Below, piece by piece: positions 1 to 64,000 of a DNA stretch of 64,000 nucleotides. The first letter of the stretch is position 1. Every line of letters begins with the position of its first letter. Position numbers and translations under genes: made by a program. The notes beneath the pieces are model-generated. The model ran no database searches, had not been told where the DNA came from, and saw nothing but the letters and a program-made list of their open reading frames with translations. This stretch comes from Devosia sp. MC521 (GTDB taxonomy: Bacteria > Pseudomonadota > Alphaproteobacteria > Rhizobiales > Devosiaceae). The DNA lies in assembly GCF_014127105.1 (NCBI RefSeq), contig NZ_CP059902.1, positions 653,001 to 717,000 on the forward strand. The letters are read 5' to 3'.

Positions 1-1266
1 CCAGTCCTCGCGGCGCTGTTTGATGAGAACAATCAGGCGCGCGGCGATGGTTGCGAAGATCACCAGCGGTATTGTGCCAAAAACGAGGCCCAGCTCACTC
101 CAAAGAGTAAGGTATGTATTGTGCGCCTTGTCCCAAATGAGATCGGGACTGACTGGCCAGCGGTGAAATAGGGGGTAGACGAGCTCGAACGTTCCGGCGC
201 CGGTTCCCCACAGCCAGTGCGCCTCGATCAGTTGCACGACCTGCGCATAGAGTTGCTGGCGCACGTCAGCGTCAGCTTCTGTACTGCCAAGGCGGTCTAA
301 AGTTCCGTCGCCAAAAACGAAAAACGCTAGGCCCGCAACAACGATGAAAGCGAGCATCACCAAAAGTCCTATGCGCTTTCGGGCTAGGCTGGTTTTCGTC
401 AACGTAATTATGAGGAGGACGGCGCCGCCGGCCAGTGCGGCTGCTAGTCCCATTCGTGACTGACTTGCGAGCAGCGCTGCAAGAATAAGAACCGTGCCGA
501 CCAGTTGCAGCCCGACCCATACGAATTTCTCGTCGGCTCGCGGCAGGCGCTGGCCTAGAGTGCTCCGCTTGTTCAGCGCCGCTCGAAGCGTGAGGCCAAC
601 CCCAAGCACAAACCCGATCGCGAGGAAGGTGCCGTACGAATTGCGGTTGACGAACGTCCCGGTTGCAACGCCGTGATACGCCCACCTGTCGAAAAACAAT
701 AGGCTGTCATTCCAAAGCGTTAGCGCGATTAGGCCCAGAACCGCATGCGCAATTATGGCCGCAAAAGCGAGTTCTGCGAGGAACATGGCGCGCTGACGAT
801 TAGCGGACACCTGGATGACCAGGAAGAAAAACAGCACGTAGGTGAAGAAGCAGACAGCGGAGAATATTGTCATGCCGACCGACGCGCTGATTTGGTTCAG
901 AGCGTAATTGTTGCCGTCGATATCGACCAGCCCCACACTCCCGCCCCACAGAGAGGAGGGCAGGATTTGGAAAATGATGAAACCGCCCAAAATGGTCGAC
1001 AGCAGGGTTTCGGGTAGAAAGCGTGATAGCCCGACGCGCAAGCCGTCGCCTGTGAACATCAGGGCAAGGCAGTAGATAAGGCCGATCAGGGCGACAATGG
1101 TCCCGTTGATCGACCATGCCACAGCGTTGTTGGCACCAAGCGGGATAGGGGCAAAAGTGGCAAGTGTGATCAGGCCAAATGCCAGTGCACCATTGACCGC
1201 CGAAGCGCGCGGTTGGGTCGATGACCTTGAGCGATTTCTCAGGAGTATAGTGTCAGCAAGTGTCAT
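1..1266 (-). CDS. O-antigen ligase family (Wzy_C) membrane protein, partial at left edge
   Basis: The minus-strand frame is open from ATG at 1266 to the window edge, giving 422 visible residues without a stop. The product is very hydrophobic, with about ten membrane segments. It has a QSRMG motif in the middle and AHNTYL near residues 381-386 followed by a LWSELGL helix; both are typical of the Wzy_C domain of O-antigen ligases and polymerases (WaaL/Wzy type), which join or polymerise undecaprenyl-linked glycans at the periplasmic face of the inner membrane. The start codon overlaps the stop of the upstream gene (ATGA at 1263-1266), so the two are probably co-translated. The C-terminus lies outside the window. 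Ligase and polymerase cannot be told apart from this sequence. Confidence 0.85.
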   Translation of the reverse strand, partial: MTLADTILLRNRSRSSTQPRASAVNGALAFGLITLATFAPIPLGANNAVAWSINGTIVALIGLIYCLALMFTGDGLRVGLSRFLPETLLSTILGGFIIFQILPSSLWGGSVGLVDIDGNNYALNQISASVGMTIFSAVCFFTYVLFFFLVIQVSANRQRAMFLAELAFAAIIAHAVLGLIALTLWNDSLLFFDRWAYHGVATGTFVNRNSYGTFLAIGFVLGVGLTLRAALNKRSTLGQRLPRADEKFVWVGLQLVGTVLILAALLASQSRMGLAAALAGGAVLLIITLTKTSLARKRIGLLVMLAFIVVAGLAFFVFGDGTLDRLGSTEADADVRQQLYAQVVQLIEAHWLWGTGAGTFELVYPLFHRWPVSPDLIWDKAHNTYLTLWSELGLVFGTIPLVIFATIAARLIVLIKQRREDW

Positions 1267-1937
1267 GGCATGACCATGCCAAATGTTTGAGTTGCGCGAC
1301 GAACGTTGGTGAGGAAACGCACCTGGTCTTCCGGCGGTAATTGTTCAACGATAAGGGTTATGCGCTCGCGGAAATCAGGCTGTGTCGCGTATCGACGCGC
1401 AACTGAAGCCACGCCCCGTGCGGATTTTGCGAGCAGTTCAAGGTCTTGCTGGTGCCCCGAAAGCGCTGCGGGAGAGAGCGTCGTAAAATGGTCTTCGGCG
1501 AGTTGGACCCGGCCTTCGGCGATCCATTGTTCATGACGACCGACATGCTGCGCTTGCACCAGTGCGGCCTCGGCTGCTTGTGGTTGCCCGAGCTGGTAGG
1601 AGAAGAGTGACTTGGCATACCAGCCCAAAGCGTAGCTCGGCATTTGGGCAACAGCGTTGTCCGCGGTTTCTAAGCAATTGAACCGTGCCAATTCCTGCCA
1701 TTGCTCAGGCTGGAGAGCTCCATAGAGCCCGCCTGCGACGTTGATGCAGCGTCGCAAAATGTCATCTGTAGATCTGTAGGAAATGGCTTGAGATTTATCG
1801 TGACCAAGGAGTGTTTCGAAAAAGCTCTCGTCGGTCGTACCCACCTGCATTAGCCCTGACAGCTCTCGTTGTCCCACAATCATGCTTGTCGCAAAAAGCG
1901 AAAAGGAGAGAAAGGCAAGAGTAACGCGGCTAAACAT
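1263..1937 (-). CDS. Membrane-anchored protein of polysaccharide locus, hypothetical
   Basis: The product is 224 residues from ATG 1937; an in-frame TTG at 1979 would add 14 residues but places charged residues before the hydrophobic N-terminus, so ATG 1937 is preferred. Residues 1-21 (MFSRVTLAFLSF and following) form one membrane anchor or uncleaved signal. The rest is soluble, with Ala-rich helical pairs around the SYALGWYAKSLFSYQLGQ region that look TPR-like. It overlaps the O-antigen ligase gene by 4 bp, so a role in assembling or exporting the same glycan is likely, perhaps as a periplasmic accessory or chain-length factor. No family could be named with certainty. Confidence 0.65.
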   Translation of the reverse strand: MFSRVTLAFLSFSLFATSMIVGQRELSGLMQVGTTDESFFETLLGHDKSQAISYRSTDDILRRCINVAGGLYGALQPEQWQELARFNCLETADNAVAQMPSYALGWYAKSLFSYQLGQPQAAEAALVQAQHVGRHEQWIAEGRVQLAEDHFTTLSPAALSGHQQDLELLAKSARGVASVARRYATQPDFRERITLIVEQLPPEDQVRFLTNVRRATQTFGMVMP

Positions 1938-2001
1938 TGGGCGTTTCCGAGTAGGTACCAAGTACACCCGGTACGGCAAGAAAATAGTGATTTAGCTTGC
2001 A

Positions 2002-2030
2002 TTTGTGACCGAGTGATTCTCGGTCACAAA
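2002..2030 (-). terminator. 12-bp perfect hairpin between two minus-strand genes
   Basis: TTTGTGACCGAG (2002-2013) is perfectly complementary to CTCGGTCACAAA (2019-2030), with a 5-nt loop. It lies 19 nt past the stop of the secreted-protein gene and upstream of the 1937 start, so it probably ends or attenuates that transcript. There is no long T run after the stem, so it may instead protect the 3' end of the mRNA. Confidence 0.5.
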
Positions 2031-2048
2031 TTTCATGGCGCAATCAAA

Positions 2049-2450
2049 TCAGTTTGGGCTGGAAGACGATGCGACCTGAATAACGTCTTGGGTCACAGTG
2101 CCACCCGAGCTTACAACTTCCGCGATCTGTGTAAACGCGCTTGCCTGTGCAGTGCTTGCTGCATATTGAACCGAGTTCTGCGCTGCTGCGGCAATGATGG
2201 CAGGTGCGACAGTGCCCGAGTTAACCAGAGCAGCAACCACTGTGCCGACAGCTGCGCCAATTTGCGCCGGTGTCAGGCCCTGTGCACGCAAAGATGCAAC
2301 AAACGCGTTCTGCGCAGCTATGCATGCGTTTGCGCTAACTGAGCACGCTGCCACAACGGAAGCTTGAGTGACAGCCTGAGCATGGGCGGGAATTGCAAAG
2401 GCTACGGTGAGAGCAAGTGCGCTTAAGCTGCGCTTGAATACTGTATTCAT
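2049..2450 (-). CDS. Small secreted alanine-rich protein, hypothetical
   Basis: The product is 133 residues from ATG 2450, chosen because a CAGGAG ribosome site stands 7 nt before it; longer in-frame starts lack this. A signal peptide is clear: basic MNTVFKRS, a hydrophobic core, then cleavage after AHA near residue 25. The mature part is low in complexity (Ala, Val, Ser, Thr), has two Cys and a central LTPAQIGAAVGTVVAALV stretch, and ends in SSSSPN. No catalytic motif was recognised. It sits upstream of the polysaccharide genes on the same strand, separated by a strong hairpin. A surface or matrix role is possible but unproven. Confidence 0.6.
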   Translation of the reverse strand: MNTVFKRSLSALALTVAFAIPAHAQAVTQASVVAACSVSANACIAAQNAFVASLRAQGLTPAQIGAAVGTVVAALVNSGTVAPAIIAAAAQNSVQYAASTAQASAFTQIAEVVSSGGTVTQDVIQVASSSSPN

Positions 2451-2529
2451 CGGATACTCCTGCCAGGATTTTGGGTGCATCATATCAGCAGTGAATACGT
2501 TCTAGAACTCAGATTTATCCATTTCATTG

Positions 2530-2534
2530 CCGGT
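2530..2534. repeat. IS target-site duplication, left copy (CCGGT)
   Basis: CCGGT directly precedes the left inverted repeat, and the same five bases directly follow the right inverted repeat at 3877-3881. Confidence 0.85.
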
Positions 2535-2567
2535 TGGAGCGCACCCCATTTTGACCGGACAGGCGGC
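2535..2567. repeat. IS left terminal inverted repeat
   Basis: This 33-bp end begins TGGAGCGCACCCC and ends ACCGGACAGGCGGC. It pairs with the right end at 3845-3876 with a few mismatches and a 1-nt length difference. Confidence 0.85.
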
Positions 2568-2595
2568 ATAGCCGATAAGGCATAGGCATGCGCCT

Positions 2596-3015
2596 ATGAG
2601 TACGACTATGTCCAAGAGTTCAGATGAGCCGTTTCGACGGGTCGAAGTCATCACCTCCGTGCAGCGCCGGCGTCGCTGGTCCGTTTCCGAGAAGGTGCGG
2701 CTGGTTGAAGAAGCCATGCAGCCCGGCATGAGCGTTTCCTACGTGGCACGCCGCGCTGGCATTTCCCCCTCTCAGCTCTTCGCCTGGAAGCGCCGCATGC
2801 TCGAGGGCGGCCATGCGGCTGTCCAGGCCGACGAAGATGTTGTGGGCGCCTCTCAGGTCCGCGAGTTGGAGAAGCGCGTGCGCGACCTCGAGCGCATGCT
2901 GGGCAAGAAGACCATGGAAGCCGAGATCCTGAAGGAGGCTCTGGATATCGCGCGCCCAAAAAAACGGACGTCGCCCTTGCTGTCGTGGAGCAATCCCGAG
3001 GACGATACCCCATGA
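2596..3015 (+). CDS. IS3-family transposase OrfA (helix-turn-helix, DNA binding)
   Basis: The product is 139 residues. An N-terminal helix-turn-helix lies at about residues 25-65 (RWSVSEKVRLVEEAMQPG, then SVSYVARRAGISPSQLF), followed by a leucine-zipper-like coiled coil at about 90-120 (VRELEKRVRDLERMLGKK). This is the usual OrfA layout of IS2-group elements; OrfA binds the ends and regulates transposition. Seven adenines at 2958-2964, near the end of the coiled coil, give a slippery site at which a -1 shift would fuse it to OrfB. Confidence 0.92.
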   Translation: MSTTMSKSSDEPFRRVEVITSVQRRRRWSVSEKVRLVEEAMQPGMSVSYVARRAGISPSQLFAWKRRMLEGGHAAVQADEDVVGASQVRELEKRVRDLERMLGKKTMEAEILKEALDIARPKKRTSPLLSWSNPEDDTP

Positions 3016-3836
3016 GCGCCATTGCCAGAACGTTGGGCGTGTCTCGGTCTAACCTGATCGAGCGCGCCAGCAAGCCTTCAAAGCCTCGCGGACCCTATCG
3101 CAAGGCCGATGATGTGGCCCTTCTTGCCGAACTTCGCCCGATCATCGATCAACGCCCCACCTATGGCTATCGCCGCGTGTCGGCATTGCTCAACCGGCAG
3201 CGGCGTAAAGAGGCCAAACCCACCGTCAACACCAAGCGGGTTCTAAGGGTCATGCAACAGCACGGGCTCACCCTTCAAAAGCATACTGCCCTGCGGCCCA
3301 CACGCACCCATGACGGGGTCGTCGTTGCCCTGCGCTCCAATATCCGCTGGTGTTCAGATCATCTAGAGATCCACTCCCGCAATGGCGAGGTGGTGCGTAT
3401 CGTCTTCGTTATCGACGCCTGCGATCGGGAGATCATTGCCTGGTCGGCCGTCGCCAATGCCGGCATCTCCGGCGAGATGGTCTGCGATCTGATGATCGCG
3501 GCCGTCGAACGCCGCTTCAAGACCCTCAAGGTCCCGCAGCGACTGGAGTGGCTGTCGGACAATGGCAGCGCCTATATCGCCAGGCAGACCGCACAGGTGG
3601 CCGCAGCATTGGGCATCGACTTGCTCTTCACCCCGGTTCGAAGCCCGCAGAGCAACGGCATGTCTGAGGCGTTCGTCAAAACCCTGAAAAGGGACTATGC
3701 CTCAACCGTCATCCTCCCAGACGCCGGCACATTCCTGGCCTTGCTGCCAGGATGGATCGACGATTACTGTGAGGTTCACCCGCACTCCGGGCTCAAGTTC
3801 CGCTCACCACGCGAGTTCCTGCGCCTCAGTGCCTAA
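2985..3836 (+). CDS. IS3-family transposase OrfB (DDE integrase core)
   Basis: The product is 283 residues from a GTG start at 2985. The frame is open further upstream to the A7 run at 2958-2964, so the working enzyme is probably an OrfAB fusion made by -1 frameshifting. An HTH_21-type segment (about residues 45-100, with TYGYRRVSALLNR) precedes the rve domain. Catalytic acids are visible as D in WCSDHLEI, D in LSDNGSAY and E in MSEAFVKTLKRDY, giving a D,D(35)E-type site. The element appears functional. It overlaps orfA by 31 bp in the -1 frame. Confidence 0.92.
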   Translation: MEQSRGRYPMSAIARTLGVSRSNLIERASKPSKPRGPYRKADDVALLAELRPIIDQRPTYGYRRVSALLNRQRRKEAKPTVNTKRVLRVMQQHGLTLQKHTALRPTRTHDGVVVALRSNIRWCSDHLEIHSRNGEVVRIVFVIDACDREIIAWSAVANAGISGEMVCDLMIAAVERRFKTLKVPQRLEWLSDNGSAYIARQTAQVAAALGIDLLFTPVRSPQSNGMSEAFVKTLKRDYASTVILPDAGTFLALLPGWIDDYCEVHPHSGLKFRSPREFLRLSA

Positions 3837-3844
3837 ACCCAACC

Positions 3845-3876
3845 GCCGCCTGTCCGGTGAAACAGGGTCCACTCCA
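3845..3876. repeat. IS right terminal inverted repeat
   Basis: Read on the minus strand, this 32-bp end begins TGGAGTGGACCC and ends ACCGGACAGGCGGC, matching the left end. Confidence 0.85.
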
Positions 3877-3881
3877 CCGGT
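3877..3881. repeat. IS target-site duplication, right copy (CCGGT)
   Basis: This is the second copy of the 5-bp direct repeat, just outside the right inverted repeat that ends at 3876. Confidence 0.85.
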
Positions 3882-4878
3882 TGAATGAGTTGATCGGAAT
3901 TTTCTCGTCTGATTGTATTTGTGAATATCACCTAATACGTTTCAGTTTTAGACTTGATCGTCCTTAAATTTATTTATGCAAGGATTTTTGCTGGTACATC
4001 TATATGTTTGTTTTTGCTTGATTTTTAATATTGGAGAGTGCGACTCTAGTGCCTTATGTGTCGCTATGTTTCGTGCGGGCACGCGCTATATCTTTGAGTA
4101 AGCACGTTCTTGGCTTCCGCGGGAACGCAGAGCTGCGTGGGTGGTGGAGGATGAGATGTTAAAATTGCGCCGGCCTGTGCAGTCCGTTGCGCATGCAGTT
4201 TTGGTGCGCAGATATCCATTTTGATTCCGCGATACTCTTCGCTGCGTAACCATCTGGATTGGTCGGTGGGGCGTTCCGCTCCTGCGCTTGGGCGTGTCGC
4301 GGCCATCGCTTCTTCACGGGATTGTCAGGGGTTGCGAGTGTGTTTGCGCTCTCGCAGCGCCGCCGCGGCTGTGTAAAATGCTGTCAAGCTTAGCTGATTG
4401 AGAGCGATATTTGCCTAACGAATAGTCGGAAAGCGTGGTGGGTGAATTTTTTCGCATCCCCCCCCATGGGAGCCTCTTGCTGTGCTCAGCAAATGTATGC
4501 AAGTATCCCAGCGTACACGTTGTATACAGGTATCCGTGTGTGCACAAATGGAGGGAACCCCTGAGTCTCGTCACGGAATTTGTTCGATCAACAGCAGTAG
4601 CAGCGACGGTTTGTCGTCAGCGTCTATTGCCAGTTGGTCAGGGCTGGATTTTTGACCGGTGATACTTGTGGAGGTGTGTTTGGGTCAGAGGTGGAGGGAA
4701 ACACTGACGACCTGCTGGACGATGCTGGGTTGCATCGCCCGGTCATGGCTAGGCAACGGGCCACGCACTCTGCGAGTTGAACCACTCGTCTCGATCCGAT
4801 TTTTACATCGTATCTGTTCTGCTGCTTCCGGGCAGGGTGCTGAGCGGTGTGTTTCAATATAGAGAATGTGAGACTATC
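3882..4878. other. Gene-poor stretch of about 1 kb
   Basis: The first 170 bases after the IS are clearly AT-rich. No frame here has a convincing start, ribosome site and protein-like composition on either strand, and no tRNA fold was seen. The stretch ends in the probable regulatory region of the 4879 gene, including a palindromic site at 4494-4530 and up to about 350 nt of leader. Confidence 0.55.
4494..4530. promoter_or_regulatory. Putative GntR/FadR-type composite operator upstream of the importer SBP
   Basis: TGTATGC (4494-4500) and GTATCC (4503-4508) are followed by the palindrome TGTATACA (4521-4528) and GG. The same three words in the same order occur before the M20 gene at 7573-7598, and a related palindrome precedes the ureohydrolase gene at 20139-20148. 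The FadR-type regulator at 8877 is the obvious candidate binder. The site lies about 350 nt before the GTG at 4879, implying a long leader or an undetected promoter closer in. Confidence 0.55.
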
Positions 4879-5877
4879 GTGAATATCAAGACCCTTCTTC
4901 TCTCTTCTGCTTTCGTTTTGGCTGCTGCGCCTGCCTTCGCCCAAGACAAAGAAATCACCATCCAGATCTGGGGCTCGACCTGGGAAAATGGCCTCAAGGC
5001 CATTTCGCAGCAGTTCGAAGCGGAAACCGGCATTAAGGTCAATGCGGTCACCCAGTCCTCGTCGGGTGAGGGTCTCGTCAAGCTGCAGGCAGAGCGCGCT
5101 AACCCGTCGGTTGACGTGTGGTTTGCAACCAACACCATCGCCAGCGAAGCGGGCCAGGACCAGGAACTCTTCGTCAAGATCCCGAAGGACAAGCTGACCA
5201 ACAGTGGTGAACTGATCCAGGGTGCGATCTCTGATGATTGGGTTGGTATTTATTACTACCCAATGGGCATCGTTTATGACGCTGACGTCGTGACCGTGCC
5301 GCCGACCTCTTGGGAAGATCTCTGGAAGCCAGAATATAAGAGCCAGATCATCGCGCCAGCGATGTCGATCTATTCGGGCTCGTTGCTGATGGTTGCAAAC
5401 CAGATCAACGGCGGCACCATCGACAATTTCGATGCTGGCTTTGAAGCTCTCAAGAACCTGAACGAGAACGTTTCGCTCTATTATTCTTCGGACTCGCAGG
5501 CTCGTCAGTCGATCGTTCAGGGTGAAGGCTCGATCCTTATCGGCCAGAGCTCGCACATGAACGCGATCGCCAAGGAAGGCCTCAACATGAAGATGGTCGC
5601 GCCAAAGCCGGCGCCGATGTACTTCGACGTTATGATGATGACCAAGGGCGACAGCCAGGACGAAGCTGCGCAGTTCGTCAACTACATCATCTCTAAGGGT
5701 GCGCAGGAAGAAATGCTGGCTCGCGTCAACATGGCGCCTGTAAACAAGAATGTTGCCCTTCCTGAAGAGCTCGCAGCAGCCCTCCCAGCTGATGGCGACG
5801 GCTTTGTTATGGACGGCCGCCTCGTCAACGAAAACGTCAGCGACTGGACTGTGCGCTTTGACGAAATCGCCCGCTAA
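4879..5877 (+). CDS. ABC transporter substrate-binding protein, spermidine/putrescine (PotD/PotF) type
   Basis: The product is 332 residues from GTG 4879. That start places a clean signal peptide (VNIKTLLLSS, hydrophobic core, cleavage after PAFA near residue 21) at the N-terminus; the upstream ATG 4777 would bury it. The mature protein begins QDKEITIQIWGSTWE and has the family-1 periplasmic binding fold (early WGSTWENGLK, middle GIYYYPMGIVYDAD, WEDLWKPEYK). It should bind the substrate in the periplasm for the permeases at 10928 and 11785 and the ATPase at 9849. A strong terminator follows at 5906, so it may be made in excess as an mRNA of its own. The substrate is unknown; the family also takes up iron and other small molecules. 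Confidence 0.85.
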   Translation: MNIKTLLLSSAFVLAAAPAFAQDKEITIQIWGSTWENGLKAISQQFEAETGIKVNAVTQSSSGEGLVKLQAERANPSVDVWFATNTIASEAGQDQELFVKIPKDKLTNSGELIQGAISDDWVGIYYYPMGIVYDADVVTVPPTSWEDLWKPEYKSQIIAPAMSIYSGSLLMVANQINGGTIDNFDAGFEALKNLNENVSLYYSSDSQARQSIVQGEGSILIGQSSHMNAIAKEGLNMKMVAPKPAPMYFDVMMMTKGDSQDEAAQFVNYIISKGAQEEMLARVNMAPVNKNVALPEELAAALPADGDGFVMDGRLVNENVSDWTVRFDEIAR

Positions 5878-5905
5878 CCCCTAAAGACATTTAGGTGTTG
5901 CGATA

Positions 5906-5935
5906 GATCAGGTGGTTCGCCACCTGATCTTTTTT
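5906..5935 (+). terminator. Rho-independent terminator with UUCG loop after SBP gene
   Basis: GATCAGGTGG (5906-5915) pairs perfectly with CCACCTGATC (5920-5929) around a TTCG tetraloop, followed by six T. It lies 28 nt past the stop of the binding-protein gene and probably stops most transcripts before the amidase gene. Confidence 0.9.
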
Positions 5936-5960
5936 ATATCCCCCGTTTAGCTGCTGCCTC

Positions 5961-7316
5961 ATGCAAAACGCTTCTCTGCTCGCCGACCTTCTTGCTCGCC
6001 CCCTTCCGGAAATCGCTGTGGCCCTCGCCAAGGGCAAGGTGTCATCTGTTGATCTCACGCGGGCCTATTTAGAGCGCATTGAGGTGCTCGATACCCAATA
6101 TGCGGCCTATATCTGTGTAACGGGAGACGTGGCGCTCAAACAGGCAGCCGCATGCGATGCAGCCTATCGGGAAGGACGCATTCTCGGCGCGCTGCACGGC
6201 GTGCCAATCGCGGTCAAGGATCTGTGTGAGACGGACTTCGCTCCGACTTCAAATGGCATGGCCATTCACCGCAATCGGCAAACGCACCGCAATGCGGCAG
6301 TTGTCTCCCAGCTTTTGCAAGCAGGCGCAGTGCTTCTGGGTAAGCTCGCTATGGCCGAGGGTGCGTGCTCGACGCATCACCCGCTTATGCCTGTGCCGAA
6401 GAACCCTTGGGGTGAACAGTTTCGAGTCGGCTCATCCTCCTCTGGTTCCGGCGTGGCCGTTGCCGCAGCGCTTGCGGCGGGTGCAGTCGGCAGTGATACC
6501 GGTGGTTCCATCCGCTTCCCATCGGCCTATTGCGGCCTCACCGGTTTAAAGCCGAGCCGGGGTTTGGTTAGCGTTGAAGGCGTTTGCGCCATGGCGCCGA
6601 GCCTTGACCATGTCGGTCCCATGGCGACGACCGCCCAAGGCTGCGCTTTGATGCTCAAGGCAATGATTGGGGGCAGGGGCGAGGTTCCGGCGGTCAGCCT
6701 CGAAGGTTTGCGTTTGGGCTATAGCGAAGAGCTTCTTGAAGGCGGACTGGATGCTGAGGTTAGCTCTGCCTATCGCCGCATGCTGGATGCTGCGTCGACG
6801 GCCGGTATGGTGCTGGTTTCATGCAAATTACTGGACACGCCTGACATTTATGAAGTGTGGTCGCGCCTTTGCGCTAGGGAAGTGGCGCTAGGTCATGCCG
6901 ACACTTACCCGTCCAAACGAAATGAGTATGGCTCCGCTCTCGCCGCTTTGGCCGGGCAGGGTGCCACTATCACCGTCGAACAACATAAGCGCGATAAGAC
7001 GCGTCAGACGGAAATTGCGGCGACTTGGCAAGCATTCATGGGCGAGATGGATTGTCTGGCTTTGCCCATCCATGCGGCCGTCGCGCCTGTGCTGGACAAT
7101 CCCCTAGGCGCGCCAAACGCGGGTGTTGATAATCCGCTTCGGTTCACGGCTCCAGCCAATGTGTCGGGCCTGCCTGCACTCGCTTTGCCGGTGCAGGTCG
7201 ATCGACGTGGGTGCCCGATCGGCGTCCAGTTGATGGGGCCAATGCATAGCGATTTCGCGCTTTTGAACATCGGTGCCGAGCTTCAGCGCGGCGTGCTGCC
7301 GGCGCTTTTGAGCTGA
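5961..7316 (+). CDS. Amidase signature family hydrolase
   Basis: The product is 451 residues, the usual size for the amidase signature family (GatA/AtzE-like). The Ser-cisSer-Lys triad is recognisable: Lys86 in VPIAVKDL, the cis-Ser within GSSSSGSG at about 157-164, and nucleophile Ser183 in GSDTGGSIRFPS. It should hydrolyse a carboxamide or carbamoyl bond in the cytoplasm. It lies between the importer binding protein and an M20 peptidase, so it probably acts on an imported substrate or its breakdown product. A terminator separates it from the upstream gene and there is no strong ribosome site before ATG 5961, so the start is less certain than the family. Confidence 0.85.
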   Translation: MQNASLLADLLARPLPEIAVALAKGKVSSVDLTRAYLERIEVLDTQYAAYICVTGDVALKQAAACDAAYREGRILGALHGVPIAVKDLCETDFAPTSNGMAIHRNRQTHRNAAVVSQLLQAGAVLLGKLAMAEGACSTHHPLMPVPKNPWGEQFRVGSSSSGSGVAVAAALAAGAVGSDTGGSIRFPSAYCGLTGLKPSRGLVSVEGVCAMAPSLDHVGPMATTAQGCALMLKAMIGGRGEVPAVSLEGLRLGYSEELLEGGLDAEVSSAYRRMLDAASTAGMVLVSCKLLDTPDIYEVWSRLCAREVALGHADTYPSKRNEYGSALAALAGQGATITVEQHKRDKTRQTEIAATWQAFMGEMDCLALPIHAAVAPVLDNPLGAPNAGVDNPLRFTAPANVSGLPALALPVQVDRRGCPIGVQLMGPMHSDFALLNIGAELQRGVLPALLS

Positions 7317-7572
7317 TCGCTTCAATGCTTGATTCTTGGGTCAAATTCCCGCCGATCACGATGTTCCGCCAGTCTGAGCATAATTTTCCACGCTGCATCC
7401 GGCTTGGCGGAACGCATGCGGGGCCAGCACAGCGCGCGTCTGTGCGCCAAAGTCCTTGGAATTTCGGTGAAATTTGAACGTCTGCTTGAACATATGGCGC
7501 GGGTATAGCGGCTTTAGGGGCAGTACCCGGGCGTGTCGAAGCCCTTCTGTCCACTCTTGCAACGCGCTGTTT

Positions 7573-7598
7573 TGTATGCTTGTATCCATGTATACAGG
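7573..7598. promoter_or_regulatory. Putative GntR/FadR-type composite operator upstream of M20 peptidase gene
   Basis: TGTATGC (7573-7579), GTATCC (7582-7587) and TGTATACAGG (7589-7598) repeat the words found at 4494-4530. The last two words are 1 nt apart here and 12 nt apart there, a difference of 11 nt or about one helical turn. The site ends 12 nt before the ATG at 7611, so binding would block transcription start or early elongation. Confidence 0.6.
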
Positions 7599-7610
7599 AA
7601 GGGAATGACG

Positions 7611-8789
7611 ATGGGTGTCGCTACTGAATTCCGCGAAATTTTTGCGGCTAGACTCGATACGATGCTGGCGGACATCGCCGAGCTCGTTGGTGTTGAAGCT
7701 GGGTCCTACGACGTAGAAGGCGTAACGCGCACGTCGCAGTGGATCGGCGAACGCCTGAAGAGTCAGGGTTTTGAACTGAACTATGAGCAGGTCCCGGAAC
7801 GCGGTGACCGCTTGTGGGCGGTTCGCAAGGGCACTGGTCAGGGTCGCTTGATGATCCTTGGTCACGCCGACACAGTTTGGCCGCGTGGCACGCTTGAATC
7901 TTGGCCATTTGCCATCAAGGGCGATCTGGCTGAGGGGCCAGGCGTTGGTGACATGCGTGGTGGCCTCGTGCTGGCGCTCAACGCTATCGATGTGGCGACC
8001 ACTGCTGGTTTCGCGGATTTTGCTGAGATCAAGTTCCTCGTCGTCAGCGATGAAGAACTGGGTAGCCCGCTTTCGCGTGGCTGGATCGAAGAGCATGCAC
8101 AGCAGGCTGATTGGGTTCTTACCCTTGAGCCAGGCCGTCCGGGTGGTGGTTACTTCACCTCGCGCGGTGCCGTTGGTGCGTTCTATGTTGAAGCCAAGGG
8201 GCAGACCGCTCACGCTGCAGCGAACTACCTCAAGGGTGCATCGGCAATCCGTCCGCTGGCTCAGCTGGTGCCGCAGATTGAAGCGCTGACCAATCTCGAA
8301 AATGGCACCATCGTCAACGTTGGTATCTTCCAGGGTGGAGATGCGCGTCAGGTTATTCCGGGCCACGCTAAGCTGCACGTTGATATGCGTGCGCGCACTC
8401 CAGAAGCTGCACAGGCGCTTCAGGCAGAAGTTGAGCGTCTCGTTGCCTCTGTGGCAACCGATCGTGTTTCGGTTGAACTCAAGGGTGGTTGGACACGTCC
8501 TGCATGGGCGCGTTCGGCAGAGTCCGCTGCGCTTTACCAAATCGTTGAAGCCGCGTCCCGCGAGATCGATGCGCCTTGCTTTGAGCTGACCAATATCTCG
8601 GGCGGTTCGGATGCGAGCTTCTGTGGTGCACTTGGCGTGCCAACCATCGATGGCATGGGTCCAATCTGCAACGATATCTGCTCGCGTGACGAAACAATCG
8701 TGGTGAGTGCAATTGCTGGCCGCGGTGCCGTCTTTGCTACGCTCATCTCTGAGTTGTGGAAGAACGGGCAGGGAGCAGTTAAAGGGTAA
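7611..8789 (+). CDS. M20-family metallopeptidase (glutamate carboxypeptidase-like), unusual C-terminal metal motif
   Basis: The product is 392 residues from ATG 7611, which has a better GGAAGG spacing than ATG 7605. Catalytic-domain metal ligands are visible: His85 and Asp87 in LGHADTVW, Asp114 in GVGDMRGG, Glu148-Glu149 in VSDEELGS, and Glu173 in TLEPG. The dimerisation domain follows at about 185-295. The last ligand, usually His in a DHSPDE-like motif, is not present: the sequence reads NDICSRDE near residue 357, so Cys or another residue takes its place. The enzyme should cleave an amide or peptide bond of an N-acyl amino acid or dipeptide. It probably shares the regulator encoded just downstream. 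Confidence 0.85.
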   Translation: MGVATEFREIFAARLDTMLADIAELVGVEAGSYDVEGVTRTSQWIGERLKSQGFELNYEQVPERGDRLWAVRKGTGQGRLMILGHADTVWPRGTLESWPFAIKGDLAEGPGVGDMRGGLVLALNAIDVATTAGFADFAEIKFLVVSDEELGSPLSRGWIEEHAQQADWVLTLEPGRPGGGYFTSRGAVGAFYVEAKGQTAHAAANYLKGASAIRPLAQLVPQIEALTNLENGTIVNVGIFQGGDARQVIPGHAKLHVDMRARTPEAAQALQAEVERLVASVATDRVSVELKGGWTRPAWARSAESAALYQIVEAASREIDAPCFELTNISGGSDASFCGALGVPTIDGMGPICNDICSRDETIVVSAIAGRGAVFATLISELWKNGQGAVKG

Positions 8790-8876
8790 GTTCGAGCCAC
8801 AAGCTCGAATGCCCCCTGTCGCGTGATGGTGGTGGCGGTTAGACAGCATCATAGCGAAGATACGGGGGTATATTGC

Positions 8877-9542
8877 ATGACTGTGGATGCACTTGACGAG
8901 CTGGTGGGACGCCGGCTGTCGGCGGTGAGTTCAGCCGATGTGGTCTATGAACTCTTGCGGTCGCTGATCCTGGACGGGCGTTTGGAGCCCGGCCAGCGTC
9001 TCCGCGAGGTGGAAATGGCGCAGCGGCTCGGTGTGAGCCGTACCCCGCTGCGCGAAGCCTTCACGCGACTTCTCGGTAATCGTCTGCTGGAGCGGACATC
9101 ATCCGGGGTGGTCGTGGCCAATGTCAAAACGGCACTTGAAGGTATTCGGGCAATCCGCATTGCCTTGGAGGGATACGCAACGCGACTTGCAGTCCCTCTG
9201 TTGGGTGAAAGCGATTTTGCGTTTCTTGAGGCGTCTATCGAACTGGCAGTGGCCTTGCCTGAAGAAGCGAGAACCGAACGCGTGCGTAACAACACTGCGT
9301 TCCATCGGAGGATTTACGATGCGTGCGGCGTTGCTGAATTGCAGAACGCCATTGAAAATTACGCCGGGTTTTTCATGAGCGAAACCAATATCGCGGCTTT
9401 GAGCCGTGAGAACACACTTGGGGCAATCGACGAGCACAGGCAATTGCTCGCGGCCATCCGAGTGCGGGACGCTGATGAAGCTGAGAAAGTGATGCGCGCG
9501 CATTTGATGCGCGGTTTCGTCATGCCTCTCGGACCTCAATAA
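8877..9542 (+). CDS. GntR-family transcriptional regulator, FadR/FCD subfamily
   Basis: The product is 221 residues from ATG 8877, which follows a GGGGG ribosome site; ATG 8823 would add 18 residues with no domain. The N-terminal winged helix-turn-helix covers about residues 20-85 (VVYELLRSLILDGRLEPG, then LREVEMAQRLGVSRTPLREA). The C-terminal FCD ligand domain covers about 95-215, with conserved Asn, His and Arg (NNTAFHRRIYDACG) that in this family bind a metal and a carboxylate effector. It is the only GntR gene in the window. Palindromes of GntR type stand before the genes at 4879, 7611 and 20126, so it probably represses the surrounding operon and the ureohydrolase gene. Confidence 0.88.
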   Translation: MTVDALDELVGRRLSAVSSADVVYELLRSLILDGRLEPGQRLREVEMAQRLGVSRTPLREAFTRLLGNRLLERTSSGVVVANVKTALEGIRAIRIALEGYATRLAVPLLGESDFAFLEASIELAVALPEEARTERVRNNTAFHRRIYDACGVAELQNAIENYAGFFMSETNIAALSRENTLGAIDEHRQLLAAIRVRDADEAEKVMRAHLMRGFVMPLGPQ

Positions 9543-9560
9543 ACGACGACTGATTTATCC

Positions 9561-9583
9561 CGACAGCATATCTGGTGCTGTCG
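9561..9583 (+). terminator. Hairpin after GntR gene, no U tract
   Basis: CGACAGCA (9561-9568) pairs with TGCTGTCG (9576-9583), beginning 18 nt past the regulator stop codon. It lacks a T run, so it may slow polymerase or protect RNA rather than terminate efficiently. Confidence 0.35.
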
Positions 9584-9687
9584 TCGGCGGTGAAAACTGC
9601 CGGATAAGATAAGGGTCGTGTCTGGGGCCTCGCCCGGCAAGTACTCACAGCAGGCGGCTTTGCCGCCGCCGCCGCATCGCTGAATAG

Positions 9688-9731
9688 GAATTGACCAAAG
9701 CGGTCTCACCCATAGTGAGACCGGTCAATTC
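9688..9731. promoter_or_regulatory. Nested inverted repeat upstream of importer ATPase gene
   Basis: GAATTGACC (9688-9696) pairs with GGTCAATTC (9723-9731). Inside it, GGTCTCAC (9702-9709) pairs with GTGAGACC (9715-9722) across a 5-nt loop. All 17 base pairs are perfect; five unpaired bases lie only on the left side. It is either a long RNA hairpin or a DNA site for a dimeric regulator, about 120 nt before the gene start. Confidence 0.55.
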
Positions 9732-9848
9732 TGGATCTTCCGACAAAATCGCATCCGCTCTGCCTCTCGTGAGGCGAAATGAACTCTGTGCTCGGGCGCC
9801 GCAATCGCCCGGACGCACCCCCCTACACTTCTGACGGAACCGGCGGCT

Positions 9849-10928
9849 ATGGAAACTCTAAAAAGCAGTACCTTGCAACTGAGGCAGTTGACCAAGCGGT
9901 ACAGCAACTTTGAAGCGGTGCGTAACCTCGATCTCAACGTGCCCAGTGGCTCGCTGCTTACCCTTCTGGGCCCTTCGGGCTGCGGCAAGAGCACCGTGCT
10001 GCGCATGGTTGCAGGCTTCTTAAATGTAACGTCGGGCGAAATTCTCGTCGACGGTCAGGACATCAGTCGCGTTGAGCCGAACTTCCGCGACATCGGCATG
10101 GTCTTCCAGAACTATGCCCTGTTCCCGCATATGACCGTCGAGTCCAATATCGCCTTTGGTCTCAAGATGCGTGGCGTATCCAAGGAAGAGCAGGCCGTTC
10201 GCGTCCGTGACGTGCTCGAAATGGTTCAGCTCACCCATCTCGCCGACCGCTATCCGAGCCAGCTTTCTGGTGGCCAGCAGCAGCGCGTCGCGCTGGCGCG
10301 CGCCGTCGTCATCAAGCCAAAGCTGCTGTTGCTCGATGAGCCGTTGGGTGCGCTCGACCGCCACCTGCGTGAAGGCCTGCAGGCCGAATTGCGCGATCTG
10401 CAGCGCAAGCTGGGCATCACCTCGATCCTCGTGACCCACGATCAGGACGAAGCGCTCTATCTGTCCGATTACATCGCTGTCATGAACGGCGGCTGCATCG
10501 AACAGCTCGATACCCCAATCGCGCTCTATGACCGTCCGCAGACCGAATTTGTTGCGCGCTTCCTCGGCGTGCCAAACATCTTCCCAAGCAAGGTCGTCTC
10601 GAAGTCAGAGGGTGAAGTGGTCATCGAGCTTGGCGGCCAGAAGGTTGTCGTTCCAACCACTGAAGCCAAGCCAGTCGGCTCTGATTGCAAGATCTCGATC
10701 CGTCCATCGCACATCGAGCTGGTGGCAGAGGACGATGCGCGTATGGGCCTCGTGTCCGTCATCAACTCGGCTCATGAGCTTGGCGAACGCATCGTTTATC
10801 ACTGCGAAGTCGGTGGTCATAAGATCGAAGCCAACGCGCCTCGCACAAGCAATTCTGCACGCTTTGCTGTCGGCCAGGCCGTAAAGCTCCTGCTCGACCC
10901 AGCCCACACCATTTTGCTGAGGGACTGA
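9849..10928 (+). CDS. ABC transporter ATP-binding protein, PotA type
   Basis: The product is 359 residues. The nucleotide-binding domain has Walker [10 protein letters not shown] at about 45-53, Q-loop VFQNYALFPHM, signature [14 protein letters not shown], Walker B LLLLDEPLGALD and H-loop THDQDEA. A C-terminal TOBE/OB region at about 270-355 is typical of PotA/UgpC-type subunits. It should energise the two permeases that follow; its stop codon overlaps the next start (TGATG at 10926-10930). The closest family is spermidine/putrescine uptake, but related ATPases serve Fe(III) and thiamine importers. Confidence 0.9.
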   Translation: METLKSSTLQLRQLTKRYSNFEAVRNLDLNVPSGSLLTLLGPSGCGKSTVLRMVAGFLNVTSGEILVDGQDISRVEPNFRDIGMVFQNYALFPHMTVESNIAFGLKMRGVSKEEQAVRVRDVLEMVQLTHLADRYPSQLSGGQQQRVALARAVVIKPKLLLLDEPLGALDRHLREGLQAELRDLQRKLGITSILVTHDQDEALYLSDYIAVMNGGCIEQLDTPIALYDRPQTEFVARFLGVPNIFPSKVVSKSEGEVVIELGGQKVVVPTTEAKPVGSDCKISIRPSHIELVAEDDARMGLVSVINSAHELGERIVYHCEVGGHKIEANAPRTSNSARFAVGQAVKLLLDPAHTILLRD

Positions 10929-11785
10929 TGGAAAGCAAAAACGACCGCAGCAAATACCTGATTTCCCCTGCGCTGGTGATTGGTCTCTTCATCGTCGCAG
11001 CTTACGGCTATTTCGCTCTGAGCAGCCTTTTCCTCAAGGGGCCTCCAGGCACCCAGTTCGCTGGTGCCATTACGCTTGAAAATTACTGGCGCGTGCTGTC
11101 GTCTGGGTCGAACCAGGCTGTCTTGCTCACCACGCTCTGGGCGTCTTTCGTTATTTCGCTCATCACAGTCGCTGTGGCCGTTCCTATGGCTATGGTCATC
11201 GTGCGGGCGAAGCGAGAGTGGGTCGGTACTTTGATTATGCTGGCCATCGCCGTGACCTTCCTGTCCGGCGGTGTCACTCGCGCCTATTCATGGCTCATTC
11301 TCCTTGGCAACAAGGGGCTGATCAATCTTGGTCTGACGAGCCTCGGCATAATCGATGCACCGATCCGCTTCCTTTATAATTGGACCGGCGTTGGCATCTC
11401 GATTGCCCACTATCTGCTGCCGTTTGCGGTATTCACCCTGATCGGTGCCGTGCGCAATCTCAACACTTCGGTCGAAGAAGCAGCGCGTAGCCTCGGGGCC
11501 AACCGCATCGTTACCTTCTGGCGCATCACCATGCCAATGCTGTTGCCGGGCCTGATGGTGACACTGGTTCTGGCCTATTCGATCGCACTCGCTTCCTTCC
11601 TGTTCCCGATGGTTCTCGGTGGCGGCAAAGTTCGCATGATCGCTAACCAGATCTACGATCGCATGTTTGTCGAATACGACATTCCCTACGCAGCTGCGAC
11701 CGCAGTGATCTTCCTTGTTGGTGCTTTTGCATCGATCTGGCTGATGACCTTTGTGTCCAAGAAAATTGAGAAGGCGGTATCCTAA
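10928..11785 (+). CDS. ABC transporter permease, PotB/PotH type
   Basis: The product is 285 residues with six predicted membrane helices. The EAA loop reads EEAARSLGANRIVTFWRITMP (residues about 178-198), the cytoplasmic coupling helix that contacts the ATPase. It overlaps the genes on both sides by 1 nt, indicating tight co-translation. With the next gene it forms the heterodimeric channel for the polyamine-type binding protein at 4879. Confidence 0.88.
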   Translation: MESKNDRSKYLISPALVIGLFIVAAYGYFALSSLFLKGPPGTQFAGAITLENYWRVLSSGSNQAVLLTTLWASFVISLITVAVAVPMAMVIVRAKREWVGTLIMLAIAVTFLSGGVTRAYSWLILLGNKGLINLGLTSLGIIDAPIRFLYNWTGVGISIAHYLLPFAVFTLIGAVRNLNTSVEEAARSLGANRIVTFWRITMPMLLPGLMVTLVLAYSIALASFLFPMVLGGGKVRMIANQIYDRMFVEYDIPYAAATAVIFLVGAFASIWLMTFVSKKIEKAVS

Positions 11786-12591
11786 TGTTTAGGCGTGATC
11801 TCGAAGGCAAGTACGGCATCGTCGTCACCTTGCTGGCGATTGTTTCGACCGCTTTCCTGCTGCTGCCCGTAGTGTTTGTTGTGCTGCATTCGTTCAGCGC
11901 TACCCGCTATTTCCAGTGGCCGCCTCAGGGCTTCTCTCTGGAATGGCACTATAATTTCTACAACTCGCCCATGTTCATGGGCGCTGCGAAGAACTCGTTC
12001 TTGATGGCGCTCATCGTCACCCCGTTGAGCCTGGTCATCGGTATCCCGGCCAGCTATGCGCTGGTCCGCACCGAGTTTAAGGGCAAGGCTTTGATCCAGC
12101 AGATCATCCTCTCCCCGCTGATCATTCCGGGCGTGGTGACGGGTGTGTCCTTGCTGTCGCTGCTTTCGGCAGCTGGCTACAAAATCGGCCTGTTCGGTCT
12201 TTGCCTGGGCATGCTTGTGCTGGCTCTGCCATTCTCCATCCGCGCCCTGTCGGCAAACTTGCTCGGCCTTGATCCGCGTATCGAAGAAGCTGCGCGTAAC
12301 CTGGGCGCCGGCCCGATCCGCACCTTCTTCTCGATCGTGCTGCCCCAGCTCAAGTCCGGCATTCTGGCAGCCTCGGTTTTCGTTTTCGTGGAAGCGCTCG
12401 ATAACTTCTCGATCGCCGTGTTCCTCTCAAACGACAACACCAAGGTCCTCCCGGTCGCAGCCTACCAGTACATCAAGGACTTCGATGATCCGACAGTCGC
12501 GGCAATGGCAACTGCCTTGGTCGTCATGTCGGTTGTCATTGTGGCCATCCTCGAAAAAGCCATGGGCTTCCAGAAGAGCCTGCGCCTCTAA
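11785..12591 (+). CDS. ABC transporter permease, PotC/PotI type
   Basis: The product is 268 residues with six membrane helices and an EAA loop (EEAARNLGAGPIRTFFSIVL). It starts at the last base of the preceding permease stop codon. Together the two permeases make the inner-membrane channel of the importer. The RidA gene follows after 68 nt, linking transport and enzymes in one direction. Confidence 0.88.
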   Translation: MFRRDLEGKYGIVVTLLAIVSTAFLLLPVVFVVLHSFSATRYFQWPPQGFSLEWHYNFYNSPMFMGAAKNSFLMALIVTPLSLVIGIPASYALVRTEFKGKALIQQIILSPLIIPGVVTGVSLLSLLSAAGYKIGLFGLCLGMLVLALPFSIRALSANLLGLDPRIEEAARNLGAGPIRTFFSIVLPQLKSGILAASVFVFVEALDNFSIAVFLSNDNTKVLPVAAYQYIKDFDDPTVAAMATALVVMSVVIVAILEKAMGFQKSLRL

Positions 12592-12659
12592 CGGCGCAGC
12601 ACTCTCCTCGAAATGAAATCTAATTTGCGGCCCTCAGGGCCAGTATACGGTGAATTGAA

Positions 12660-13007
12660 ATGACTGAAATCGTCCGCATCGAGCGCCTAAAGCGCACCTC
12701 CATGGTCTCCATCCACAACGGCATCGCCTATGTCGCTGGCATGTGCGGCAACAAGGGTGACAGCATCGAAGACCAGACCCGCCTCTGCCTGCAGAAGGTC
12801 GACAAGTGGCTGGCCGAAGCTGGCACAGACAAGTCCAAGATCCTGCGCGCTGAAGTCTGGATCTCCGATCAGAAGCATTTCGATGCGATGAATGTCGCTT
12901 GGGAAGAATGGGTCGACCCAGAGAACCAGCCTTCGCGCGCTGCAGGTGTCTGCCCGCCAGCTGCTGAAGGCTACGATGTTGAAGTCATCGTAACCGCTGC
13001 GATCTAA
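12660..13007 (+). CDS. RidA/YjgF/YER057c/UK114 family protein
   Basis: The product is 115 residues, slightly shorter than typical RidA (about 128). It has the RidA core with AYVAGMCGNKG, a middle TDKSKILRAEVWISD, and PSRAAGVCPPAAEGYDVEV, whose Arg matches the position of the catalytic Arg in enamine/imine deaminases. RidA proteins hydrolyse reactive imines released by PLP enzymes or amine oxidases. The FAD oxidase gene begins 14 nt downstream, a pairing that suggests this protein clears the imine product of that enzyme. Confidence 0.88.
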   Translation: MTEIVRIERLKRTSMVSIHNGIAYVAGMCGNKGDSIEDQTRLCLQKVDKWLAEAGTDKSKILRAEVWISDQKHFDAMNVAWEEWVDPENQPSRAAGVCPPAAEGYDVEVIVTAAI

Positions 13008-13021
13008 GGGGTCTTTCCCAA

Positions 13022-14305
13022 ATGCAAGTAAACGACAGCAGCAAGCTGACGGTTGCGGTTATTGGCGGCGGCGTGGTGGGTCTCTCCACCGCGCTGTGGC
13101 TCCTGCGCAAAGGCTGTGACGTCACTGTTATCGACCCAACGCCACCGCTTCCGGGTGTGTCTTTCCGCAACGCAGCCTCGTTCGGCAATGCGTCGACCGT
13201 GGCACCATCGGGCATTTTTCCATCGGCTTCGCCGGGCATTCTGCGTGATGTCCCAGGCATGCTGCTGCGTCATGATGGTCCGCTGACCCTATATTGGCGC
13301 GACCTTCTCGATCTTGCGCCTTGGCTGACAGCCTTCCTCTCGGCCTCGCTGCGGAGCCGTCAGGATGGCATCATCAGCGCTCTGAGCTCGCTGATGCGCG
13401 TGCTTGAAGATGGCAATGCCCCGCTCATGGACGAAGTGGGCAACGTCCGCTTCGTTAAGGGCAAGGGTTCAATCCACCTCTACCGCTCTGAAGCGGAAGC
13501 GGCGCGTGCCAAGAAGTCGAACGAACGCCGTCGTGCTGAAGGTGTTGAAGCGACCTATCTGACCCGCGACGACATCGCAGGCATGGAGCCAAACCTGGCG
13601 CCGGGCTATGTCGGTGGCACCATTTTCCCGGGCTGCTACATTATCGACAGCCCAGAAGAATATTGCCGCGGGCTAGCGCAGAACATCATCAAGCGTGGTG
13701 GTCGTTTCGTTCAGGCCAAGGCTGGCAACATCACCAGCACCGCTGATGGAGTCCGCGTCGAGGCCGGCTCTGAAACCGTCGTGGCGCAGCGCCTCGTGGT
13801 TTCCGCTGGCGCATGGTCCCGTGCCATCTCCAAGACTGTCGGCGATCGTCTCAATATGAATACCGAACGCGGTTATCATGTTGCCTTCAACAACACCGAA
13901 GGGCTGATCAACCATCCGCTGATGTATCTCTCGGATGCCTTCTTCCTCACGCCTCTGTCTCATCAGATCCGCGCAGCCGGTACTGTGGACCTGGGCGGTC
14001 TGGATAAGAAGCCAAACCCATCGCGCCTGAAGGTGCTGGAAGACAAAGCGCGTAAAATGGTGCCCGCCCTCGGCGAGCGTCAGGACACGTGGATGGGCTT
14101 CCGCCCGTCGACCCCAGACAGCATGCCCTTCATTGGTCCATCCAAGAAGGACCCGCGCATTGTCTACGCCTGCGGCCACGGCCACCTCGGTCTGACGCTC
14201 GGCGGCATCACCGGCAAGCTCGTTTCCGAAGTCCTGATGGGCGAAAAGACCAGCGTGGATATCACGCCCTTCTCCCCATCGCGTGCATTGTTCAGGCTCA
14301 GCTAA
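13022..14305 (+). CDS. FAD-dependent D-amino-acid dehydrogenase-like oxidoreductase (DAO family)
   Basis: The product is 427 residues. A Rossmann FAD motif stands at residues 13-36 (VIGGGVVGLSTALWLL). The C-terminal FAD-contact region reads WMGFRPSTPDSMPFIG, then YACGHGHLGLTLG, as in DadA-type enzymes of the glycine/D-amino acid oxidase family. It should oxidise an amine or D-amino acid to an imine in the cytoplasm or at the membrane. The upstream RidA and the downstream DUF1028 gene (TAATG overlap at 14303-14307) mark it as the core oxidase of the pathway. The substrate is unknown. Confidence 0.87.
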   Translation: MQVNDSSKLTVAVIGGGVVGLSTALWLLRKGCDVTVIDPTPPLPGVSFRNAASFGNASTVAPSGIFPSASPGILRDVPGMLLRHDGPLTLYWRDLLDLAPWLTAFLSASLRSRQDGIISALSSLMRVLEDGNAPLMDEVGNVRFVKGKGSIHLYRSEAEAARAKKSNERRRAEGVEATYLTRDDIAGMEPNLAPGYVGGTIFPGCYIIDSPEEYCRGLAQNIIKRGGRFVQAKAGNITSTADGVRVEAGSETVVAQRLVVSAGAWSRAISKTVGDRLNMNTERGYHVAFNNTEGLINHPLMYLSDAFFLTPLSHQIRAAGTVDLGGLDKKPNPSRLKVLEDKARKMVPALGERQDTWMGFRPSTPDSMPFIGPSKKDPRIVYACGHGHLGLTLGGITGKLVSEVLMGEKTSVDITPFSPSRALFRLS

Positions 14306-15000
14306 TGACCTTCTCTATCGCACTTCGTTGCCCACAAACCGGTCACTTCGGCATTGCTGGCACCACTTCGTCGATGGCCATGGGCGCGCGCTGCCTGTTC
14401 GTCAATCACGACGCAGGCGCTGTGATCACCCAGCACCGCACCGATCCGCGTTTGGGCATCATGGCCCTCCGCTATCTGCGTGCAGGCCTCTCCGCTCAGG
14501 AAGCTCTCGACGCTGTCGCCACAGCACCAGGCATTGAGTGGCGTGAGCTGGCGATTGTTGATCGCAATGGCAATACCGCAGCGCGTCAAGGCAGCCATCA
14601 GGAACCAATCCATGCCAAGGCTTTCGGTCCGGGCATGGTCGCGGTTGGCAATATCCTGCGCAACGACACCGTTCCTGCAGCCATGATCGCGGCGGCGGAA
14701 GCTGCCAGCGATAAGCCTATTGCTGAGCGTCTGCTCGCCGCTCTCGACGCTGGCCTTGCCGCTGGCGGCGAAGTCTTCCCACTCGGTTCGGCGGCGCTCC
14801 GCGTCTCCGAACATGATGACTTCTGCGTGGTTGATCTGCGCGTTGATAAATCGGCCGAACCTTTGACCGATCTGCGCCGCCTCTGGGACGCTTATGCGCC
14901 CCAACAGGCTAATTTCGTCGAACGTGTGCTCAACCCCGATATCGGTGGTCGCGCCACAAACTCATTGGACATTCTGGCTAAGGAAGGGGCGCAGGCATGA
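14305..15000 (+). CDS. DUF1028 family protein (Ntn-hydrolase-like fold)
   Basis: The product is 231 residues from ATG 14305, which overlaps the oxidase stop; longer starts run into the oxidase gene. The N-terminus MTFSIALRCPQTGHFGIA and the later SSMAMGARCLFV and AVITQHRTDPRLG segments match DUF1028. That family resembles Ntn hydrolases but has no settled biochemical role. It overlaps the nitrilase gene by 4 bp, so it is part of the same translational chain. An amide or peptide hydrolase role in the pathway is plausible; this is inference from the fold and the context. Confidence 0.8.
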   Translation: MTFSIALRCPQTGHFGIAGTTSSMAMGARCLFVNHDAGAVITQHRTDPRLGIMALRYLRAGLSAQEALDAVATAPGIEWRELAIVDRNGNTAARQGSHQEPIHAKAFGPGMVAVGNILRNDTVPAAMIAAAEAASDKPIAERLLAALDAGLAAGGEVFPLGSAALRVSEHDDFCVVDLRVDKSAEPLTDLRRLWDAYAPQQANFVERVLNPDIGGRATNSLDILAKEGAQA

Positions 15001-15842
15001 AAGTAGCTGCAATCCAAACAGTCATGGGCCTGTCTCCTGAGGAGACAGTTCCGGCAGCAGAAGCAGCGATGGAAGCGGCAATGCAGGCAGCTGAAAAGCC
15101 TGATTTCCTCATCCTGCCTGAGTATTTTAGCTACTACGGCCTCGATCAAAAGAGTGCTGTGGCGCTTGCTCAGCCGCTCGCCGAAACGCCTGCTTATCGC
15201 ATGGCTCAGGCCTTTGCGAAGCGTCACAAAGTGTCGGTTCAGGCTGGCACCATTCTGGCCAAGGTCGAAGGCGAAGCGCGCGTCGAAAACGTCACCGTGG
15301 TCTTTGGCCGCGAGGGTGAAGTGCTGGCGGAATACCGCAAGATTCACCTCTTTGACATCGACGATCTCGGCAATGGTCCTTTCCGCGAGTCCGACTACAT
15401 CAAGCCCGGCAATGACATTGTCACTTGGGAATTTGATGGCGTCACCTTCGGTACGGCCATCTGCTTTGACGGCCGCTTCCCCGAGCTGTTCCGTGCTCTG
15501 CGCCTCAAGGGCGCTCAGATCATCACGCTTCCAGCCGCTTACACCATGATCACCGGCGAAGCGCATTGGGAACTCTTCGCCCGCGCCCGTGCGGTTGAGA
15601 CCCAGTGCCATCTTATCGCATGCGGTCTCGGTGGTTCGGTTGTCGTCGATGGCGAAACCAAGAGCTCTTACGGCCACTCGGTCATCGTTGACGCTTGGGG
15701 CACTGTGCTCAAGCGTGCGGGTCACGGCCCGGAAACGCTGACTGCCACCCTCGACATGGCACAGGTGGAAAAGCTGCGAAAAGGCATCCCGGTGATCCGT
15801 CAGCGTCGTCTCGTCGGCGAAACGGTTACCCCCGCCAACTAA
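14997..15842 (+). CDS. Carbon-nitrogen hydrolase (nitrilase superfamily amidase)
   Basis: The product is 281 residues. The Glu-Lys-Cys triad is visible: Glu42 in ILPEYFS, Lys115 in EYRKIHLFD and Cys156 in TAICFDGRFPEL. The FDGRFPEL context is that of Nit-type omega-amidases rather than true nitrilases. It should hydrolyse a terminal amide. It overlaps the DUF1028 gene by 4 bp. With the signature amidase at 5961 this is the second amide hydrolase of the locus, which suggests the imported compound carries more than one amide or that the two act in turn. Confidence 0.88.
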   Translation: MKVAAIQTVMGLSPEETVPAAEAAMEAAMQAAEKPDFLILPEYFSYYGLDQKSAVALAQPLAETPAYRMAQAFAKRHKVSVQAGTILAKVEGEARVENVTVVFGREGEVLAEYRKIHLFDIDDLGNGPFRESDYIKPGNDIVTWEFDGVTFGTAICFDGRFPELFRALRLKGAQIITLPAAYTMITGEAHWELFARARAVETQCHLIACGLGGSVVVDGETKSSYGHSVIVDAWGTVLKRAGHGPETLTATLDMAQVEKLRKGIPVIRQRRLVGETVTPAN

Positions 15843-15976
15843 GCGGTCGACAGCCACTCACAATCATTGCGCCACCGAGCCCCACGGCTCGGTGCATGGG
15901 AGAGCTTTTGCATCTGCTTCTCCCGAAGCCTGAAACAATTGGGGCTAGTGCCCAGCAAAAAAGGTCTTGAGATACA

Positions 15977-17218
15977 ATGGAAAAGGTAAACACGATCGTC
16001 GTCGGCGGCGGCCAGGCTGGCATTTCGATGAGCGAGCACCTGACCAATCTTGGCATTAGCCACGTGGTTCTGGAAAAGGGCCGCGTCGCTGAAAGCTGGC
16101 GCACCGCTCGTTGGGACTCGCTGCGCGCAAACGGCCCGGCTTGGCATGACCGTCTTCCGAGCAGCAAGATCGAGAGCGTTCCACAGGACGTCTTCACCCC
16201 CAAGGACAAGCTCGTTGAATACCTCGTCGAGCATGCGGAGCGGAACAACGCGCCGATCCGCACTGGCGTTTCGGTGATCTCGGTCACCAAGCTCCACAAG
16301 AAGCAGGGCTACCACGTCGTCACCTCCGATGGTGAATACGAAGCCATCAACGTTGTTGCCGCAACTGGCGCTTTCCAGACCCCAGTCTATCCAAAGATGG
16401 TGCCAGAAGACGCGCCAGTCATGCAGATCCACTCGGTCAACTACCGCAACCCAGACCAGCTGCCAGAAGGCGCAGTGCTGGTGGTTGGCGCGGGCGCGTC
16501 GGGTGGTCAGATCGCTGAAGAACTCGTTGCCGCGGGCCGCAAGGTTTACCACTCCATCGGTCGCCACATCCGTCCGCCACGCTTCTACCGTGATCGTGAA
16601 GGCGCATACTGGACTGGCGTTCTTGGCCGTTGGGACACCGTCAATCGCGATGTGAAGCGCAACATTGCGCTCGCCATCTCGGGCGTCCACACCAAGATGC
16701 CAATCGACTACCGCCTGCTCGCCTCCAAGGGCGCAGTGCTCGTCGGTCGTACCGCCAGCTACGAAAACGGTAAGCTGACCTTCTCCAACGATCTCGCTGA
16801 CAATATCGAGTTCGGCAACAACAGCTACCTCGATACCCTGAACGTCATCGACGCCTACATCGAGAACAATGGTCTCGATCTTCCAGAATATCCGGAAGCC
16901 CGTAACCTGCTGCCGACCACGGAATATGAAACCAACCCAATCCTTGAGCTCGATCTGGCAGAAGCCGGCATCACCTCGATCATCTGGGCGTCGGGCTTCA
17001 AGCGTGACTACAGCTGGCTCCAGGTTGATACCTTTGAAGAAGACGGCACGCCAATCCACGACATGGGTGTTGGCAAGCAGCCAGGCATCTACTTCCTCGG
17101 CCTGCCGTTCCAGACCCGTCGCCGTTCGAGCTTCCTCTTCGGCGTTTGGTACGATGCCAAGTATGTCGGTGACTACATCGCCATGATGCAGAAGTACCAC
17201 GACAAGTATAACGTCTAA
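15977..17218 (+). CDS. FAD/NAD(P)-binding monooxygenase-like flavoprotein (CzcO/FMO type)
   Basis: The product is 413 residues. An N-terminal FAD motif VVGGGQAG lies at about residues 8-15, and a second NAD(P)-type motif VVGAGASGGQ lies at about 171-180. LEKGRVAESWR is typical of the CzcO/flavin monooxygenase group. It should oxygenate or oxidise a nitrogen- or sulfur-bearing small molecule. It is last in the plus-strand run, 134 nt after the nitrilase-family gene, and is closed by a strong terminator, so it belongs to the same gene set though perhaps with a promoter of its own. Confidence 0.85.
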   Translation: MEKVNTIVVGGGQAGISMSEHLTNLGISHVVLEKGRVAESWRTARWDSLRANGPAWHDRLPSSKIESVPQDVFTPKDKLVEYLVEHAERNNAPIRTGVSVISVTKLHKKQGYHVVTSDGEYEAINVVAATGAFQTPVYPKMVPEDAPVMQIHSVNYRNPDQLPEGAVLVVGAGASGGQIAEELVAAGRKVYHSIGRHIRPPRFYRDREGAYWTGVLGRWDTVNRDVKRNIALAISGVHTKMPIDYRLLASKGAVLVGRTASYENGKLTFSNDLADNIEFGNNSYLDTLNVIDAYIENNGLDLPEYPEARNLLPTTEYETNPILELDLAEAGITSIIWASGFKRDYSWLQVDTFEEDGTPIHDMGVGKQPGIYFLGLPFQTRRRSSFLFGVWYDAKYVGDYIAMMQKYHDKYNV

Positions 17219-17234
17219 GACTTCGGAACATTCT

Positions 17235-17269
17235 CATCCCGGCGCCACGTGGTGCCGGGATGTTTTTTT
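17235..17269 (+). terminator. Rho-independent terminator ending the plus-strand catabolic genes
   Basis: CATCCCGGC (17235-17243) pairs with GCCGGGATG (17254-17262), with CCAC/GTGG extending the stem inside, followed by seven T (17263-17269). Confidence 0.9.
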
Positions 17270-17301
17270 GTGGGGGGGCGCGTCGGCAGCGGGTCGCGCG
17301 T

Positions 17302-19062
17302 TTAGTTACCAATAACCTCAGCATAAGTGCCTTGGCGGACGATCTGCCCTTTCTCCAATCGCACGATGACGTCGCAGTTCTTCAGCGTTGTCAGGCGGTG
17401 CGCGATAATGAGAACGGTGATGTCGCCATCGATGGCAGCAATTGCATTCATCACCAGCGTTTCGGTCGCATCGTCAAGCGCGCTGGTCGCCTCATCCAAA
17501 ACCAGTACGTCAGCATTTTTGTAGAACGCACGCGCCAGACCAATGCGTTGACGCTGGCCTCCAGAAAGCCGGACCCCGCGTTCGCCCACGTGCGTGTCAT
17601 AGCCTTCGGGCAATTGCTGCACATAACTATCGATCTGCGCGCGTTGTGCTGCTGCGCTGACACGGGCCATGTCGATCTGATGGCGCTCACTGCCAAAGGC
17701 GATGTTTTCCGCAATGGAAGCGTCCGTGAGGTAAATGGACTGCGGCACATGCGCGATGCGTGACTGCCACGCGCGACGATTGCTGTCACTCAGCACCTGG
17801 CCTCCAACGCGGATTTCGCCGCTCGTCGGGTGCAAGAGGCCCATGATCACGTCGATCAGCGTACTCTTGCCACTGCCAGTTTTGCCGATAAAGCCAATGC
17901 GCGACCCCTGCGGAACGACAAGCTCAATATCACGCAGAATAGCCGCGCCATCTGACTTATAGGCGAACCCAACTTTGTCGAGGACAACCACCGGCTGTGA
18001 AGGCGAAGCAGAAATCGCGCGTTCCGCCGCGTTCGGATCGATCTCGGTTGGCATGGGCAAGTTGAGAAACGCAACGACGTCCGAGACAATGGCCTTGCTG
18101 GCGCTCAGCGACGACCAGGCGAGATAGGCCACTTGCAGCTGCGGAAGCATGCGCTGTGCGCCCAACGCCAGTGCTCCCAATGTAGGGAGAGCCACTTCGA
18201 GCCCCTGCGTGCTCTGGATCCACCACGCAAGCACGACCATAACCAACATGCCCGCACCTTCGATGAGGTAACGGGGGGTGCTGCGGATGAAAAGGTTCGT
18301 CGCCAGAGCGGTGCGTTGCCGGAACGTCGCGGTGCGGAAACGCTTGGTATACATCCCCTGTGTGCCATCGAGCAGAATGTCGCGAATGCCGCCCAGTCCT
18401 TCTTGCAGGATTTTGACGCGTTGCGTTTCCGCTTCCGCTTCTATCCGACTATTGGCCTCCAGCAGTTTTCGCGTGGTCTTCGTCACCACCACATAAAAAA
18501 GCCCAATCGACACCGCCGCGATAAGCGCCGTCGTGACGTCAACCGTGATCAGGGCAGCAATGATCCCAATGCAGATGATCAAGGCCACCATGCCTTGCAT
18601 GATCGGGGATAGAACACTGGTGATCAGCAGATTGACGCGGCCGATCGCGGCAATGATTTCACTGGAATTGCGCTCGACGTGAAACCGATAAGGCTGATGC
18701 AGGGCGCGGTTATAGACCTCGTAGCCGAGGTCAGCACCGGCAGCATAAGCAAAGCGCGTGCTGACCCAAGCCAAGAGCAATCGCAACAGTGTGGCGGTTG
18801 CGATGATCGCAGCAAAACCGAAGGATATTTGGGTTGGGCTGAGACCACACACCACGCTGAGAGCGCTACACTGTTCGCTGCCGCCTGTCAGAATGGCGAG
18901 AAAGGGAATAATGGCCCCAAGCGTCGCCATTTCCGCAAAAGCGCCCACGAGCGAGAGAAGAAAGACCAGAACGAGCTGAACACGGCGGCGTGGGCTCAAA
19001 AAGCTCAGGACGCTGAACAACTCCTGGCTGATACTAGAGCGGCTAGTGGCTTTTGGGGGCAT
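17302..19062 (-). CDS. ABC transporter, fused permease-ATPase (PglK/MsbA type), probable glycolipid flippase
   Basis: The product is 586 residues from ATG 19062; the frame continues upstream but those residues are not protein-like for this family. An N-terminal six-helix membrane domain (LFSVLSFLSPRRRVQL start) is followed by the ATPase domain: Walker A GKTGSGKST, signature [16 protein letters not shown], Walker B VLVLDEATSALD, H-loop IAHRLTTL. The N-terminus resembles PglK-like flippases of lipid-linked oligosaccharides more than drug exporters. It may serve the polysaccharide pathway hinted at by the O-antigen ligase at the left edge. It lies downstream of the ureohydrolase gene on the same strand, with a terminator between them. 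Confidence 0.85.
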   Translation of the reverse strand: MPPKATSRSSISQELFSVLSFLSPRRRVQLVLVFLLSLVGAFAEMATLGAIIPFLAILTGGSEQCSALSVVCGLSPTQISFGFAAIIATATLLRLLLAWVSTRFAYAAGADLGYEVYNRALHQPYRFHVERNSSEIIAAIGRVNLLITSVLSPIMQGMVALIICIGIIAALITVDVTTALIAAVSIGLFYVVVTKTTRKLLEANSRIEAEAETQRVKILQEGLGGIRDILLDGTQGMYTKRFRTATFRQRTALATNLFIRSTPRYLIEGAGMLVMVVLAWWIQSTQGLEVALPTLGALALGAQRMLPQLQVAYLAWSSLSASKAIVSDVVAFLNLPMPTEIDPNAAERAISASPSQPVVVLDKVGFAYKSDGAAILRDIELVVPQGSRIGFIGKTGSGKSTLIDVIMGLLHPTSGEIRVGGQVLSDSNRRAWQSRIAHVPQSIYLTDASIAENIAFGSERHQIDMARVSAAAQRAQIDSYVQQLPEGYDTHVGERGVRLSGGQRQRIGLARAFYKNADVLVLDEATSALDDATETLVMNAIAAIDGDITVLIIAHRLTTLKNCDVIVRLEKGQIVRQGTYAEVIGN

Positions 19063-19181
19063 TGGCTTCCAAGTGCGACGGCACGACTGTGGCCCGCAAA
19101 GAGTATGTGGGGCCACTTGGAGTCGTGCGACAATCTTCAAGCACCAATAGCACTTGAGCGTCAAACGCCGCAACAAAGTGG

Positions 19182-19212
19182 AAAAGCCGCACTGCAAAGC
19201 AATGCGGCTTCA
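19182..19212 (-). terminator. Terminator after ureohydrolase gene
   Basis: On the minus strand AAGCCGCA (rc of 19203-19210) pairs with TGCGGCTT (rc of 19184-19191), the stem extending inward, and ends in TTTT. It lies within 40 nt of the stop at 19218. Confidence 0.7.
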
Positions 19213-19217
19213 TATTT

Positions 19218-20126
19218 TTAGCGGCGGGCGCCCGGTGCTGCGGCCTTGCTGCCTGCGACGGCGAAGGTGAAGGCAAGGTATGCCGCCAGCGTCGATGTCA
19301 TGTCCTTGACGTCCATCATCGGGTTGACCTCGGTGATCGCCATTGCCGAGCAATAAGGCGCGAGGCGTTCAACAAACTCAAGGCCCCAAGCCGACATGAT
19401 GCCGCCCGGTTCATGCGCCCCTGCGCCCGGCGCGAAGGCTGGGTCGATCGCATCAATGTCAAACGACAGATACAGGTGATCAGCGCCTTCAACCTGCTTG
19501 AACACCTGCTCAAGCGTGGCGTCGACGCCCTGCTTGAGGACTTGGCGGGCAGAGATGTGAGCCAGCCCGTGGTCAAACTTGAACTGCCCTGAGGATGGGA
19601 AGTTGAAGTGGCGCTCGCACACCTGAATGCAGTCAGCGGCCTGAATGCGGTCGAGCTCAAGCGAACGGCGCATGCCGCTCGACTGGCTCAAACGTCCCTG
19701 CGCATCACTTTCGTCCATAAGGTCGAGGTGCGCGTCAAAATGGATGATACCGATACGACCGGGTAGGGCGTCGTGGACGCCTCTGACGACCGGGAACAGC
19801 AAGCTGTCATCGCCGCCGATAACAATCGGCACACGCCTGTTGCGGATAGAGCCCGCGACAGCCTCGCTCACGCGGTTGAATGTTGTTTCCGTATCCGCAT
19901 GAGCGATCTGAATGTCGCCACGGTCGACGAGCAGATTATCACCAACGGTTTCAATCTGATTGGTTTCGAGCCGGAAGATGCGACCATCCTGAATGCGCAT
20001 ATTGATCCAGCGCGCCGCCTCGCGAACCTTCGCTGGGGCATAGCGCGAACCCGGCCAACCGAGGGATGCCTCGCCATCAAACGGTGCGCCCCAGAGATCG
20101 AAGCCGCGCAAATTCTGATCACTCAT
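19218..20126 (-). CDS. Ureohydrolase (agmatinase/arginase family) with atypical GGDDS motif
   Basis: The product is 302 residues from ATG 20126 (MSDQNLRGFD); the longer frame lacks a ribosome site and contains the operator. Family motifs are FDAHLDL (Asp131, His133, Asp135) and SFDIDAIDPAF (Asp223, Asp225), ligands of the binuclear Mn site. The first motif, normally GGDHS, reads GGDDS at 104-108, so the usual His ligand is Asp. It should release urea from a guanidino compound, or an analogous product if the metal site is altered. The operator-like palindrome 13 nt upstream ties it to the GntR regulator at 8877. Confidence 0.85.
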   Translation of the reverse strand: MSDQNLRGFDLWGAPFDGEASLGWPGSRYAPAKVREAARWINMRIQDGRIFRLETNQIETVGDNLLVDRGDIQIAHADTETTFNRVSEAVAGSIRNRRVPIVIGGDDSLLFPVVRGVHDALPGRIGIIHFDAHLDLMDESDAQGRLSQSSGMRRSLELDRIQAADCIQVCERHFNFPSSGQFKFDHGLAHISARQVLKQGVDATLEQVFKQVEGADHLYLSFDIDAIDPAFAPGAGAHEPGGIMSAWGLEFVERLAPYCSAMAITEVNPMMDVKDMTSTLAAYLAFTFAVAGSKAAAPGARR

Positions 20127-20138
20127 TCTGATACTCTT

Positions 20139-20148
20139 GTGTATACAC
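20139..20148. promoter_or_regulatory. Putative GntR/FadR-type operator upstream of ureohydrolase gene
   Basis: GTGTATACAC is a perfect 10-bp palindrome containing the TGTATACA core found at 4521-4528 and 7589-7596. On the gene's strand a GTATC half-word follows 5 nt after the core. It ends 12 nt from the start codon, a position suited to repression. Confidence 0.55.
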
Positions 20149-20376
20149 TCAGGCGCAGGACCAGATGGCCGTGCCTGCTTGGTTCGCGGTTCGCAGGGTG
20201 AACGAAGCTCGCACAGGATCACTCAGCGGCAATTTGCGGCTGAGAGGTTTCGTATTACGAAACTTTTTTGCGCTGAAAGCTTGACAAGATCAAGGCTTTT
20301 GCGGCCTTACTTGGCTGAATATGCGGCTGGTTTGTGCGTTTGCACGCTTTTCATGCACATTGTTCGAATTCAGGGT

Positions 20377-20391
20377 GAACCTATAAGGTTC
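20377..20391. promoter_or_regulatory. Inverted repeat before XRE-cupin regulator gene
   Basis: GAACC-TATAA-GGTTC lies 24-38 nt upstream of the regulator start. It is a likely autoregulatory site for the XRE protein. A related GGTAAACC word follows at 20397-20404. Confidence 0.5.
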
Positions 20392-20414
20392 GTCAGGGTA
20401 AACCTTTTTGGTGC

Positions 20415-21011
20415 GTGATGAGCGACGAAAACACAGAAAATGACGTCCCTCCATCGACGGATGCCGCTGATGTTCGCGTCGGCAGCCGCCTTCGTGCGTT
20501 CCGCAAGTCCAAGGGACTGACCATTGATGACGTCGCCCAGCGCGCTGGCGTCACCAAATCCTTCATTTCCCGGTTTGAGCGCGACGAAGTGCAAGCCTCG
20601 GTCGCCACACTGCTACGTGTTTGCGACGTGATCGGCGTCAAGCCCGGCGAAATCTTCGAGCCCCCCGCGACGAGCTATGTGCCCAAGGGCGCTGGCGTGC
20701 CGATCAGCCTTGGCGGCGAGAAAATGCGCGAATACCTCGTCAGCGGCGCGAGCAATGAGCATTTGATGGCGCTCTATTCGGTGATTGAGCCGGGCGGCGG
20801 CTCTGGCCACGAGCCTTATGCGCTCAAGGCCGCTGCGGATCTGGTGCATGTCCAAACCGGCCAATTGCGCATCGTCATCGGCAGCGAGGAATATCTCCTC
20901 CTCCCCGGCGATACGCTGACCTTCCCGCCCACCATCCCGCACACTTGGGAAAACCCGTCCAAGACTGAAACCTGCACGGCCCTTTGGGTTATTGTGCCGC
21001 CGCCAGCGTAA
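20415..21011 (+). CDS. XRE-family regulator with C-terminal cupin domain
   Basis: The product is 198 residues from GTG 20415 (or 197 from ATG 20418). A helix-turn-helix covers about residues 24-80 ([20 protein letters not shown], then [11 protein letters not shown]). A cupin-2 fold covers about 120-195 ([29 protein letters not shown]), probably the ligand sensor. Such regulators often control amino-acid or polyamine use. It stands 26 nt before the polar amino-acid importer genes, which it probably regulates. Confidence 0.88.
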
Positions 21012-21037
21012 TCTTCGGGACACCACGGATACTCTCT

Positions 21038-21805
21038 ATGACCAAGCTGGCTGTCGCCAACATTCATAAACGCTACGGCGATGTTGACGTTCTCAATGGT
21101 GTGAGCTTTTCCGCTGCGGCCGGAGAAGTGGTCTCCATCATTGGCTCGAGCGGCTCGGGCAAGAGCACGCTGCTGCGCTGCGTCAATTTTCTCGAGCAAC
21201 CCACGCGCGGCGAAATCGCGCTCGACGGCGAAGTGCTCAAGACTGTCGCGGACCGCAAGACCGGCAATTTGAAGGCCGCTGATAGCGCCCAGCTGCAACG
21301 CATTCGCGCGCGCCTTGCCATGGTGTTCCAGAATTTCTGCCTCTGGCAACATATGACGGTCATGCACAATTGCATCGCCGCGCCCATGCATGTCTTTGGC
21401 CTCAGCAAAGCGGAAGCGGTTGAGCGCGCCCGGCTCAACTTGGCCAAGGTCGGCCTTGGCGATCAGTTCCATGATCGTCACCCGGTCCAGCTTTCTGGCG
21501 GACAGCAGCAGCGCGTCGCGATCGCGCGGGCGCTCTGCATGAACCCCGAAGTGATGCTGTTTGATGAGCCGACATCGGCGCTTGATCCCGAATTGGTCGG
21601 GGAAGTGCTGCGGGTCATGCAGGACCTGGCCGAAGAGGGGCGCACCATGGTTGTGGTCACCCACGAAATGGCCTTCGCCCGCAAAGTCTCAAGCCAAGTG
21701 CTCTTCCTCCATCAGGGCGTGATCGAAGAACAGGGGCATCCAGAAAAGGTTTTTGGTGACCCTGAAAGCGAGCGGCTCAAGCAGTTTGTGGCCGGACGGT
21801 TTTAG
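21038..21805 (+). CDS. Polar amino-acid ABC transporter ATP-binding protein (HisP/GlnQ type)
   Basis: The product is 255 residues from ATG 21038; the longer frame starting at 20984 overlaps the regulator gene. It has Walker [11 protein letters not shown]-loop [11 protein letters not shown], signature [14 protein letters not shown], Walker [14 protein letters not shown] and H-loop THEMAFAR. No TOBE domain is present, as expected for the amino-acid (PAAT) family. It powers the permeases at 22649 and 23336 for the binding protein at 21881. Confidence 0.9.
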
Positions 21806-21880
21806 GAACACGGCGCGTTACCGGTCAACGCGCCTCCGCTGTGCGGACAGATACGCCGGACAAATACAAGGACATCCAGA

Positions 21881-22642
21881 ATGAAGAAGTCCCTCTTTAC
21901 CGTTGTCGCTGCAAGCGCGTTCGCCTTTGCCAGCGGTGCTATGGCCCAGCAGATCACCATTGCCACCGATGCGACCTTCCCACCCTTTGAATCGATCGAC
22001 TCGACCGGTGCGCTGGTCGGTTTCGACATCGATCTGATGGAAGCGATTTGTGAAGCTGCAGCGCTTGATTGCAACATCATCAATGCCGCTTGGGATGGCA
22101 TGTTCCCAGGTCTTCTGGCTGGCAAGTATGACGCGCTGATCTCCTCGCTCACCGTCACCGACGAACGCCGCAAGACCTTCGCTTTCTCCGATATTTATTC
22201 CCGCCCAACCTTCCGCTTTGTCGCGAAAGAGGGTGCAGGCCTCGACATTTCCGATGCAGGCCTTGCAGGCAAGACCGTTGCGGTTCAGACCGGCACTCCA
22301 ATGGATGCCTTCGTCTCCAAGACTTTCCCGTCGGCGAACATCGTTCGCTATGACGGCGGCTCGGCCCCTTACCTCGAACTCACCGCTGGTCGTGCAGACC
22401 TGCATATGAGCTACGAAGCCCAGATCATCGCCTCCTTCCTCAAGGACGAAAGCGGCGCAGGTTTTGAGCTGGTCGGCCCATCCTACACCGGTGCCGATGC
22501 CCCTGAGTTCGGCGAAGGCGTTGCTATTGCGCTGGCACCAGACAACACCGAGCTTCTCGCCAAGATCAATGAAGGTCTGGCCAAGGTCGTTGCCGATGGC
22601 ACGCTCGCTGCCATCGAAACCAAGTACCTCACGGTAGAGTAA
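21881..22642 (+). CDS. Polar amino-acid ABC transporter substrate-binding protein (HisJ/ArgT type)
   Basis: The product is 253 residues with a signal peptide cleaved after GAMA near residue 22. The mature start QQITIATDATFPPFESID, then GFDIDLMEAIC and DALISSLTVTDERRKTF, are marks of the family-3 extracellular solute-binding proteins (lysine/arginine/ornithine/histidine). It should deliver a basic or polar amino acid or opine-like compound. The first permease gene follows after 6 nt. Confidence 0.9.
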   Translation: MKKSLFTVVAASAFAFASGAMAQQITIATDATFPPFESIDSTGALVGFDIDLMEAICEAAALDCNIINAAWDGMFPGLLAGKYDALISSLTVTDERRKTFAFSDIYSRPTFRFVAKEGAGLDISDAGLAGKTVAVQTGTPMDAFVSKTFPSANIVRYDGGSAPYLELTAGRADLHMSYEAQIIASFLKDESGAGFELVGPSYTGADAPEFGEGVAIALAPDNTELLAKINEGLAKVVADGTLAAIETKYLTVE

Positions 22643-22648
22643 GCCTAA

Positions 22649-23332
22649 GTGATCCAGGACTACATTGTCACTGTACTGGCAGCAGGCCTCGTCACCATTC
22701 AGGTGGCGTTGGTTGCGCTTGTCATCTCTGTAGTCCTGGGCATGAGCTTTGCGCTGTGCAAGCTCTCCTCCAACGCGGCTCTGCGAGGCGCGGCGGAAGT
22801 TTACACCACCATCGTGCGCGGCATCCCAGACCTCGTTCTGATGCTGCTCATCTACTACAGCCTGCCCGCGCTCCTGATGATGATCGCCAAGAGCCTTGGC
22901 ATTCGCACCTATATTGAGTTCGACTCTTTTGTGGCCGGTGCCGTCACGCTCGGCGTGGTCTCCGGTGCTTACATGACCGAAACCTTCCGCGGGGCCATTC
23001 TGAACATCCCAGAAGGCCAGATCGAGGCCGGGCGTGCCTTTGGCATGGGGCCGTTCAAAATCTGGCGTTCAATTGTTCTGCCGCAGATGGTGCGCCTCGC
23101 CATTCCGGGCTTCACCAATAATTGGCTCGTCCTTTTCAAGGCAACGGCTCTGATCTCGCTGATCGGCCTGCAGGACATCATGTTCCGCGTCAAAGGCGCG
23201 GCTGAAGCGACCCGCCAGCCCTTCACCTTCTATCTTGTCGCCTGCGTTTTCTATCTCACGGTCGCAGCGCTATCCCTTCTGGTGCTCCGCTACGTTGCCA
23301 AGCGTGCCGACATTGGTCAGAAGCGAGCATAA
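22649..23332 (+). CDS. Polar amino-acid ABC transporter permease (HisQ type)
   Basis: The product is 227 residues from GTG 22649. It has five or so membrane helices and an early YTTIVRGIPDLVLMLLIYY signature. The HisMQ-type EAA loop includes IEAGRAFGMGPFKIWRSIVL. It forms the channel with the next permease. Confidence 0.9.
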   Translation: MIQDYIVTVLAAGLVTIQVALVALVISVVLGMSFALCKLSSNAALRGAAEVYTTIVRGIPDLVLMLLIYYSLPALLMMIAKSLGIRTYIEFDSFVAGAVTLGVVSGAYMTETFRGAILNIPEGQIEAGRAFGMGPFKIWRSIVLPQMVRLAIPGFTNNWLVLFKATALISLIGLQDIMFRVKGAAEATRQPFTFYLVACVFYLTVAALSLLVLRYVAKRADIGQKRA

Positions 23333-23335
23333 GCC

Positions 23336-24037
23336 ATGAATTTTCAGCTCATCTGGGACAATCTCGGCTTCTTCGCGCAGGGTGCGCAGCTCACGATTTT
23401 CCTCACCATTGCGTCACTGGCTTTGGCATTCGTCGCCTCAGTGCCGCTCGCCTTAGCGCGCAATTCCGCCAATCGATATGTTTCGGGCGCCGTTGCGGGC
23501 TACACGCTGCTTTTCCGTGGCACCCCGCTCTTGGTGCAGCTGTTCCTGATTTATTATGGGCTGGCCCAGTTCGATCTGGTGCGCGAGAGCGTCCTCTGGC
23601 CGTGGCTGTCCAGCCCGCTGATCTGCGTGATCCTCGCCTTCGTGCTGAACACGACCGCGTATACCACCGAGATTTTCGCAGGCAGCCTGCGCCACATTCC
23701 GGTTGGTGAAATTGAAGCCGCAAAATCTTTCGGCATGCGCCCGCTCGCCATGACGCGACACATTTTGCTGCCGGCCATGCTGACACGTTCGCTGCAGCTC
23801 TATGGCAATGAAACCATTTTGATGATGCATGCGACCTCGCTCGCATCCACGGTTACTCTGCTCGAGTTGACCGGTGTAGCGCGCAATATCTCGCTCAACC
23901 GCTACGTTATGCTTGAGCCCTATGTCGCCATCGGCGTCATTTACCTCGTCCTGTCCCTCGTGCTCGTTGGCATCTTCCGCTTCGCCGAACGACGTTGGGC
24001 CAGCTATCTCCGTCGCGATCAACAGTCGGCGCGCTAA
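23336..24037 (+). CDS. Polar amino-acid ABC transporter permease (HisM type)
   Basis: The product is 233 residues with five membrane helices, FRGTPLLVQLFLIYYG and an EAA loop with IEAAKSFGMRPLAMTRHILL. It starts 3 nt after the first permease and is the last gene of the importer set, ended by the terminator at 24107. Confidence 0.9.
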   Translation: MNFQLIWDNLGFFAQGAQLTIFLTIASLALAFVASVPLALARNSANRYVSGAVAGYTLLFRGTPLLVQLFLIYYGLAQFDLVRESVLWPWLSSPLICVILAFVLNTTAYTTEIFAGSLRHIPVGEIEAAKSFGMRPLAMTRHILLPAMLTRSLQLYGNETILMMHATSLASTVTLLELTGVARNISLNRYVMLEPYVAIGVIYLVLSLVLVGIFRFAERRWASYLRRDQQSAR

Positions 24038-24106
24038 GAGCGCCTCAAAGGTTGCGCAACAGTCAGGTTCGAAGTGGGTGCTTTCCGGAGCAGTCTCGAA
24101 CCCTTA

Positions 24107-24146
24107 GAGCAGGAGGCTGCCCCTTGCCTCCTGCTCCATTCTTTTT
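24107..24146 (+). terminator. Rho-independent terminator after amino-acid importer
   Basis: GAGCAGGAGGC (24107-24117) pairs perfectly with GCCTCCTGCTC (24126-24136) around an 8-nt loop, followed by a T-rich run ending in five T. Confidence 0.88.
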
Positions 24147-24161
24147 AGCCTGAGCGATTGC

Positions 24162-24560
24162 TCAAGCAGTGGTGGGGCGGGCCACGGTCAAATAGCGCAT
24201 GGGGATCCGCTTGCTGGTCGCCTGCGGGCCTTCGAACTCAAACGGGTCGTAGAAAACAGCATTTTCGGCATCATAGAGCATGAAGTGATCGTCATGGACG
24301 TGGACGATTGCAATGCCCCGAACCTCATCCCAGCTCGTACATTCGACTGGCGTGCCGAACTGCCAACCGTCTTCGCCCAAGATGCGGATGAGATCGTCCC
24401 AGGTCGAGCGGCGCAGATCATTCTCGCCCCAGCCGATGCGAGCCATAATCTCGTCAAAGGGTCGTTCTGTCAGCATTTGCAACACCACCCCGCCGCAGCC
24501 ATCTTCCCGCGGACGTTGGGTGATAAAACGCAAGGCGAAGGCGGCGGTTGGAGCGGTCAT
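24162..24560 (-). CDS. Papain-like C39-type cysteine peptidase-like small protein, hypothetical
   Basis: The product is 132 residues. RFITQRPREDGCGGVVLQML at 11-30 resembles the Gln-Cys start of C39-type papain folds. IVHVHDDHFMLYD and VFYDPF further on supply a His and an Asp in the right order. There is no signal peptide or membrane segment. The usual bacteriocin-exporter context is absent, so it may be a stand-alone peptidase or an inactive relative. It is transcribed toward the amino-acid importer terminator. The assignment rests on motif order only. Confidence 0.5.
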   Translation of the reverse strand: MTAPTAAFALRFITQRPREDGCGGVVLQMLTERPFDEIMARIGWGENDLRRSTWDDLIRILGEDGWQFGTPVECTSWDEVRGIAIVHVHDDHFMLYDAENAVFYDPFEFEGPQATSKRIPMRYLTVARPTTA

Positions 24561-24637
24561 ACTAGTCTCGTGTAAACGACGATATTTCCTTCGCTTTTCG
24601 ACGCTCGCCGGGACGAGGTCAAGCGCCCCGCGCAGTG

Positions 24638-25816
24638 CTAGGCTGCTGAGGCCACGGCCTGTTTGTCGCTTTTATCCTCCAACGATCCGGCCGTGAGCCA
24701 GCCAAGGGCAAGCGGGATCAGCAAGGCCGCAAATGCCATGCGTACGCCCAGATATTCAGCCAATAGCCCTGTGAGCATTGGGGCCACCAACATGACCACT
24801 TGGATGATGACACTCAGCGTCGCCACGTTTTGCGACGCAGGGGCATTGCCCAATCGCGCTGCAGCCGAAATGGATAGCGGGTAGATGACACAAATCCCCG
24901 CGCCCAAAATCGCAAAGCCCGCAAGCACCAATCCCGGGTGCGGCGCAAGACTGACCACTGTGAGCCCAATAATGGCGACGGTGAGCAAGGTGCGAGCGAC
25001 CGGAACTGGTCCAAACTTATCGATATATCGGTCAGCGATGAGCCGGCCCAAGGCCATCGTTCCAACCATGGCCGGGAGCGCGGCTGATTCAAAAATGGCA
25101 GCGATCTCGAAGGTGTCGCGCATCAAAATGGTCGACCATACCCGGGCAGACCCCTCGATCAGTTCTGCTCCAAGGCCGACAGCAACCAATGCCAACAGCA
25201 CTAAGCTCGGCATGGCAAACCGCTTTTTCTGTGCGGTCGGCGCATAGGCGCGCGGCGGCGCGGGTTCAGACTTTGCTTCGAGAACAAATATTGCAATCAG
25301 CGCTAAGGGAATAATGCTGCCCAAATGCACAAGGGCACTGATGTCCGCGCCCCGGATCACGCCACCCACGGCTGAGGCCCCGACATAGGCGATGCTCCAC
25401 GCACCGTGGCAGCTGTTCATGATGCGGCGGCCCATCTGCGCCTCAACACGGTCCGCTTCGACATTCATGGCCATTGCTGACATTGCCGAACCAAAGCCAT
25501 GCACCGCCATCAGGATAAAGAGCGGGATCACACCGGGGATCACCGCCATAGGCGGAATCGCGGCTAGGCACAGGAAGAACCCAAGCAGGGTCACAGCTTT
25601 GGTGCCGAAGCGCTCAATGGAGCGGCTGAGTATTGGAAAGGCCAGCATCGAGCCCAACGGCGCGCCCATCAAAACCAGCCCGAGTGCCGCGTCGCCCATG
25701 CCATTGGCCAGCTGTATGTCGGGGATGCGCGTATGGAGCGTGGCATTGCCAAGGGCATGTAGGGCGAAAACCGCCGTAATCTGGGCTCGTAGGCTTATCA
25801 TCGCGTCACTGTTCAA
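24638..25816 (-). CDS. Major facilitator superfamily transporter
   Basis: The product is 392 residues with about twelve membrane segments. RSIERFGTKAV and LIADRYIDKFG are the loop 2-3 and loop 8-9 repeats of MFS carriers. An alternative start is the Met at residue 6. It is divergent from the LacI regulator gene, with a 22-bp palindrome between them, so it is probably controlled by that regulator. It may be a sugar or metabolite exporter (YbjJ-like); the substrate is not evident. Confidence 0.85.
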   Translation of the reverse strand: MNSDAMISLRAQITAVFALHALGNATLHTRIPDIQLANGMGDAALGLVLMGAPLGSMLAFPILSRSIERFGTKAVTLLGFFLCLAAIPPMAVIPGVIPLFILMAVHGFGSAMSAMAMNVEADRVEAQMGRRIMNSCHGAWSIAYVGASAVGGVIRGADISALVHLGSIIPLALIAIFVLEAKSEPAPPRAYAPTAQKKRFAMPSLVLLALVAVGLGAELIEGSARVWSTILMRDTFEIAAIFESAALPAMVGTMALGRLIADRYIDKFGPVPVARTLLTVAIIGLTVVSLAPHPGLVLAGFAILGAGICVIYPLSISAAARLGNAPASQNVATLSVIIQVVMLVAPMLTGLLAEYLGVRMAFAALLIPLALGWLTAGSLEDKSDKQAVASAA

Positions 25817-25835
25817 ATAGCAGTCATTTGAAAAC

Positions 25836-25857
25836 TTACAGTAACCGGTTACTGTAA
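25836..25857. promoter_or_regulatory. 22-bp perfect palindrome, putative LacI-family operator
   Basis: The half-site TTACAGTAACC (25836-25846) is followed directly by its exact inverse at 25847-25857. The centre is CG, as is common for LacI-family sites. It lies between the divergent MFS and LacI genes, 20 nt from the MFS start codon and 36 nt from ATG 25894. Confidence 0.8.
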
Positions 25858-25893
25858 TTGCTTCAACTCGCTATCTCTGATGTTCTGGCGACC

Positions 25894-26946
25894 ATGGAAC
25901 TGCGCAAAAAAATCGGTATTCGAGACGTGGCAAAAGCCGCGGGTGTCTCTGTGGCAACGGTTTCCCGCGTCTTGGCCAAGGCCGATTACCCCGTCACGGA
26001 AGAAACCCGAAAACGGGTTACCGACGTCGCGACAGCCATGGGTTATGTTCCAAACCTTCTCGCCAAGACCTTTGCGACCTCGCGCACCGATACCATTGGC
26101 GTCGCCATGCCTGTGCTCAATGCCTATTACGCCAAAATGCTGGCGGGCATCGAAGGCGCGGCCACCGAGGCGGGCCTCTCCATTCTCCTGACCATTGTCG
26201 GAGCCAGCGATGAGCGGCGCGAGTCCGCGATCGATCAGTTCGTGGCGCGCCAGTTGGATGGCGTGATCATCTGCTCCGGTGCCAAGGACGGCCCCCTCCG
26301 TCGCGCCCCCGAACAAATGGGCGTGCCCGCCGTGATCATCGGCCAGCAACCCTCCGAGGGTTATGTCACCGTCACGGTCGACAATCGCCGCGCCAGCTAT
26401 GAGGCGACCGATCACCTCGTCTCGCGGGGCAATCGCACCATTGTTTTCCTCACCAGCAATAGCGATTGGCCAGACTTCCGCGACCGCCTTTATGGGTTTC
26501 AACAGCGCCTAGCTGAGGAAGACCGTGTCACAGGGCAGGTTATTGAGGGCGTCTATGATGAGGCCCAAGCCTATCGCGCTGTGACCAAGCTTGTGGCCGA
26601 GAAAACCACAGCAACGGCCATTCTCGCCGCCACCGATCGCCAAGCGCTGGGGGCTATGGCCGCTTTGGCCGACGCGGGCTTGCGCGTGCCCAGCGACATG
26701 GCGGTGGTTGGCTTTGACAATTACCACACCTCCGAATTCGTCCGCCCTTCCTTGACCTCCGTCGACATGCCTGCCGATGCTATGGGCGCAAAGGCGGTAG
26801 AACTTGTATGCATGGCAAAAACGTCGGGCGCTGAAAAAATGGCGAGTGTAGTGCTGGAGCCCCGGCTTTTTATCCGTCAATCCTCGGGCAGCTTTGATAA
26901 CGCAGCCCTGTTGGCGCAGTCTGTTAAAAGCCTCCCCTCGGCTTGA
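25894..26946 (+). CDS. LacI-family transcriptional regulator
   Basis: The product is 350 residues from ATG 25894; an in-frame TTG at 25858 abuts the palindrome and is less likely. The helix-turn-helix at about residues 6-30 ([19 protein letters not shown]) has the hinge region after it. A periplasmic-binding-like effector domain covers 60-335 ([32 protein letters not shown]). It probably represses itself and the MFS gene through the palindrome. The bioMNY genes follow 67 nt later on the same strand. Confidence 0.88.
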
Positions 26947-27013
26947 TTACTGCACACCATCCCGCCTATTCCTATGGCCGCGCACTGAAGGCGCGGTTAG
27001 TCGAGGAACGAGA

Positions 27014-27688
27014 TTGATCGAATTGCGCTCGGTCTCACACCGCTTTGGCGACGTCGCCGTGCTGTCGGATGTGAACCTTACTCTATCGGAAAAGCGCATC
27101 GCCATCGTTGGCAGCAACGGGTCGGGCAAAAGCACCTTCTCGCGTCTGCTCAATGGCCTCGTTATCCCCACTGGCGGCACTGTCTCACTCGATGGTCTAT
27201 CGACGGCCAAAGACAGCAAAGCCATTCGCCGCCGCGTCGGCTTCGTCTTCCAAAATCCCGACAATCAGATTGTCTTCCCCATGGTGGAGGAAGATCTCGC
27301 CTTCGGCTTGAAAAACCTCAAGCTGCCCAAGAATGAGGTCACAGCGCGCGTCGATGCTGCGCTCGATCGATACGGCTTGGGCGAACTGCGCAATCGCTCA
27401 GCGCATTTGCTCAGTGGCGGACAAAAGCAAATGCTGGCCATTGCCTCCGTGCTGATCATGGAGCCCGAGATCATCGTCTTTGACGAGCCGACAACCGCGC
27501 TCGATCTGCGCAACAAACGCCTCATCTCGCGTTTCATCGCCGAGCTGCCCCAGCAAACCATCGTCGTCTCGCATGACCTCGATCTCCTCGCCGATTTTGA
27601 TCGCATGATCGCCTTTGAAGCGGGCAGGGTGGTACTTGACGGTCCCCCGCGTGAGATCATCCCGCGCTATGAGGAGATGATGGCGTGA
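27014..27688 (+). CDS. bioM: Biotin ECF transporter ATPase BioM
   Basis: The product is 224 residues from TTG 27014, which follows GAGGAACGAGA; longer frames run back into the regulator gene. It has Walker [11 protein letters not shown]-loop [12 protein letters not shown] (the FQNPDNQ form is usual for ECF ATPases), signature [13 protein letters not shown] and Walker [13 protein letters not shown]. It overlaps bioN by 4 bp. It supplies energy to the BioY substrate-binding component through BioN. Confidence 0.88.
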
Positions 27689-28341
27689 GCGTTGGCGTCT
27701 ACGTCCATCAGCAATCCCCACTTCATGCGCTCCCGCCCGGCGTAAAGCTCCTCGCGCTGGCCCTTGTCAGCACCGCTTTGGTGCTCACGCCCAACATCTG
27801 GCTACAGCTCGCGGCTGTGGTCACAGCGCTGCTTCTGTTCCGCCTCGCCAAGCTTGATTTGAACCTGGCGTGGCAGCAAATCCGTCCTGTCCTGCCGATC
27901 ATTCTTATACTGCTCGCCGTCCAATGGTTCACCGTCGAGCCGGTGTCGGCGCTCTCGGTCGCCTTGCGCTTGTCGGCGCTTGTTTTGCTCGCCGCTTTGG
28001 TGTCCATCACCACCAAGGTCAGCGCCATGATCGAGGCCATCAGCTGGGCCGTGCGCCCGCTCGCCTATCTGGGCATTAGCCCCACCAAAATTGGCCTCAC
28101 CATTTCGCTGGCCCTGCGATTCATTCCCCTGATTGCCGAACAACTCGAAGAGGTGCGCGAAGCCCAACGCGCCCGTGGCCTAGAGCGCAATGTGCTTGCA
28201 CTTGTGGTGCCGCTTCTGGTTCGGACCCTAAAAATGGCAACCGAGATCGGTGACGCCATTGAAGCCCGGTCATTTGATCCGGACGATGCCAAGAGCCCGA
28301 AAGATCTGTTTTCGCGCCTGCGGCCCCCTCCCAAGCCATAG
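27685..28341 (+). CDS. bioN: Biotin ECF transporter T component BioN
   Basis: The product is 218 residues from GTG 27685, with about five membrane helices. The EcfT coupling motifs appear as [10 protein letters not shown] and AIEARSF, the two Ala-Arg-Gly/Ser segments that contact the ATPase. It lies between bioM and bioY. Confidence 0.88.
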
Positions 28342-28348
28342 GAAGACC

Positions 28349-28891
28349 ATGAACACTCGAGATCTCGCCTATATTGCCCTCTTTGCCGCAATCGTTGCTG
28401 CCCTTGGCATCATTCCGCCCATTGCTTTGCCCATCGGCGTGCCGATCACGGCGCAGGCCATGGGTGCGATGCTGGCGGGCTCTATTCTGGGCGCCAAGCG
28501 GGGCGCGCTGTCGCTGGTGCTGTTCACAGTTCTGGTCTGTATCGGCCTGCCACTGCTTTCGGGCGGTCGCGGTGGCTTGGGCGTCTTGGCCAGCCCAACG
28601 GGTGGGTTCTTCCTCAGCTGGATCCCGGTCGCCTTCCTCATTGGCTTCCTCACCGAACGCGCTTGGGGCAAGCTCAATTTCCTCAACTTATTCGTGTTCT
28701 GCGTGCTCGGCGGCGTTGTCCTTAGCTATGCCATTGGCACCCCGTGGATGGCCGCAGTGGCTGGCATTGGCCTCGATAAGGCGCTGATGGCGATGGCAAT
28801 TTACGTGCCCGGCGATTTGCTCAAAGCCGGTGTTGCCGCCGCCGTTGCGCTCACCGCCAAGCAGTCCTACCCGCTTATTACCGCTCGCTAA
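28349..28891 (+). CDS. bioY: Biotin transporter substrate-binding component BioY
   Basis: The product is 180 residues from ATG 28349 with GGAAG upstream. It has six membrane helices. GVPITAQAMGAMLAGSILG and the downstream GGRGGLGVLASPTGG are signature BioY segments. It binds biotin in the membrane. No biotin-synthesis gene is in the window, so the cell may rely on uptake here. Confidence 0.9.
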   Translation: MNTRDLAYIALFAAIVAALGIIPPIALPIGVPITAQAMGAMLAGSILGAKRGALSLVLFTVLVCIGLPLLSGGRGGLGVLASPTGGFFLSWIPVAFLIGFLTERAWGKLNFLNLFVFCVLGGVVLSYAIGTPWMAAVAGIGLDKALMAMAIYVPGDLLKAGVAAAVALTAKQSYPLITAR

Positions 28892-29011
28892 TCTTGTCCT
28901 CGGTGACGACTACGGGCTAAACCCCGTTCAAAGACAAAGGCTTTGCCAGAGCGATCCGGCAAAGCCACCTGCGCTCTGGCGCATATTCTGAAAGACACTC
29001 CCTTGACCACC

Positions 29012-29488
29012 ATGACCGATCCCCACGCCATTTTCGCCGCTGCCATGGCGGAGCCTGAAAACCAGCCGGAAGTGGCCTATGCTGCGCTCCATGCGCTTGC
29101 CAACACTTTGGTCGGCACCACCATCTTCACCATTCTGGCCTTGGACCACGAAGAAGGGCTGATGTACCGCGCCTATTCCGACACGCAGGACCTCTATCCA
29201 GCGCCAGGTGTCGATGAGATCGGCGATAGCATCTGGGAGCAGACTCTGATCGAAAAGCGCGAAGCGCTGGTGCTCAATTCTGCTGACGAAGTGGCGTCTT
29301 TGCTCCCTGAGCACGAGGCCCTGTTCGCGCGCGGCGCCAAGTCCATGCTGAACCTGCCGATCGTTGTCGCTGGCACCACTATCGGCACGCTCAACATGCT
29401 CAACGTCGAAGGCCACTTCACGCCAGACGTGGTGGCCAAGGCCTATGCGCTCAGCGCCGCAGCAGCCGTCGTCCTCGTGCTCTCCTAA
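29012..29488 (+). CDS. GAF-domain protein
   Basis: The product is 158 residues from ATG 29012 (MTDPHAIFAAAMAEPEN); an upstream in-frame start at 28943 adds residues with no ribosome site. One GAF domain fills almost the whole protein (VGTTIFTILALDHEEGLMYR, SMLNLPIVVAGTTIGTLNML). There is no output domain. It may bind a small ligand as an enzyme or sensor. The role is unknown. A bidirectional terminator follows. Confidence 0.7.
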   Translation: MTDPHAIFAAAMAEPENQPEVAYAALHALANTLVGTTIFTILALDHEEGLMYRAYSDTQDLYPAPGVDEIGDSIWEQTLIEKREALVLNSADEVASLLPEHEALFARGAKSMLNLPIVVAGTTIGTLNMLNVEGHFTPDVVAKAYALSAAAAVVLVLS

Positions 29489-29507
29489 GAGCGTTTCGAG
29501 ATCAAAT

Positions 29508-29541
29508 AAAAAGGGCGGGTGTCGCAACACCCGCCCTTTTT
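29508..29541. terminator. Bidirectional terminator between GAF gene and ugp operon
   Basis: GGGCGGGTGT (29513-29522) pairs perfectly with ACACCCGCCC (29527-29536), with an A run before and a T run after, so it can end both the plus-strand GAF gene and the minus-strand phosphodiesterase gene. Confidence 0.9.
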
Positions 29542-29543
29542 GT

Positions 29544-30290
29544 TTACTTGAGATAGATCCCAGGATCGTCGGTGATCACCCCGGTAAGGCCCGCGCGCCA
29601 GAAACTGGCAAGCTCCACCGTGTCATTGCTCGTCCAGGCACGAACCTTGATGCCCTTGGCCGAGGTCTGTTCCAAGAGCCCAATGCTGAGCCCCTTGAAA
29701 TGGGCATGAATGGTGGTCGCCGGAATAGCGGCGAGCAGCGCTTCCCAATCATCCGGAATGCGGCCCCAGAGCATGGCCAGTTCCAGTTCTGGCATCAGCT
29801 TATGCATGCCCTTGAGGCAATCAGGATCAAAGCTCGAGATCATGATCTGCATGTGTGCCGGACGCTTAGCGAGCGCTGCGGCAACAGCGGAGGTGAGCTG
29901 CTGCACCGATTGGTGATGCGGGTGCTGCTTGATCTCGACATTGATGTTGAGACCAAACTCACCCAGCGCCACGATCACCTCATCCAGCGTCGGGATCTTT
30001 TCGCCCGCGAACTCGGCCCCAAACCAGCTGCCACCACCGAGGGTTTGGATGTCTGCAGTGCTCAGGGCACCGAGATTTCCGGTGCCATTGGTCGTGCGAT
30101 CGACAGTATCGTCGTGGATGACGATCAGCGTGCCGTCGGCATTGAGGGCGACGTCGAGTTCAACCCACTTCGCCCCATCTTCTGCGGCACGGCGAAAGGC
30201 CGCGATGGTGTTTTCCGGCGCGAGCGCCGAGGAGCCGCGGTGGGCCTGAACTTCTTCGCGAATGGGGCCGGTTGGAAGCGTATTGGTCAT
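29544..30290 (-). CDS. ugpQ: Glycerophosphodiester phosphodiesterase
   Basis: The product is 248 residues, with no signal peptide, so it is cytosolic like UgpQ. GDPD motifs are VQAHRGSSALAPENT (His-Arg, Glu), VELDVALNADGTLIVIHDD (Glu, Asp, His) and VEIKQ. It hydrolyses glycerophosphodiesters to glycerol-3-phosphate and an alcohol. Its start overlaps the ugpC stop (TAATG), matching the order of ugp operons. Confidence 0.88.
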   Translation of the reverse strand: MTNTLPTGPIREEVQAHRGSSALAPENTIAAFRRAAEDGAKWVELDVALNADGTLIVIHDDTVDRTTNGTGNLGALSTADIQTLGGGSWFGAEFAGEKIPTLDEVIVALGEFGLNINVEIKQHPHHQSVQQLTSAVAAALAKRPAHMQIMISSFDPDCLKGMHKLMPELELAMLWGRIPDDWEALLAAIPATTIHAHFKGLSIGLLEQTSAKGIKVRAWTSNDTVELASFWRAGLTGVITDDPGIYLK

Positions 30291-31387
30291 TAGGCAATCT
30301 CAACTTGAGCAGAATGGGACGACTGCGTCTGCGTGGCTGGTGCGTCGTCCGTACGGCGACCTGTGGCAGAGCTATAGGGGTGAATATCGGCGGTGCGGGC
30401 GAACACGGTCATGCTCGTACCCTCGGCGATAGCCGGACGGCCTGCAATTGTGAGAATGATCGATTGCTCAGAGTGCTTGAGTTTGAGGTGCAAATGGCTT
30501 TCGCCGCCAATCGGCTCCATCAGCTCAGCGACCACGTCAAAACTCAAATGCGCCTCAGTCGGGCGTTCGAGCGTGAAGACATCGGGGCGAATGCCCAAAA
30601 TGTCCGTCCCCTCAGGGAAGGCACGCAGCGCCGAGAACGAGTTCAGCGCGCTCGTCGAGATCAAATTCATCGGCGGAGAGCCGATAAAGCTGGCAACAAA
30701 CAGCGAGGCAGGGCGGTCGTAGATCGCAGTCGGCGTGCCCACCTGTTCGATCCGGCCACCGTTCATCACTACGAGCTGGTCTGCGAGGGTCATCGCTTCG
30801 AGCTGATCGTGGGTGACATAGACGCTGGTGGTTTTGAGCGAACGCTGCAGACGACGGATTTCGATGCGCATTTGACCGCGCAGCTTGGCGTCAAGGTTCG
30901 ACAGTGGTTCGTCAAACAGAAACGCCTTAGGCTGACGCACGATGGCGCGGCCCATTGCGACGCGCTGGCGCTGACCGCCCGAAAGCTGACGCGGCTTGCG
31001 ATCGAGGAACGGCGTGATTTCCAGAATTCGCGCTGCCTCGGCCACGCGACGGTCGATTTCGTCACGCGGGGTTTTGCGGTTCTTGAGGCCGTATTCGAGG
31101 TTCTGACGCACACTCATATGAGGGTAGAGCGCGTAATTCTGGAACACCATAGCGATGTCGCGCTCGGCGGGCTCTTTCTGGTTCACCACCTGATTATCAA
31201 TCGAGATGGAGCCTGAGGTGATGCCTTCAAGACCTGCGATCATGCGCAAGAGAGTGGACTTTCCGCACCCTGATGGGCCGACGAGAACAACCATCTCGCC
31301 GTCTTTGATCGAGAGATCGACGCCGTGGATTGCGGCGACATTGCCCGGATAGACCTTACGAACTTCTTTGAGCTCAATACCAGCCAT
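30290..31387 (-). CDS. ugpC: Glycerol-3-phosphate ABC transporter ATP-binding protein UgpC
   Basis: The product is 365 residues. It has Walker [11 protein letters not shown]-loop [11 protein letters not shown], signature [14 protein letters not shown], Walker [13 protein letters not shown] and THDQLEA, with a TOBE domain after about residue 240. The MalK/UgpC family does not itself fix the substrate; the neighbouring ugp genes do. It lies 5 nt after ugpE. Confidence 0.88.
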
Positions 31388-31392
31388 TTCGA

Positions 31393-32232
31393 TTATTTCT
31401 CCGTGTCCACGAGGCCCTTAACGAACAGGCGCTGCATGAAGATAACAATGAGGACGGGGGGAAGCATGGCCAGCACGGCCGCGGTGATGATGAGGTTCCA
31501 CTGTGGGTCGACTTCCTGCGCCCCAGCCATTTGTTTAACGCCCATCATCAGGGTGAAATGCTCTTCGCGTGTGGTGACGAGCAGGGGCCAGAGATACTGC
31601 ACCCAGCCGTAGATGAAGAGGATGATGCAGAGCGCCGCGATATTGGTGCGCGAGAGCGGCAGCAGAATATCGATGAAGAACTTGATCGGCCCTGCGCCAT
31701 CGACGCGTGCAGCTTCCATCAATTCGTCCGGCACCGTCATGAAGAACTGACGGAACAGGAAGGTCGCGGTTGCCGACGCGATCAGGGGAATGGTCAGGCC
31801 AGCGTAGCTGTTGAGCAAGCCAAGGTTTGCCACCACTTCATAGGTCGGAATGATGCGCACTTCGACCGGCAACATCAGCGTGACGAAGATCAGCCAGAAG
31901 GCCAGAACGCGGAAGGGGAACTTGAAGTAGACGATGGCATAGGCGGAGATGATCGAGATCACCACCTTGCCCACCATGATGATGAAAGCCATCATCGTGG
32001 AGTTCCAGACCATGGTCCAGAATGGCGGCAGGCCCGGCGGATCATAGGTCCAGACAGTGACCAGATTATCCCACAAATGCCCGCCCGGCAGCAAAGGCGC
32101 TGCCATGTTCAGCGTGGCCTCGTCGTGGGTCGACGCGATGAGCGCGACATAGACAGGAAAGGCGATGATCAGCACCCCCAGCACCAAAACGAGGTGCGTG
32201 AGGATGGTGAGAAATGGACGGTTTTCGACCAT
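31393..32232 (-). CDS. ugpE: Glycerol-3-phosphate ABC transporter permease UgpE
   Basis: The product is 279 residues with six membrane helices and the EAA loop [20 protein letters not shown]. It pairs with UgpA. The start lies 9 nt after the ugpA stop. Confidence 0.88.
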
Positions 32233-32241
32233 GAGTGGGCC

Positions 32242-33126
32242 TTAGTACTGCACGCGGCGTTCCACGTAGCGGAACTGCACGAAGGTGAGGACAATAACGA
32301 AGAGCATCAGGACCACGGACTGCGCAGAAGAGGAGCCCAGGTTGAGACCGATGAAGCCGTCGGCGTATACTTTGTAGACCAGCGTGTTGGTGGCCTGGTT
32401 TGGCCCGCCTTCAGTGGTCGACGCGATGATCGCGAAAGTGTCGAACATCACGTAGTTGATGTTGACGATGAAGAGGAAGAACGTGGTCGGCGAGAGCAGC
32501 GGGAAGATAATGGTCCAGAACCGCTTCCATGGGCTCGCACCATCAATCGCCGCAGCTTCGGTAAGCGCGTGTGGAACCGACTGCATGCCAGCCACGAAGA
32601 ACAGGAAATTGTAGGAAATCTGCTTCCAGCTGGCAGCGATGATCACCAAGGTCATGGCGTGATCGCCATTGAGTGCAGAATCCCAATCAATCCCCACATA
32701 GCGCATGAAATAGGGAAGAATGCCGGTGGCGTTGTTGAACAGGAACCACCACAGAATGCCCGCAACCACGGGGGCCACAGCATAGGGCCAGACCAGCAGC
32801 GTGGTGTAGGTCTGTGCCGAACGGATAACGCGGCTGACGGCAACGGCCAGGATCAGCGCAAAGCCCATCGAAATGGCTGTAACCGATGCTGCAAACAGCG
32901 CCGTGCGGCCGATAGAGGCCAGATAGAGCGGGTCGCTAAAGAGGCGCGCATAATGCGCTAAACCGACGAACTTGGTCGAAAGCCCAAATGGGTCAGCGCG
33001 TTCGAAAGAAGATTTGACGGCCTGTGCCGCCGGCCAGATGAAGAACACTAGCGTGATGATCAACTGTGGGGCGACCAGTAAGAATGGCAGGCCCTTATTC
33101 GGGAATGTCGTACGTTTTGTTTCCAT
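32242..33126 (-). CDS. ugpA: Glycerol-3-phosphate ABC transporter permease UgpA
   Basis: The product is 294 residues from ATG 33126; a TTG at 33144 would add six residues. It has six membrane helices and the EAA loop ALTEAAAIDGASPWKRFWTI. A GC-rich hairpin separates it from ugpB, so permeases may be made in smaller amounts than the binding protein. Confidence 0.88.
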   Translation of the reverse strand: METKRTTFPNKGLPFLLVAPQLIITLVFFIWPAAQAVKSSFERADPFGLSTKFVGLAHYARLFSDPLYLASIGRTALFAASVTAISMGFALILAVAVSRVIRSAQTYTTLLVWPYAVAPVVAGILWWFLFNNATGILPYFMRYVGIDWDSALNGDHAMTLVIIAASWKQISYNFLFFVAGMQSVPHALTEAAAIDGASPWKRFWTIIFPLLSPTTFFLFIVNINYVMFDTFAIIASTTEGGPNQATNTLVYKVYADGFIGLNLGSSSAQSVVLMLFVIVLTFVQFRYVERRVQY

Positions 33127-33145
33127 CGTCCGCCGTATCCGCAAA

Positions 33146-33176
33146 ACAAAGAAAGGGCCGGTTTTCGCCGGCCCTT
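33146..33176 (-). terminator. Attenuator-like hairpin between ugpB and ugpA
   Basis: AAGGGCCGG (33153-33161) pairs with CCGGCCCTT (33168-33176). On the minus strand the stem is followed by TTCTTTG. It probably causes partial termination or mRNA end protection after ugpB. Confidence 0.7.
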
Positions 33177-33191
33177 CCGGATTAAGACTGC

Positions 33192-34520
33192 TTACTGATT
33201 GGCAGATTCAAATTCGCGAAGGATGTCGTTGCCGCGGGCAACGGCGCTATCAAGCGCTTCCTTGGCAGACTTCGAACCATTGAGAACGGCCTGGAACTCT
33301 TCGTCGATCACGGTACGGATCTGCGGCATGTTGCCGAAGCGAACGCCCTTCGAGTTTTCAGTCGGTGGGTTGAGGTTGATCTGCTGGATAGCGATGTCCG
33401 AACCTGGGTTTGCGTCGTAATAGCCCTGGCTCTTGGTCAGCTCATAAGCGGCCTGAGTGACAGGCAGGTAACCCGTTTCCTGGTGGAACTTGGCCTGAAC
33501 TTCAGCCGAAGAGAGGTAGTTCAGGAACTGCGCTACGCCCTTGTATTCAGCGTCTTCGTGACCAGCTAGGGTCCACAGAGTTGCGCCACCAATGATGGAG
33601 TTCTGCGGTGCGCCGTCGACGTCGTCAAAGTATGGCAGCATGCCGAAGCCAACTTCAAAGTCCTTGGCATTGGCGAGAACGCCAGCGCGGGAGGCCGAGG
33701 AACCCATGAAGATCGCACATTCGCCAGCGTAGAAGCGTGGCGCATTGTCCGAACCGCCGCTGGTACCACCGTACTGGTAGATGCCGGTCTTCTGCCATTC
33801 AGCCAGCTTTTCCCAGAGGCGAACGGAGAGGTCGTGGTTAAAGGTCAGTTCGGTGCCGAGACCACCAAAGCCGTTTTCCAGCGAGCCGTATGGCACGTTG
33901 TGCAGCGACGAGAGGTTTTCGGTGCCGATCCAGGTGGCCGAATAGCTGATGGCCGTACCGCACGTGGCAGCGCCCGATTCAACGATCTTCTTGCCGAAGT
34001 TTTCGATATCGGCCCAGGTCTTTGGCGCGACGTTTGGATCAAGCCCTGCCTTCTCGAAAGCGGTCTTGTTGTAATAGAGAATTGGGGTGGAGGAGTTGAA
34101 CGGCATCGAAAGCATATTGCCTTCGGTGTCGGTGTAATAGCCGGTCACGACTGGCAAGAATGCCGATGGATCGAAGTTCGAGCCATGTGCTGCCATCAGT
34201 TCGTAAACGGGCAGAACAGCGCCCTTGGCAGCCATCATGGTGCCAGTGCCAACTTCGTAAACCTGCACCAGATGCGGCTGCTCGCCAGCGCGGAAGGCGG
34301 CGATGGTGCTGATCATGGATTCTTCGTATTCGCCACGATAGGACGGAACGACCTTAAATTCGCTCTGGCTGGCGTTGAAGTCTGCAGCAAGCGCTTCCAC
34401 GCGTTCGCCCAGTTCGCCACCCATGGAGTGCCACCAGTTGAGTTCGGTCTGCGCAAAGGCAACCGAGGTGCTCAGGGCAAGGGTGATAGCGGCAAGTGCC
34501 GCGCGGTTCATCGTCTTCAT
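33192..34520 (-). CDS. ugpB: Glycerol-3-phosphate ABC transporter substrate-binding protein UgpB
   Basis: The product is 442 residues with a signal peptide cleaved after VAFA near residue 23. The mature protein starts QTELNWWHSMGGELG, and the SYRGEYEESM and LVQVYEVGTGTMM segments are characteristic of UgpB. It binds sn-glycerol-3-phosphate or glycerophosphocholine in the periplasm. It is first in the operon; a Pho box lies about 180 nt upstream. Confidence 0.9.
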   Translation of the reverse strand: MKTMNRAALAAITLALSTSVAFAQTELNWWHSMGGELGERVEALAADFNASQSEFKVVPSYRGEYEESMISTIAAFRAGEQPHLVQVYEVGTGTMMAAKGAVLPVYELMAAHGSNFDPSAFLPVVTGYYTDTEGNMLSMPFNSSTPILYYNKTAFEKAGLDPNVAPKTWADIENFGKKIVESGAATCGTAISYSATWIGTENLSSLHNVPYGSLENGFGGLGTELTFNHDLSVRLWEKLAEWQKTGIYQYGGTSGGSDNAPRFYAGECAIFMGSSASRAGVLANAKDFEVGFGMLPYFDDVDGAPQNSIIGGATLWTLAGHEDAEYKGVAQFLNYLSSAEVQAKFHQETGYLPVTQAAYELTKSQGYYDANPGSDIAIQQINLNPPTENSKGVRFGNMPQIRTVIDEEFQAVLNGSKSAKEALDSAVARGNDILREFESANQ

Positions 34521-34875
34521 CTTCTGTCTCCCATAGGACAGGTCAGCATCGACCCAAGTCCCGCCAGACTGGATTTCGTGAACGACATTTGAGCTGCGGA
34601 TTTTTCCGTTTCAGCTCACCGAATTTGGTGTCGTACCCGCCGACGTTTTCTGCGGGCATGGCTCCTCTAACGATGCTGCTTGACGCTTCCTTGAAGCTTT
34701 GGTGACGTTACCATGACAGTGCACAACCATCCGTCGCAGCTGTGTTTGTGATCGAATATGGGGTGCCGGACGCCGCGGTGGTCTGGATTACGCTGCGGAC
34801 TCTTGCGGCGCAGGCAAACCCATGTCACACGCCGTAAGCATCGGCCGTGCCTTATAGGGAAGTCGCCAGCCTCTC
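34521..34875. other. 355-nt divergent region between ugpB and ROK kinase gene
   Basis: It contains the Pho box at 34702-34719 and presumably promoters for both directions. No gene or RNA was recognised. Confidence 0.5.
34702..34719 (-). promoter_or_regulatory. Pho box upstream of ugpB
   Basis: On the minus strand the sequence reads CTGTCATGGTAACGTCAC: two 7-bp PhoB repeats separated by 4 bp, the first perfect, the second matching five of seven. E. coli ugp belongs to the Pho regulon, so phosphate control is expected here. Confidence 0.7.
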
Positions 34876-35790
34876 ATGATCACCTGTTTCGATATTGGCG
34901 GCACCACGATTAAGGCCGCAGTTGCCCACAGTGCGACAGACATTGTCTCGCTCGGTCGCGTCGCCACACCAGCGCACGACTTTGACGCCTTTGCCGATGC
35001 CATCGCGGCACTCATCGCCCAAGGCGGCGCACCTGCAGGGGCGGCCATCGCCATTTCCATTGCTGGCGTCGTTGACCCGGCAACCAATGTCGCCACGGTT
35101 GCCAATATCCCGTGCATCAACGGTCGTGCCCTCGGGCCAGATCTCAGTGCCAAGCTCTCTCGCCCCGTCATCGTCGGCAATGATGCAGATTGTTTCGCCT
35201 TGGCCGAAGCCCATGCGGGCGCGGGCAAGGGGTTTAACGTCGTCTTCGGCGTCATTCTCGGCACCGGCGTCGGTGGCGGCATTATTGCCGATGGACGTCT
35301 CATTCGCGGTGCTGGCGGGTTCTCTGGCGAATGGGGCCACGCCACCATTGTCCAAACTGAAACCCAGGCCTGGCCGCACAAAATTGCGCATATGGCGTGC
35401 GGTTGTGGCCAGCTTGGCTGCACCGACACTATCGGCGGCGCCCGCGGTTTGGAGCGCCTTCATGCCCAAATCCATGGCCAAACGCTCTCGAGCCTCGACA
35501 TTGTCTTCGCATGGGGGCAGGGCGATACTCAATCAACCCGGACCATGACGCTTTACACCGAGCTCCTTGCGGCCCCGCTCGCCTTGCTGGTGAACGTGCT
35601 TGGCCCCGACATTATCCCCGTCGGCGGTGGCCTAGGGAATAGTCCCGAGCTAGTGGCAGCGCTTGACGCCGCCGTTCGCCCGCGCATTCTGCGCAAGCTT
35701 GACCGACCACTCATCGTTCCAGCCCAACTGACTGTCGATGCAGGCCTCATCGGCGCTGCAAGCTTGGCCTATTCGGAGGGCGTGGTATGA
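34876..35790 (+). CDS. ROK-family sugar kinase
   Basis: The product is 304 residues. The ATP motif ITCFDIGGTTIKAAV starts the protein. GEWGH and ACGCGQLGCTDT are the ROK zinc site (Cys residues in the order CxCGxxGC). NDADCFALAEA carries the catalytic Asp. Family members phosphorylate glucose, N-acetylglucosamine or N-acetylmannosamine. The next gene, cutC-like, overlaps by 4 bp. A role in amino-sugar use would fit the murQ-nagZ locus 20 kb away, but the link is inference. Confidence 0.85.
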   Translation: MITCFDIGGTTIKAAVAHSATDIVSLGRVATPAHDFDAFADAIAALIAQGGAPAGAAIAISIAGVVDPATNVATVANIPCINGRALGPDLSAKLSRPVIVGNDADCFALAEAHAGAGKGFNVVFGVILGTGVGGGIIADGRLIRGAGGFSGEWGHATIVQTETQAWPHKIAHMACGCGQLGCTDTIGGARGLERLHAQIHGQTLSSLDIVFAWGQGDTQSTRTMTLYTELLAAPLALLVNVLGPDIIPVGGGLGNSPELVAALDAAVRPRILRKLDRPLIVPAQLTVDAGLIGAASLAYSEGVV

Positions 35791-36506
35791 CCTTGCTAGA
35801 AGTTTGCGTTGATAGCCTCTCGGGCATTCAAGCGGCAGTCGAAGGCGGCGCTGACCGCATCGAGCTCTGCTCGTCGCTCGAATATGGCGGGCTCACGCCT
35901 TTTGCTGGCTTGGCGAAACTGGCATCGAGCACGCCGATCCCCGTCCGCATGATGGTGCGTCCCCGCGCCGGAGACTTCGTCTTCGACGATTACGAGCTGG
36001 CCATTATGATCAGCGATATCGAAACCGCCCGGACCAATCATCTCGGCGTTGTCTTGGGCGCCAGCCTGCCCAGTGGCGCGCTCGATATGCGCCGCCTCGA
36101 AATCCTCTGCCAGATGGCGGGCGACACGCCTCGCACACTGCATCGCTGCGTCGATCTCGTGCCTGATGTTGAAGAAGCCGTCGAACAGGCCATTGCGCTC
36201 GGCTTCGATACGATTTTGACGTCAGGGCGTCAGCTTTCCGCTGAGGCTGGCATTGAAGACATCGCCAAGATGCACGAAGCCGCCAAGGGGCGGATCACCA
36301 TTATGCCGGGTTCAGGCGTGTCCTCGGTCAATGCCCGTCGCATTCTCAATCGTGTGCCGGTGTCGGTTGTCCACGCCTCGTGCTCGGAGCGCGCTCCGGC
36401 AGAGGACACGGAAGGCGCGAAGCGCTTGGGCTTTGTCAGCCCCAACCGCCGCGTCACCTCCCGCGATAAAGTGCTCGAACTTCGAGCCGTCCTCTCAGCG
36501 CACTAA
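35787..36506 (+). CDS. cutC: CutC family protein
   Basis: The product is 239 residues, the usual CutC length. The start LLEVCVDSLSGIQAAVEGGA and later RIELCSSLEYGGLTP, PVRMMVRPRAGDFVF and TSGRQLSAEAGIEDI are CutC motifs on a TIM barrel. The old role in copper balance is disputed. Co-translation with a ROK kinase suggests a sugar-related role. It converges with the M81 gene; the two stops overlap within a hairpin. Confidence 0.87.
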   Translation: MTLLEVCVDSLSGIQAAVEGGADRIELCSSLEYGGLTPFAGLAKLASSTPIPVRMMVRPRAGDFVFDDYELAIMISDIETARTNHLGVVLGASLPSGALDMRRLEILCQMAGDTPRTLHRCVDLVPDVEEAVEQAIALGFDTILTSGRQLSAEAGIEDIAKMHEAAKGRITIMPGSGVSSVNARRILNRVPVSVVHASCSERAPAEDTEGAKRLGFVSPNRRVTSRDKVLELRAVLSAH

Positions 36507-36519
36507 AGAGCGCGCTGAG
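36494..36519. terminator. Hairpin spanning the stop codons of two convergent genes (cutC / M81)
   Basis: CTCAGCGC (36494-36501) pairs with GCGCTGAG (36512-36519). The loop contains both stop codons, which overlap at 36503-36506. It could serve as a compact two-way terminator. Confidence 0.5.
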
Positions 36520-37936
36520 ACCACTTCATTTCTGGCGTATAGTCGAAATTCTTGTCGAACGGATAGGTCGGGCGCGGCGTATGATTGCGCTCGGTGCGTT
36601 CCACAAACTGGTCGACCACGCCGGGCGACAGCGCCATAATCCCCGGATTGGCGACGGGGCCCAGCTCCGGCGACAGATAGCCCGACTTCACCACCACAAT
36701 CTTGGCCGACTTCGGATCAAGCCCAAGCTTGGTGAAGTCGATGATGTTGTGGAACGGGCGACGGCGAATGCTGAGTACCAGATCGATCCCACCGATGGTC
36801 ACCACAGCTTCGCGCAGTTTGGCGTCGTCGGTTTCCAGCAAGAATTTCACAACCGCTTCCGCATCGACTGGCGTACTCGCCGGATCAAGGCTCGCGCCGA
36901 TGTGCAGCTGGACCTTGGCCCCGACACCTGCCGCATAAGCTGCCTCGGTCGCGGCCTTGTCGGTAATCCCCGCAAACACCACGCCCTGAGCATTCTGCTT
37001 GATCAACTCAGCCAAAACCTCGGCACGATCCGATACGCCACCCCCGGTTGGGTTGTCGCCCGATTCTGCCAGAACAACTGGCGCGGTGGGGCTCGCAATG
37101 GCCTTGGCGACGCACTCTTCGATCGAGCCCACCTCCATGCCAAACACAAACTCCTCGCGCAGGTCCCAGTATTTCTGCGCCAGCGATTTCGCTGCGACTT
37201 CCAGCACCGCCTTATCCGTGCCCGTCACAATCGCACAAGCGGTCGAACGCGGCTCGTCCGCCCACACATAGCCCACTTGGAACGACGCATCCCAAATGCC
37301 CATCGGCTCTTCGGTCTCGTGGATAGTGGTGTAGAAGGTGCGCGCAGGCTCATCCTGCGTTGAGGTGCGTTCGCCTGGCAGGAGCACCGGAACCTTCACC
37401 CAACCCAGCACAGGCTTTACGCCCGTCCGCAGCGCCCGCACCAGCATGGTCACAGCCCGGCGCATCGTGTCCTGTACGTCGATATGTGGGGCGGTGCGAT
37501 AGGTCGAAAACATGTCGAGATTGTCGATGATTTTCTGGCTGACATTGCCATGCAAATCATAGCTTGCGGAAATCAGCACATCCGGCCCGACCACCTCACG
37601 CACTGCGGCGATGAAATCGCCTTCGGCGTCGAACATGCCCTCAACGAACATCGCTCCATGCATTGGCAGGTAAACGCCGTCGACGGGCAGCGCAGCCTTA
37701 ATCCCCTCAAGGATTTCGGTCTTCCATGTTTCATAGGTGTCGCGGGCGACAGGGCCGCCAGCAATGGCGCGGGCGTGGAAAATGGTGACGAACTCAGCCG
37801 GGAAATGCGTCAGGAAATCAAAATAGATGTCCTTGAGCATGGCCGGGCCCTGCAGCGTGCGGAAGTCGGCCTGCCGGTTCAGAACCGGATTATAAGTGCT
37901 GCATTCGATGTGCAGGCCCGCAACAGCAATACGCAT
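36503..37936 (-). CDS. M81 family metallopeptidase (MlrC/DUF1485-like), first copy
   Basis: The product is 477 residues from ATG 37936, which has GGGAGG at the right distance; the longer frame is not supported. Conserved segments MRIAVAGLHIECSTYNP, GVYLPMHGAMFVEG and SYDLHGNVSQ carry the His and Asp/Glu residues expected of this zinc family; ESGDNPTGGGVSDR is a further signature. Family members open cyclic or linear peptides such as microcystin, but most are untested. It follows the NTF2-like gene on the same strand after 187 nt. Confidence 0.85.
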   Translation of the reverse strand: MRIAVAGLHIECSTYNPVLNRQADFRTLQGPAMLKDIYFDFLTHFPAEFVTIFHARAIAGGPVARDTYETWKTEILEGIKAALPVDGVYLPMHGAMFVEGMFDAEGDFIAAVREVVGPDVLISASYDLHGNVSQKIIDNLDMFSTYRTAPHIDVQDTMRRAVTMLVRALRTGVKPVLGWVKVPVLLPGERTSTQDEPARTFYTTIHETEEPMGIWDASFQVGYVWADEPRSTACAIVTGTDKAVLEVAAKSLAQKYWDLREEFVFGMEVGSIEECVAKAIASPTAPVVLAESGDNPTGGGVSDRAEVLAELIKQNAQGVVFAGITDKAATEAAYAAGVGAKVQLHIGASLDPASTPVDAEAVVKFLLETDDAKLREAVVTIGGIDLVLSIRRRPFHNIIDFTKLGLDPKSAKIVVVKSGYLSPELGPVANPGIMALSPGVVDQFVERTERNHTPRPTYPFDKNFDYTPEMKWSQRAL

Positions 37937-38123
37937 GGCTTTTCCTCCCTTAGGTAGAATGCACTGTCGAGCGCTTCTCAAAGCGCCTCGTCAGAATGAG
38001 GCTGATGATGAAGAACGGCAGGGCAAAAGACGATGCCGAACAATTGTGTGTGGTTTACTTTCAGTGGCTCGGCGTCCCGCGCTCATGCCGTGAGCGCCGA
38101 GCGGAACGATTGGAGTGCGCTGA

Positions 38124-38612
38124 TTAAACCGGCTTGCCCATTGGATAGGGCAGGTAGCCAACAAAACCTGTGAGCTTCCACTGGCCTTCGACTTTGCGGC
38201 AGAAATAGACGGTCTGCCAATTAAGGCGATCAACCTCACCATCGGCGCGCTTGATCTCGCCATCAAACTTCTTGTGTGCGATCGCCCGCTCGCCGCTGAT
38301 TTCAATTTCAGTCAGGCTGGTGGCGCGGTGAATACCGGTTTCTTGGTCTTCGGCATAAACAACCGACTGACCTTCGCGCGCCTGCCGAAGCCATTCATCA
38401 CGATAAAGCTCAAGGGTCGGATAGCTGATCGTCCAGCCGTCTGGATTGTCCTTGCCATTCCCGTTGACGCCGATGAAATCAGTGGTGACGAAGTCGTCTT
38501 CCACCATCGACCAATCGGCCTTAACATAGGCCTCGATATCGCGCGGAACCAGCATGGTCCAGATTGCACTGCGATCAGGATCGTTGGGAAATGGGTTCTG
38601 CGACAGGGACAT
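38124..38612 (-). CDS. SnoaL/NTF2-like domain protein
   Basis: The product is 162 residues with no signal peptide. The fold is suggested by IEAYVKADWSMVEDDFVTTD near the N-terminus, a middle DGWTISYPTLELYRDEWLRQ and the C-terminal VYFCRKVEGQWKLTGFVGYL strand. Such proteins are small isomerases, dehydratases or binding partners. It lies upstream of the M81 gene in the same direction, so they may be co-expressed. No active-site prediction is made. Confidence 0.6.
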   Translation of the reverse strand: MSLSQNPFPNDPDRSAIWTMLVPRDIEAYVKADWSMVEDDFVTTDFIGVNGNGKDNPDGWTISYPTLELYRDEWLRQAREGQSVVYAEDQETGIHRATSLTEIEISGERAIAHKKFDGEIKRADGEVDRLNWQTVYFCRKVEGQWKLTGFVGYLPYPMGKPV

Positions 38613-38967
38613 TATACTCTTGCCATAGCGGTTGAGGGACGTGCGTCTTCTCTGTTAAAAATTTTCAGTCATCGACAGGATACCTATTCCCTCTGAAAGG
38701 GTTAGGATGATGCCAATCGCATGACTGTGCCTCCGCATTTGTTTCTTGTCTACAAGGATTGTGTGAGCAACGCGCCTAATTCTTAGGCTAAGTTGCAGTT
38801 ATACAAGCACAACTGGCGGAATACCGGGCGGTTCAGATTGGTATTATTTTCAACCGTAAACCCAGTTGACAATCCTTACCCTCGCTGACTAGTCTTGAAA
38901 ATCGTTTACACAAATCTGGTGGGCTGAGGGGCTGACCGGAGAACGATCAGGGTAGGGAATTCAAAGT
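38613..38967. other. 355-nt divergent region before the Gfo/Idh-sugar ABC operon
   Basis: A TTGACA at 38866-38871 could be a -35 with a weak -10 (TAGTCT at 38890-38895). GACTAGTC at 38887-38894 is an 8-bp palindrome over that -10. No small gene was recognised. Confidence 0.4.
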
Positions 38968-40122
38968 ATGCGCGTAGGTATCGTCGGCCTCGGTTATCGG
39001 CTGGGTTATCTCTCCAGAGTATTCACTCTGGCTTCGTCCGAATTTGAGATCGTCGGATATGTGGACCCTGCTCCTGCGGGCCTTCCCTATACACAAGAAC
39101 ATGGCGTCAACGTCGGCCAGGCCTACGACAGCATCGAAGACCTGATCGATCAGGGCAATCTGGACCTGCTGATGATTGGTTCGCCCAATCACACCCATCT
39201 CGACTACATCCGCATCGGTCTCGAGCGCGGAATGAAAATTTTCTCTGAAAAGCCAGTGGTGACCTCGGTCGAAGACACGATGGCGCTGGCCGAGCTGATT
39301 GCTCAGTACGGCTCAGACAATGTCATGGTTGGTCTGGTGCTGCGCTATGCGCCCCTTTATGTCGACCTCCGCCGTGCGCAGGCCGAAGGCCAGCTGGGCA
39401 ATATTGCGTCCATCGAAGCGTCCGAACATATTCCGCCCTATCACGGTGGCTTCTTCATGCGCGATTGGCGTCGTCACGGCAAATATGCTGGCGGCTTCAT
39501 GCTCGAAAAATGCTGCCATGACATTGATCTCTATAATGGCGTCATGGGGTGCCGTGCGCGCTACGTCTCCAGCTTTGGTGGCCGTCGCAGCTTCACCCCG
39601 GAAAACGCTCCGCAGAACGCTGGTATCAACGATCTTGAGGTCTACTACCGCAAGCCTTCCGGCTGGGAAGCTGGCGACAGTGTTTTCGATACTGATGGTG
39701 ATCTCATCGACTATCAGACCGCCATGGTTCAGTATGAAAATGGCGCGGCCCTGAGCTTCCACACCAACCTCAACGTGCCCCATGACTTCCGTCATTTCGC
39801 CGTCATCGGCGCTAAGGGCATGGCTGAAGGTGATTTCGTCCGCAATTACTTCCAGGTCACCGATGCGCGCACCTCTGAGCGCCTCATCGACAAGGAATAC
39901 ATCGTCTCTGACCTCTCCTCGCACTACGGTGCCGATGAGCAGATGGCAGTAGACATTCTCAAGCATTGCTTGGAAGGCGCGCCGCTCCCGGTTTCGGTAA
40001 CTGACGCTCTTGAAGCAGGCTTGGTCGCTTTGTGCATGGACGAAGCGATGAATACTAAAACCGTGGTCGATATGGCCCCGATCTGGCGTCGTTTCGACGC
40101 CGCTCTCGGCAACGACGCGTAA
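38968..40122 (+). CDS. Gfo/Idh/MocA-family oxidoreductase
   Basis: The product is 384 residues. The NAD(P) motif starts at residue 1 (MRVGIVGLGYRLGYLSRVF), EKPVVTS holds the usual catalytic Lys, and the MLEKCCHDIDLYNGVMG region (His, Asp) completes the active site. It oxidises a sugar or cyclitol. It is 12 nt before the first permease gene of a sugar ABC importer, so it probably handles the imported substrate. Confidence 0.88.
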   Translation: MRVGIVGLGYRLGYLSRVFTLASSEFEIVGYVDPAPAGLPYTQEHGVNVGQAYDSIEDLIDQGNLDLLMIGSPNHTHLDYIRIGLERGMKIFSEKPVVTSVEDTMALAELIAQYGSDNVMVGLVLRYAPLYVDLRRAQAEGQLGNIASIEASEHIPPYHGGFFMRDWRRHGKYAGGFMLEKCCHDIDLYNGVMGCRARYVSSFGGRRSFTPENAPQNAGINDLEVYYRKPSGWEAGDSVFDTDGDLIDYQTAMVQYENGAALSFHTNLNVPHDFRHFAVIGAKGMAEGDFVRNYFQVTDARTSERLIDKEYIVSDLSSHYGADEQMAVDILKHCLEGAPLPVSVTDALEAGLVALCMDEAMNTKTVVDMAPIWRRFDAALGNDA

Positions 40123-40134
40123 GGAGAACGCCAT

Positions 40135-41022
40135 ATGACCAGTACCCGTAGCGCAACCCTCTTCGCTCTGGCACTGCTGGCCCCGGCGTTGATCTACATT
40201 TTAACGATCGTGGCTTACCCGCTGGTAGACACGATCGTCCTTTCCTTCACGAACGCATCGTTGAAGGCGAGTTATGATTGGGTCGGCTGGGCCAACTACC
40301 AGCGCATCTTTGGTGCGGGCAATTTCACTGAAGTCATCATTCGTACCTTCATCTGGACCTTCTTCTCGGTGTCCATCAAGATGATCGTCGGCATGTTTGG
40401 CGCGGTACTTTTGAACGCCGCCATCCCGGGCCAGACCTTATTCCGTATCCTCACCATGCCGCCTTGGGTTGTGCCCATGTCGATCGGCATCTTTATGTGG
40501 GGTTGGATGTATAACGGCCAGTTCGGCATGATCTCCGGTCTGCTGCAGAACTTCGGCCTGACCAATGGTCCGATTGCCTTCCTCGCTTACGGCGACACAG
40601 CATTCTGGGCAACAATCGTCACCGACGTTTGGATCGGTGTGCCGATGGTCACCATCTATTTCCTCGCGGCAATGCAGTCGATCCCGAAGGACCTCTATGA
40701 GGCCGCGTGGTCCGACGGGGCAGGGCGCTTCTACCGCTTCCGCCGCATCACCGTTCCAATGATGATCCCTGCGATCATCACCATGAGCTTGCTGTCGCTG
40801 ATCGCAACCTTCAATTCGTTCGACATCATCTGGATCTTGACGCAGGGCGGTCCGTCCAACTCGACGACCACAATGATCATCGACACCTACAAGACTGCAA
40901 TTGGTAGCCGCAAATACGGCGAAGGCGCAGCGCGTGCTGTGGTGATCTCTATCTTCGTGATTGCCTTCTGCCTCGTCTACTTCCGTGCCGTTCGTAAGCT
41001 CCAGCAGGGAGAAGCCAAATGA
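40135..41022 (+). CDS. Sugar ABC transporter permease (MalF/UgpA type)
   Basis: The product is 295 residues with six membrane helices and the EAA loop DLYEAAWSDGAGRFYRFRRI. It overlaps the next permease gene by 4 bp. The neighbouring oxidoreductase and RpiR gene suggest a carbohydrate substrate. Confidence 0.88.
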   Translation: MTSTRSATLFALALLAPALIYILTIVAYPLVDTIVLSFTNASLKASYDWVGWANYQRIFGAGNFTEVIIRTFIWTFFSVSIKMIVGMFGAVLLNAAIPGQTLFRILTMPPWVVPMSIGIFMWGWMYNGQFGMISGLLQNFGLTNGPIAFLAYGDTAFWATIVTDVWIGVPMVTIYFLAAMQSIPKDLYEAAWSDGAGRFYRFRRITVPMMIPAIITMSLLSLIATFNSFDIIWILTQGGPSNSTTTMIIDTYKTAIGSRKYGEGAARAVVISIFVIAFCLVYFRAVRKLQQGEAK

Positions 41023-41954
41023 GTGACGTCGCTCGCACCACCGAAGTCGCGGCTGTCGACAGCCCTGCAACCGTCAAGCCAAAGCGTGTAAAACTTCGCT
41101 CTTCAAAGCCGATGATCGACCGCTACAAATGGTACGAGATCGCGTCGCTCTACGCTGGTATTGCCGTGTTCTTGTTCTTCGTCCTGGCGCCCTTCATTGA
41201 AGGGTTCCTTGTCTCGCTCAAGCCGCTCTCGCAGCTGTTCTCGACGCCGTATAGCTTCATCCCGAAGAACGGCTCGTTCGACGCCTACTTCACCATGTGG
41301 AAGTCTGTGCCGGCCCTAGGCATGCACATCTTCAATTCGTTCTTCATCTCCACAGTCGTCACCATTGTGGTGATCGCGGTGGTGGTGCCTGCGGCCTATG
41401 CCTTCGCCCGCTTCCCGTTCACCGGGTCGGCAATGCTGCTGGGTGCGTTCTTGGCCGTGAACATGTTCTCGGGTGCAGTTCTGCTCATCCCGCTGTTCCG
41501 TCTGATGCGCGGCCTGGGCCTGCTGAACACTTACTGGGCGATGATTGTGCCGGGTGCGGCCTTCCTCATCCCGTCCTCCATCTGGCTGCTGCGTACCTAT
41601 ATGATGCGCATTCCCAAGGAGCTGGACGAAGCCGCATGGGTCGATGGCGCAAGCCGTCTCTACACCCTGCGCCGTGTCATCCTGCCATTGGCTATGCCGG
41701 GCATTGTTGTGGTCGCCATCATGACCTTCATCGGTGCTTATGCGCAGCAGTTCATCTTCGCGCTGACCTTCAACTCCAAGACCGAATTCATGCCGCTGCC
41801 AGTTGGCCTCTTCGCCTTCTTCGGCAAGCAGGAAGTCATCTGGAACGAGTTGATGGCTGCGTCCTTCATCGGAATTCTGCCGGTCATGATCGTCATCGTG
41901 TTCCTGCAGCGATATCTCGTCGCCGGCCTCACAGCTGGTGCCGTGAAACAGTAA
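41019..41954 (+). CDS. Sugar ABC transporter permease (MalG type)
   Basis: The product is 311 residues. A polar N-terminal tail of about 40 residues precedes the first of six membrane helices. The EAA loop is ELDEAAWVDGASRLYTLRRV. It partners the preceding permease. Confidence 0.88.
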   Translation: MSDVARTTEVAAVDSPATVKPKRVKLRSSKPMIDRYKWYEIASLYAGIAVFLFFVLAPFIEGFLVSLKPLSQLFSTPYSFIPKNGSFDAYFTMWKSVPALGMHIFNSFFISTVVTIVVIAVVVPAAYAFARFPFTGSAMLLGAFLAVNMFSGAVLLIPLFRLMRGLGLLNTYWAMIVPGAAFLIPSSIWLLRTYMMRIPKELDEAAWVDGASRLYTLRRVILPLAMPGIVVVAIMTFIGAYAQQFIFALTFNSKTEFMPLPVGLFAFFGKQEVIWNELMAASFIGILPVMIVIVFLQRYLVAGLTAGAVKQ

Positions 41955-41991
41955 CTATGGGCGAAGGGGCCCATTTTTAAGGGAGACTAAT

Positions 41992-43212
41992 ATGCTGAAG
42001 ACATCTGGTTTGCTTGCTGCATCCCTGCTGGCTGTGGCCGTTGCCACACCCGCTGCCTATGCGCAGGACAAAGAAATCACTTTCATCAACTGCGGTGACG
42101 AACTCACTGAAGGCTATGCTGAAAGCTTTGCTGAGTGGGAAGCTGCCAACCCAGGCTTCAAAATCGTTCCGGAAATCGTTGGCTGGGGCCAGTGCCAGGA
42201 CAAGGTAACCACGCTTGCTGCTGCTGGTACCCCAGTTGCTATGGCTTACGTCGGTTCGCGCGCTCTCAAGCAGTTTGCTGACAACGACCTCATCGTCGAA
42301 GTCCCAATGACTGAAGAAGAAAAGGCGTCCTACTACAACTACGTACCGGACACCGTAACCTTCGACGGCACCCAGTGGGGCGTTCCAGTCGCGTTCTCGA
42401 CCAAGGCTTTCTACTGGAACAAGGACCTGTTCACCGCAGCTGGCCTCGATCCAGAAACCCCACCGAAGACTTGGGAAGAAAAGATCGCTTTCGCTAAGCA
42501 GATCACCGAAAAGACCGACGCTGCTGGCTATGGTCTGGTCGCCAAGACCTTCGACAACACCATGCACCAGTTCTTGCACTGGGTTTACACCAACAATGGT
42601 TCGGTGATCGATGCTGAAGGCAACATCACCCTGAACTCGCCACAGGTTCTGGCCGCTCTCGAAGCGATCAAGGCAATCGTTCCTTACTCGGAAGAAGGCC
42701 CAACCGCTTACGAACAGAACGAAGTTCGCGCGATCTGGCTCGATGGTGGCGTTGCCATGATCGAAGCGTCCCCAGGTGCTGCAAACCTGGCGACCGAAGC
42801 TGGCATGAACTGGGGTGTTGCTGACCTTCCACGTGGTCCAGACGCACAGGGTCCAGGCACGCTCCTGATCACCGACGCTCTTGCAATCTTCAAGGGCACC
42901 GGTGTTGAAGAACAGGCTATCAGCCTTGCCAAGTTCCTCACCGACGGTGAACGCCAGTTCGCAGCTGAAATGGCTCAGGGTCTGACCCCACTGCGTCCAC
43001 TCCAGCCACAGACCGAAGAAATGGTTGCTGCCAAGCCATACTGGAAGCCATTCCTCGACGGTATCGAGTTTGGTGGTCCAGAGCCTCTGTTTGCTGACTA
43101 CATCGGCCTGCAGAACGTCATGATCGAATTGGTTCAGTCGGTTGTCACCGGCGCTGCTGAGCCAGCTGCGGCCCTCGAAAAGGCTGCCGGCGAACTCGAG
43201 CAGTACAAGTAA
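41992..43212 (+). CDS. Sugar ABC transporter substrate-binding protein
   Basis: The product is 406 residues with a signal peptide cleaved after AAYA near residue 24 (mature start [11 protein letters not shown]). The family-1 solute-binding fold is shown by [19 protein letters not shown] and PPKTWEE. It is one of the most strongly codon-biased genes of the window and probably highly expressed. A hairpin separates it from the ATPase gene. Confidence 0.87.
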
Positions 43213-43230
43213 GGTCTGTCCGACCTAGTC

Positions 43231-43253
43231 GCCGCCCTGCCAACCGGGGCGGC
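43231..43253 (+). other. GC-rich hairpin between SBP and ATPase genes
   Basis: GCCGCCC (43231-43237) pairs with GGGCGGC (43247-43253). There is no T run, so it more likely stabilises the upstream mRNA than stops transcription. Confidence 0.55.
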
Positions 43254-43293
43254 GGCACCCAAGAGAGAATAATGCCGTCGGGAGCCGACAACC

Positions 43294-44370
43294 ATGTCGC
43301 AGTTGAGCCTCAAAAACCTCGAAAAGTCCTTTAATGAAGCACGCATCATTAAAGGCATTGATCTGGACGTCGCCGAAGGCGAATTCGTGGTCTTCGTCGG
43401 CCCATCTGGTTGCGGCAAGTCCACGCTCCTCCGCATGATTGCGGGCCTAGAGGACGTCACCTCGGGCTCCATCGAAATTGGCGGTAAGCCCGTCAACGAT
43501 CTTCCCCCGGTTCAGCGTGGCATTGCCATGGTGTTCCAGTCCTATGCGCTCTACCCGCATATGTCGGTGTATGAAAACATCGCCTTCCCGCTGCGCGTTG
43601 AAAAACTGCCGCAGGCCGAAGTCGACAAGCGCATCGCCGCCGCCGCCAAGGTGCTCCAGCTGGAAAGCCGTTTGCAGCACCGTCCGGGCCAGTTGTCTGG
43701 TGGTCAGCGCCAGCGCGTTGCGATCGGTCGCGCGATCGTCCGCCAGCCTAAGATTTTCCTCTTCGACGAACCGCTCTCCAACCTTGACGCAGCGCTTCGT
43801 TCGGAAATGCGTATCGAGCTTATGGAGCTGCACAAGCGCCTCGGCTCGACCATGATCTACGTGACCCACGATCAGGTTGAAGCCATGACCATGGCCGACA
43901 AGATCGTCGTCCTTGATCACGGCAATATTGCTCAGGTCGGCTCCCCTCTCGAGCTGTACCACAAGCCTGACAATCTCTTCGTGGCTGGCTTCATTGGCTC
44001 GCCCAAGATGAACTTCATCACCGGCAAGGTGACCTCGGCCGATGGCACGACCGCTCAGGTCGATCTGGGTGCTCTGGGCACCATCGGTCTGCCGCGCACC
44101 AGCACCGCGATTGTTGGCCAGCAGGTGACCCTGGGCATTCGTCCTGAACACCTCAAGCTCAATGGCGGCGATTTCAAAATCGAAGTCACCCCGAGCATTG
44201 TCGAACAGCTCGGTATCCACTCGATTACCTATTCGACCCTGCCAGCCGGTGAAAACTTCATCGGCCTCTTCGAAGGCAATCCGAACCTGGCCGATGGGCA
44301 GAAGGTTACACAGGGCTTCGATTTGGCACAGGCTCACCTGTTCGACGCCAACGGTCTGGCTGTGTACTAA
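43294..44370 (+). CDS. Sugar ABC transporter ATP-binding protein (MalK/UgpC type)
   Basis: The product is 358 residues. It has Walker [11 protein letters not shown]-loop [11 protein letters not shown], signature [14 protein letters not shown], Walker [20 protein letters not shown] and a C-terminal TOBE domain. It lies in the operon of the permeases at 40135 and 41019. The RpiR gene begins 28 nt later. Confidence 0.9.
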
Positions 44371-44398
44371 GCCGCTACGACATTAGCGGGGTAAGTTC

Positions 44399-45265
44399 AT
44401 GCTGGACCTAGTGGGAATGCTACAGACCGAGAAGGATAGTTTCACACGCTCAGAGCGCGTGTTGACAGATATCGTTCTTGCAGACGTCGATGGCGCTCTC
44501 AAAATGTCCATCGTGGACTTGGCCGCCCAAGCTGACGTGTCGCCGCCAACGGTGACACGTTTCTGCCGCCGCCTCGGCTGCGACAGCTACGCCGATTTTA
44601 AAGTCCGTCTGGCACAGTCCCGCTTCGTCGGTCAGCGCTATTTCGCGCCCTCATCTGGTCCGTCCAGCGTGCGCGAAATCGCCCAGGGCGTCATCAACGG
44701 CATTCAATCGACGGTTTATGACACCTTCGAGACCTGCGATTTCGACGCCATCGATAGCGCTGCCGAAGCCATTGTACGGGCCAGTTTCGTCATGACCTTT
44801 GGCTCCGGAGGCGCGTCCTCCATGCTGGCCACGGAAACCGAAGCCCGCTTCTTCCGGCTGGGTCTTAAGGTGGCATCCTCGGTTGACCATCAAATGCAGA
44901 TGATGCGGGCTGCCTCCGCTCCAGCGGAAAGCGTGGTCGTCGCCTTTTCGCTCTCGGGCAATAACATGCCGCTGGTCAATGCGATCTCGGTGGCCAAGGA
45001 ATACGGCGCGACCTGCGTAGTGCTCACCCGTGCCAATTCCCCCATGGCCGCGCAGGCCGACATTTTCGTGCCTGTAACCTGGCGTGAAAATCAGGACATT
45101 CTCCGCCCCACGCCGAGCCGCTACTCCTTCCTGGCCGTGCTCGACATTCTCTCCCAGACCGTCGCCGCCCGCCTCGGCCCGCAAGCCGTCGTCAGCATGC
45201 GCCGCATTAAGCACCAGTTGGTCATCCACCGCGACGGCGACGACGCCCAACCGCTAGGCGACTAA
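44399..45265 (+). CDS. RpiR/MurR-family transcriptional regulator
   Basis: The product is 288 residues. The HTH_6 domain covers about residues 1-80 (SIVDLAAQADVSPPTVTRFC). A SIS domain covers about 125-260 (SFVMTFGSGGASSMLA, VVAFSLSGNNMPLVNAI), which binds phosphosugars. It is the last gene of the sugar-importer operon and probably controls it. Confidence 0.88.
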   Translation: MLDLVGMLQTEKDSFTRSERVLTDIVLADVDGALKMSIVDLAAQADVSPPTVTRFCRRLGCDSYADFKVRLAQSRFVGQRYFAPSSGPSSVREIAQGVINGIQSTVYDTFETCDFDAIDSAAEAIVRASFVMTFGSGGASSMLATETEARFFRLGLKVASSVDHQMQMMRAASAPAESVVVAFSLSGNNMPLVNAISVAKEYGATCVVLTRANSPMAAQADIFVPVTWRENQDILRPTPSRYSFLAVLDILSQTVAARLGPQAVVSMRRIKHQLVIHRDGDDAQPLGD

Positions 45266-45304
45266 CGCTCCTTACCCGTCTCTTTCTCACCTCTCCCTTT
45301 CTTA

Positions 45305-45720
45305 CCTCTCCCTCTGGGGGAGAGGTCGGCCGCAGGCCGGGTGAGGGGGCCTTCAGCCCCTACACAACTCCTCGTACCCTCCACTCCGTCATCACCCGAC
45401 TTGATCGGGTGATCCAGACCGTCATCGCAACGAACCAGATCGCCCTCCAAGTCACCCAGCGACGGCGCCACGCGAGCACACCTCTTACCTCTCCCTCTGG
45501 GGGAGAGGTCGGCCGCAGGCCGGGTGAGGGGGCCTTTAGCCCCTACACATACTCCCACGCCCCTCCACCCCGTCATCACCCGATTTGATCGGGTGATCCA
45601 GACCGTGCCCGCGACGAACCAGATCGTCCGCCAAGCCAGCCCATGCCGGCGCCACGCGAGCACACCTCTTCACCTCTCCCTCTGGGGGAGAGGTCGGCCC
45701 AGAGGGCCGGGTGAGGGGGC
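45305..45720. repeat. Tandem GC-rich intergenic repeat, about 184-bp unit, 2.3 copies
   Basis: Copies begin at 45305, 45488 and 45673 with CCTCTCCCTCTGGGGG, a small hairpin in itself. Each is followed by a GGCCG/CGGCC hairpin. The first two copies also share a CACCCGA-N-TTGATCGGGTG palindrome. This kind of repeat is common between genes in Hyphomicrobiales. It is not CRISPR: units are long, diverged and contain no constant-size spacers. Confidence 0.85.
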
Positions 45721-45750
45721 CTTCCCATCCCCGCGAACTCCCCCCAAAAC

Positions 45751-45777
45751 AAAAAAAGCGGGGCCAAAACCCCGCTT
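45751..45777 (-). terminator. Rho-independent terminator after second M81 gene
   Basis: On the minus strand AAGCGGGG (rc of 45770-45777) pairs with CCCCGCTT (rc of 45756-45763), and the T run (rc of 45751-45757) begins at the foot of the stem. Confidence 0.85.
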
Positions 45778-45799
45778 CTCAATTCAATAAAACCGCTGC

Positions 45800-47269
45800 T
45801 TACGCCCAAGGATTGGCCACCATTGGCCAAATGTCCTTACGCGCCTTGCGGTAGTTGGTTTCAGCTGGCTTGTTCGGATAGGGTTTCCCCGCCGAGCAAT
45901 AGATGATCTGCGACGCTATTCTCGAAAAACTGTCGTAGAAATGGTTGGTCGACTTGATCAGCAGATATTTCTGCTTGGTTGGGTCAATTCCCATCACCGA
46001 ATAGAGGCTCGGGTCAAAGCTCTGCGCGCGGGTCGAGTTGAGGATCACATCGATCCCGTCGAAGTGGATCCAAACGCTATCGCCAAACGGCGCGAAACTA
46101 TCGCCGAACTTCATCTCGGCATTGCGCACGAGCTTCTTCACCGTCACCGTGCGGTCAATAGGACTGCCTGTAAACGGCGCCGATTTTGCCCCAAAGCGCA
46201 GGGGGATTTCTGCCCCTTCGCCCGCTGCAAAACAAATCTGCACCGCAATCGGGTCCCAGATTGTGCCCACAGCAAGGCCGGTTGCGCCCTGCGCCATGAA
46301 CTCTTCCAAGAGCAGGGTCGCATCGCCCGAAGTGCCGCCGCCCGGATTGTCCCATACGTCGGCGATCACCACTGGAAACTGCGTTGCAGCAAGCGCCTGC
46401 GCCACGGCAGTCTTTTCGTCCACCTGGCTGACCATGAAGGTGCCGCGCAGATCGAACAGTTCGCGGCCGATCTTTTCGGTCAGTTCCGCGCCGAGGGCGG
46501 GATTATTGTCAGTGATGGCGACAACCTTGGTGCCCATTTCCGGCACGTCGCCTGCCATGAAGCCATGCACGACCGAGAGCGAGAGCAGACCGGGAATGGT
46601 CTTTTCCATCTCCATCATGCGGTCAACAATGCCGCGCATCGGCTGCTTTGAGGTTGGGAACACATCGATCATGCGGCAATCGAAAATGCTCATATGGGGC
46701 GTGACTTCGCCCTTGAGCGCCTTCACCGCGATGTCCCAAAGGTCTCGCGCGCGATCAACGAAATCAGTGTGCGGGAATTCTTTGAAGTAGACGAAGAAAT
46801 TGGCCTGCGCCGCACGCTTGGCGGTGAGGTGGCTATGCGGATCAAGCTCGGCGCAGATCAGCACGTCTGGCCCAACGATTTTGCGCACACGGAAGAGGAA
46901 ATCGCCTTCCGGGTCGTCATAGCCCTGCGCCACCATCGCGCCGTGCAGGCCAAGCACCAGACCGTCGAGCGGCAGAGCGGCTTTAATCTGCTCCAGAATT
47001 TCGTCGCGCAATTCTTCATAGGTGGCGCGTGCCACCATGCCAGCCGGGTCTGCCCAACTGGCCGAGCCCTCAATCAGCGTCCAGCCTTCGCGCGCGCACA
47101 CTTCACGGCCAACAGTGATCGGTGCGCTGCACAGTGTAGGCGTCGCCGGATGCTCACCCGGTTTTGCATAAAGTGATGCTTCGAAAGCGCGCTTATCGAC
47201 GGCGATGGGAGAAAAAGTGTTTGTTTCGGTCGCTAGGGCCGCAGTGAAGAGGCGCAATTTTCTATCCAA
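45800..47269 (-). CDS. M81 family metallopeptidase (MlrC/DUF1485-like), second copy
   Basis: The product is 489 residues from TTG 47269; no better ATG lies near. RLFTAALATETNTFSP, GLVLGLHGAMVAQGYDD, LDPHSHLT and DVWDNPGGGTSGDATLL are the same ordered motifs as in the 36503 gene, yet the two diverge greatly, so they probably act on different substrates. It is transcribed away from the RidA gene at 47437. Confidence 0.85.
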   Translation of the reverse strand: MDRKLRLFTAALATETNTFSPIAVDKRAFEASLYAKPGEHPATPTLCSAPITVGREVCAREGWTLIEGSASWADPAGMVARATYEELRDEILEQIKAALPLDGLVLGLHGAMVAQGYDDPEGDFLFRVRKIVGPDVLICAELDPHSHLTAKRAAQANFFVYFKEFPHTDFVDRARDLWDIAVKALKGEVTPHMSIFDCRMIDVFPTSKQPMRGIVDRMMEMEKTIPGLLSLSVVHGFMAGDVPEMGTKVVAITDNNPALGAELTEKIGRELFDLRGTFMVSQVDEKTAVAQALAATQFPVVIADVWDNPGGGTSGDATLLLEEFMAQGATGLAVGTIWDPIAVQICFAAGEGAEIPLRFGAKSAPFTGSPIDRTVTVKKLVRNAEMKFGDSFAPFGDSVWIHFDGIDVILNSTRAQSFDPSLYSVMGIDPTKQKYLLIKSTNHFYDSFSRIASQIIYCSAGKPYPNKPAETNYRKARKDIWPMVANPWA

Positions 47270-47436
47270 ACTTTGGTCGCGCTGAGGTCTTCAAACGCTA
47301 CACCATGTTTTTGCGCTGATCACGTAAGAAATTTACATTCTGAGTTCGATTTTATCGCCGCAGATGCGCAATTGCCGTTATGCTGCCTTCAATAACGAAA
47401 TTCCGTTACATAAAACCCGTGTTTTGGAGGTGCAGA

Positions 47437-47820
47437 ATGCCGATCAAGCGTTATGGAGCCGAGAAAGCAGGCGCTGGTGGCCAGAACTTGCCATTTGCCC
47501 GCGCTGTTGAAGCCAATGGCTTCCTCTTTGTGTCTGGCCAAGTGTCGATGAAAGATGGCGAAATTGTTGGGCATGGGATTGTCGAACAGACCCATCTGAC
47601 CATCAAGAACCTCATCGCGATCCTCGAAGAGGCTGGCTACGGCCTTGAGCATGTCGTCAAGTGTGGCGTCTGGCTCGATGACCCGCGCGACTTCTGGAGC
47701 TTTAACGCGGTTTACAAGAGCTATTTTGGCGAACATCCGCCAGCCCGCTCCGCCGTTCAGAGCCACATGATGGTCGACTGCAAAGTCGAAATCGACTGCA
47801 TCGCCTATAAAGGCCCATAA
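47437..47820 (+). CDS. RidA family protein, second copy
   Basis: The product is 127 residues from ATG 47437, which follows TTGGAGG; the longer frame is not supported. GFLFVSGQVSM, EEAGYGLEHVVKCGVWLDD and PPARSAVQSHMMVDCKVEID, with the catalytic-type Arg, are RidA motifs. It should deaminate reactive imines. It is 20 nt before an SDR gene, so the two form a unit. Confidence 0.9.
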   Translation: MPIKRYGAEKAGAGGQNLPFARAVEANGFLFVSGQVSMKDGEIVGHGIVEQTHLTIKNLIAILEEAGYGLEHVVKCGVWLDDPRDFWSFNAVYKSYFGEHPPARSAVQSHMMVDCKVEIDCIAYKGP

Positions 47821-47840
47821 GTTAAACCGAGACGTCTCCC

Positions 47841-48617
47841 ATGCCCCAATCGCCGTTTCGCCTTGATGGCAAAACCGTTCTGATTTCTGGCGCTGGCGGC
47901 GGCATTGGCCGCACGCTGGTGCAGATTTTTGCCGATGCTGGTGCCAAGGTCATCGGTGCAGACCGCACCGCCGCAGATCTGGAGGGCCTGCCGATTGCAG
48001 GTTCGGTCCTGTTCGATCAGGCCGATGCCAAAGCCACGCGCGCCGCCATCTCCGCCTATCTGGAAGCCAACGGCCCACTCGATGGTGTGGTCGCCAATGC
48101 TGGCTTCACCCGCGCTGAACACTTTGGTCATCTCAATGATGATGTTTGGTCCAGCGAAATGGCGATCAATCTCAACGGCGCTTATGCGCTGGTTGACCCG
48201 ATCACCGAAGCCATGGCCTCGGCCAACAAGGGCAGCATTGTCTTTGTCACCTCGGTCAACGCACTAGGCCATTACGGCAACCCGGCTTACTCGGCGGCCA
48301 AGGCTGGCCTTGTCGCCTATGCCAAGGGCATTGCTGTTGAATATGGCGAGAAGAATGTGCGCGCCAATACCGTAGCGCCCGGTTCGGTTCGCACCCCGGC
48401 CTGGGATCATCGCCTCGCGGCCGATGGTACGCTTTTGGACAATGTGCTGCCGCACTATCCGTTGGGCCGCATGGTCAGCCCAACAGAAGTGGCTAATGCT
48501 GCGCTGTTCTTGATTTCCGATGCTGCATCGGGCGTCACCGGCGTCACCATTCCTGTCGACGCCGGTCTAACCGCAGGCAATCTGCGCTTTGTGGATGAGG
48601 TCCTGCGCGGTCGCTGA
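47841..48617 (+). CDS. Short-chain dehydrogenase/reductase
   Basis: The product is 258 residues. The cofactor motif is GAGGGIGRT near residue 18. NAG occurs in VVANAGFT, and the active site is Ser (VTSVNALG), Tyr-x-x-x-Lys (YSAAKAG). It probably oxidises a hydroxy acid, sugar or amino alcohol linked to the RidA and PLP neighbours. It converges with the next gene. Confidence 0.9.
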   Translation: MPQSPFRLDGKTVLISGAGGGIGRTLVQIFADAGAKVIGADRTAADLEGLPIAGSVLFDQADAKATRAAISAYLEANGPLDGVVANAGFTRAEHFGHLNDDVWSSEMAINLNGAYALVDPITEAMASANKGSIVFVTSVNALGHYGNPAYSAAKAGLVAYAKGIAVEYGEKNVRANTVAPGSVRTPAWDHRLAADGTLLDNVLPHYPLGRMVSPTEVANAALFLISDAASGVTGVTIPVDAGLTAGNLRFVDEVLRGR

Positions 48618-48633
48618 CGCTTAGCGCGTCAGC
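48613..48633. terminator. Hairpin spanning the stop codons of two convergent genes (SDR / PLP enzyme)
   Basis: GCTGACGC (48613-48620) pairs with GCGTCAGC (48626-48633). The SDR stop (48615-48617) lies in the stem and the PLP-gene stop (48621-48623) in the loop, as at the cutC/M81 junction. Confidence 0.5.
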
Positions 48634-49670
48634 CCTCGTGCATCCACCTTCCACTCACCAATCACTTGGCCGCCTTGCACAATCGTGAGGCGGTCATGCA
48701 GGTTCACAACCGGACAGACGTGGTTCGGTACAATTTCCAGCACTTCCCCAACCACAGGTTTTGTCGCGCAAGCTGAAACGTCGAGCATGCCGTGCTCTTC
48801 GCTGATGCGCTCGATGATGGCATCTGGATATCCAAGCACTAGGCCGTGGCCCTTGGCACTGCCACCCGCCATGTCGCTGGTAAACGTCTTGCTGCCAGCA
48901 TCGATAATGGCGCGGTCTTCCGTCGGGCGGCTGACGACTGTCGCGTAGAGATGCAAAGCGGTCTCTTCAAGCGTTGCCGCGCCTGCTTCCATAATCATGC
49001 GGTCGTTGAAAATATACGTACCGACGCGCAATTCGGTTACGCCCGCGCTCTTGTGGGTCCGGAAAGCGCTCGGCGTGCCGCCGCTCGAGACCGTGCGAAT
49101 TTCAAGGCCCTTGTCCGCGAACTGCTTCTTAGCCTCTGCCACGAAGGGCGCGGTCTGCTCCGTAGTCGGGTAGGTCATGAGACCTTCGAGAACAAGGTTC
49201 TTCTCCGCCGCGACCGCGACCGCCAAAGCCGTGGCCTGTTCCACGGTCTGCACGCCCGTGCGCTTCATGCCGCTATCGAACTCAACGAGAATCTTGATCG
49301 GCTTTCCCGCGACCTCGGCAGCAGCAGCAGCGGTCTCAATGCCCTCGACACTATCAACGGCGACGGTCATGTCCGCGCGCTTTGCCAGTTCAGCCAGGCG
49401 CGCTGCTTTAAACGACCCGATCTGCGGATAGGAGATCAGAATATCGGTGATCCCCGCATCCGCCATCACTTCGGCTTCCTGCAATTTTTGGCAGGTGATG
49501 CCAACAGCGCCGAGCTCCAATTGGCGTTTCGCCAACTGCACGATCTTATGCGTCTTAATATGCGGGCGCAGTTTCAACCCATGCGCATCGGCATAAGCCT
49601 GCATCTTGGTCAGATTGGCATCAACGCGGTCGAGATCGACAACGGGGGTCGGCGTTTCAATAGTGAGCAC
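48621..49670 (-). CDS. D-threonine aldolase / D-serine dehydratase-like PLP enzyme
   Basis: The product is 349 residues. The fold-type III PLP barrel starts with TPTPVVDLDRVDANL and has the PLP Lys in RPHIKTHKI. The C-terminal PNHVCPVVNLHD supplies the His and Cys that bind a divalent metal in this family. It cleaves or deaminates a D-beta-hydroxy amino acid. Next to RidA, a D-amino-acid deamination pathway is plausible. Confidence 0.87.
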   Translation of the reverse strand: MLTIETPTPVVDLDRVDANLTKMQAYADAHGLKLRPHIKTHKIVQLAKRQLELGAVGITCQKLQEAEVMADAGITDILISYPQIGSFKAARLAELAKRADMTVAVDSVEGIETAAAAAEVAGKPIKILVEFDSGMKRTGVQTVEQATALAVAVAAEKNLVLEGLMTYPTTEQTAPFVAEAKKQFADKGLEIRTVSSGGTPSAFRTHKSAGVTELRVGTYIFNDRMIMEAGAATLEETALHLYATVVSRPTEDRAIIDAGSKTFTSDMAGGSAKGHGLVLGYPDAIIERISEEHGMLDVSACATKPVVGEVLEIVPNHVCPVVNLHDRLTIVQGGQVIGEWKVDARGLTR

Positions 49671-50018
49671 GATACACTCTCAGCATGAACTTGGGTTGGC
49701 CAAAACTAACCTGCCTTGGGTGTGCCGTCAGCCTCAAACAACACAATAGTGCGGGTTGTGCCGATTTTCATTCCGACTTGGATTCTTGAAAATGGGCCGT
49801 TCATTTTCCACGCTCAGCGGCGATCAGTTACACCAAAACGGCGGAACGATGTGAATGCGACGCCACGGCCCCGAAAATGCACCAAAGTGCCCAGTGAAGG
49901 CCTACCCGCAGGCCCTTAAGTGCCAGCCAAATGCCACTCAAACGCCCAAGAGTTACAAGACTAGAGACACAAAACCTGAACCGTGGAATATGGCTATAAG
50001 TCAAAATGGGAGGGCGTC
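49671..50018. other. 348-nt region between PLP gene and SDR gene
   Basis: No supported gene; a 67-residue frame at 49716-49919 has no ribosome site and no recognisable composition. It presumably holds divergent promoters. Confidence 0.5.
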
Positions 50019-50768
50019 ATGACCAAGGTTGCAATCGTCACTGGTGGCGGAACGGGGATCGGCAAGGCAATCGTTAAGTCCTTGCTTGCAGATGGTTTTT
50101 CCGTCGCCCTCTTCGGTCGTCGCTTAACCGTCCTAGACGAAGCCGCGCACGAACTCGACCCGAGTGGCCAGCAGACTCTCACCGTACCAGTCGACATCGG
50201 CGACCGTGACGCCGTCGAAGCAGCCTTCCAAACCGTCATCACCCATTGGGGCCGGCTCGATCTTCTGGTCAACAATGCCGGCATGGGCGCGCCACCTATC
50301 CCATTGGAAAATCTGACAAAAGAACAGTGGCGCAATGTCGTGTCTGCTAACCTAGACGGGGCATTTTTCTGCACGCAGTTCGCCTTTAAGCAGTTTAAAG
50401 CGCAGTCCCCACAGGGCGGCCGGATCATCAACAATGGCTCCATCTCAGCCACAACGCCCCGCCCGAACTCCTCGCCCTATACCGCTACAAAACATGCGAT
50501 TTCCGGCCTGACCAAGGCTTCCTCGCTAGACGGTCGCGCCTTCAACATTGCGGTTGGACAAATCGACATTGGCAACGCCCAGACCGACATGACCAAAGCC
50601 ATGACCACCGGCATTTTACAGCCGAATGGCCAGACCATGGTTGAGCCAACAATGGACGTCGAACACGTCGCTAAGGCCGTGAGCTACATGGCAAATTTGC
50701 CCCTAGACGCAAATGTACTCACCATGACCGTAATGGCCACTACAATGCCATTCGTAGGGCGTGGCTGA
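50019..50768 (+). CDS. Short-chain dehydrogenase/reductase, single gene
   Basis: The product is 249 residues from ATG 50019 (GGGAGG upstream); the 49983 start adds 12 residues. [27 protein letters not shown] (Ser) and YTATKHA (Tyr, Lys) are SDR motifs. It faces the opp genes and has no partner on its strand. The substrate is unknown. Confidence 0.87.
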
Positions 50769-50858
50769 GGGCTGTAACTTTGACCGATCCGTATTTTGTT
50801 GACGGCGATCCTCGCCGACCAAGCAACGCGCGAGGCTTCCCCCGCGCGTTCCTAAATT

Positions 50859-51764
50859 TTATTCGGCCATTGGGCGGATGAAGTGGTTCTCGGCAATCTG
50901 GTGAATATTAGATTGGGGCAGGGCGGAGCGACGGCGAATGTCTTCGATCTGTTCTAGCTCACCCGGTTGCGCCGCATCGAAGCGTCGATCCGGGTCCGGC
51001 ACCGCCGCCAACAAGAGGCGGGTATAGGGGTGCTGCGGATTGGTCAGAACGCTGTCGGTTGCGCCCCATTCGACGATCTGCCCCGCATACATCACCATGA
51101 TGTCCTCGGCGACAAAACGGGCAGTGGCGATGTCGTGTGTGATATAGAGAAGAGCGAGATTATCGTTCTTTTTCATATCGTTAAGCAAGTTTAACACGCC
51201 AAGGCGCACCGATACGTCGAGCATTGACGTTGGCTCGTCGGCAACGATGACCTTGGGGTTCACCGCCAAAGCGCGGGCAATCGAAATACGCTGACGCTGA
51301 CCGCCCGAAAGCTCGTGCGGATATTTCTTCATCACCAGCTCGGGGTCGAGGCGGACGCGACGCAGCAGCTCTTCGACCTTCTCGTGGCGCTGCGCCTTAT
51401 TGAGCTGCTTCTGATGCAGTTTGAGCGGGCGCTCGAGATGGTAGAAAATTGTATGCGTTGGGTTCAGCGACGAGAATGGGTCCTGAAACACCATCTGCAC
51501 CGAAGCTCTGTAGTCCTTGAGCGCCTTGGTATTGGCCTTGCCGAGCGGCTGACCATTGAACATCAACTGGCCCTCCTCTGGCGTATACTCTCGCATGATG
51601 AGGCGTGCAGCCGTGGTCTTGCCGGAGCCGCTTTCGCCCACCAGGGCGAGGGTGCGACCGGCATGAAGGCCAAAGCTGACCGAGCGTGCGGCATAGACCG
51701 GATTGGTGGCCCGACCGAAGACTTTTGAGACATTGTCGAGGGCGAGAACTGGTGACTGGCTCAT
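50859..51764 (-). CDS. Oligopeptide ABC transporter ATP-binding protein (OppF/DppF type)
   Basis: The product is 301 residues. It has Walker A GESGSGKTT, Q-loop VFQDPFSSLNP, signature [14 protein letters not shown], Walker B VIVADEPTSMLD and an oligo_HPY C-terminus (NPQHPYTRLLLAAVP). It is last of the opp set and overlaps oppD by 4 bp. Confidence 0.9.
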   Translation of the reverse strand: MSQSPVLALDNVSKVFGRATNPVYAARSVSFGLHAGRTLALVGESGSGKTTAARLIMREYTPEEGQLMFNGQPLGKANTKALKDYRASVQMVFQDPFSSLNPTHTIFYHLERPLKLHQKQLNKAQRHEKVEELLRRVRLDPELVMKKYPHELSGGQRQRISIARALAVNPKVIVADEPTSMLDVSVRLGVLNLLNDMKKNDNLALLYITHDIATARFVAEDIMVMYAGQIVEWGATDSVLTNPQHPYTRLLLAAVPDPDRRFDAAQPGELEQIEDIRRRSALPQSNIHQIAENHFIRPMAE

Positions 51765-52579
51765 GCCGATGCCTCCGGGCGGATTTGCTCGCCATGGAGC
51801 TTGGGCATCGAGGCCCAGAGTTTCTTGGTGTAGTCGTGCTGGGGCGAATTATAGATCGTCTGGCTGTCGTTGCATTCGACCATCTCGCCACTGAGCATAA
51901 TGCCAATGCGATCGCTGACCTGCACCATCAGCCCCAGATCATGGGTGATGAACAGCACGGAAAAGCCCAAGCGCTTGCGTAGTACGTCGATGCGCTGAAG
52001 GATTTCGCGCTGCACCACCACGTCGAGCGCTGTCGTTGGCTCATCCATGATCAGCAGCTTTGGATTGAGCGACAAACAGATAGCAATAACAATACGTTGG
52101 CGCATGCCGCCCGAACATTGGTGCGGGTAAACGTCGAGGCGATCCGGCGAAATGTCGACCAGCTTGAGCAGTTCTGCTGCCCGCTCACGGGCTTCGGCGC
52201 GGGTGACCTTGGTGTGAGTTTTCAGCACATCGTAGAACTGGTCTGCGATGGTCAAAACCGGATTGAGCGAGTTCATCGCGCTCTGGAACACCATGGCCAC
52301 TTCGCGCCAACGGAAGCTTTTCAGCTCCTTGTCGTTGAGCTGCAGCACATCGCGGCCGCCAACGATAATCTCACTGCCCTTACGGATCAGGGCCGGGGGG
52401 CGATGCAGGCGGCTAATCGCAAAAGCGATCGTGCTCTTGCCGCAGCCGGACTCTCCAGCGAGGCCAAAAAACTCGCCCGGTGCGATGTCGAAGCTGACGT
52501 CTTTAACGGCGCTGAAATTCTTGTCCGCGCCAATATAGTCGATGTTGAGGTTACGAACTGAGAGAACGGGATAGGTCAT
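51761..52579 (-). CDS. Oligopeptide ABC transporter ATP-binding protein (OppD/DppD type)
   Basis: The product is 272 residues from ATG 52579; the longer frame is the shadow of the permease gene. It has Walker A GESGCGKST, signature CSGGMRQRIVIAI, Walker [13 protein letters not shown] and an NSPQHDYTKKLWASMP end. The signature carries Cys where Leu is usual. It overlaps the oppC gene by 4 bp. Confidence 0.88.
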   Translation of the reverse strand: MTYPVLSVRNLNIDYIGADKNFSAVKDVSFDIAPGEFFGLAGESGCGKSTIAFAISRLHRPPALIRKGSEIIVGGRDVLQLNDKELKSFRWREVAMVFQSAMNSLNPVLTIADQFYDVLKTHTKVTRAEARERAAELLKLVDISPDRLDVYPHQCSGGMRQRIVIAICLSLNPKLLIMDEPTTALDVVVQREILQRIDVLRKRLGFSVLFITHDLGLMVQVSDRIGIMLSGEMVECNDSQTIYNSPQHDYTKKLWASMPKLHGEQIRPEASA

Positions 52580-53463
52580 AGCTTGCCCTCTCCAAGACGG
52601 ACCATTCTGGTCCAACGTGTCAGCATGCCCCCGGTGCGCAGACGCGGATTGGCGATCTCGTCGATGGCGAAGTTGATGAGCGCCAAGCTGAGGCCCAGCA
52701 CGGCCAGAGCAAAGCAAGGCGAGAGCAGGTCCCACCACGCGCCAACTGACAGCGCCGAAGCGTTCTGCGCGTTGAACAACATGATGCCCCAAGAGACGGT
52801 ATTCGGATCGCCAAGGCCGAGGAACTCAAGGGTAGCTTCGGTGATGACGGCGTAAATAACCGAGCCGATGAAGTTGATGCCAACAATGGAGATCAGGTTC
52901 GGGAAAATCTCGAGCGCCATGATGCGCCATGCCGGTTCACCGAGCATTTCGGCGGATTTGACATAGTCGCGCTGGCGAATGGAAAGGGTTTCCGAACGGG
53001 TGACCCGCACGCCCCAGGCCCATGAGGTAACCCCCAAAATAAGGGCGATTACCAAGGGGCTAGCCTGACCAATGAATGCGGCCAGAACCAGCAACAACGG
53101 CAGGTTGGGAACAACGAGGACCATGTTGGTGAAGAAGTTGATCACTTCATCGACCACACCGCCCTTATAGCCCGCAATAATGCCCAGCACGGTGCCAATC
53201 ACGGTGATGAGCAGACCTGCGCCAAAGCCCACGGCGAGAGAAACGCGGGCGCCATAGATCAGGCGGGTGAACACGTCATGCCCAAGGCGGGTTGTGCCCA
53301 GCCAGTGGTCCGCAGAAGGCGGCTGGTGCGGACGGCCAACGCGCTGGGTTGGGCTGTATTCCGTTAGGAACGGCGCGAAGATCGCGACGAGGATGATAAG
53401 GAACAACAGCGAAAGCCCAATCACGGCTTTCTTGTTATGTTTGAGTTGGTTGAGCAGGTCCAT
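52576..53463 (-). CDS. Oligopeptide ABC transporter permease (OppC/DppC type)
   Basis: The product is 295 residues. An N-terminal OppC-type anchor (KKAVIGLSLLFLIILVAIF) precedes HWLGTTRLGHDVFTRLIYGA and the EAA loop (VKSAEMLGEPAWRIMALEI). It lies 3 nt downstream of oppB. Confidence 0.9.
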   Translation of the reverse strand: MDLLNQLKHNKKAVIGLSLLFLIILVAIFAPFLTEYSPTQRVGRPHQPPSADHWLGTTRLGHDVFTRLIYGARVSLAVGFGAGLLITVIGTVLGIIAGYKGGVVDEVINFFTNMVLVVPNLPLLLVLAAFIGQASPLVIALILGVTSWAWGVRVTRSETLSIRQRDYVKSAEMLGEPAWRIMALEIFPNLISIVGINFIGSVIYAVITEATLEFLGLGDPNTVSWGIMLFNAQNASALSVGAWWDLLSPCFALAVLGLSLALINFAIDEIANPRLRTGGMLTRWTRMVRLGEGKL

Positions 53464-53466
53464 GAC

Positions 53467-54444
53467 TTACGCCTTCTTCAAGCGCGGATCGAGCAGGACA
53501 TAGCTCAGATCGACGACAAAATTGGAGACCAGCATTGCGGCGGTCATGATCAGCAACTGCCCTTGGATGACGGGATAGTCGCGAGCCAGAATGGCTTGGT
53601 AGAGCGTGTTGCCGAGGCCGGGGTAGTTGAACACCACTTCCACCACCAGCGCGCCACCGAGGACTGTGCCCAATGCAATGGCAAGGCTCGATACGGTCGG
53701 CAGCAGCGCGTTACGCGCCGCGTACCAGATCATGACGCGATTGTCGGAGAGGCCCTTGGCGCGACCCATGACGATGTAATCTTCGCCCAACAGGTTGATC
53801 ATATTGTTGCGCATGGTCACGGCGAAGCCGCCGGTCATGACGAATAGCATGGTCAGCAGCGGCAGAGTGCCGTGACGAATGACGCTCCAGATATACTCGC
53901 CGCTAAAGGCGGGATCGAGCATGGGGTCTGCAGCATAGCCATTGGGGAACCATTTCAGCGTGTAGCCAAAGATGAACAGCATCACCAGCGACACCACAAC
54001 GGCCGGAACCGAGCTGGCAAAAATCGCCAGTAGGGACACGAAGGAGTCGAATATCGTGCCACGACGCCAAGCGGCCATAACACCGAGCAAGGTACCCAAG
54101 ACGAACGACAGAACGGTGGCGAGGCCCATTAGCCCCAGCGTCCAGACCAGAGCGCGCATCAGCAGCTCTGTCACGGGCAGCGGGAAAAACTTGATCGAGC
54201 GGCCGAGATCGCCGGTAAATACGCTCTTGAGATAGGCCAGATATTGCTCGCCAATCGGCGCATCGATGAAGCCAAATGTCAGCTTCAGAGCGTTCAGATT
54301 TTCGAGGCTGAGTTCAGAACCCGCGCTCGCAAACATGATCTGGATAGGATCGCCGGGCATAAGGCGCGGCAGGAAGAAATTGATTGTCGCAGCAACGATA
54401 AAGGCGGCGAAATAGAATGCGAGCCGCCGAAGCAGGAAAGCCAT
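53467..54444 (-). CDS. Oligopeptide ABC transporter permease (OppB/DppB type)
   Basis: The product is 325 residues with six membrane helices. NFFLPRLMPGDPI near the N-terminus and the C-terminal DYIVMGRAKGLSDNRVMIWY loop and FNYPGLGNTLYQAI are OppB signatures. It is separated from oppA by a hairpin. Confidence 0.9.
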   Translation of the reverse strand: MAFLLRRLAFYFAAFIVAATINFFLPRLMPGDPIQIMFASAGSELSLENLNALKLTFGFIDAPIGEQYLAYLKSVFTGDLGRSIKFFPLPVTELLMRALVWTLGLMGLATVLSFVLGTLLGVMAAWRRGTIFDSFVSLLAIFASSVPAVVVSLVMLFIFGYTLKWFPNGYAADPMLDPAFSGEYIWSVIRHGTLPLLTMLFVMTGGFAVTMRNNMINLLGEDYIVMGRAKGLSDNRVMIWYAARNALLPTVSSLAIALGTVLGGALVVEVVFNYPGLGNTLYQAILARDYPVIQGQLLIMTAAMLVSNFVVDLSYVLLDPRLKKA

Positions 54445-54489
54445 CAGCTGTCATCCCTTCTGTGTCCCGCGCGTTCCGCCGCGGGGGTC

Positions 54490-54515
54490 GGGAGAGCGTC
54501 GTTCAACGCCCTCCC
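54490..54515 (-). other. GC-rich hairpin between oppA and oppB
   Basis: GGGAGAGCGT (54490-54499) pairs with ACGCCCTCCC (54506-54515) with one mismatch around a 6-nt loop. It may raise the amount of the binding protein over the permeases. Confidence 0.6.
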
Positions 54516-54527
54516 TTTTAGTGGTGA

Positions 54528-56186
54528 TTACTGAGCGACCGGGTCGAGGTCGAGCAGCTGCAGAACACGCGCCGGGTTAGCGTTCGAGACAACAGGCGAG
54601 TACTTCGGATTTTCGGCATCAGCCCAACCCGTGAAGCGCTTGGTGTTGTACTCGTAGAACGATGGGCTGTTGTAGAGCGGCACGATTGGCAGCGCTTCAG
54701 CAATGATCAGCTGAATCTTGTCCATCGCGGTCTTACGAGTGGCCGGGTCCTTGCTCTGCTTGTATTCAGACAGGAGCTTGGAAACCTCTTCACTCGACCA
54801 GTGTGGTGCGGTGAAGCGCGACTTGCCGAAATCATCCGGGTTGTAGGAACGGATGTACGGGAAGTACGGGTCGGCAGCCGATGCCAGTGCGTTCAGCGTC
54901 ATGGAGTATTCGCCCGAGATCAGCGCTGCGGTCCACACGGCGGCTTCTGGCGTGCTCATCTTCACGTTGAGGCCAGCCTGCTGCATGGTTTCCATGGAGA
55001 TCTGAACCGCGTCGATCCAGTCGGTCCAACCGTTTGGCACCATGAAGTCGATTTCGAGCTTGGAGCCATCCGGATTGTCACGGAAGCCATCATTGTCGGC
55101 GTCAACATAACCAGCTTCGTCCAGAAGAGCGACGCCAGCGTCATAGTTGAATTCGCCGTATTGGCCGAACTGTGCCTTCACTTCCGGATTGCCGAAGGAC
55201 GCATAGAGTTCGCCTAGGCCCGATGGATCGCCATTGACCAGCGGATAGCCATAGCCAGCGATGTCGACGATGGTCTGACGGTCAATGATCATGCTCAGCG
55301 CACGACGGAAGTTGACGTCGGTGTAAGCCTTACGAGCGTTCTCGTCTGGCGAAACCTGGCTCATCTGCAGCGAGACGAGGCTCGATGGGGTGAACCAATA
55401 TTTGTGGTGTTCCGGGTCCTTGGCAACAAAGGTGTTGTCGATGTCCGGGATGAAGCTGGTTGCCCAGTCGAGCGAGCCTTCAGCGAGAGCCGCGAGAACC
55501 TGCGGGTTGTCGGCCAGCTGCGGCATGCGCAGGCAGTCAACGGCAAGGTTGTCATTGTCCCAATAGTGCGGGTTACGGCACTGTTCGTAGACGTTCGGGG
55601 TGAAACGGGTGATTTCGGTCATTGGACCGGAAGCCACAGGGGTTTCATTGGCGAAGGTCACCGGATCTTCAATCGACGCCCAGATGTGCTCGGGCACGAT
55701 CGGCATGTCGACGATGGTGTTAGCGATCAGCGAGTTGGCTTCCTTGAGGTTGAAGCGAACGGTGCGATCATCGACCTTTTCAACCGAGTTCAGCTGCTGG
55801 GTGACCGAGATGAAATCGAGAGCCGGGAACTTGGCGATATAGTCATAGGTGAAGATGATGTCGTCAGCAGTGAGGGCTTCACCGTCCGACCACTTGAGGC
55901 CTTCACGCAAGGTGAAGGTTATCGACATCAGATCGTCAGCCAGCTCAAAGCTTTCGGCAAGACGGAAGTGCGGCTCGTTGCCGTTCAGGCGATTAAATAC
56001 CACCAATGGCTCATAGATGAAGTGGAGCGTGGTGAAGCGGGCAGATGTCTGACCGAATGGATTGAAGTTGCGAACAAAGGTTGTCGTCTGTTCCGACGAG
56101 ATGGTCAGCACGTTCTGCGCAAAAGCAGGCGCAGCCATGGTCAACACTGCTGCGGACGTTGCCGCGAGAAGCATGAGCTTCTTCAT
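54528..56186 (-). CDS. Oligopeptide ABC transporter substrate-binding protein (OppA/DppA type)
   Basis: The product is 552 residues from ATG 56186, which has AAGGAG upstream; the longer frame runs into nagZ. The signal peptide is cleaved after PAFA near residue 23 (mature QNVLTISSEQTTTFVRNF). The family-5 binding fold is shown by FTLREGLKWSDGEALTADD and the RRALSMIIDRQ segment. It lies 28 nt after nagZ, so muropeptides or related peptides are likely ligands; this is inference. Confidence 0.88.
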   Translation of the reverse strand: MKKLMLLAATSAAVLTMAAPAFAQNVLTISSEQTTTFVRNFNPFGQTSARFTTLHFIYEPLVVFNRLNGNEPHFRLAESFELADDLMSITFTLREGLKWSDGEALTADDIIFTYDYIAKFPALDFISVTQQLNSVEKVDDRTVRFNLKEANSLIANTIVDMPIVPEHIWASIEDPVTFANETPVASGPMTEITRFTPNVYEQCRNPHYWDNDNLAVDCLRMPQLADNPQVLAALAEGSLDWATSFIPDIDNTFVAKDPEHHKYWFTPSSLVSLQMSQVSPDENARKAYTDVNFRRALSMIIDRQTIVDIAGYGYPLVNGDPSGLGELYASFGNPEVKAQFGQYGEFNYDAGVALLDEAGYVDADNDGFRDNPDGSKLEIDFMVPNGWTDWIDAVQISMETMQQAGLNVKMSTPEAAVWTAALISGEYSMTLNALASAADPYFPYIRSYNPDDFGKSRFTAPHWSSEEVSKLLSEYKQSKDPATRKTAMDKIQLIIAEALPIVPLYNSPSFYEYNTKRFTGWADAENPKYSPVVSNANPARVLQLLDLDPVAQ

Positions 56187-56214
56187 TTTCAGTCTCCTTG
56201 TTTGGCGGCTCGCT

Positions 56215-57240
56215 TTAGGCGATGCCACTCTCCCTGAAAATTTCTTCAACCTCGGCATGGAGCGCTTGTACGTCCACGCGAGTAGTCCCCAGTCTGGCTT
56301 CGGCGCGAGCAATGCGCTTCAGACTTACCTCGCTCAACGGACGAGCAGCTTTGCATGCAGCTTCGCTTTGAGAAAGGTCGCCCTGACTGTGAAGGGCGAT
56401 ATCGTAACCGGCATCGAGCGCGGCAGTGACGCGACTGTCCCATGTGCCTGAGAGGGCGTCCATGGTGAGGCAGTCGGTGGTCAGAACGCCGTCATAGCCG
56501 AGAGTATTGCGGATGAGATCACAGACTTTCGGCGAGATTGACGCCGGCAGGTCTGGGTCAATCCTGGTGAAAATCAGATGCGCGACCATGGCCCAAGGCG
56601 TGTCCTTGAGTCGCATAAAGGGCAGGAAGTCTGTACCCATGAGATCGGCCACATCGGCATGCACCACGGGCAGATCGTGGTGCGGGTCGACCTCAACGCG
56701 GCCATAGCCGGGGACATGTTTCATGATCGGCATAGAGCCAGTCTCGAGCAGCGCATCGATAGCGACGCGCCCGAGAACGGCGACGATTTCCGGATCAGAG
56801 CTGAACGTGCGCGAGGAAATGATGGCGTGCGTCCCGGCGCGAGCGAGGTCGACCACGGGGGCCGTTCCGGAGCCGATATGCATTTCGCTCATCATCGAGC
56901 CCATCGCTAGATGGGATTGACGCAGCGCATGCTTGGCTAGGTCCAAATCTATTTTTGCCAATTGGCCGAAGTGACCTAGCGGACGGAATAGGGGCCAGTT
57001 GCCATTGTCGAGGCGCTGCACGCGCCCGCCTTCCTGATCAATATAGACCGGAGCATTGTCGCGCCCAACAGCTTCTCGGAACTGGGCGACGAGACGGCGA
57101 ACCTGGTCATTATTCTGCACATTGCGCTTGAACAGAAACAGGCCAAACGGATTGGCTTCTTTGAAAAACGCGACCTCATTTTCCGACAACTCAGGGCTGG
57201 GCATGCCAACGAAAAGTGCGAGTGGAGTTGAGGTCGACAT
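56215..57240 (-). CDS. nagZ: Beta-N-acetylhexosaminidase (GH3, NagZ type)
   Basis: The product is 341 residues, the size of NagZ, without a signal peptide. YIDQEGGRVQRL, KHVPGYGRVEVDPHHDLP (catalytic Asp-x-His pair) and VLTTDCLTMDAL (nucleophile Asp) are GH3 NagZ motifs. Where most have KHxPGHG the second His is Tyr. It removes GlcNAc from muropeptides in the cytoplasm. It is 5 nt after the GNAT gene and just before oppA. Confidence 0.88.
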   Translation of the reverse strand: MSTSTPLALFVGMPSPELSENEVAFFKEANPFGLFLFKRNVQNNDQVRRLVAQFREAVGRDNAPVYIDQEGGRVQRLDNGNWPLFRPLGHFGQLAKIDLDLAKHALRQSHLAMGSMMSEMHIGSGTAPVVDLARAGTHAIISSRTFSSDPEIVAVLGRVAIDALLETGSMPIMKHVPGYGRVEVDPHHDLPVVHADVADLMGTDFLPFMRLKDTPWAMVAHLIFTRIDPDLPASISPKVCDLIRNTLGYDGVLTTDCLTMDALSGTWDSRVTAALDAGYDIALHSQGDLSQSEAACKAARPLSEVSLKRIARAEARLGTTRVDVQALHAEVEEIFRESGIA

Positions 57241-57245
57241 AGATA

Positions 57246-57734
57246 CTAGTCCTCGACGAGCGGCTTCTTAATCCGAAGCAGCCCTTGGTAAATGTCTTCG
57301 TTGTCAGAGGGGATGGGTAGGGCGCCTACCGCATTTTTATAGAAATCGATCGGTCCAGCCGAGCCAATCACCGCATAGGCGTAGCCTTGGGCTTTCATGG
57401 CGACGAGTGTGCGATGGAATAGCGCGAGGCCAATGCCTTTGCCGCGCTGGCTTTCGTCAACGCCCGTTGGCCCAAAAAAGCCCTTGGCGGTCGCATCGTA
57501 GCAAGCAAAGCCGACGAGCTTGCCGTCAACAATAGCTACGAGGCACCCCGGCGGCTGATGCGCCATGGCCACTGTCAGTTCACTGACCCAGTATTCAGAA
57601 AAATGCTCACGCACCCAATTCTGAATAATATGCATTTCCGGGGGCAGGGCGACCCGAATGGTCGCCTCCACACCCGTAGTGCGCTCGCCAAGCTCTTCTA
57701 GTTTGCGACTATAGAGGTTGACCAGAAGGTCCAT
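57246..57734 (-). CDS. GNAT-family N-acetyltransferase
   Basis: The product is 162 residues from ATG 57734, 1 nt beyond the murQ stop; the longer frame overlaps murQ. LVAIVDGKLVGFACYDATAK and ESQRGKGIGLALFHRTL (acetyl-CoA motif A, R-x-x-G-x-G) are GNAT marks, and PIDFYKNAVGA is the C-terminal motif. Its place between murQ and nagZ suggests acetylation or detoxification of an amino sugar or peptide from peptidoglycan. The substrate is unknown. Confidence 0.83.
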   Translation of the reverse strand: MDLLVNLYSRKLEELGERTTGVEATIRVALPPEMHIIQNWVREHFSEYWVSELTVAMAHQPPGCLVAIVDGKLVGFACYDATAKGFFGPTGVDESQRGKGIGLALFHRTLVAMKAQGYAYAVIGSAGPIDFYKNAVGALPIPSDNEDIYQGLLRIKKPLVED

Positions 57735-57735
57735 T

Positions 57736-58677
57736 TCAGTCCGCCTTGTTCTCGCTGACAGCGCGACGGAGGAAGCCATCTGCACTTGTCAGAGCAGTTG
57801 TCGCTGCATCCTTATCGAGGCCAGTAAGGGCCATCAGAATAGCGAGCTTAACGTTATTGCCTGAACGGTCGAGATAAATTTCAGCTTCGGCAGTATCGAG
57901 GCCGGTCACTTCGCCGATGATACGCACCGCACGGGCAGCCAGCTTTTCATTGCTCACTGACACGTCGACCATGAGGTTTTCATAGGACTTGCCGATACGG
58001 ATCATGCTGGCGGTTGTCAGCATGTTGAGCACGAGCTTCTGCGCGGTGCCCGACTTGAGACGGGTCGAACCGGTCAATGATTCTGGGCCAACCAGCGGCG
58101 AGATCGCGATGTCAGCCATGTTGGCGATTGGCGAATTCGGATTGCAGGTGAGCGAAACGGTAACGGCACCGAGCGACTTGGCATAATCCAGCGCGCCGAT
58201 AACATAAGGGGTACGGCCGCTGACGGCGATGCCGACGACAACATCATTGGCAGTGGCGTTCACACGAACGAGATCGCGCTGACCTTCGCTGCGATCGTCT
58301 TCCGCGCCTTCGATGGGATAACGCAGGGCAGTGTCACCACCCGCGATAATGCCAACCACCATAGTGTCCGGCACGCCGAAGGTTGGTGGACATTCAGAGG
58401 CGTCGAGAACACCAAGACGGCCCGAAGTGCCTGCGCCCATATAGATCAGGCGCCCGCCCTTGCGGAACGCATCAACAATGCGATCAACGGCTTGGGCGAT
58501 CTGTGGGAGTTCGTGTCGTACAGCTTCCGCAACCTTTGCGTCCTGCGCGTTCATCGCGGCAAGAATCTGCTCGGTCGACATCAAGTCGATCTGCATGGTT
58601 TCCGGATTGCGAGCTTCCGACACGAGGTGCTCAAGTTCTGCAATTAGGGTGCTTTTGGACATCGTGCCTTCACTCAT
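57736..58677 (-). CDS. murQ: N-acetylmuramic acid 6-phosphate etherase
   Basis: The product is 313 residues (308 if the Met at residue 6 is used). [26 protein letters not shown] and [13 protein letters not shown] are the MurQ signatures of the SIS fold. It splits the lactyl ether of MurNAc-6-phosphate to GlcNAc-6-phosphate and D-lactate. It heads the minus-strand operon and is divergent from an RpiR/MurR gene, the same arrangement as E. coli murQ/murR. Confidence 0.95.
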
Positions 58678-58688
58678 GGATTGATTTG

Positions 58689-58717
58689 ATGCTAGGAGCG
58701 AATATTCCGGCTGTCAA
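58689..58717 (-). promoter_or_regulatory. Probable murQ promoter
   Basis: On the minus strand TTGACA (rc of 58712-58717), a 17-nt spacer and TAGCAT (rc of 58689-58694) form a sigma70-like pair ending 12 nt before the murQ start. GGAATATTC, a partial operator word, lies in the spacer. Confidence 0.55.
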
Positions 58718-58725
58718 TCAAACTT

Positions 58726-58740
58726 GGAATTATGTATTCC
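58726..58740. promoter_or_regulatory. Putative RpiR/MurR operator in murQ-rpiR divergent region
   Basis: GGAATTATGTATTCC is a GGAAT-N5-ATTCC palindrome, 8 nt beyond the murQ -35. The same form occurs at 59680-59694, before the importer genes. Confidence 0.65.
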
Positions 58741-58772
58741 ATATGTGGAAACGATGATCGTGGGGAGCGAGC

Positions 58773-59621
58773 ATGTCAGTTCTCAGGTTGTTAAGTGCCC
58801 ATTTGGACACGTTAACGCAGGCTGATCGGCAGATCGCACAATTCATTATAGACCAGCCTGAACAGATGTTGGCGCTATCCTCTTCAGGCCTAGCGGAGGC
58901 AACGGGGCGTAGCCAATCCGCGGTCGTTAAGTTCAGCCAGAAACTCGGCTATTCCGGTTATCAGCAGCTCAAGTTGGCGGTGAACAAAGCCAAGGCGATG
59001 GAATGGCAGGCGCCCGGTGGCGTCATCCACGGTTCGATCGATTCTGCCGATAACTACATGACTATTTTGCAGAAGCTGATCGGTTCTAAGCTTCTGTCCA
59101 TGCGCGAAACCACGGCCGCAAACTCCGAGCAAACCATTGATCTGGCGCTTGAGGCTTTGCATGGCGCCAACCGCATCCAACTCAGCGGTGTTGGCGCATC
59201 TTCCCTTGTGGCGCGGGACTTTTCTTACAAGCTGATGAAGCTTGGACGTGTCGTTATGCTCGACAACGACACCCATATTCAGCTGGTGAACGCGGCAAAT
59301 CTCACAAAGGACGATGTCTTTGTGGCGCTGTCCCATTCCGGCCGTAGCTTGGAAACCCTGCGCACGGCGGAAGTTGCCAAGAAACGCGGTGCAACGGTCA
59401 TTTCGGTGACCGGCCTGCAGCCAAACCCACTGATCGATCTGGCCGATATTCACCTCTTTACGGTGGGTGATGAAGAACGCGTGCGCTCGTCAGCAATAAC
59501 CTCGCGCGACGCCCAATTCATTCTCACAGATATGCTTTTCATCCTGCTGTTACGCCGCCAGCCAGGATCGACCGATTACATTCAGGGCAGCGAGTCAGCC
59601 GTGACGATCCTTAAAGTCTGA
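58773..59621 (+). CDS. RpiR/MurR-family transcriptional regulator, second copy
   Basis: The product is 282 residues from ATG 58773 (GGGGAG upstream). The HTH_6 domain covers about residues 1-80 (ALSSSGLAEATGRSQSAVVKF). A SIS domain covers about 125-260 (NRIQLSGVGASSLVARDF, VFVALSHSGRSLETL). Such proteins sense phosphosugars such as MurNAc-6-phosphate. It lies between two copies of one palindrome and is probably the local regulator. Confidence 0.9.
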   Translation: MSVLRLLSAHLDTLTQADRQIAQFIIDQPEQMLALSSSGLAEATGRSQSAVVKFSQKLGYSGYQQLKLAVNKAKAMEWQAPGGVIHGSIDSADNYMTILQKLIGSKLLSMRETTAANSEQTIDLALEALHGANRIQLSGVGASSLVARDFSYKLMKLGRVVMLDNDTHIQLVNAANLTKDDVFVALSHSGRSLETLRTAEVAKKRGATVISVTGLQPNPLIDLADIHLFTVGDEERVRSSAITSRDAQFILTDMLFILLLRRQPGSTDYIQGSESAVTILKV

Positions 59622-59660
59622 ACTGTCGGAATTCGTCGTCTGGGTTGTAATTTTATATTC

Positions 59661-59694
59661 TTGACACATGTGGGTTTGTGGAATTTACTATTCC
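59661..59694 (+). promoter_or_regulatory. Probable importer promoter with overlapping RpiR/MurR operator
   Basis: TTGACA (59661-59666), a 17-nt spacer and TTTACT (59684-59689) form a promoter. GGAATTTACTATTCC (59680-59694) has the same GGAAT-N5-ATTCC form as 58726-58740 and covers the -10, so binding should repress the genes at 59765 onward. Confidence 0.65.
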
Positions 59695-59704
59695 AAGATC
59701 ACAT

Positions 59705-59742
59705 GTCCTAAGTAGGACGTTGAAAGACCCGGGAAGTCTTTC
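59705..59742 (+). other. Two small hairpins in importer leader
   Basis: GTCCT/AGGAC (59705-59718) and GAAAGAC/GTCTTTC (59722-59742) can each fold in the 5' leader of the importer mRNA. Their role is unknown. Confidence 0.35.
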
Positions 59743-59764
59743 TGAGGTGTAGGGGAGATTTAAC

Positions 59765-60826
59765 GTGGCTCAACTTTCGCTACGTGGCATCAAGAAAAGC
59801 TTCCGAAGCGTTGACGTCTTGCATGGCGTTGATCTTGAGATTGGCGATAAGGAATTCGTCGTCTTTGTCGGTCCCTCGGGCTGCGGCAAGTCAACACTCC
59901 TCCGTTTGATCGCTGGTCTCGATCCGCTCACCGGCGGTGACTTCTATCTCAACGGCCAGTTGATGAATGACGTGCCTCCGTCCAAGCGCGGCATCGCCAT
60001 GGTGTTCCAGTCCTATGCGCTCTACCCGCATATGGATGTTTACGAGAACATGGCCTTTGGCGCGCGCCTCATGGGGCTAAGCAAGGAAGAAGTCGAAAGC
60101 CGCATTGCAGAAGCAGCCCGCATGCTGCGCCTAGAGCCGCTGCTGAAGCGCAAGCCGCGCGAACTCTCTGGTGGTCAGCGCCAGCGCGTCGCTATTGGTC
60201 GCGCCTTGGTGCGTAAGCCAAGCGTCTTCCTGCTCGATGAGCCACTTTCTAACCTTGACGCGGCGCTGCGCTCGGAAGTTCGCCTCGAGATCGCTCGTCT
60301 ACATCGCCAGATTGGCGGTACGATGATTTACGTGACCCACGATCAGGTTGAAGCGATGACGCTCGCCGATAAGATCGTGGTCATGAACGCGGGTCGTATT
60401 GAACAAGTCGGCTCCCCGCGCGAGCTGTATGAAACGCCGGCTAATACGTTCGTCGCGAGTTTTATTGGGTCGCCGCGCATGACGCTCGTTGACGTGGTGC
60501 GCGCCGGGGATAGGCTTGAGCTCGCCGGGAATGGCGGCTCCGTCTCTGTTGGTGAGCTGCCCGCGGGCGATGAGTTTAAGCTGGGCCTGCGTTCTGACGC
60601 TGTTGGTCTCAGCCGCGATATCACAGCTGCGGGCTTTGCCGCGCACGTGGTTTACACCGAATACCTAGGCGACAACGCCTATGTGTATGTCCGCCTAGTC
60701 GATGGCACCCTGCTGGCTGCTCGCACCGGGCCGGACGATCTCTATCAGCCCGACACCGCAGTAACCGTGACGGTGCTGCCTGGTAGCGCGCATCTGTTTT
60801 CCGCAACGGATGGTCGGCGCATTTAG
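59765..60826 (+). CDS. Sugar ABC transporter ATP-binding protein (MalK/UgpC type)
   Basis: The product is 353 residues from GTG 59765. It has Walker [11 protein letters not shown]-loop [11 protein letters not shown], signature [14 protein letters not shown], Walker [20 protein letters not shown] and a TOBE domain after about residue 240. Being next to the RpiR gene and the probable MurR-type operator, it should serve uptake of an amino sugar such as MurNAc or GlcNAc-linked compounds. Confidence 0.9.
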   Translation: MAQLSLRGIKKSFRSVDVLHGVDLEIGDKEFVVFVGPSGCGKSTLLRLIAGLDPLTGGDFYLNGQLMNDVPPSKRGIAMVFQSYALYPHMDVYENMAFGARLMGLSKEEVESRIAEAARMLRLEPLLKRKPRELSGGQRQRVAIGRALVRKPSVFLLDEPLSNLDAALRSEVRLEIARLHRQIGGTMIYVTHDQVEAMTLADKIVVMNAGRIEQVGSPRELYETPANTFVASFIGSPRMTLVDVVRAGDRLELAGNGGSVSVGELPAGDEFKLGLRSDAVGLSRDITAAGFAAHVVYTEYLGDNAYVYVRLVDGTLLAARTGPDDLYQPDTAVTVTVLPGSAHLFSATDGRRI

Positions 60827-60875
60827 CTCCGGCCAAGTACCATTTTAGTAGGTCGATTTCATTGGGAGGGAACTC

Positions 60876-62117
60876 ATGAAGACCAATATGCTCCGCATCG
60901 GTTCGGCACTTGCCGCCATGCTGATTGCTGCCCCGTCTTTCGCTCAGGACCTGACATTCTGGTCCTGGCGCCAGGAAGACAAGGCCGCTTACGAAGGCTT
61001 TATCAAGACCTTCGAAGCCGCCAACCCGGGCATCACCGTCAAGTTCGAAACTTTCGAAGCGACGAACTACAACACCATTCTCGCCACCGCACTGGCTGGC
61101 GGCACCGGTCCTGATATTGCTCAGGTTCGTGCCTATGGTGGCCTCGAAAACCTCGCAGTGGGTGGCTATCTTGAGCCGCTGACCGTTGAGAACGTTCCTG
61201 CGATTGCCAACTTCAATCCAGCCGCTCTCAAGGCTGAATCGATGCGCGCTGACGGCACTCTGTATGCGATCCCATTCGCATCGCAGACCCAGCTCGTCAT
61301 CTACAATAAGGCGATCTTCGACCAGCATGGCATTGCTGAACCGACCACTTGGGAAGAGCTGATTGCTGCTTCGCAGAAGCTCAAGGACGCTGGCGTTATT
61401 CCATTCGCCAACGGCACCGCAACGGCTTGGCAGAACGAAACCGTCACCTTCGGTCTTGGTTCGACCCTGTTCGGTCGCGCTTTCTATGATGAGCTGGTCG
61501 CTGGCACCACCGACTTCAACGATCCGCGCTTCACCGGCGCGCTCGGCGATATCGCAGCACTCGCCAAGGACTATTTCCCAGAAGGCTTCATCGGTCTCGA
61601 CTATCCGTCGATGCAGCAGCTCTTCGCTTCGGGCATGGCGGCAATGTTCGTCGGTGGTTCGTATGAACTCTCGACCTTCAAGACCATGAACCCAGACATC
61701 CAGACCGGCATGTTCGCCGCTCCGGGCAAAGCCGCTGACGACGAAAAGCTCGTCGCCATTTACTTCGACGGTGGCTATGCCATCAACGAAGCTGGCAAGA
61801 ACAAGGAAGCATCCTTCAAGTTCCTCAACTACCTCGCTTCGACCGAATTCGGTCAGGCTATGGCTGATGAGCTGAAGACCCTTTCGGCTGTTCCAGGCGT
61901 GAAGTTCGAAACCGAAGATCTGGCTGAAATCAACGAGCTTAACCAGAACTCGATTCCTTACCTGATGCTGGCACACTTCCGCTTTGGCGAACCTTCGGGT
62001 TCGGTCCTGATCCAGGCCGAAATGCAGAAGCTGTTCTCGGGCGAAACCACTCCGGAAGCTATTGGTGAAGCGCTCACCACCGGTCTGGCTGCTTGGTATG
62101 AACCGTTCAAGAAGTAA
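60876..62117 (+). CDS. Sugar ABC transporter substrate-binding protein
   Basis: The product is 413 residues with a signal peptide cleaved after PSFA near residue 23 (mature QDLTFWSWRQEDKAAYEGF). Family-1 solute-binding features include YAIPFASQTQLVIYNKAIF and PTTWEELI. It is the periplasmic receptor of the importer; the ligand is unknown but amino sugars or muropeptide sugars fit the context. Confidence 0.88.
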   Translation: MKTNMLRIGSALAAMLIAAPSFAQDLTFWSWRQEDKAAYEGFIKTFEAANPGITVKFETFEATNYNTILATALAGGTGPDIAQVRAYGGLENLAVGGYLEPLTVENVPAIANFNPAALKAESMRADGTLYAIPFASQTQLVIYNKAIFDQHGIAEPTTWEELIAASQKLKDAGVIPFANGTATAWQNETVTFGLGSTLFGRAFYDELVAGTTDFNDPRFTGALGDIAALAKDYFPEGFIGLDYPSMQQLFASGMAAMFVGGSYELSTFKTMNPDIQTGMFAAPGKAADDEKLVAIYFDGGYAINEAGKNKEASFKFLNYLASTEFGQAMADELKTLSAVPGVKFETEDLAEINELNQNSIPYLMLAHFRFGEPSGSVLIQAEMQKLFSGETTPEAIGEALTTGLAAWYEPFKK

Positions 62118-62131
62118 CTCTTGATCCCTCG

Positions 62132-62154
62132 CACCGAGGCTGTGCCTCGGTGCA
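62132..62154 (+). other. GC-rich hairpin between SBP and permease genes
   Basis: GCACCGAGGC (62132-62141) pairs perfectly with GCCTCGGTGC (62145-62154) around a 3-nt loop, without a T run. It probably protects the 3' end of the SBP mRNA. Confidence 0.6.
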
Positions 62155-62244
62155 TCGGCATGCACCTGCCCTTCCTCTCCCGCTGGTCGGGGGAGGCAGG
62201 GCCAGCGCATAGAGCCTGACTATTAAGCCCAAGCGAGCACCAAA

Positions 62245-63165
62245 ATGCCTCAACTCCGTATGACCGGTCGCGGTCTCTGGATCACCATGCTGATTGTGCC
62301 GCCGCTGGCTTTCGTGGCGCTCTTTATCGTCTATCCAATTCTGTCCGCCTTCGCCTATTCCTTCTTTGATTGGCAGGGGCTGAAGCGCGGCGACTTCGTT
62401 GGTCTTGAAAACTTCCACACGGTGCTCTTCGTCGAGCCTTACCGCAGCTGGACAATGAATGCCTTCAAGAACAACGTCATAGTATTCTTCGCGCTGATGG
62501 TGCTGCAGAACGGCTTGGGCTTCATCCTCGCCTATGCGCTATGGCGTGAACTGCCCGGCGCCCGCTTCCACCGGATCGCCGTCTTCCTGCCCGTGGTGCT
62601 CTCGACCATTATCGTGGCTTACCTCTTCAAGCTCTTCTACCATCCAATGTTCGGCGTGGTGAATTTGACGCTGAAGTCGGTAGGATTGGGCTGGTTGGCA
62701 CAACCCTGGCTCGGCCAGTCGGGCACGGCCCTGTGGTCGATCATTGTCGCGCAGGCATGGCATATGGTTGGTTTCCCAACGCTCGTCTTCCTTGCGGGCA
62801 TGCAGCGCATTCCGGGCGAAATCCTTGACGCCGTCCGCATGGAAACCGAGAGCGAATGGGTGAAGATCACCAAGGTCGTGTGGCCGCTGGTCGCGCCATC
62901 CGCGACAATCGTTTTCACCTTGCTCTTCGTGGGCGCATTCAACTGGTTCGAGCTGCCCTACATCATGGCAGGCCTTGATGGGTCGCCGTTCGGTTCCTCG
63001 GACGTGCTCGGCCTCTACTTCTACCGAACCGCCTTCGGCAACGTCTCTGCCGGTCAACAGGACTTTGGCCTTGGCAGTGCGCTGGCTGTGCTCATCTTCG
63101 TCTTTATTGCGGTCGTGGCTGCTGTCATCACCACCCGCCTGCGCGCTCGTGAGATCCAGATATGA
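62245..63165 (+). CDS. Sugar ABC transporter permease (MalF/UgpA type)
   Basis: The product is 306 residues with six membrane helices. Its coupling loop is EILDAVRMETESEWVKITKV; the usual EAA residues are less conserved than in the other permeases here. It overlaps the next permease gene by 4 bp. Confidence 0.88.
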   Translation: MPQLRMTGRGLWITMLIVPPLAFVALFIVYPILSAFAYSFFDWQGLKRGDFVGLENFHTVLFVEPYRSWTMNAFKNNVIVFFALMVLQNGLGFILAYALWRELPGARFHRIAVFLPVVLSTIIVAYLFKLFYHPMFGVVNLTLKSVGLGWLAQPWLGQSGTALWSIIVAQAWHMVGFPTLVFLAGMQRIPGEILDAVRMETESEWVKITKVVWPLVAPSATIVFTLLFVGAFNWFELPYIMAGLDGSPFGSSDVLGLYFYRTAFGNVSAGQQDFGLGSALAVLIFVFIAVVAAVITTRLRAREIQI

Positions 63166-64000
63166 CCTCTGCTTCCGCTGCTGCCGATAACAAATTCTAT
63201 CAGCGTAAGGGCCTGCTCGGCACCTTGGGGCGTGATGGTCTGTTGCAGGTCATTCTGATCGCCAACACCATCATCATGCTCGGACCGATCGTCATCATGG
63301 TCTTCTCGGCGTTCAAGACGACGCCGGAAATCTTCAAGTCGCCTTATGCTCTGCCGGACTTTGGGCAGATCGCCAATTTCATGAAGATTTGGACGCAGAC
63401 CAATTTCCTGCGCTATCTGATGAACTCGTTCATCGTCACCGGCTCGTCCATGGTGCTGATCCTGACGCTCGGGACTATGGCCGCCTATGCGCTGGGGCGC
63501 TATCAGTTCAAAGGCTCGACCTTTATTCTGATGTTCTTCCTCGCGGGCCTGACCCTGCCGCTGAAGCTAGCGATCATTCCGCTTTTCATGTTGTTGCGTG
63601 ATCTGCAGATCCTCAACAATCAGCTCTCACTGATCTTCGTCTATACGGCGATGGGTCTGCCAACGACCATCTTCATTATGACCGGCTTCATCCGCACGCT
63701 GCCCAATGAGCTCGAAGATGCCGCCCGTATGGATGGCGCTTCGGAAGCGCGGATCATGTGGTCGATCATGCTGCCTCTGGTGCGTCCGGCAATGGTGATC
63801 GCTGCCATTCAGAACGTCGTGCCAATCTGGAATGACTTCTTCTTCCCGCTGGTCTTTATCCAGAATGACGATCTGAAAACCCTGCCGCAGGGTCTCACCA
63901 CCTTTATGGGCGAATACACGACCGATTGGGGTGTGCTCTTCGCGGGGCTGACCCTCTCCGCTGCGCCGATCATTCTGATCTACATCATTCTTTCTAAGCA
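63162..64000 (+). CDS. Sugar ABC transporter permease (MalG type), partial at right edge
   Basis: The frame is open from ATG 63162 to the window end (279 complete codons). It has membrane helices after a polar tail of about 25 residues and the EAA loop ELEDAARMDGASEARIMWSI. It pairs with the preceding permease. Only a few C-terminal residues are missing by family length. Confidence 0.88.
   Translation, partial: MTSASAAADNKFYQRKGLLGTLGRDGLLQVILIANTIIMLGPIVIMVFSAFKTTPEIFKSPYALPDFGQIANFMKIWTQTNFLRYLMNSFIVTGSSMVLILTLGTMAAYALGRYQFKGSTFILMFFLAGLTLPLKLAIIPLFMLLRDLQILNNQLSLIFVYTAMGLPTTIFIMTGFIRTLPNELEDAARMDGASEARIMWSIMLPLVRPAMVIAAIQNVVPIWNDFFFPLVFIQNDDLKTLPQGLTTFMGEYTTDWGVLFAGLTLSAAPIILIYIILSK

Follow-up and report, generated by a model that had tools for sequence, protein, structure and literature searches.

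Paired GGAAT-N5-ATTCC palindromes around an RpiR-family gene of Devosia sp. MC521 point to MurR-like control of cell-wall-sugar recycling genes and a neighbouring sugar importer

MurR-like control by an RpiR protein is a known kind of regulation, and the RpiR family also includes IolR of Caulobacter. In E. coli, a MurR tetramer has been proposed to bridge two sites that are 17 bp apart, span 47 bp in total and overlap the -35 and -10 elements (PMC12713135). The NanR proteins of S. pneumoniae and V. vulnificus resemble the system described here in their family, in their amino-sugar-phosphate effectors and in the proposed tetramer bridging of neighbouring sites (PMC12713135), but murQ is not a target of either. 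S. pneumoniae NanR also differs in being an activator with another recognition sequence; its effector leaves DNA affinity unchanged, and the RpiR regulators reported other than this one are repressors (PMC12713135). IolR is the myo-inositol regulator of a Caulobacter/rhizobial module and has, like the locus studied here, an alphaproteobacterial palindrome with GGAA and TTCC ends (PMC2597717). However, that palindrome is GGAA-N6-TTCC and belongs to inositol genes, whereas the sites in the 64-kb stretch of Devosia sp. MC521 DNA that we analysed (the window) read GGAA-N7-TTCC and lie at murQ, nagZ, opp and importer genes; they are not operators of the IolR type.

To our knowledge, the control of cell-wall sugar reuse in Rhizobiales has been little studied. 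Rhizobiales are reported to be without the muropeptide permease AmpG (PMC9790009). The open-licence papers that we searched did not describe a regulon of this kind in Devosia or rhizobia, though absence there proves little; within that literature, there seems to be no earlier report of the Devosia/rhizobial regulon, of an ABC importer carrying its second operator pair, or of YfhH as a further user of the operator code.

The genes of the locus, with the evidence for each assignment, were the following:

50859-54444, minus strand: oppB, oppC, oppD and oppF-like transporter genes (contiguous with oppA; orthologues adjacent in genome G238)
54528-56186, minus strand: oppA-like substrate-binding protein (PF00496; ORF list start 56312, likely start taken from the signal peptide)
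56215-57240, minus strand: nagZ-like GH3 beta-N-acetylhexosaminidase (PF00933; PRK05337 at 180 bits, below the cut-off of 207)
57246-57734, minus strand: GNAT-family acetyltransferase (PF00583; ORF list start 57785, relatives align from residue 18)
57736-58662, minus strand: murQ, N-acetylmuramic acid 6-phosphate etherase (TIGR00274 at 408 bits, cut-off 302)
58773-59621, plus strand: RpiR-family regulator with HTH_6 and SIS domains (Pfam PF01418, PF01380), proposed binder of all four sites listed further below
59765-60826, plus strand: ABC sugar importer ATPase of the UgpC/MalK type (PRK11650 at 440 bits, cut-off 432)
60876-62117, plus strand: CUT1 substrate-binding protein (ORF list and Pfam)
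62245-63165, and 63162 to beyond the window end, plus strand: two CUT1 permeases (ORF list and Pfam)

Translation of murQ probably begins with the ATG at 58662, where conservation sets in within the alignment, and not the upstream ATG at 58677 of the ORF list. An AnmK gene is present elsewhere in the Devosia sp. MC521 genome.

The first-pass annotation had reported one palindrome, GGAAT-N5-ATTCC, at two positions of this locus, and both 15-mers were found there: GGAATTATGTATTCC (58726-58740) and GGAATTTACTATTCC (59680-59694) were the only zero-mismatch matches in the window. From base composition, 0.04 exact sites are expected per window and about 1.5e-4 in both intergenic gaps combined. The genome scan that the annotation had proposed as a check gave 5 exact sites in 3.78 Mb, against about 2.3 expected from base composition, while a reversed control pattern had no match across the whole genome. 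The other three exact sites overlapped the start codon of a GGDEF-type ORF, lay in an intergenic region, and lay inside a parB-like coding sequence, respectively; none of the three had a partner at 31-33 bp, they look like chance occurrences by position and context, and they were rejected as regulon members for want of that partner. Recurring exact sites in the relatives that were checked were likewise rejected, as they lay within protein-coding reading frames; one example is the NADH dehydrogenase subunit D-like GGAATTCGACATTCC. Judged by their distribution, the two locus sites are more than chance, because each of the 24 same-genus genomes with an orthologue of this RpiR gene, that of Devosia sp. 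MC521 among them, carries exactly two exact copies at the locus, flanking rpiR on either side.

Those orthologues were 69-79% identical to the window protein in the 23 other same-genus genomes (first sample), and its nearest named relatives are from Devosia. The order murQ <- rpiR -> importer, with the regulator gene divergent from murQ as in E. coli, was kept in 23 of the 24 genomes; rpiR had looked inverted in half of the genomes, but this came from unoriented loci, and the order was the same after tblastn. The arms of the sites were invariant, against flanking bases that agreed in only about 8-15 of the 24 sequences. In a larger set of loci, in which some genomes were counted in two collections and the genomes are related rather than independent samples, all 43 Devosia-group loci with a visible importer had a site before it; where the murQ start could be seen, 39 out of 40 had an exact site and L072 a site with a single mismatch.

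An alignment of the promoters from the same-genus genomes placed a second conserved element next to each strong site. In this alignment, each palindrome is the strong half of a conserved double site of 47-48 bp, a point missing from the first-pass annotation. The candidate operators and promoter elements of both pairs were the following:

58689-58694, minus strand: murQ promoter, TAGCAT as the -10 hexamer, with a 17-bp spacer to the -35 (promoter scan and alignment)
58694-58708, no strand assigned: weak operator of the murQ/rpiR pair, AGGAGCGAATATTCC, matching 7/10 arm bases and separated from its strong partner by 17 bp
58712-58717, minus strand: murQ promoter, TTGACA as the -35 hexamer, between both operators (promoter scan and alignment)
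58726-58740, no strand assigned: strong operator of the murQ/rpiR pair (exact match; arms invariant in 24/24 same-genus genomes)
59647-59661, no strand assigned: weak operator of the importer pair, GTAATTTTATATTCT, matching 8/10 arm bases and separated from its strong partner by 18 bp
59661-59666, plus strand: importer promoter, TTGACA as the -35 hexamer, between both operators (alignment)
59680-59694, no strand assigned: strong operator of the importer pair, over the likely -10 (exact match; arms invariant in 24/24 genomes)
59686-59691, plus strand: importer promoter, TACTAT as the likely -10 hexamer, within the strong operator (inferred from position)

Read toward murQ, the order is the strong site, 8 bp, TTGACA, the weak partner GGAATATT (minus strand) within the -35/-10 spacer, and TAGCAT; this weak partner is retained by nearly all genomes of the genus. 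Toward the importer, whose ATPase is the first gene behind the pair, the order is GTAAT-N5-ATTCT, TTGACA and the strong site covering the likely -10, and the GTAAT-N5-ATTCT element is kept across the genus at 32-33 bp. Only the murQ promoter is canonical (TTGACA 58717-58712, 17 bp, TAGCAT 58694-58689). The second palindrome had been described as covering the -10 of a good promoter: it does contain the likely -10, but the spacing to TTGACA is 19 bp, and a promoter scan with 16-18-bp spacers therefore omits this promoter.

The pairing was recurrent. Among 127 representative strong sites, 93 had a partner 31-34 bp away that matched 7/10 arm bases or more, with a peak at 32/33 bp, against 0-5 sites in each of thirteen other distance bins; about a quarter were without such a partner. 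A 47-bp pair model, built from sequence only and with the left pair in its training set and the right pair outside it, matched just two places in its own genome at E<=10, with E 5e-9 for the left pair and E 1.4e-4 for the right. There were no matches of this model in seven same-genus genomes without the RpiR orthologue. It also recovered relocated copies in three genomes, all outside the training set: in G020, murQ-GNAT-nagZ-opp is on another contig, where murQ is preceded by an exact site at 70 bp, and in G021 and G023, GNAT-nagZ-opp is elsewhere with two exact sites upstream in each. The relocated genes have kept their sites, and thus the sites follow the genes.

The regulator is a clear RpiR-family member, with 68 bits to PF01418 (HTH_6; cut-off 28.3) and 82.7 bits to PF01380 (SIS; cut-off 25). 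Its score to the MurR equivalog of NCBIfam (PRK15482) was 169 bits against a cut-off of 408, and its best NCBIfam model was the YfhH equivalog (PRK11557), at 225 bits against a cut-off of 355. As the MurR cut-off is not reached, our claim is that the protein works like MurR, which the sequence comparisons support, and not that it is a MurR orthologue. Its best PDB match was the sugar-phosphate (SIS) domain of E. coli MurR (7en5/7en6). The recognition helix is SQSAVVKFSQKLG in the window protein, SQSSVVKFSQKLG in the Rhizobium orthologue, SQSSIVKFAQKLG in E. coli MurR, to which it is nearly identical, and SQSSVVKFAQKLG in YfhH, and all four proteins compared have SQS(S/A)(V/I)VKF(S/A)QKLG in common.

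Outside Devosia, the regulator was 62-67% identical in Rhizobium, Neorhizobium, Mesorhizobium and Brucella. In these four genera, an exact site was present upstream of rpiR in 71 out of 72 loci, and a site before murQ in all 52 loci with a visible start (39 within 200 bp and 13 at about 205-230 bp). We also read three loci in full, L082 (Rhizobium), L101 (Brucella) and L121 (Mesorhizobium). There the regulator gene is divergent from a paralogue of MurA (UDP-GlcNAc enolpyruvyl transferase), followed by a NagK-like kinase and then by murQ with its own operator; no NanE was seen in these three loci.

When the Devosia arms were used to scan the gap between murR and murQ of E. coli, they recovered AGACTCAATGATTCC-17 bp-GGGATATATGATTCC. 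The two systems have in common two copies of the GGAAT-N5-ATTCC motif around promoter elements, with a gap in Devosia of 17 bp on the left and 18 bp on the right. The loci differ in transport, with the PTS transporter MurP in E. coli and importers of the Opp-type and CUT1-type ABC classes in the window, and the window locus has a second operator pair, at the importer. The palindromes are almost certainly, as far as sequence can tell, operators of the RpiR protein encoded between them. The first-pass annotation had tied the murQ-nagZ-opp run and the importer to this one regulator, a reading that gains support from the co-occurrence of sites and RpiR gene across five genera, and further from the absence of pairs from same-genus genomes that lack the gene, the sites that accompany moved murQ and nagZ-opp genes, the E. 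coli murR-murQ geometry and the common helix.

Because matching paired sites, laid out like those of E. coli MurR, flank the regulator gene, one switch probably governs the genes for cell-wall-sugar recycling together with the adjacent sugar importer. In the reading that we prefer, with a probability of roughly 0.9, a MurR-like tetrameric RpiR repressor would act through paired operators on murQ-GNAT-nagZ-opp and on importer-nanE-kinase and would probably be released by MurNAc-6-P. The protein would occupy one perfect and one degenerate site per promoter, with the -35 between them; the site starts, 32-33 bp apart, would lie three helical turns from each other (47-48 bp in all), and a tetramer could bridge both sites on one face of the DNA and exclude RNA polymerase. 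The bound tetramer would repress murQ-GNAT-nagZ-oppABCDF to the left and the sugar importer-nanE-kinase run to the right; the left pair, being placed between murQ and rpiR, may in addition control how much regulator is made. Upon entry and phosphorylation of a cell-wall sugar, the sugar phosphate would bind the SIS domain and free the DNA. Binding, tetramer bridging, repression and effector are what we infer, and the direction of control is assumed. A sharply defined single switch over murQ, nagZ, the Opp transporter and a sugar importer would make a concrete, testable regulon.

The effector is most likely MurNAc-6-P, the substrate of MurQ; we put it first since the regulator has MurQ as its constant partner. 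The importer run, however, continues beyond the window end with the second permease and then a NanE-family epimerase and a BadF-type, NagK-like kinase, and with a NanE-like epimerase in the run, ManNAc-6-P or GlcNAc-6-P is possible as effector. The palindromes would then still be operators of the RpiR protein, but the importer would serve amino sugars generally, with murQ as one user; MurQ, too, ends at GlcNAc-6-P, and the NanR proteins of V. vulnificus and S. pneumoniae sense ManNAc-6-P (PMC12713135). We consider this rather unlikely, though a serious candidate: the Rhizobiaceae/Brucella orthologue is linked to murQ, the MurA paralogue and the kinase, and no NanE was seen in the three loci that we read; of the solved structures, that of E. 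coli MurR comes closest to the SIS domain; and nagB, a nearby gene in the genome, was unmatched by the paired model at E<=10.

Repression by the RpiR protein, as opposed to activation, is suggested by the operator positions and by what has been reported for most family members. At murQ, the strong site is upstream of the -35, a place that could also favour activation as reported for S. pneumoniae NanR, and an RpiR activator with a strong site and a degenerate half-site has been described (PMC12713135). Yet the importer strong site over the -10 and the murQ weak site between -35 and -10 are both in polymerase-blocking positions, and with the remaining reported RpiR regulators being repressors (PMC12713135), activation seems improbable.

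Two different regulators with look-alike sites, or chance similarity, would be in line with the chance-like character of the three other genomic sites and with the GGAA..TTCC half-sites that RpiR members such as IolR can share (PMC2597717). However, the strict co-occurrence with the RpiR gene, the paired spacing and the model matching two places only make this very improbable, as do the other four RpiR proteins of the genome, which have different recognition helices and no operator pair of this kind. It is just as hard to credit that the palindromes are kept as promoter or RNA elements (an extended -10 or a hairpin) and not as protein-binding sites, for although the importer site overlaps the likely -10, the murQ strong site is upstream of the -35 and would not be transcribed from the murQ promoter, the spacers vary while both arms are fixed in the 24-genome alignment, and the motif is found again in E. 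coli and at the relocated genes.

The same layout was found upstream of E. coli yfhH (E. coli K-12 NC_000913.3, 2694000-2703000, L155), as GGAATTTTTAATTCA-17 bp-GGAATATAAAATTCA, 32 bp apart, and a pair at 32-33 bp was the best tandem match in 10 out of 11 enterobacterial YfhH orthologues. YfhH, which one paper treats as a hypothetical factor, is thus like the window regulator in its recognition helix and in its upstream GGAAT-N5-ATTC(A) pair, but unlike it does not adjoin murQ in E. coli. It seems fairly probable that RpiR proteins with the helix SQSSVVKF-QKLG follow one operator code in alpha- and gammaproteobacteria: two GGAAT-N5-ATTCC-like sites, often one of them degenerate, that start 32-33 bp from each other and are bridged by a tetramer. 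Such a code would cover the Devosia/rhizobial murQ regulons, E. coli MurR and YfhH. If this is true, the targets of YfhH are predictable from sequence, and a paired-operator rule common to E. coli MurR and YfhH makes an uncharacterised regulator of the best-studied bacterium testable.

Finally, a second RpiR-family gene lies in the window at 44417-44620 (plus strand; L038), about 14 kb from the first and with a different recognition helix, and similar RpiR genes are near the first RpiR gene in other genomes of the genus. Two gammaproteobacterial RpiR relatives (L179 and L180, family f96) have the helix SQSTIVKFSQKLG and a GGAAT-N4-ATTCC site upstream, one base shorter.
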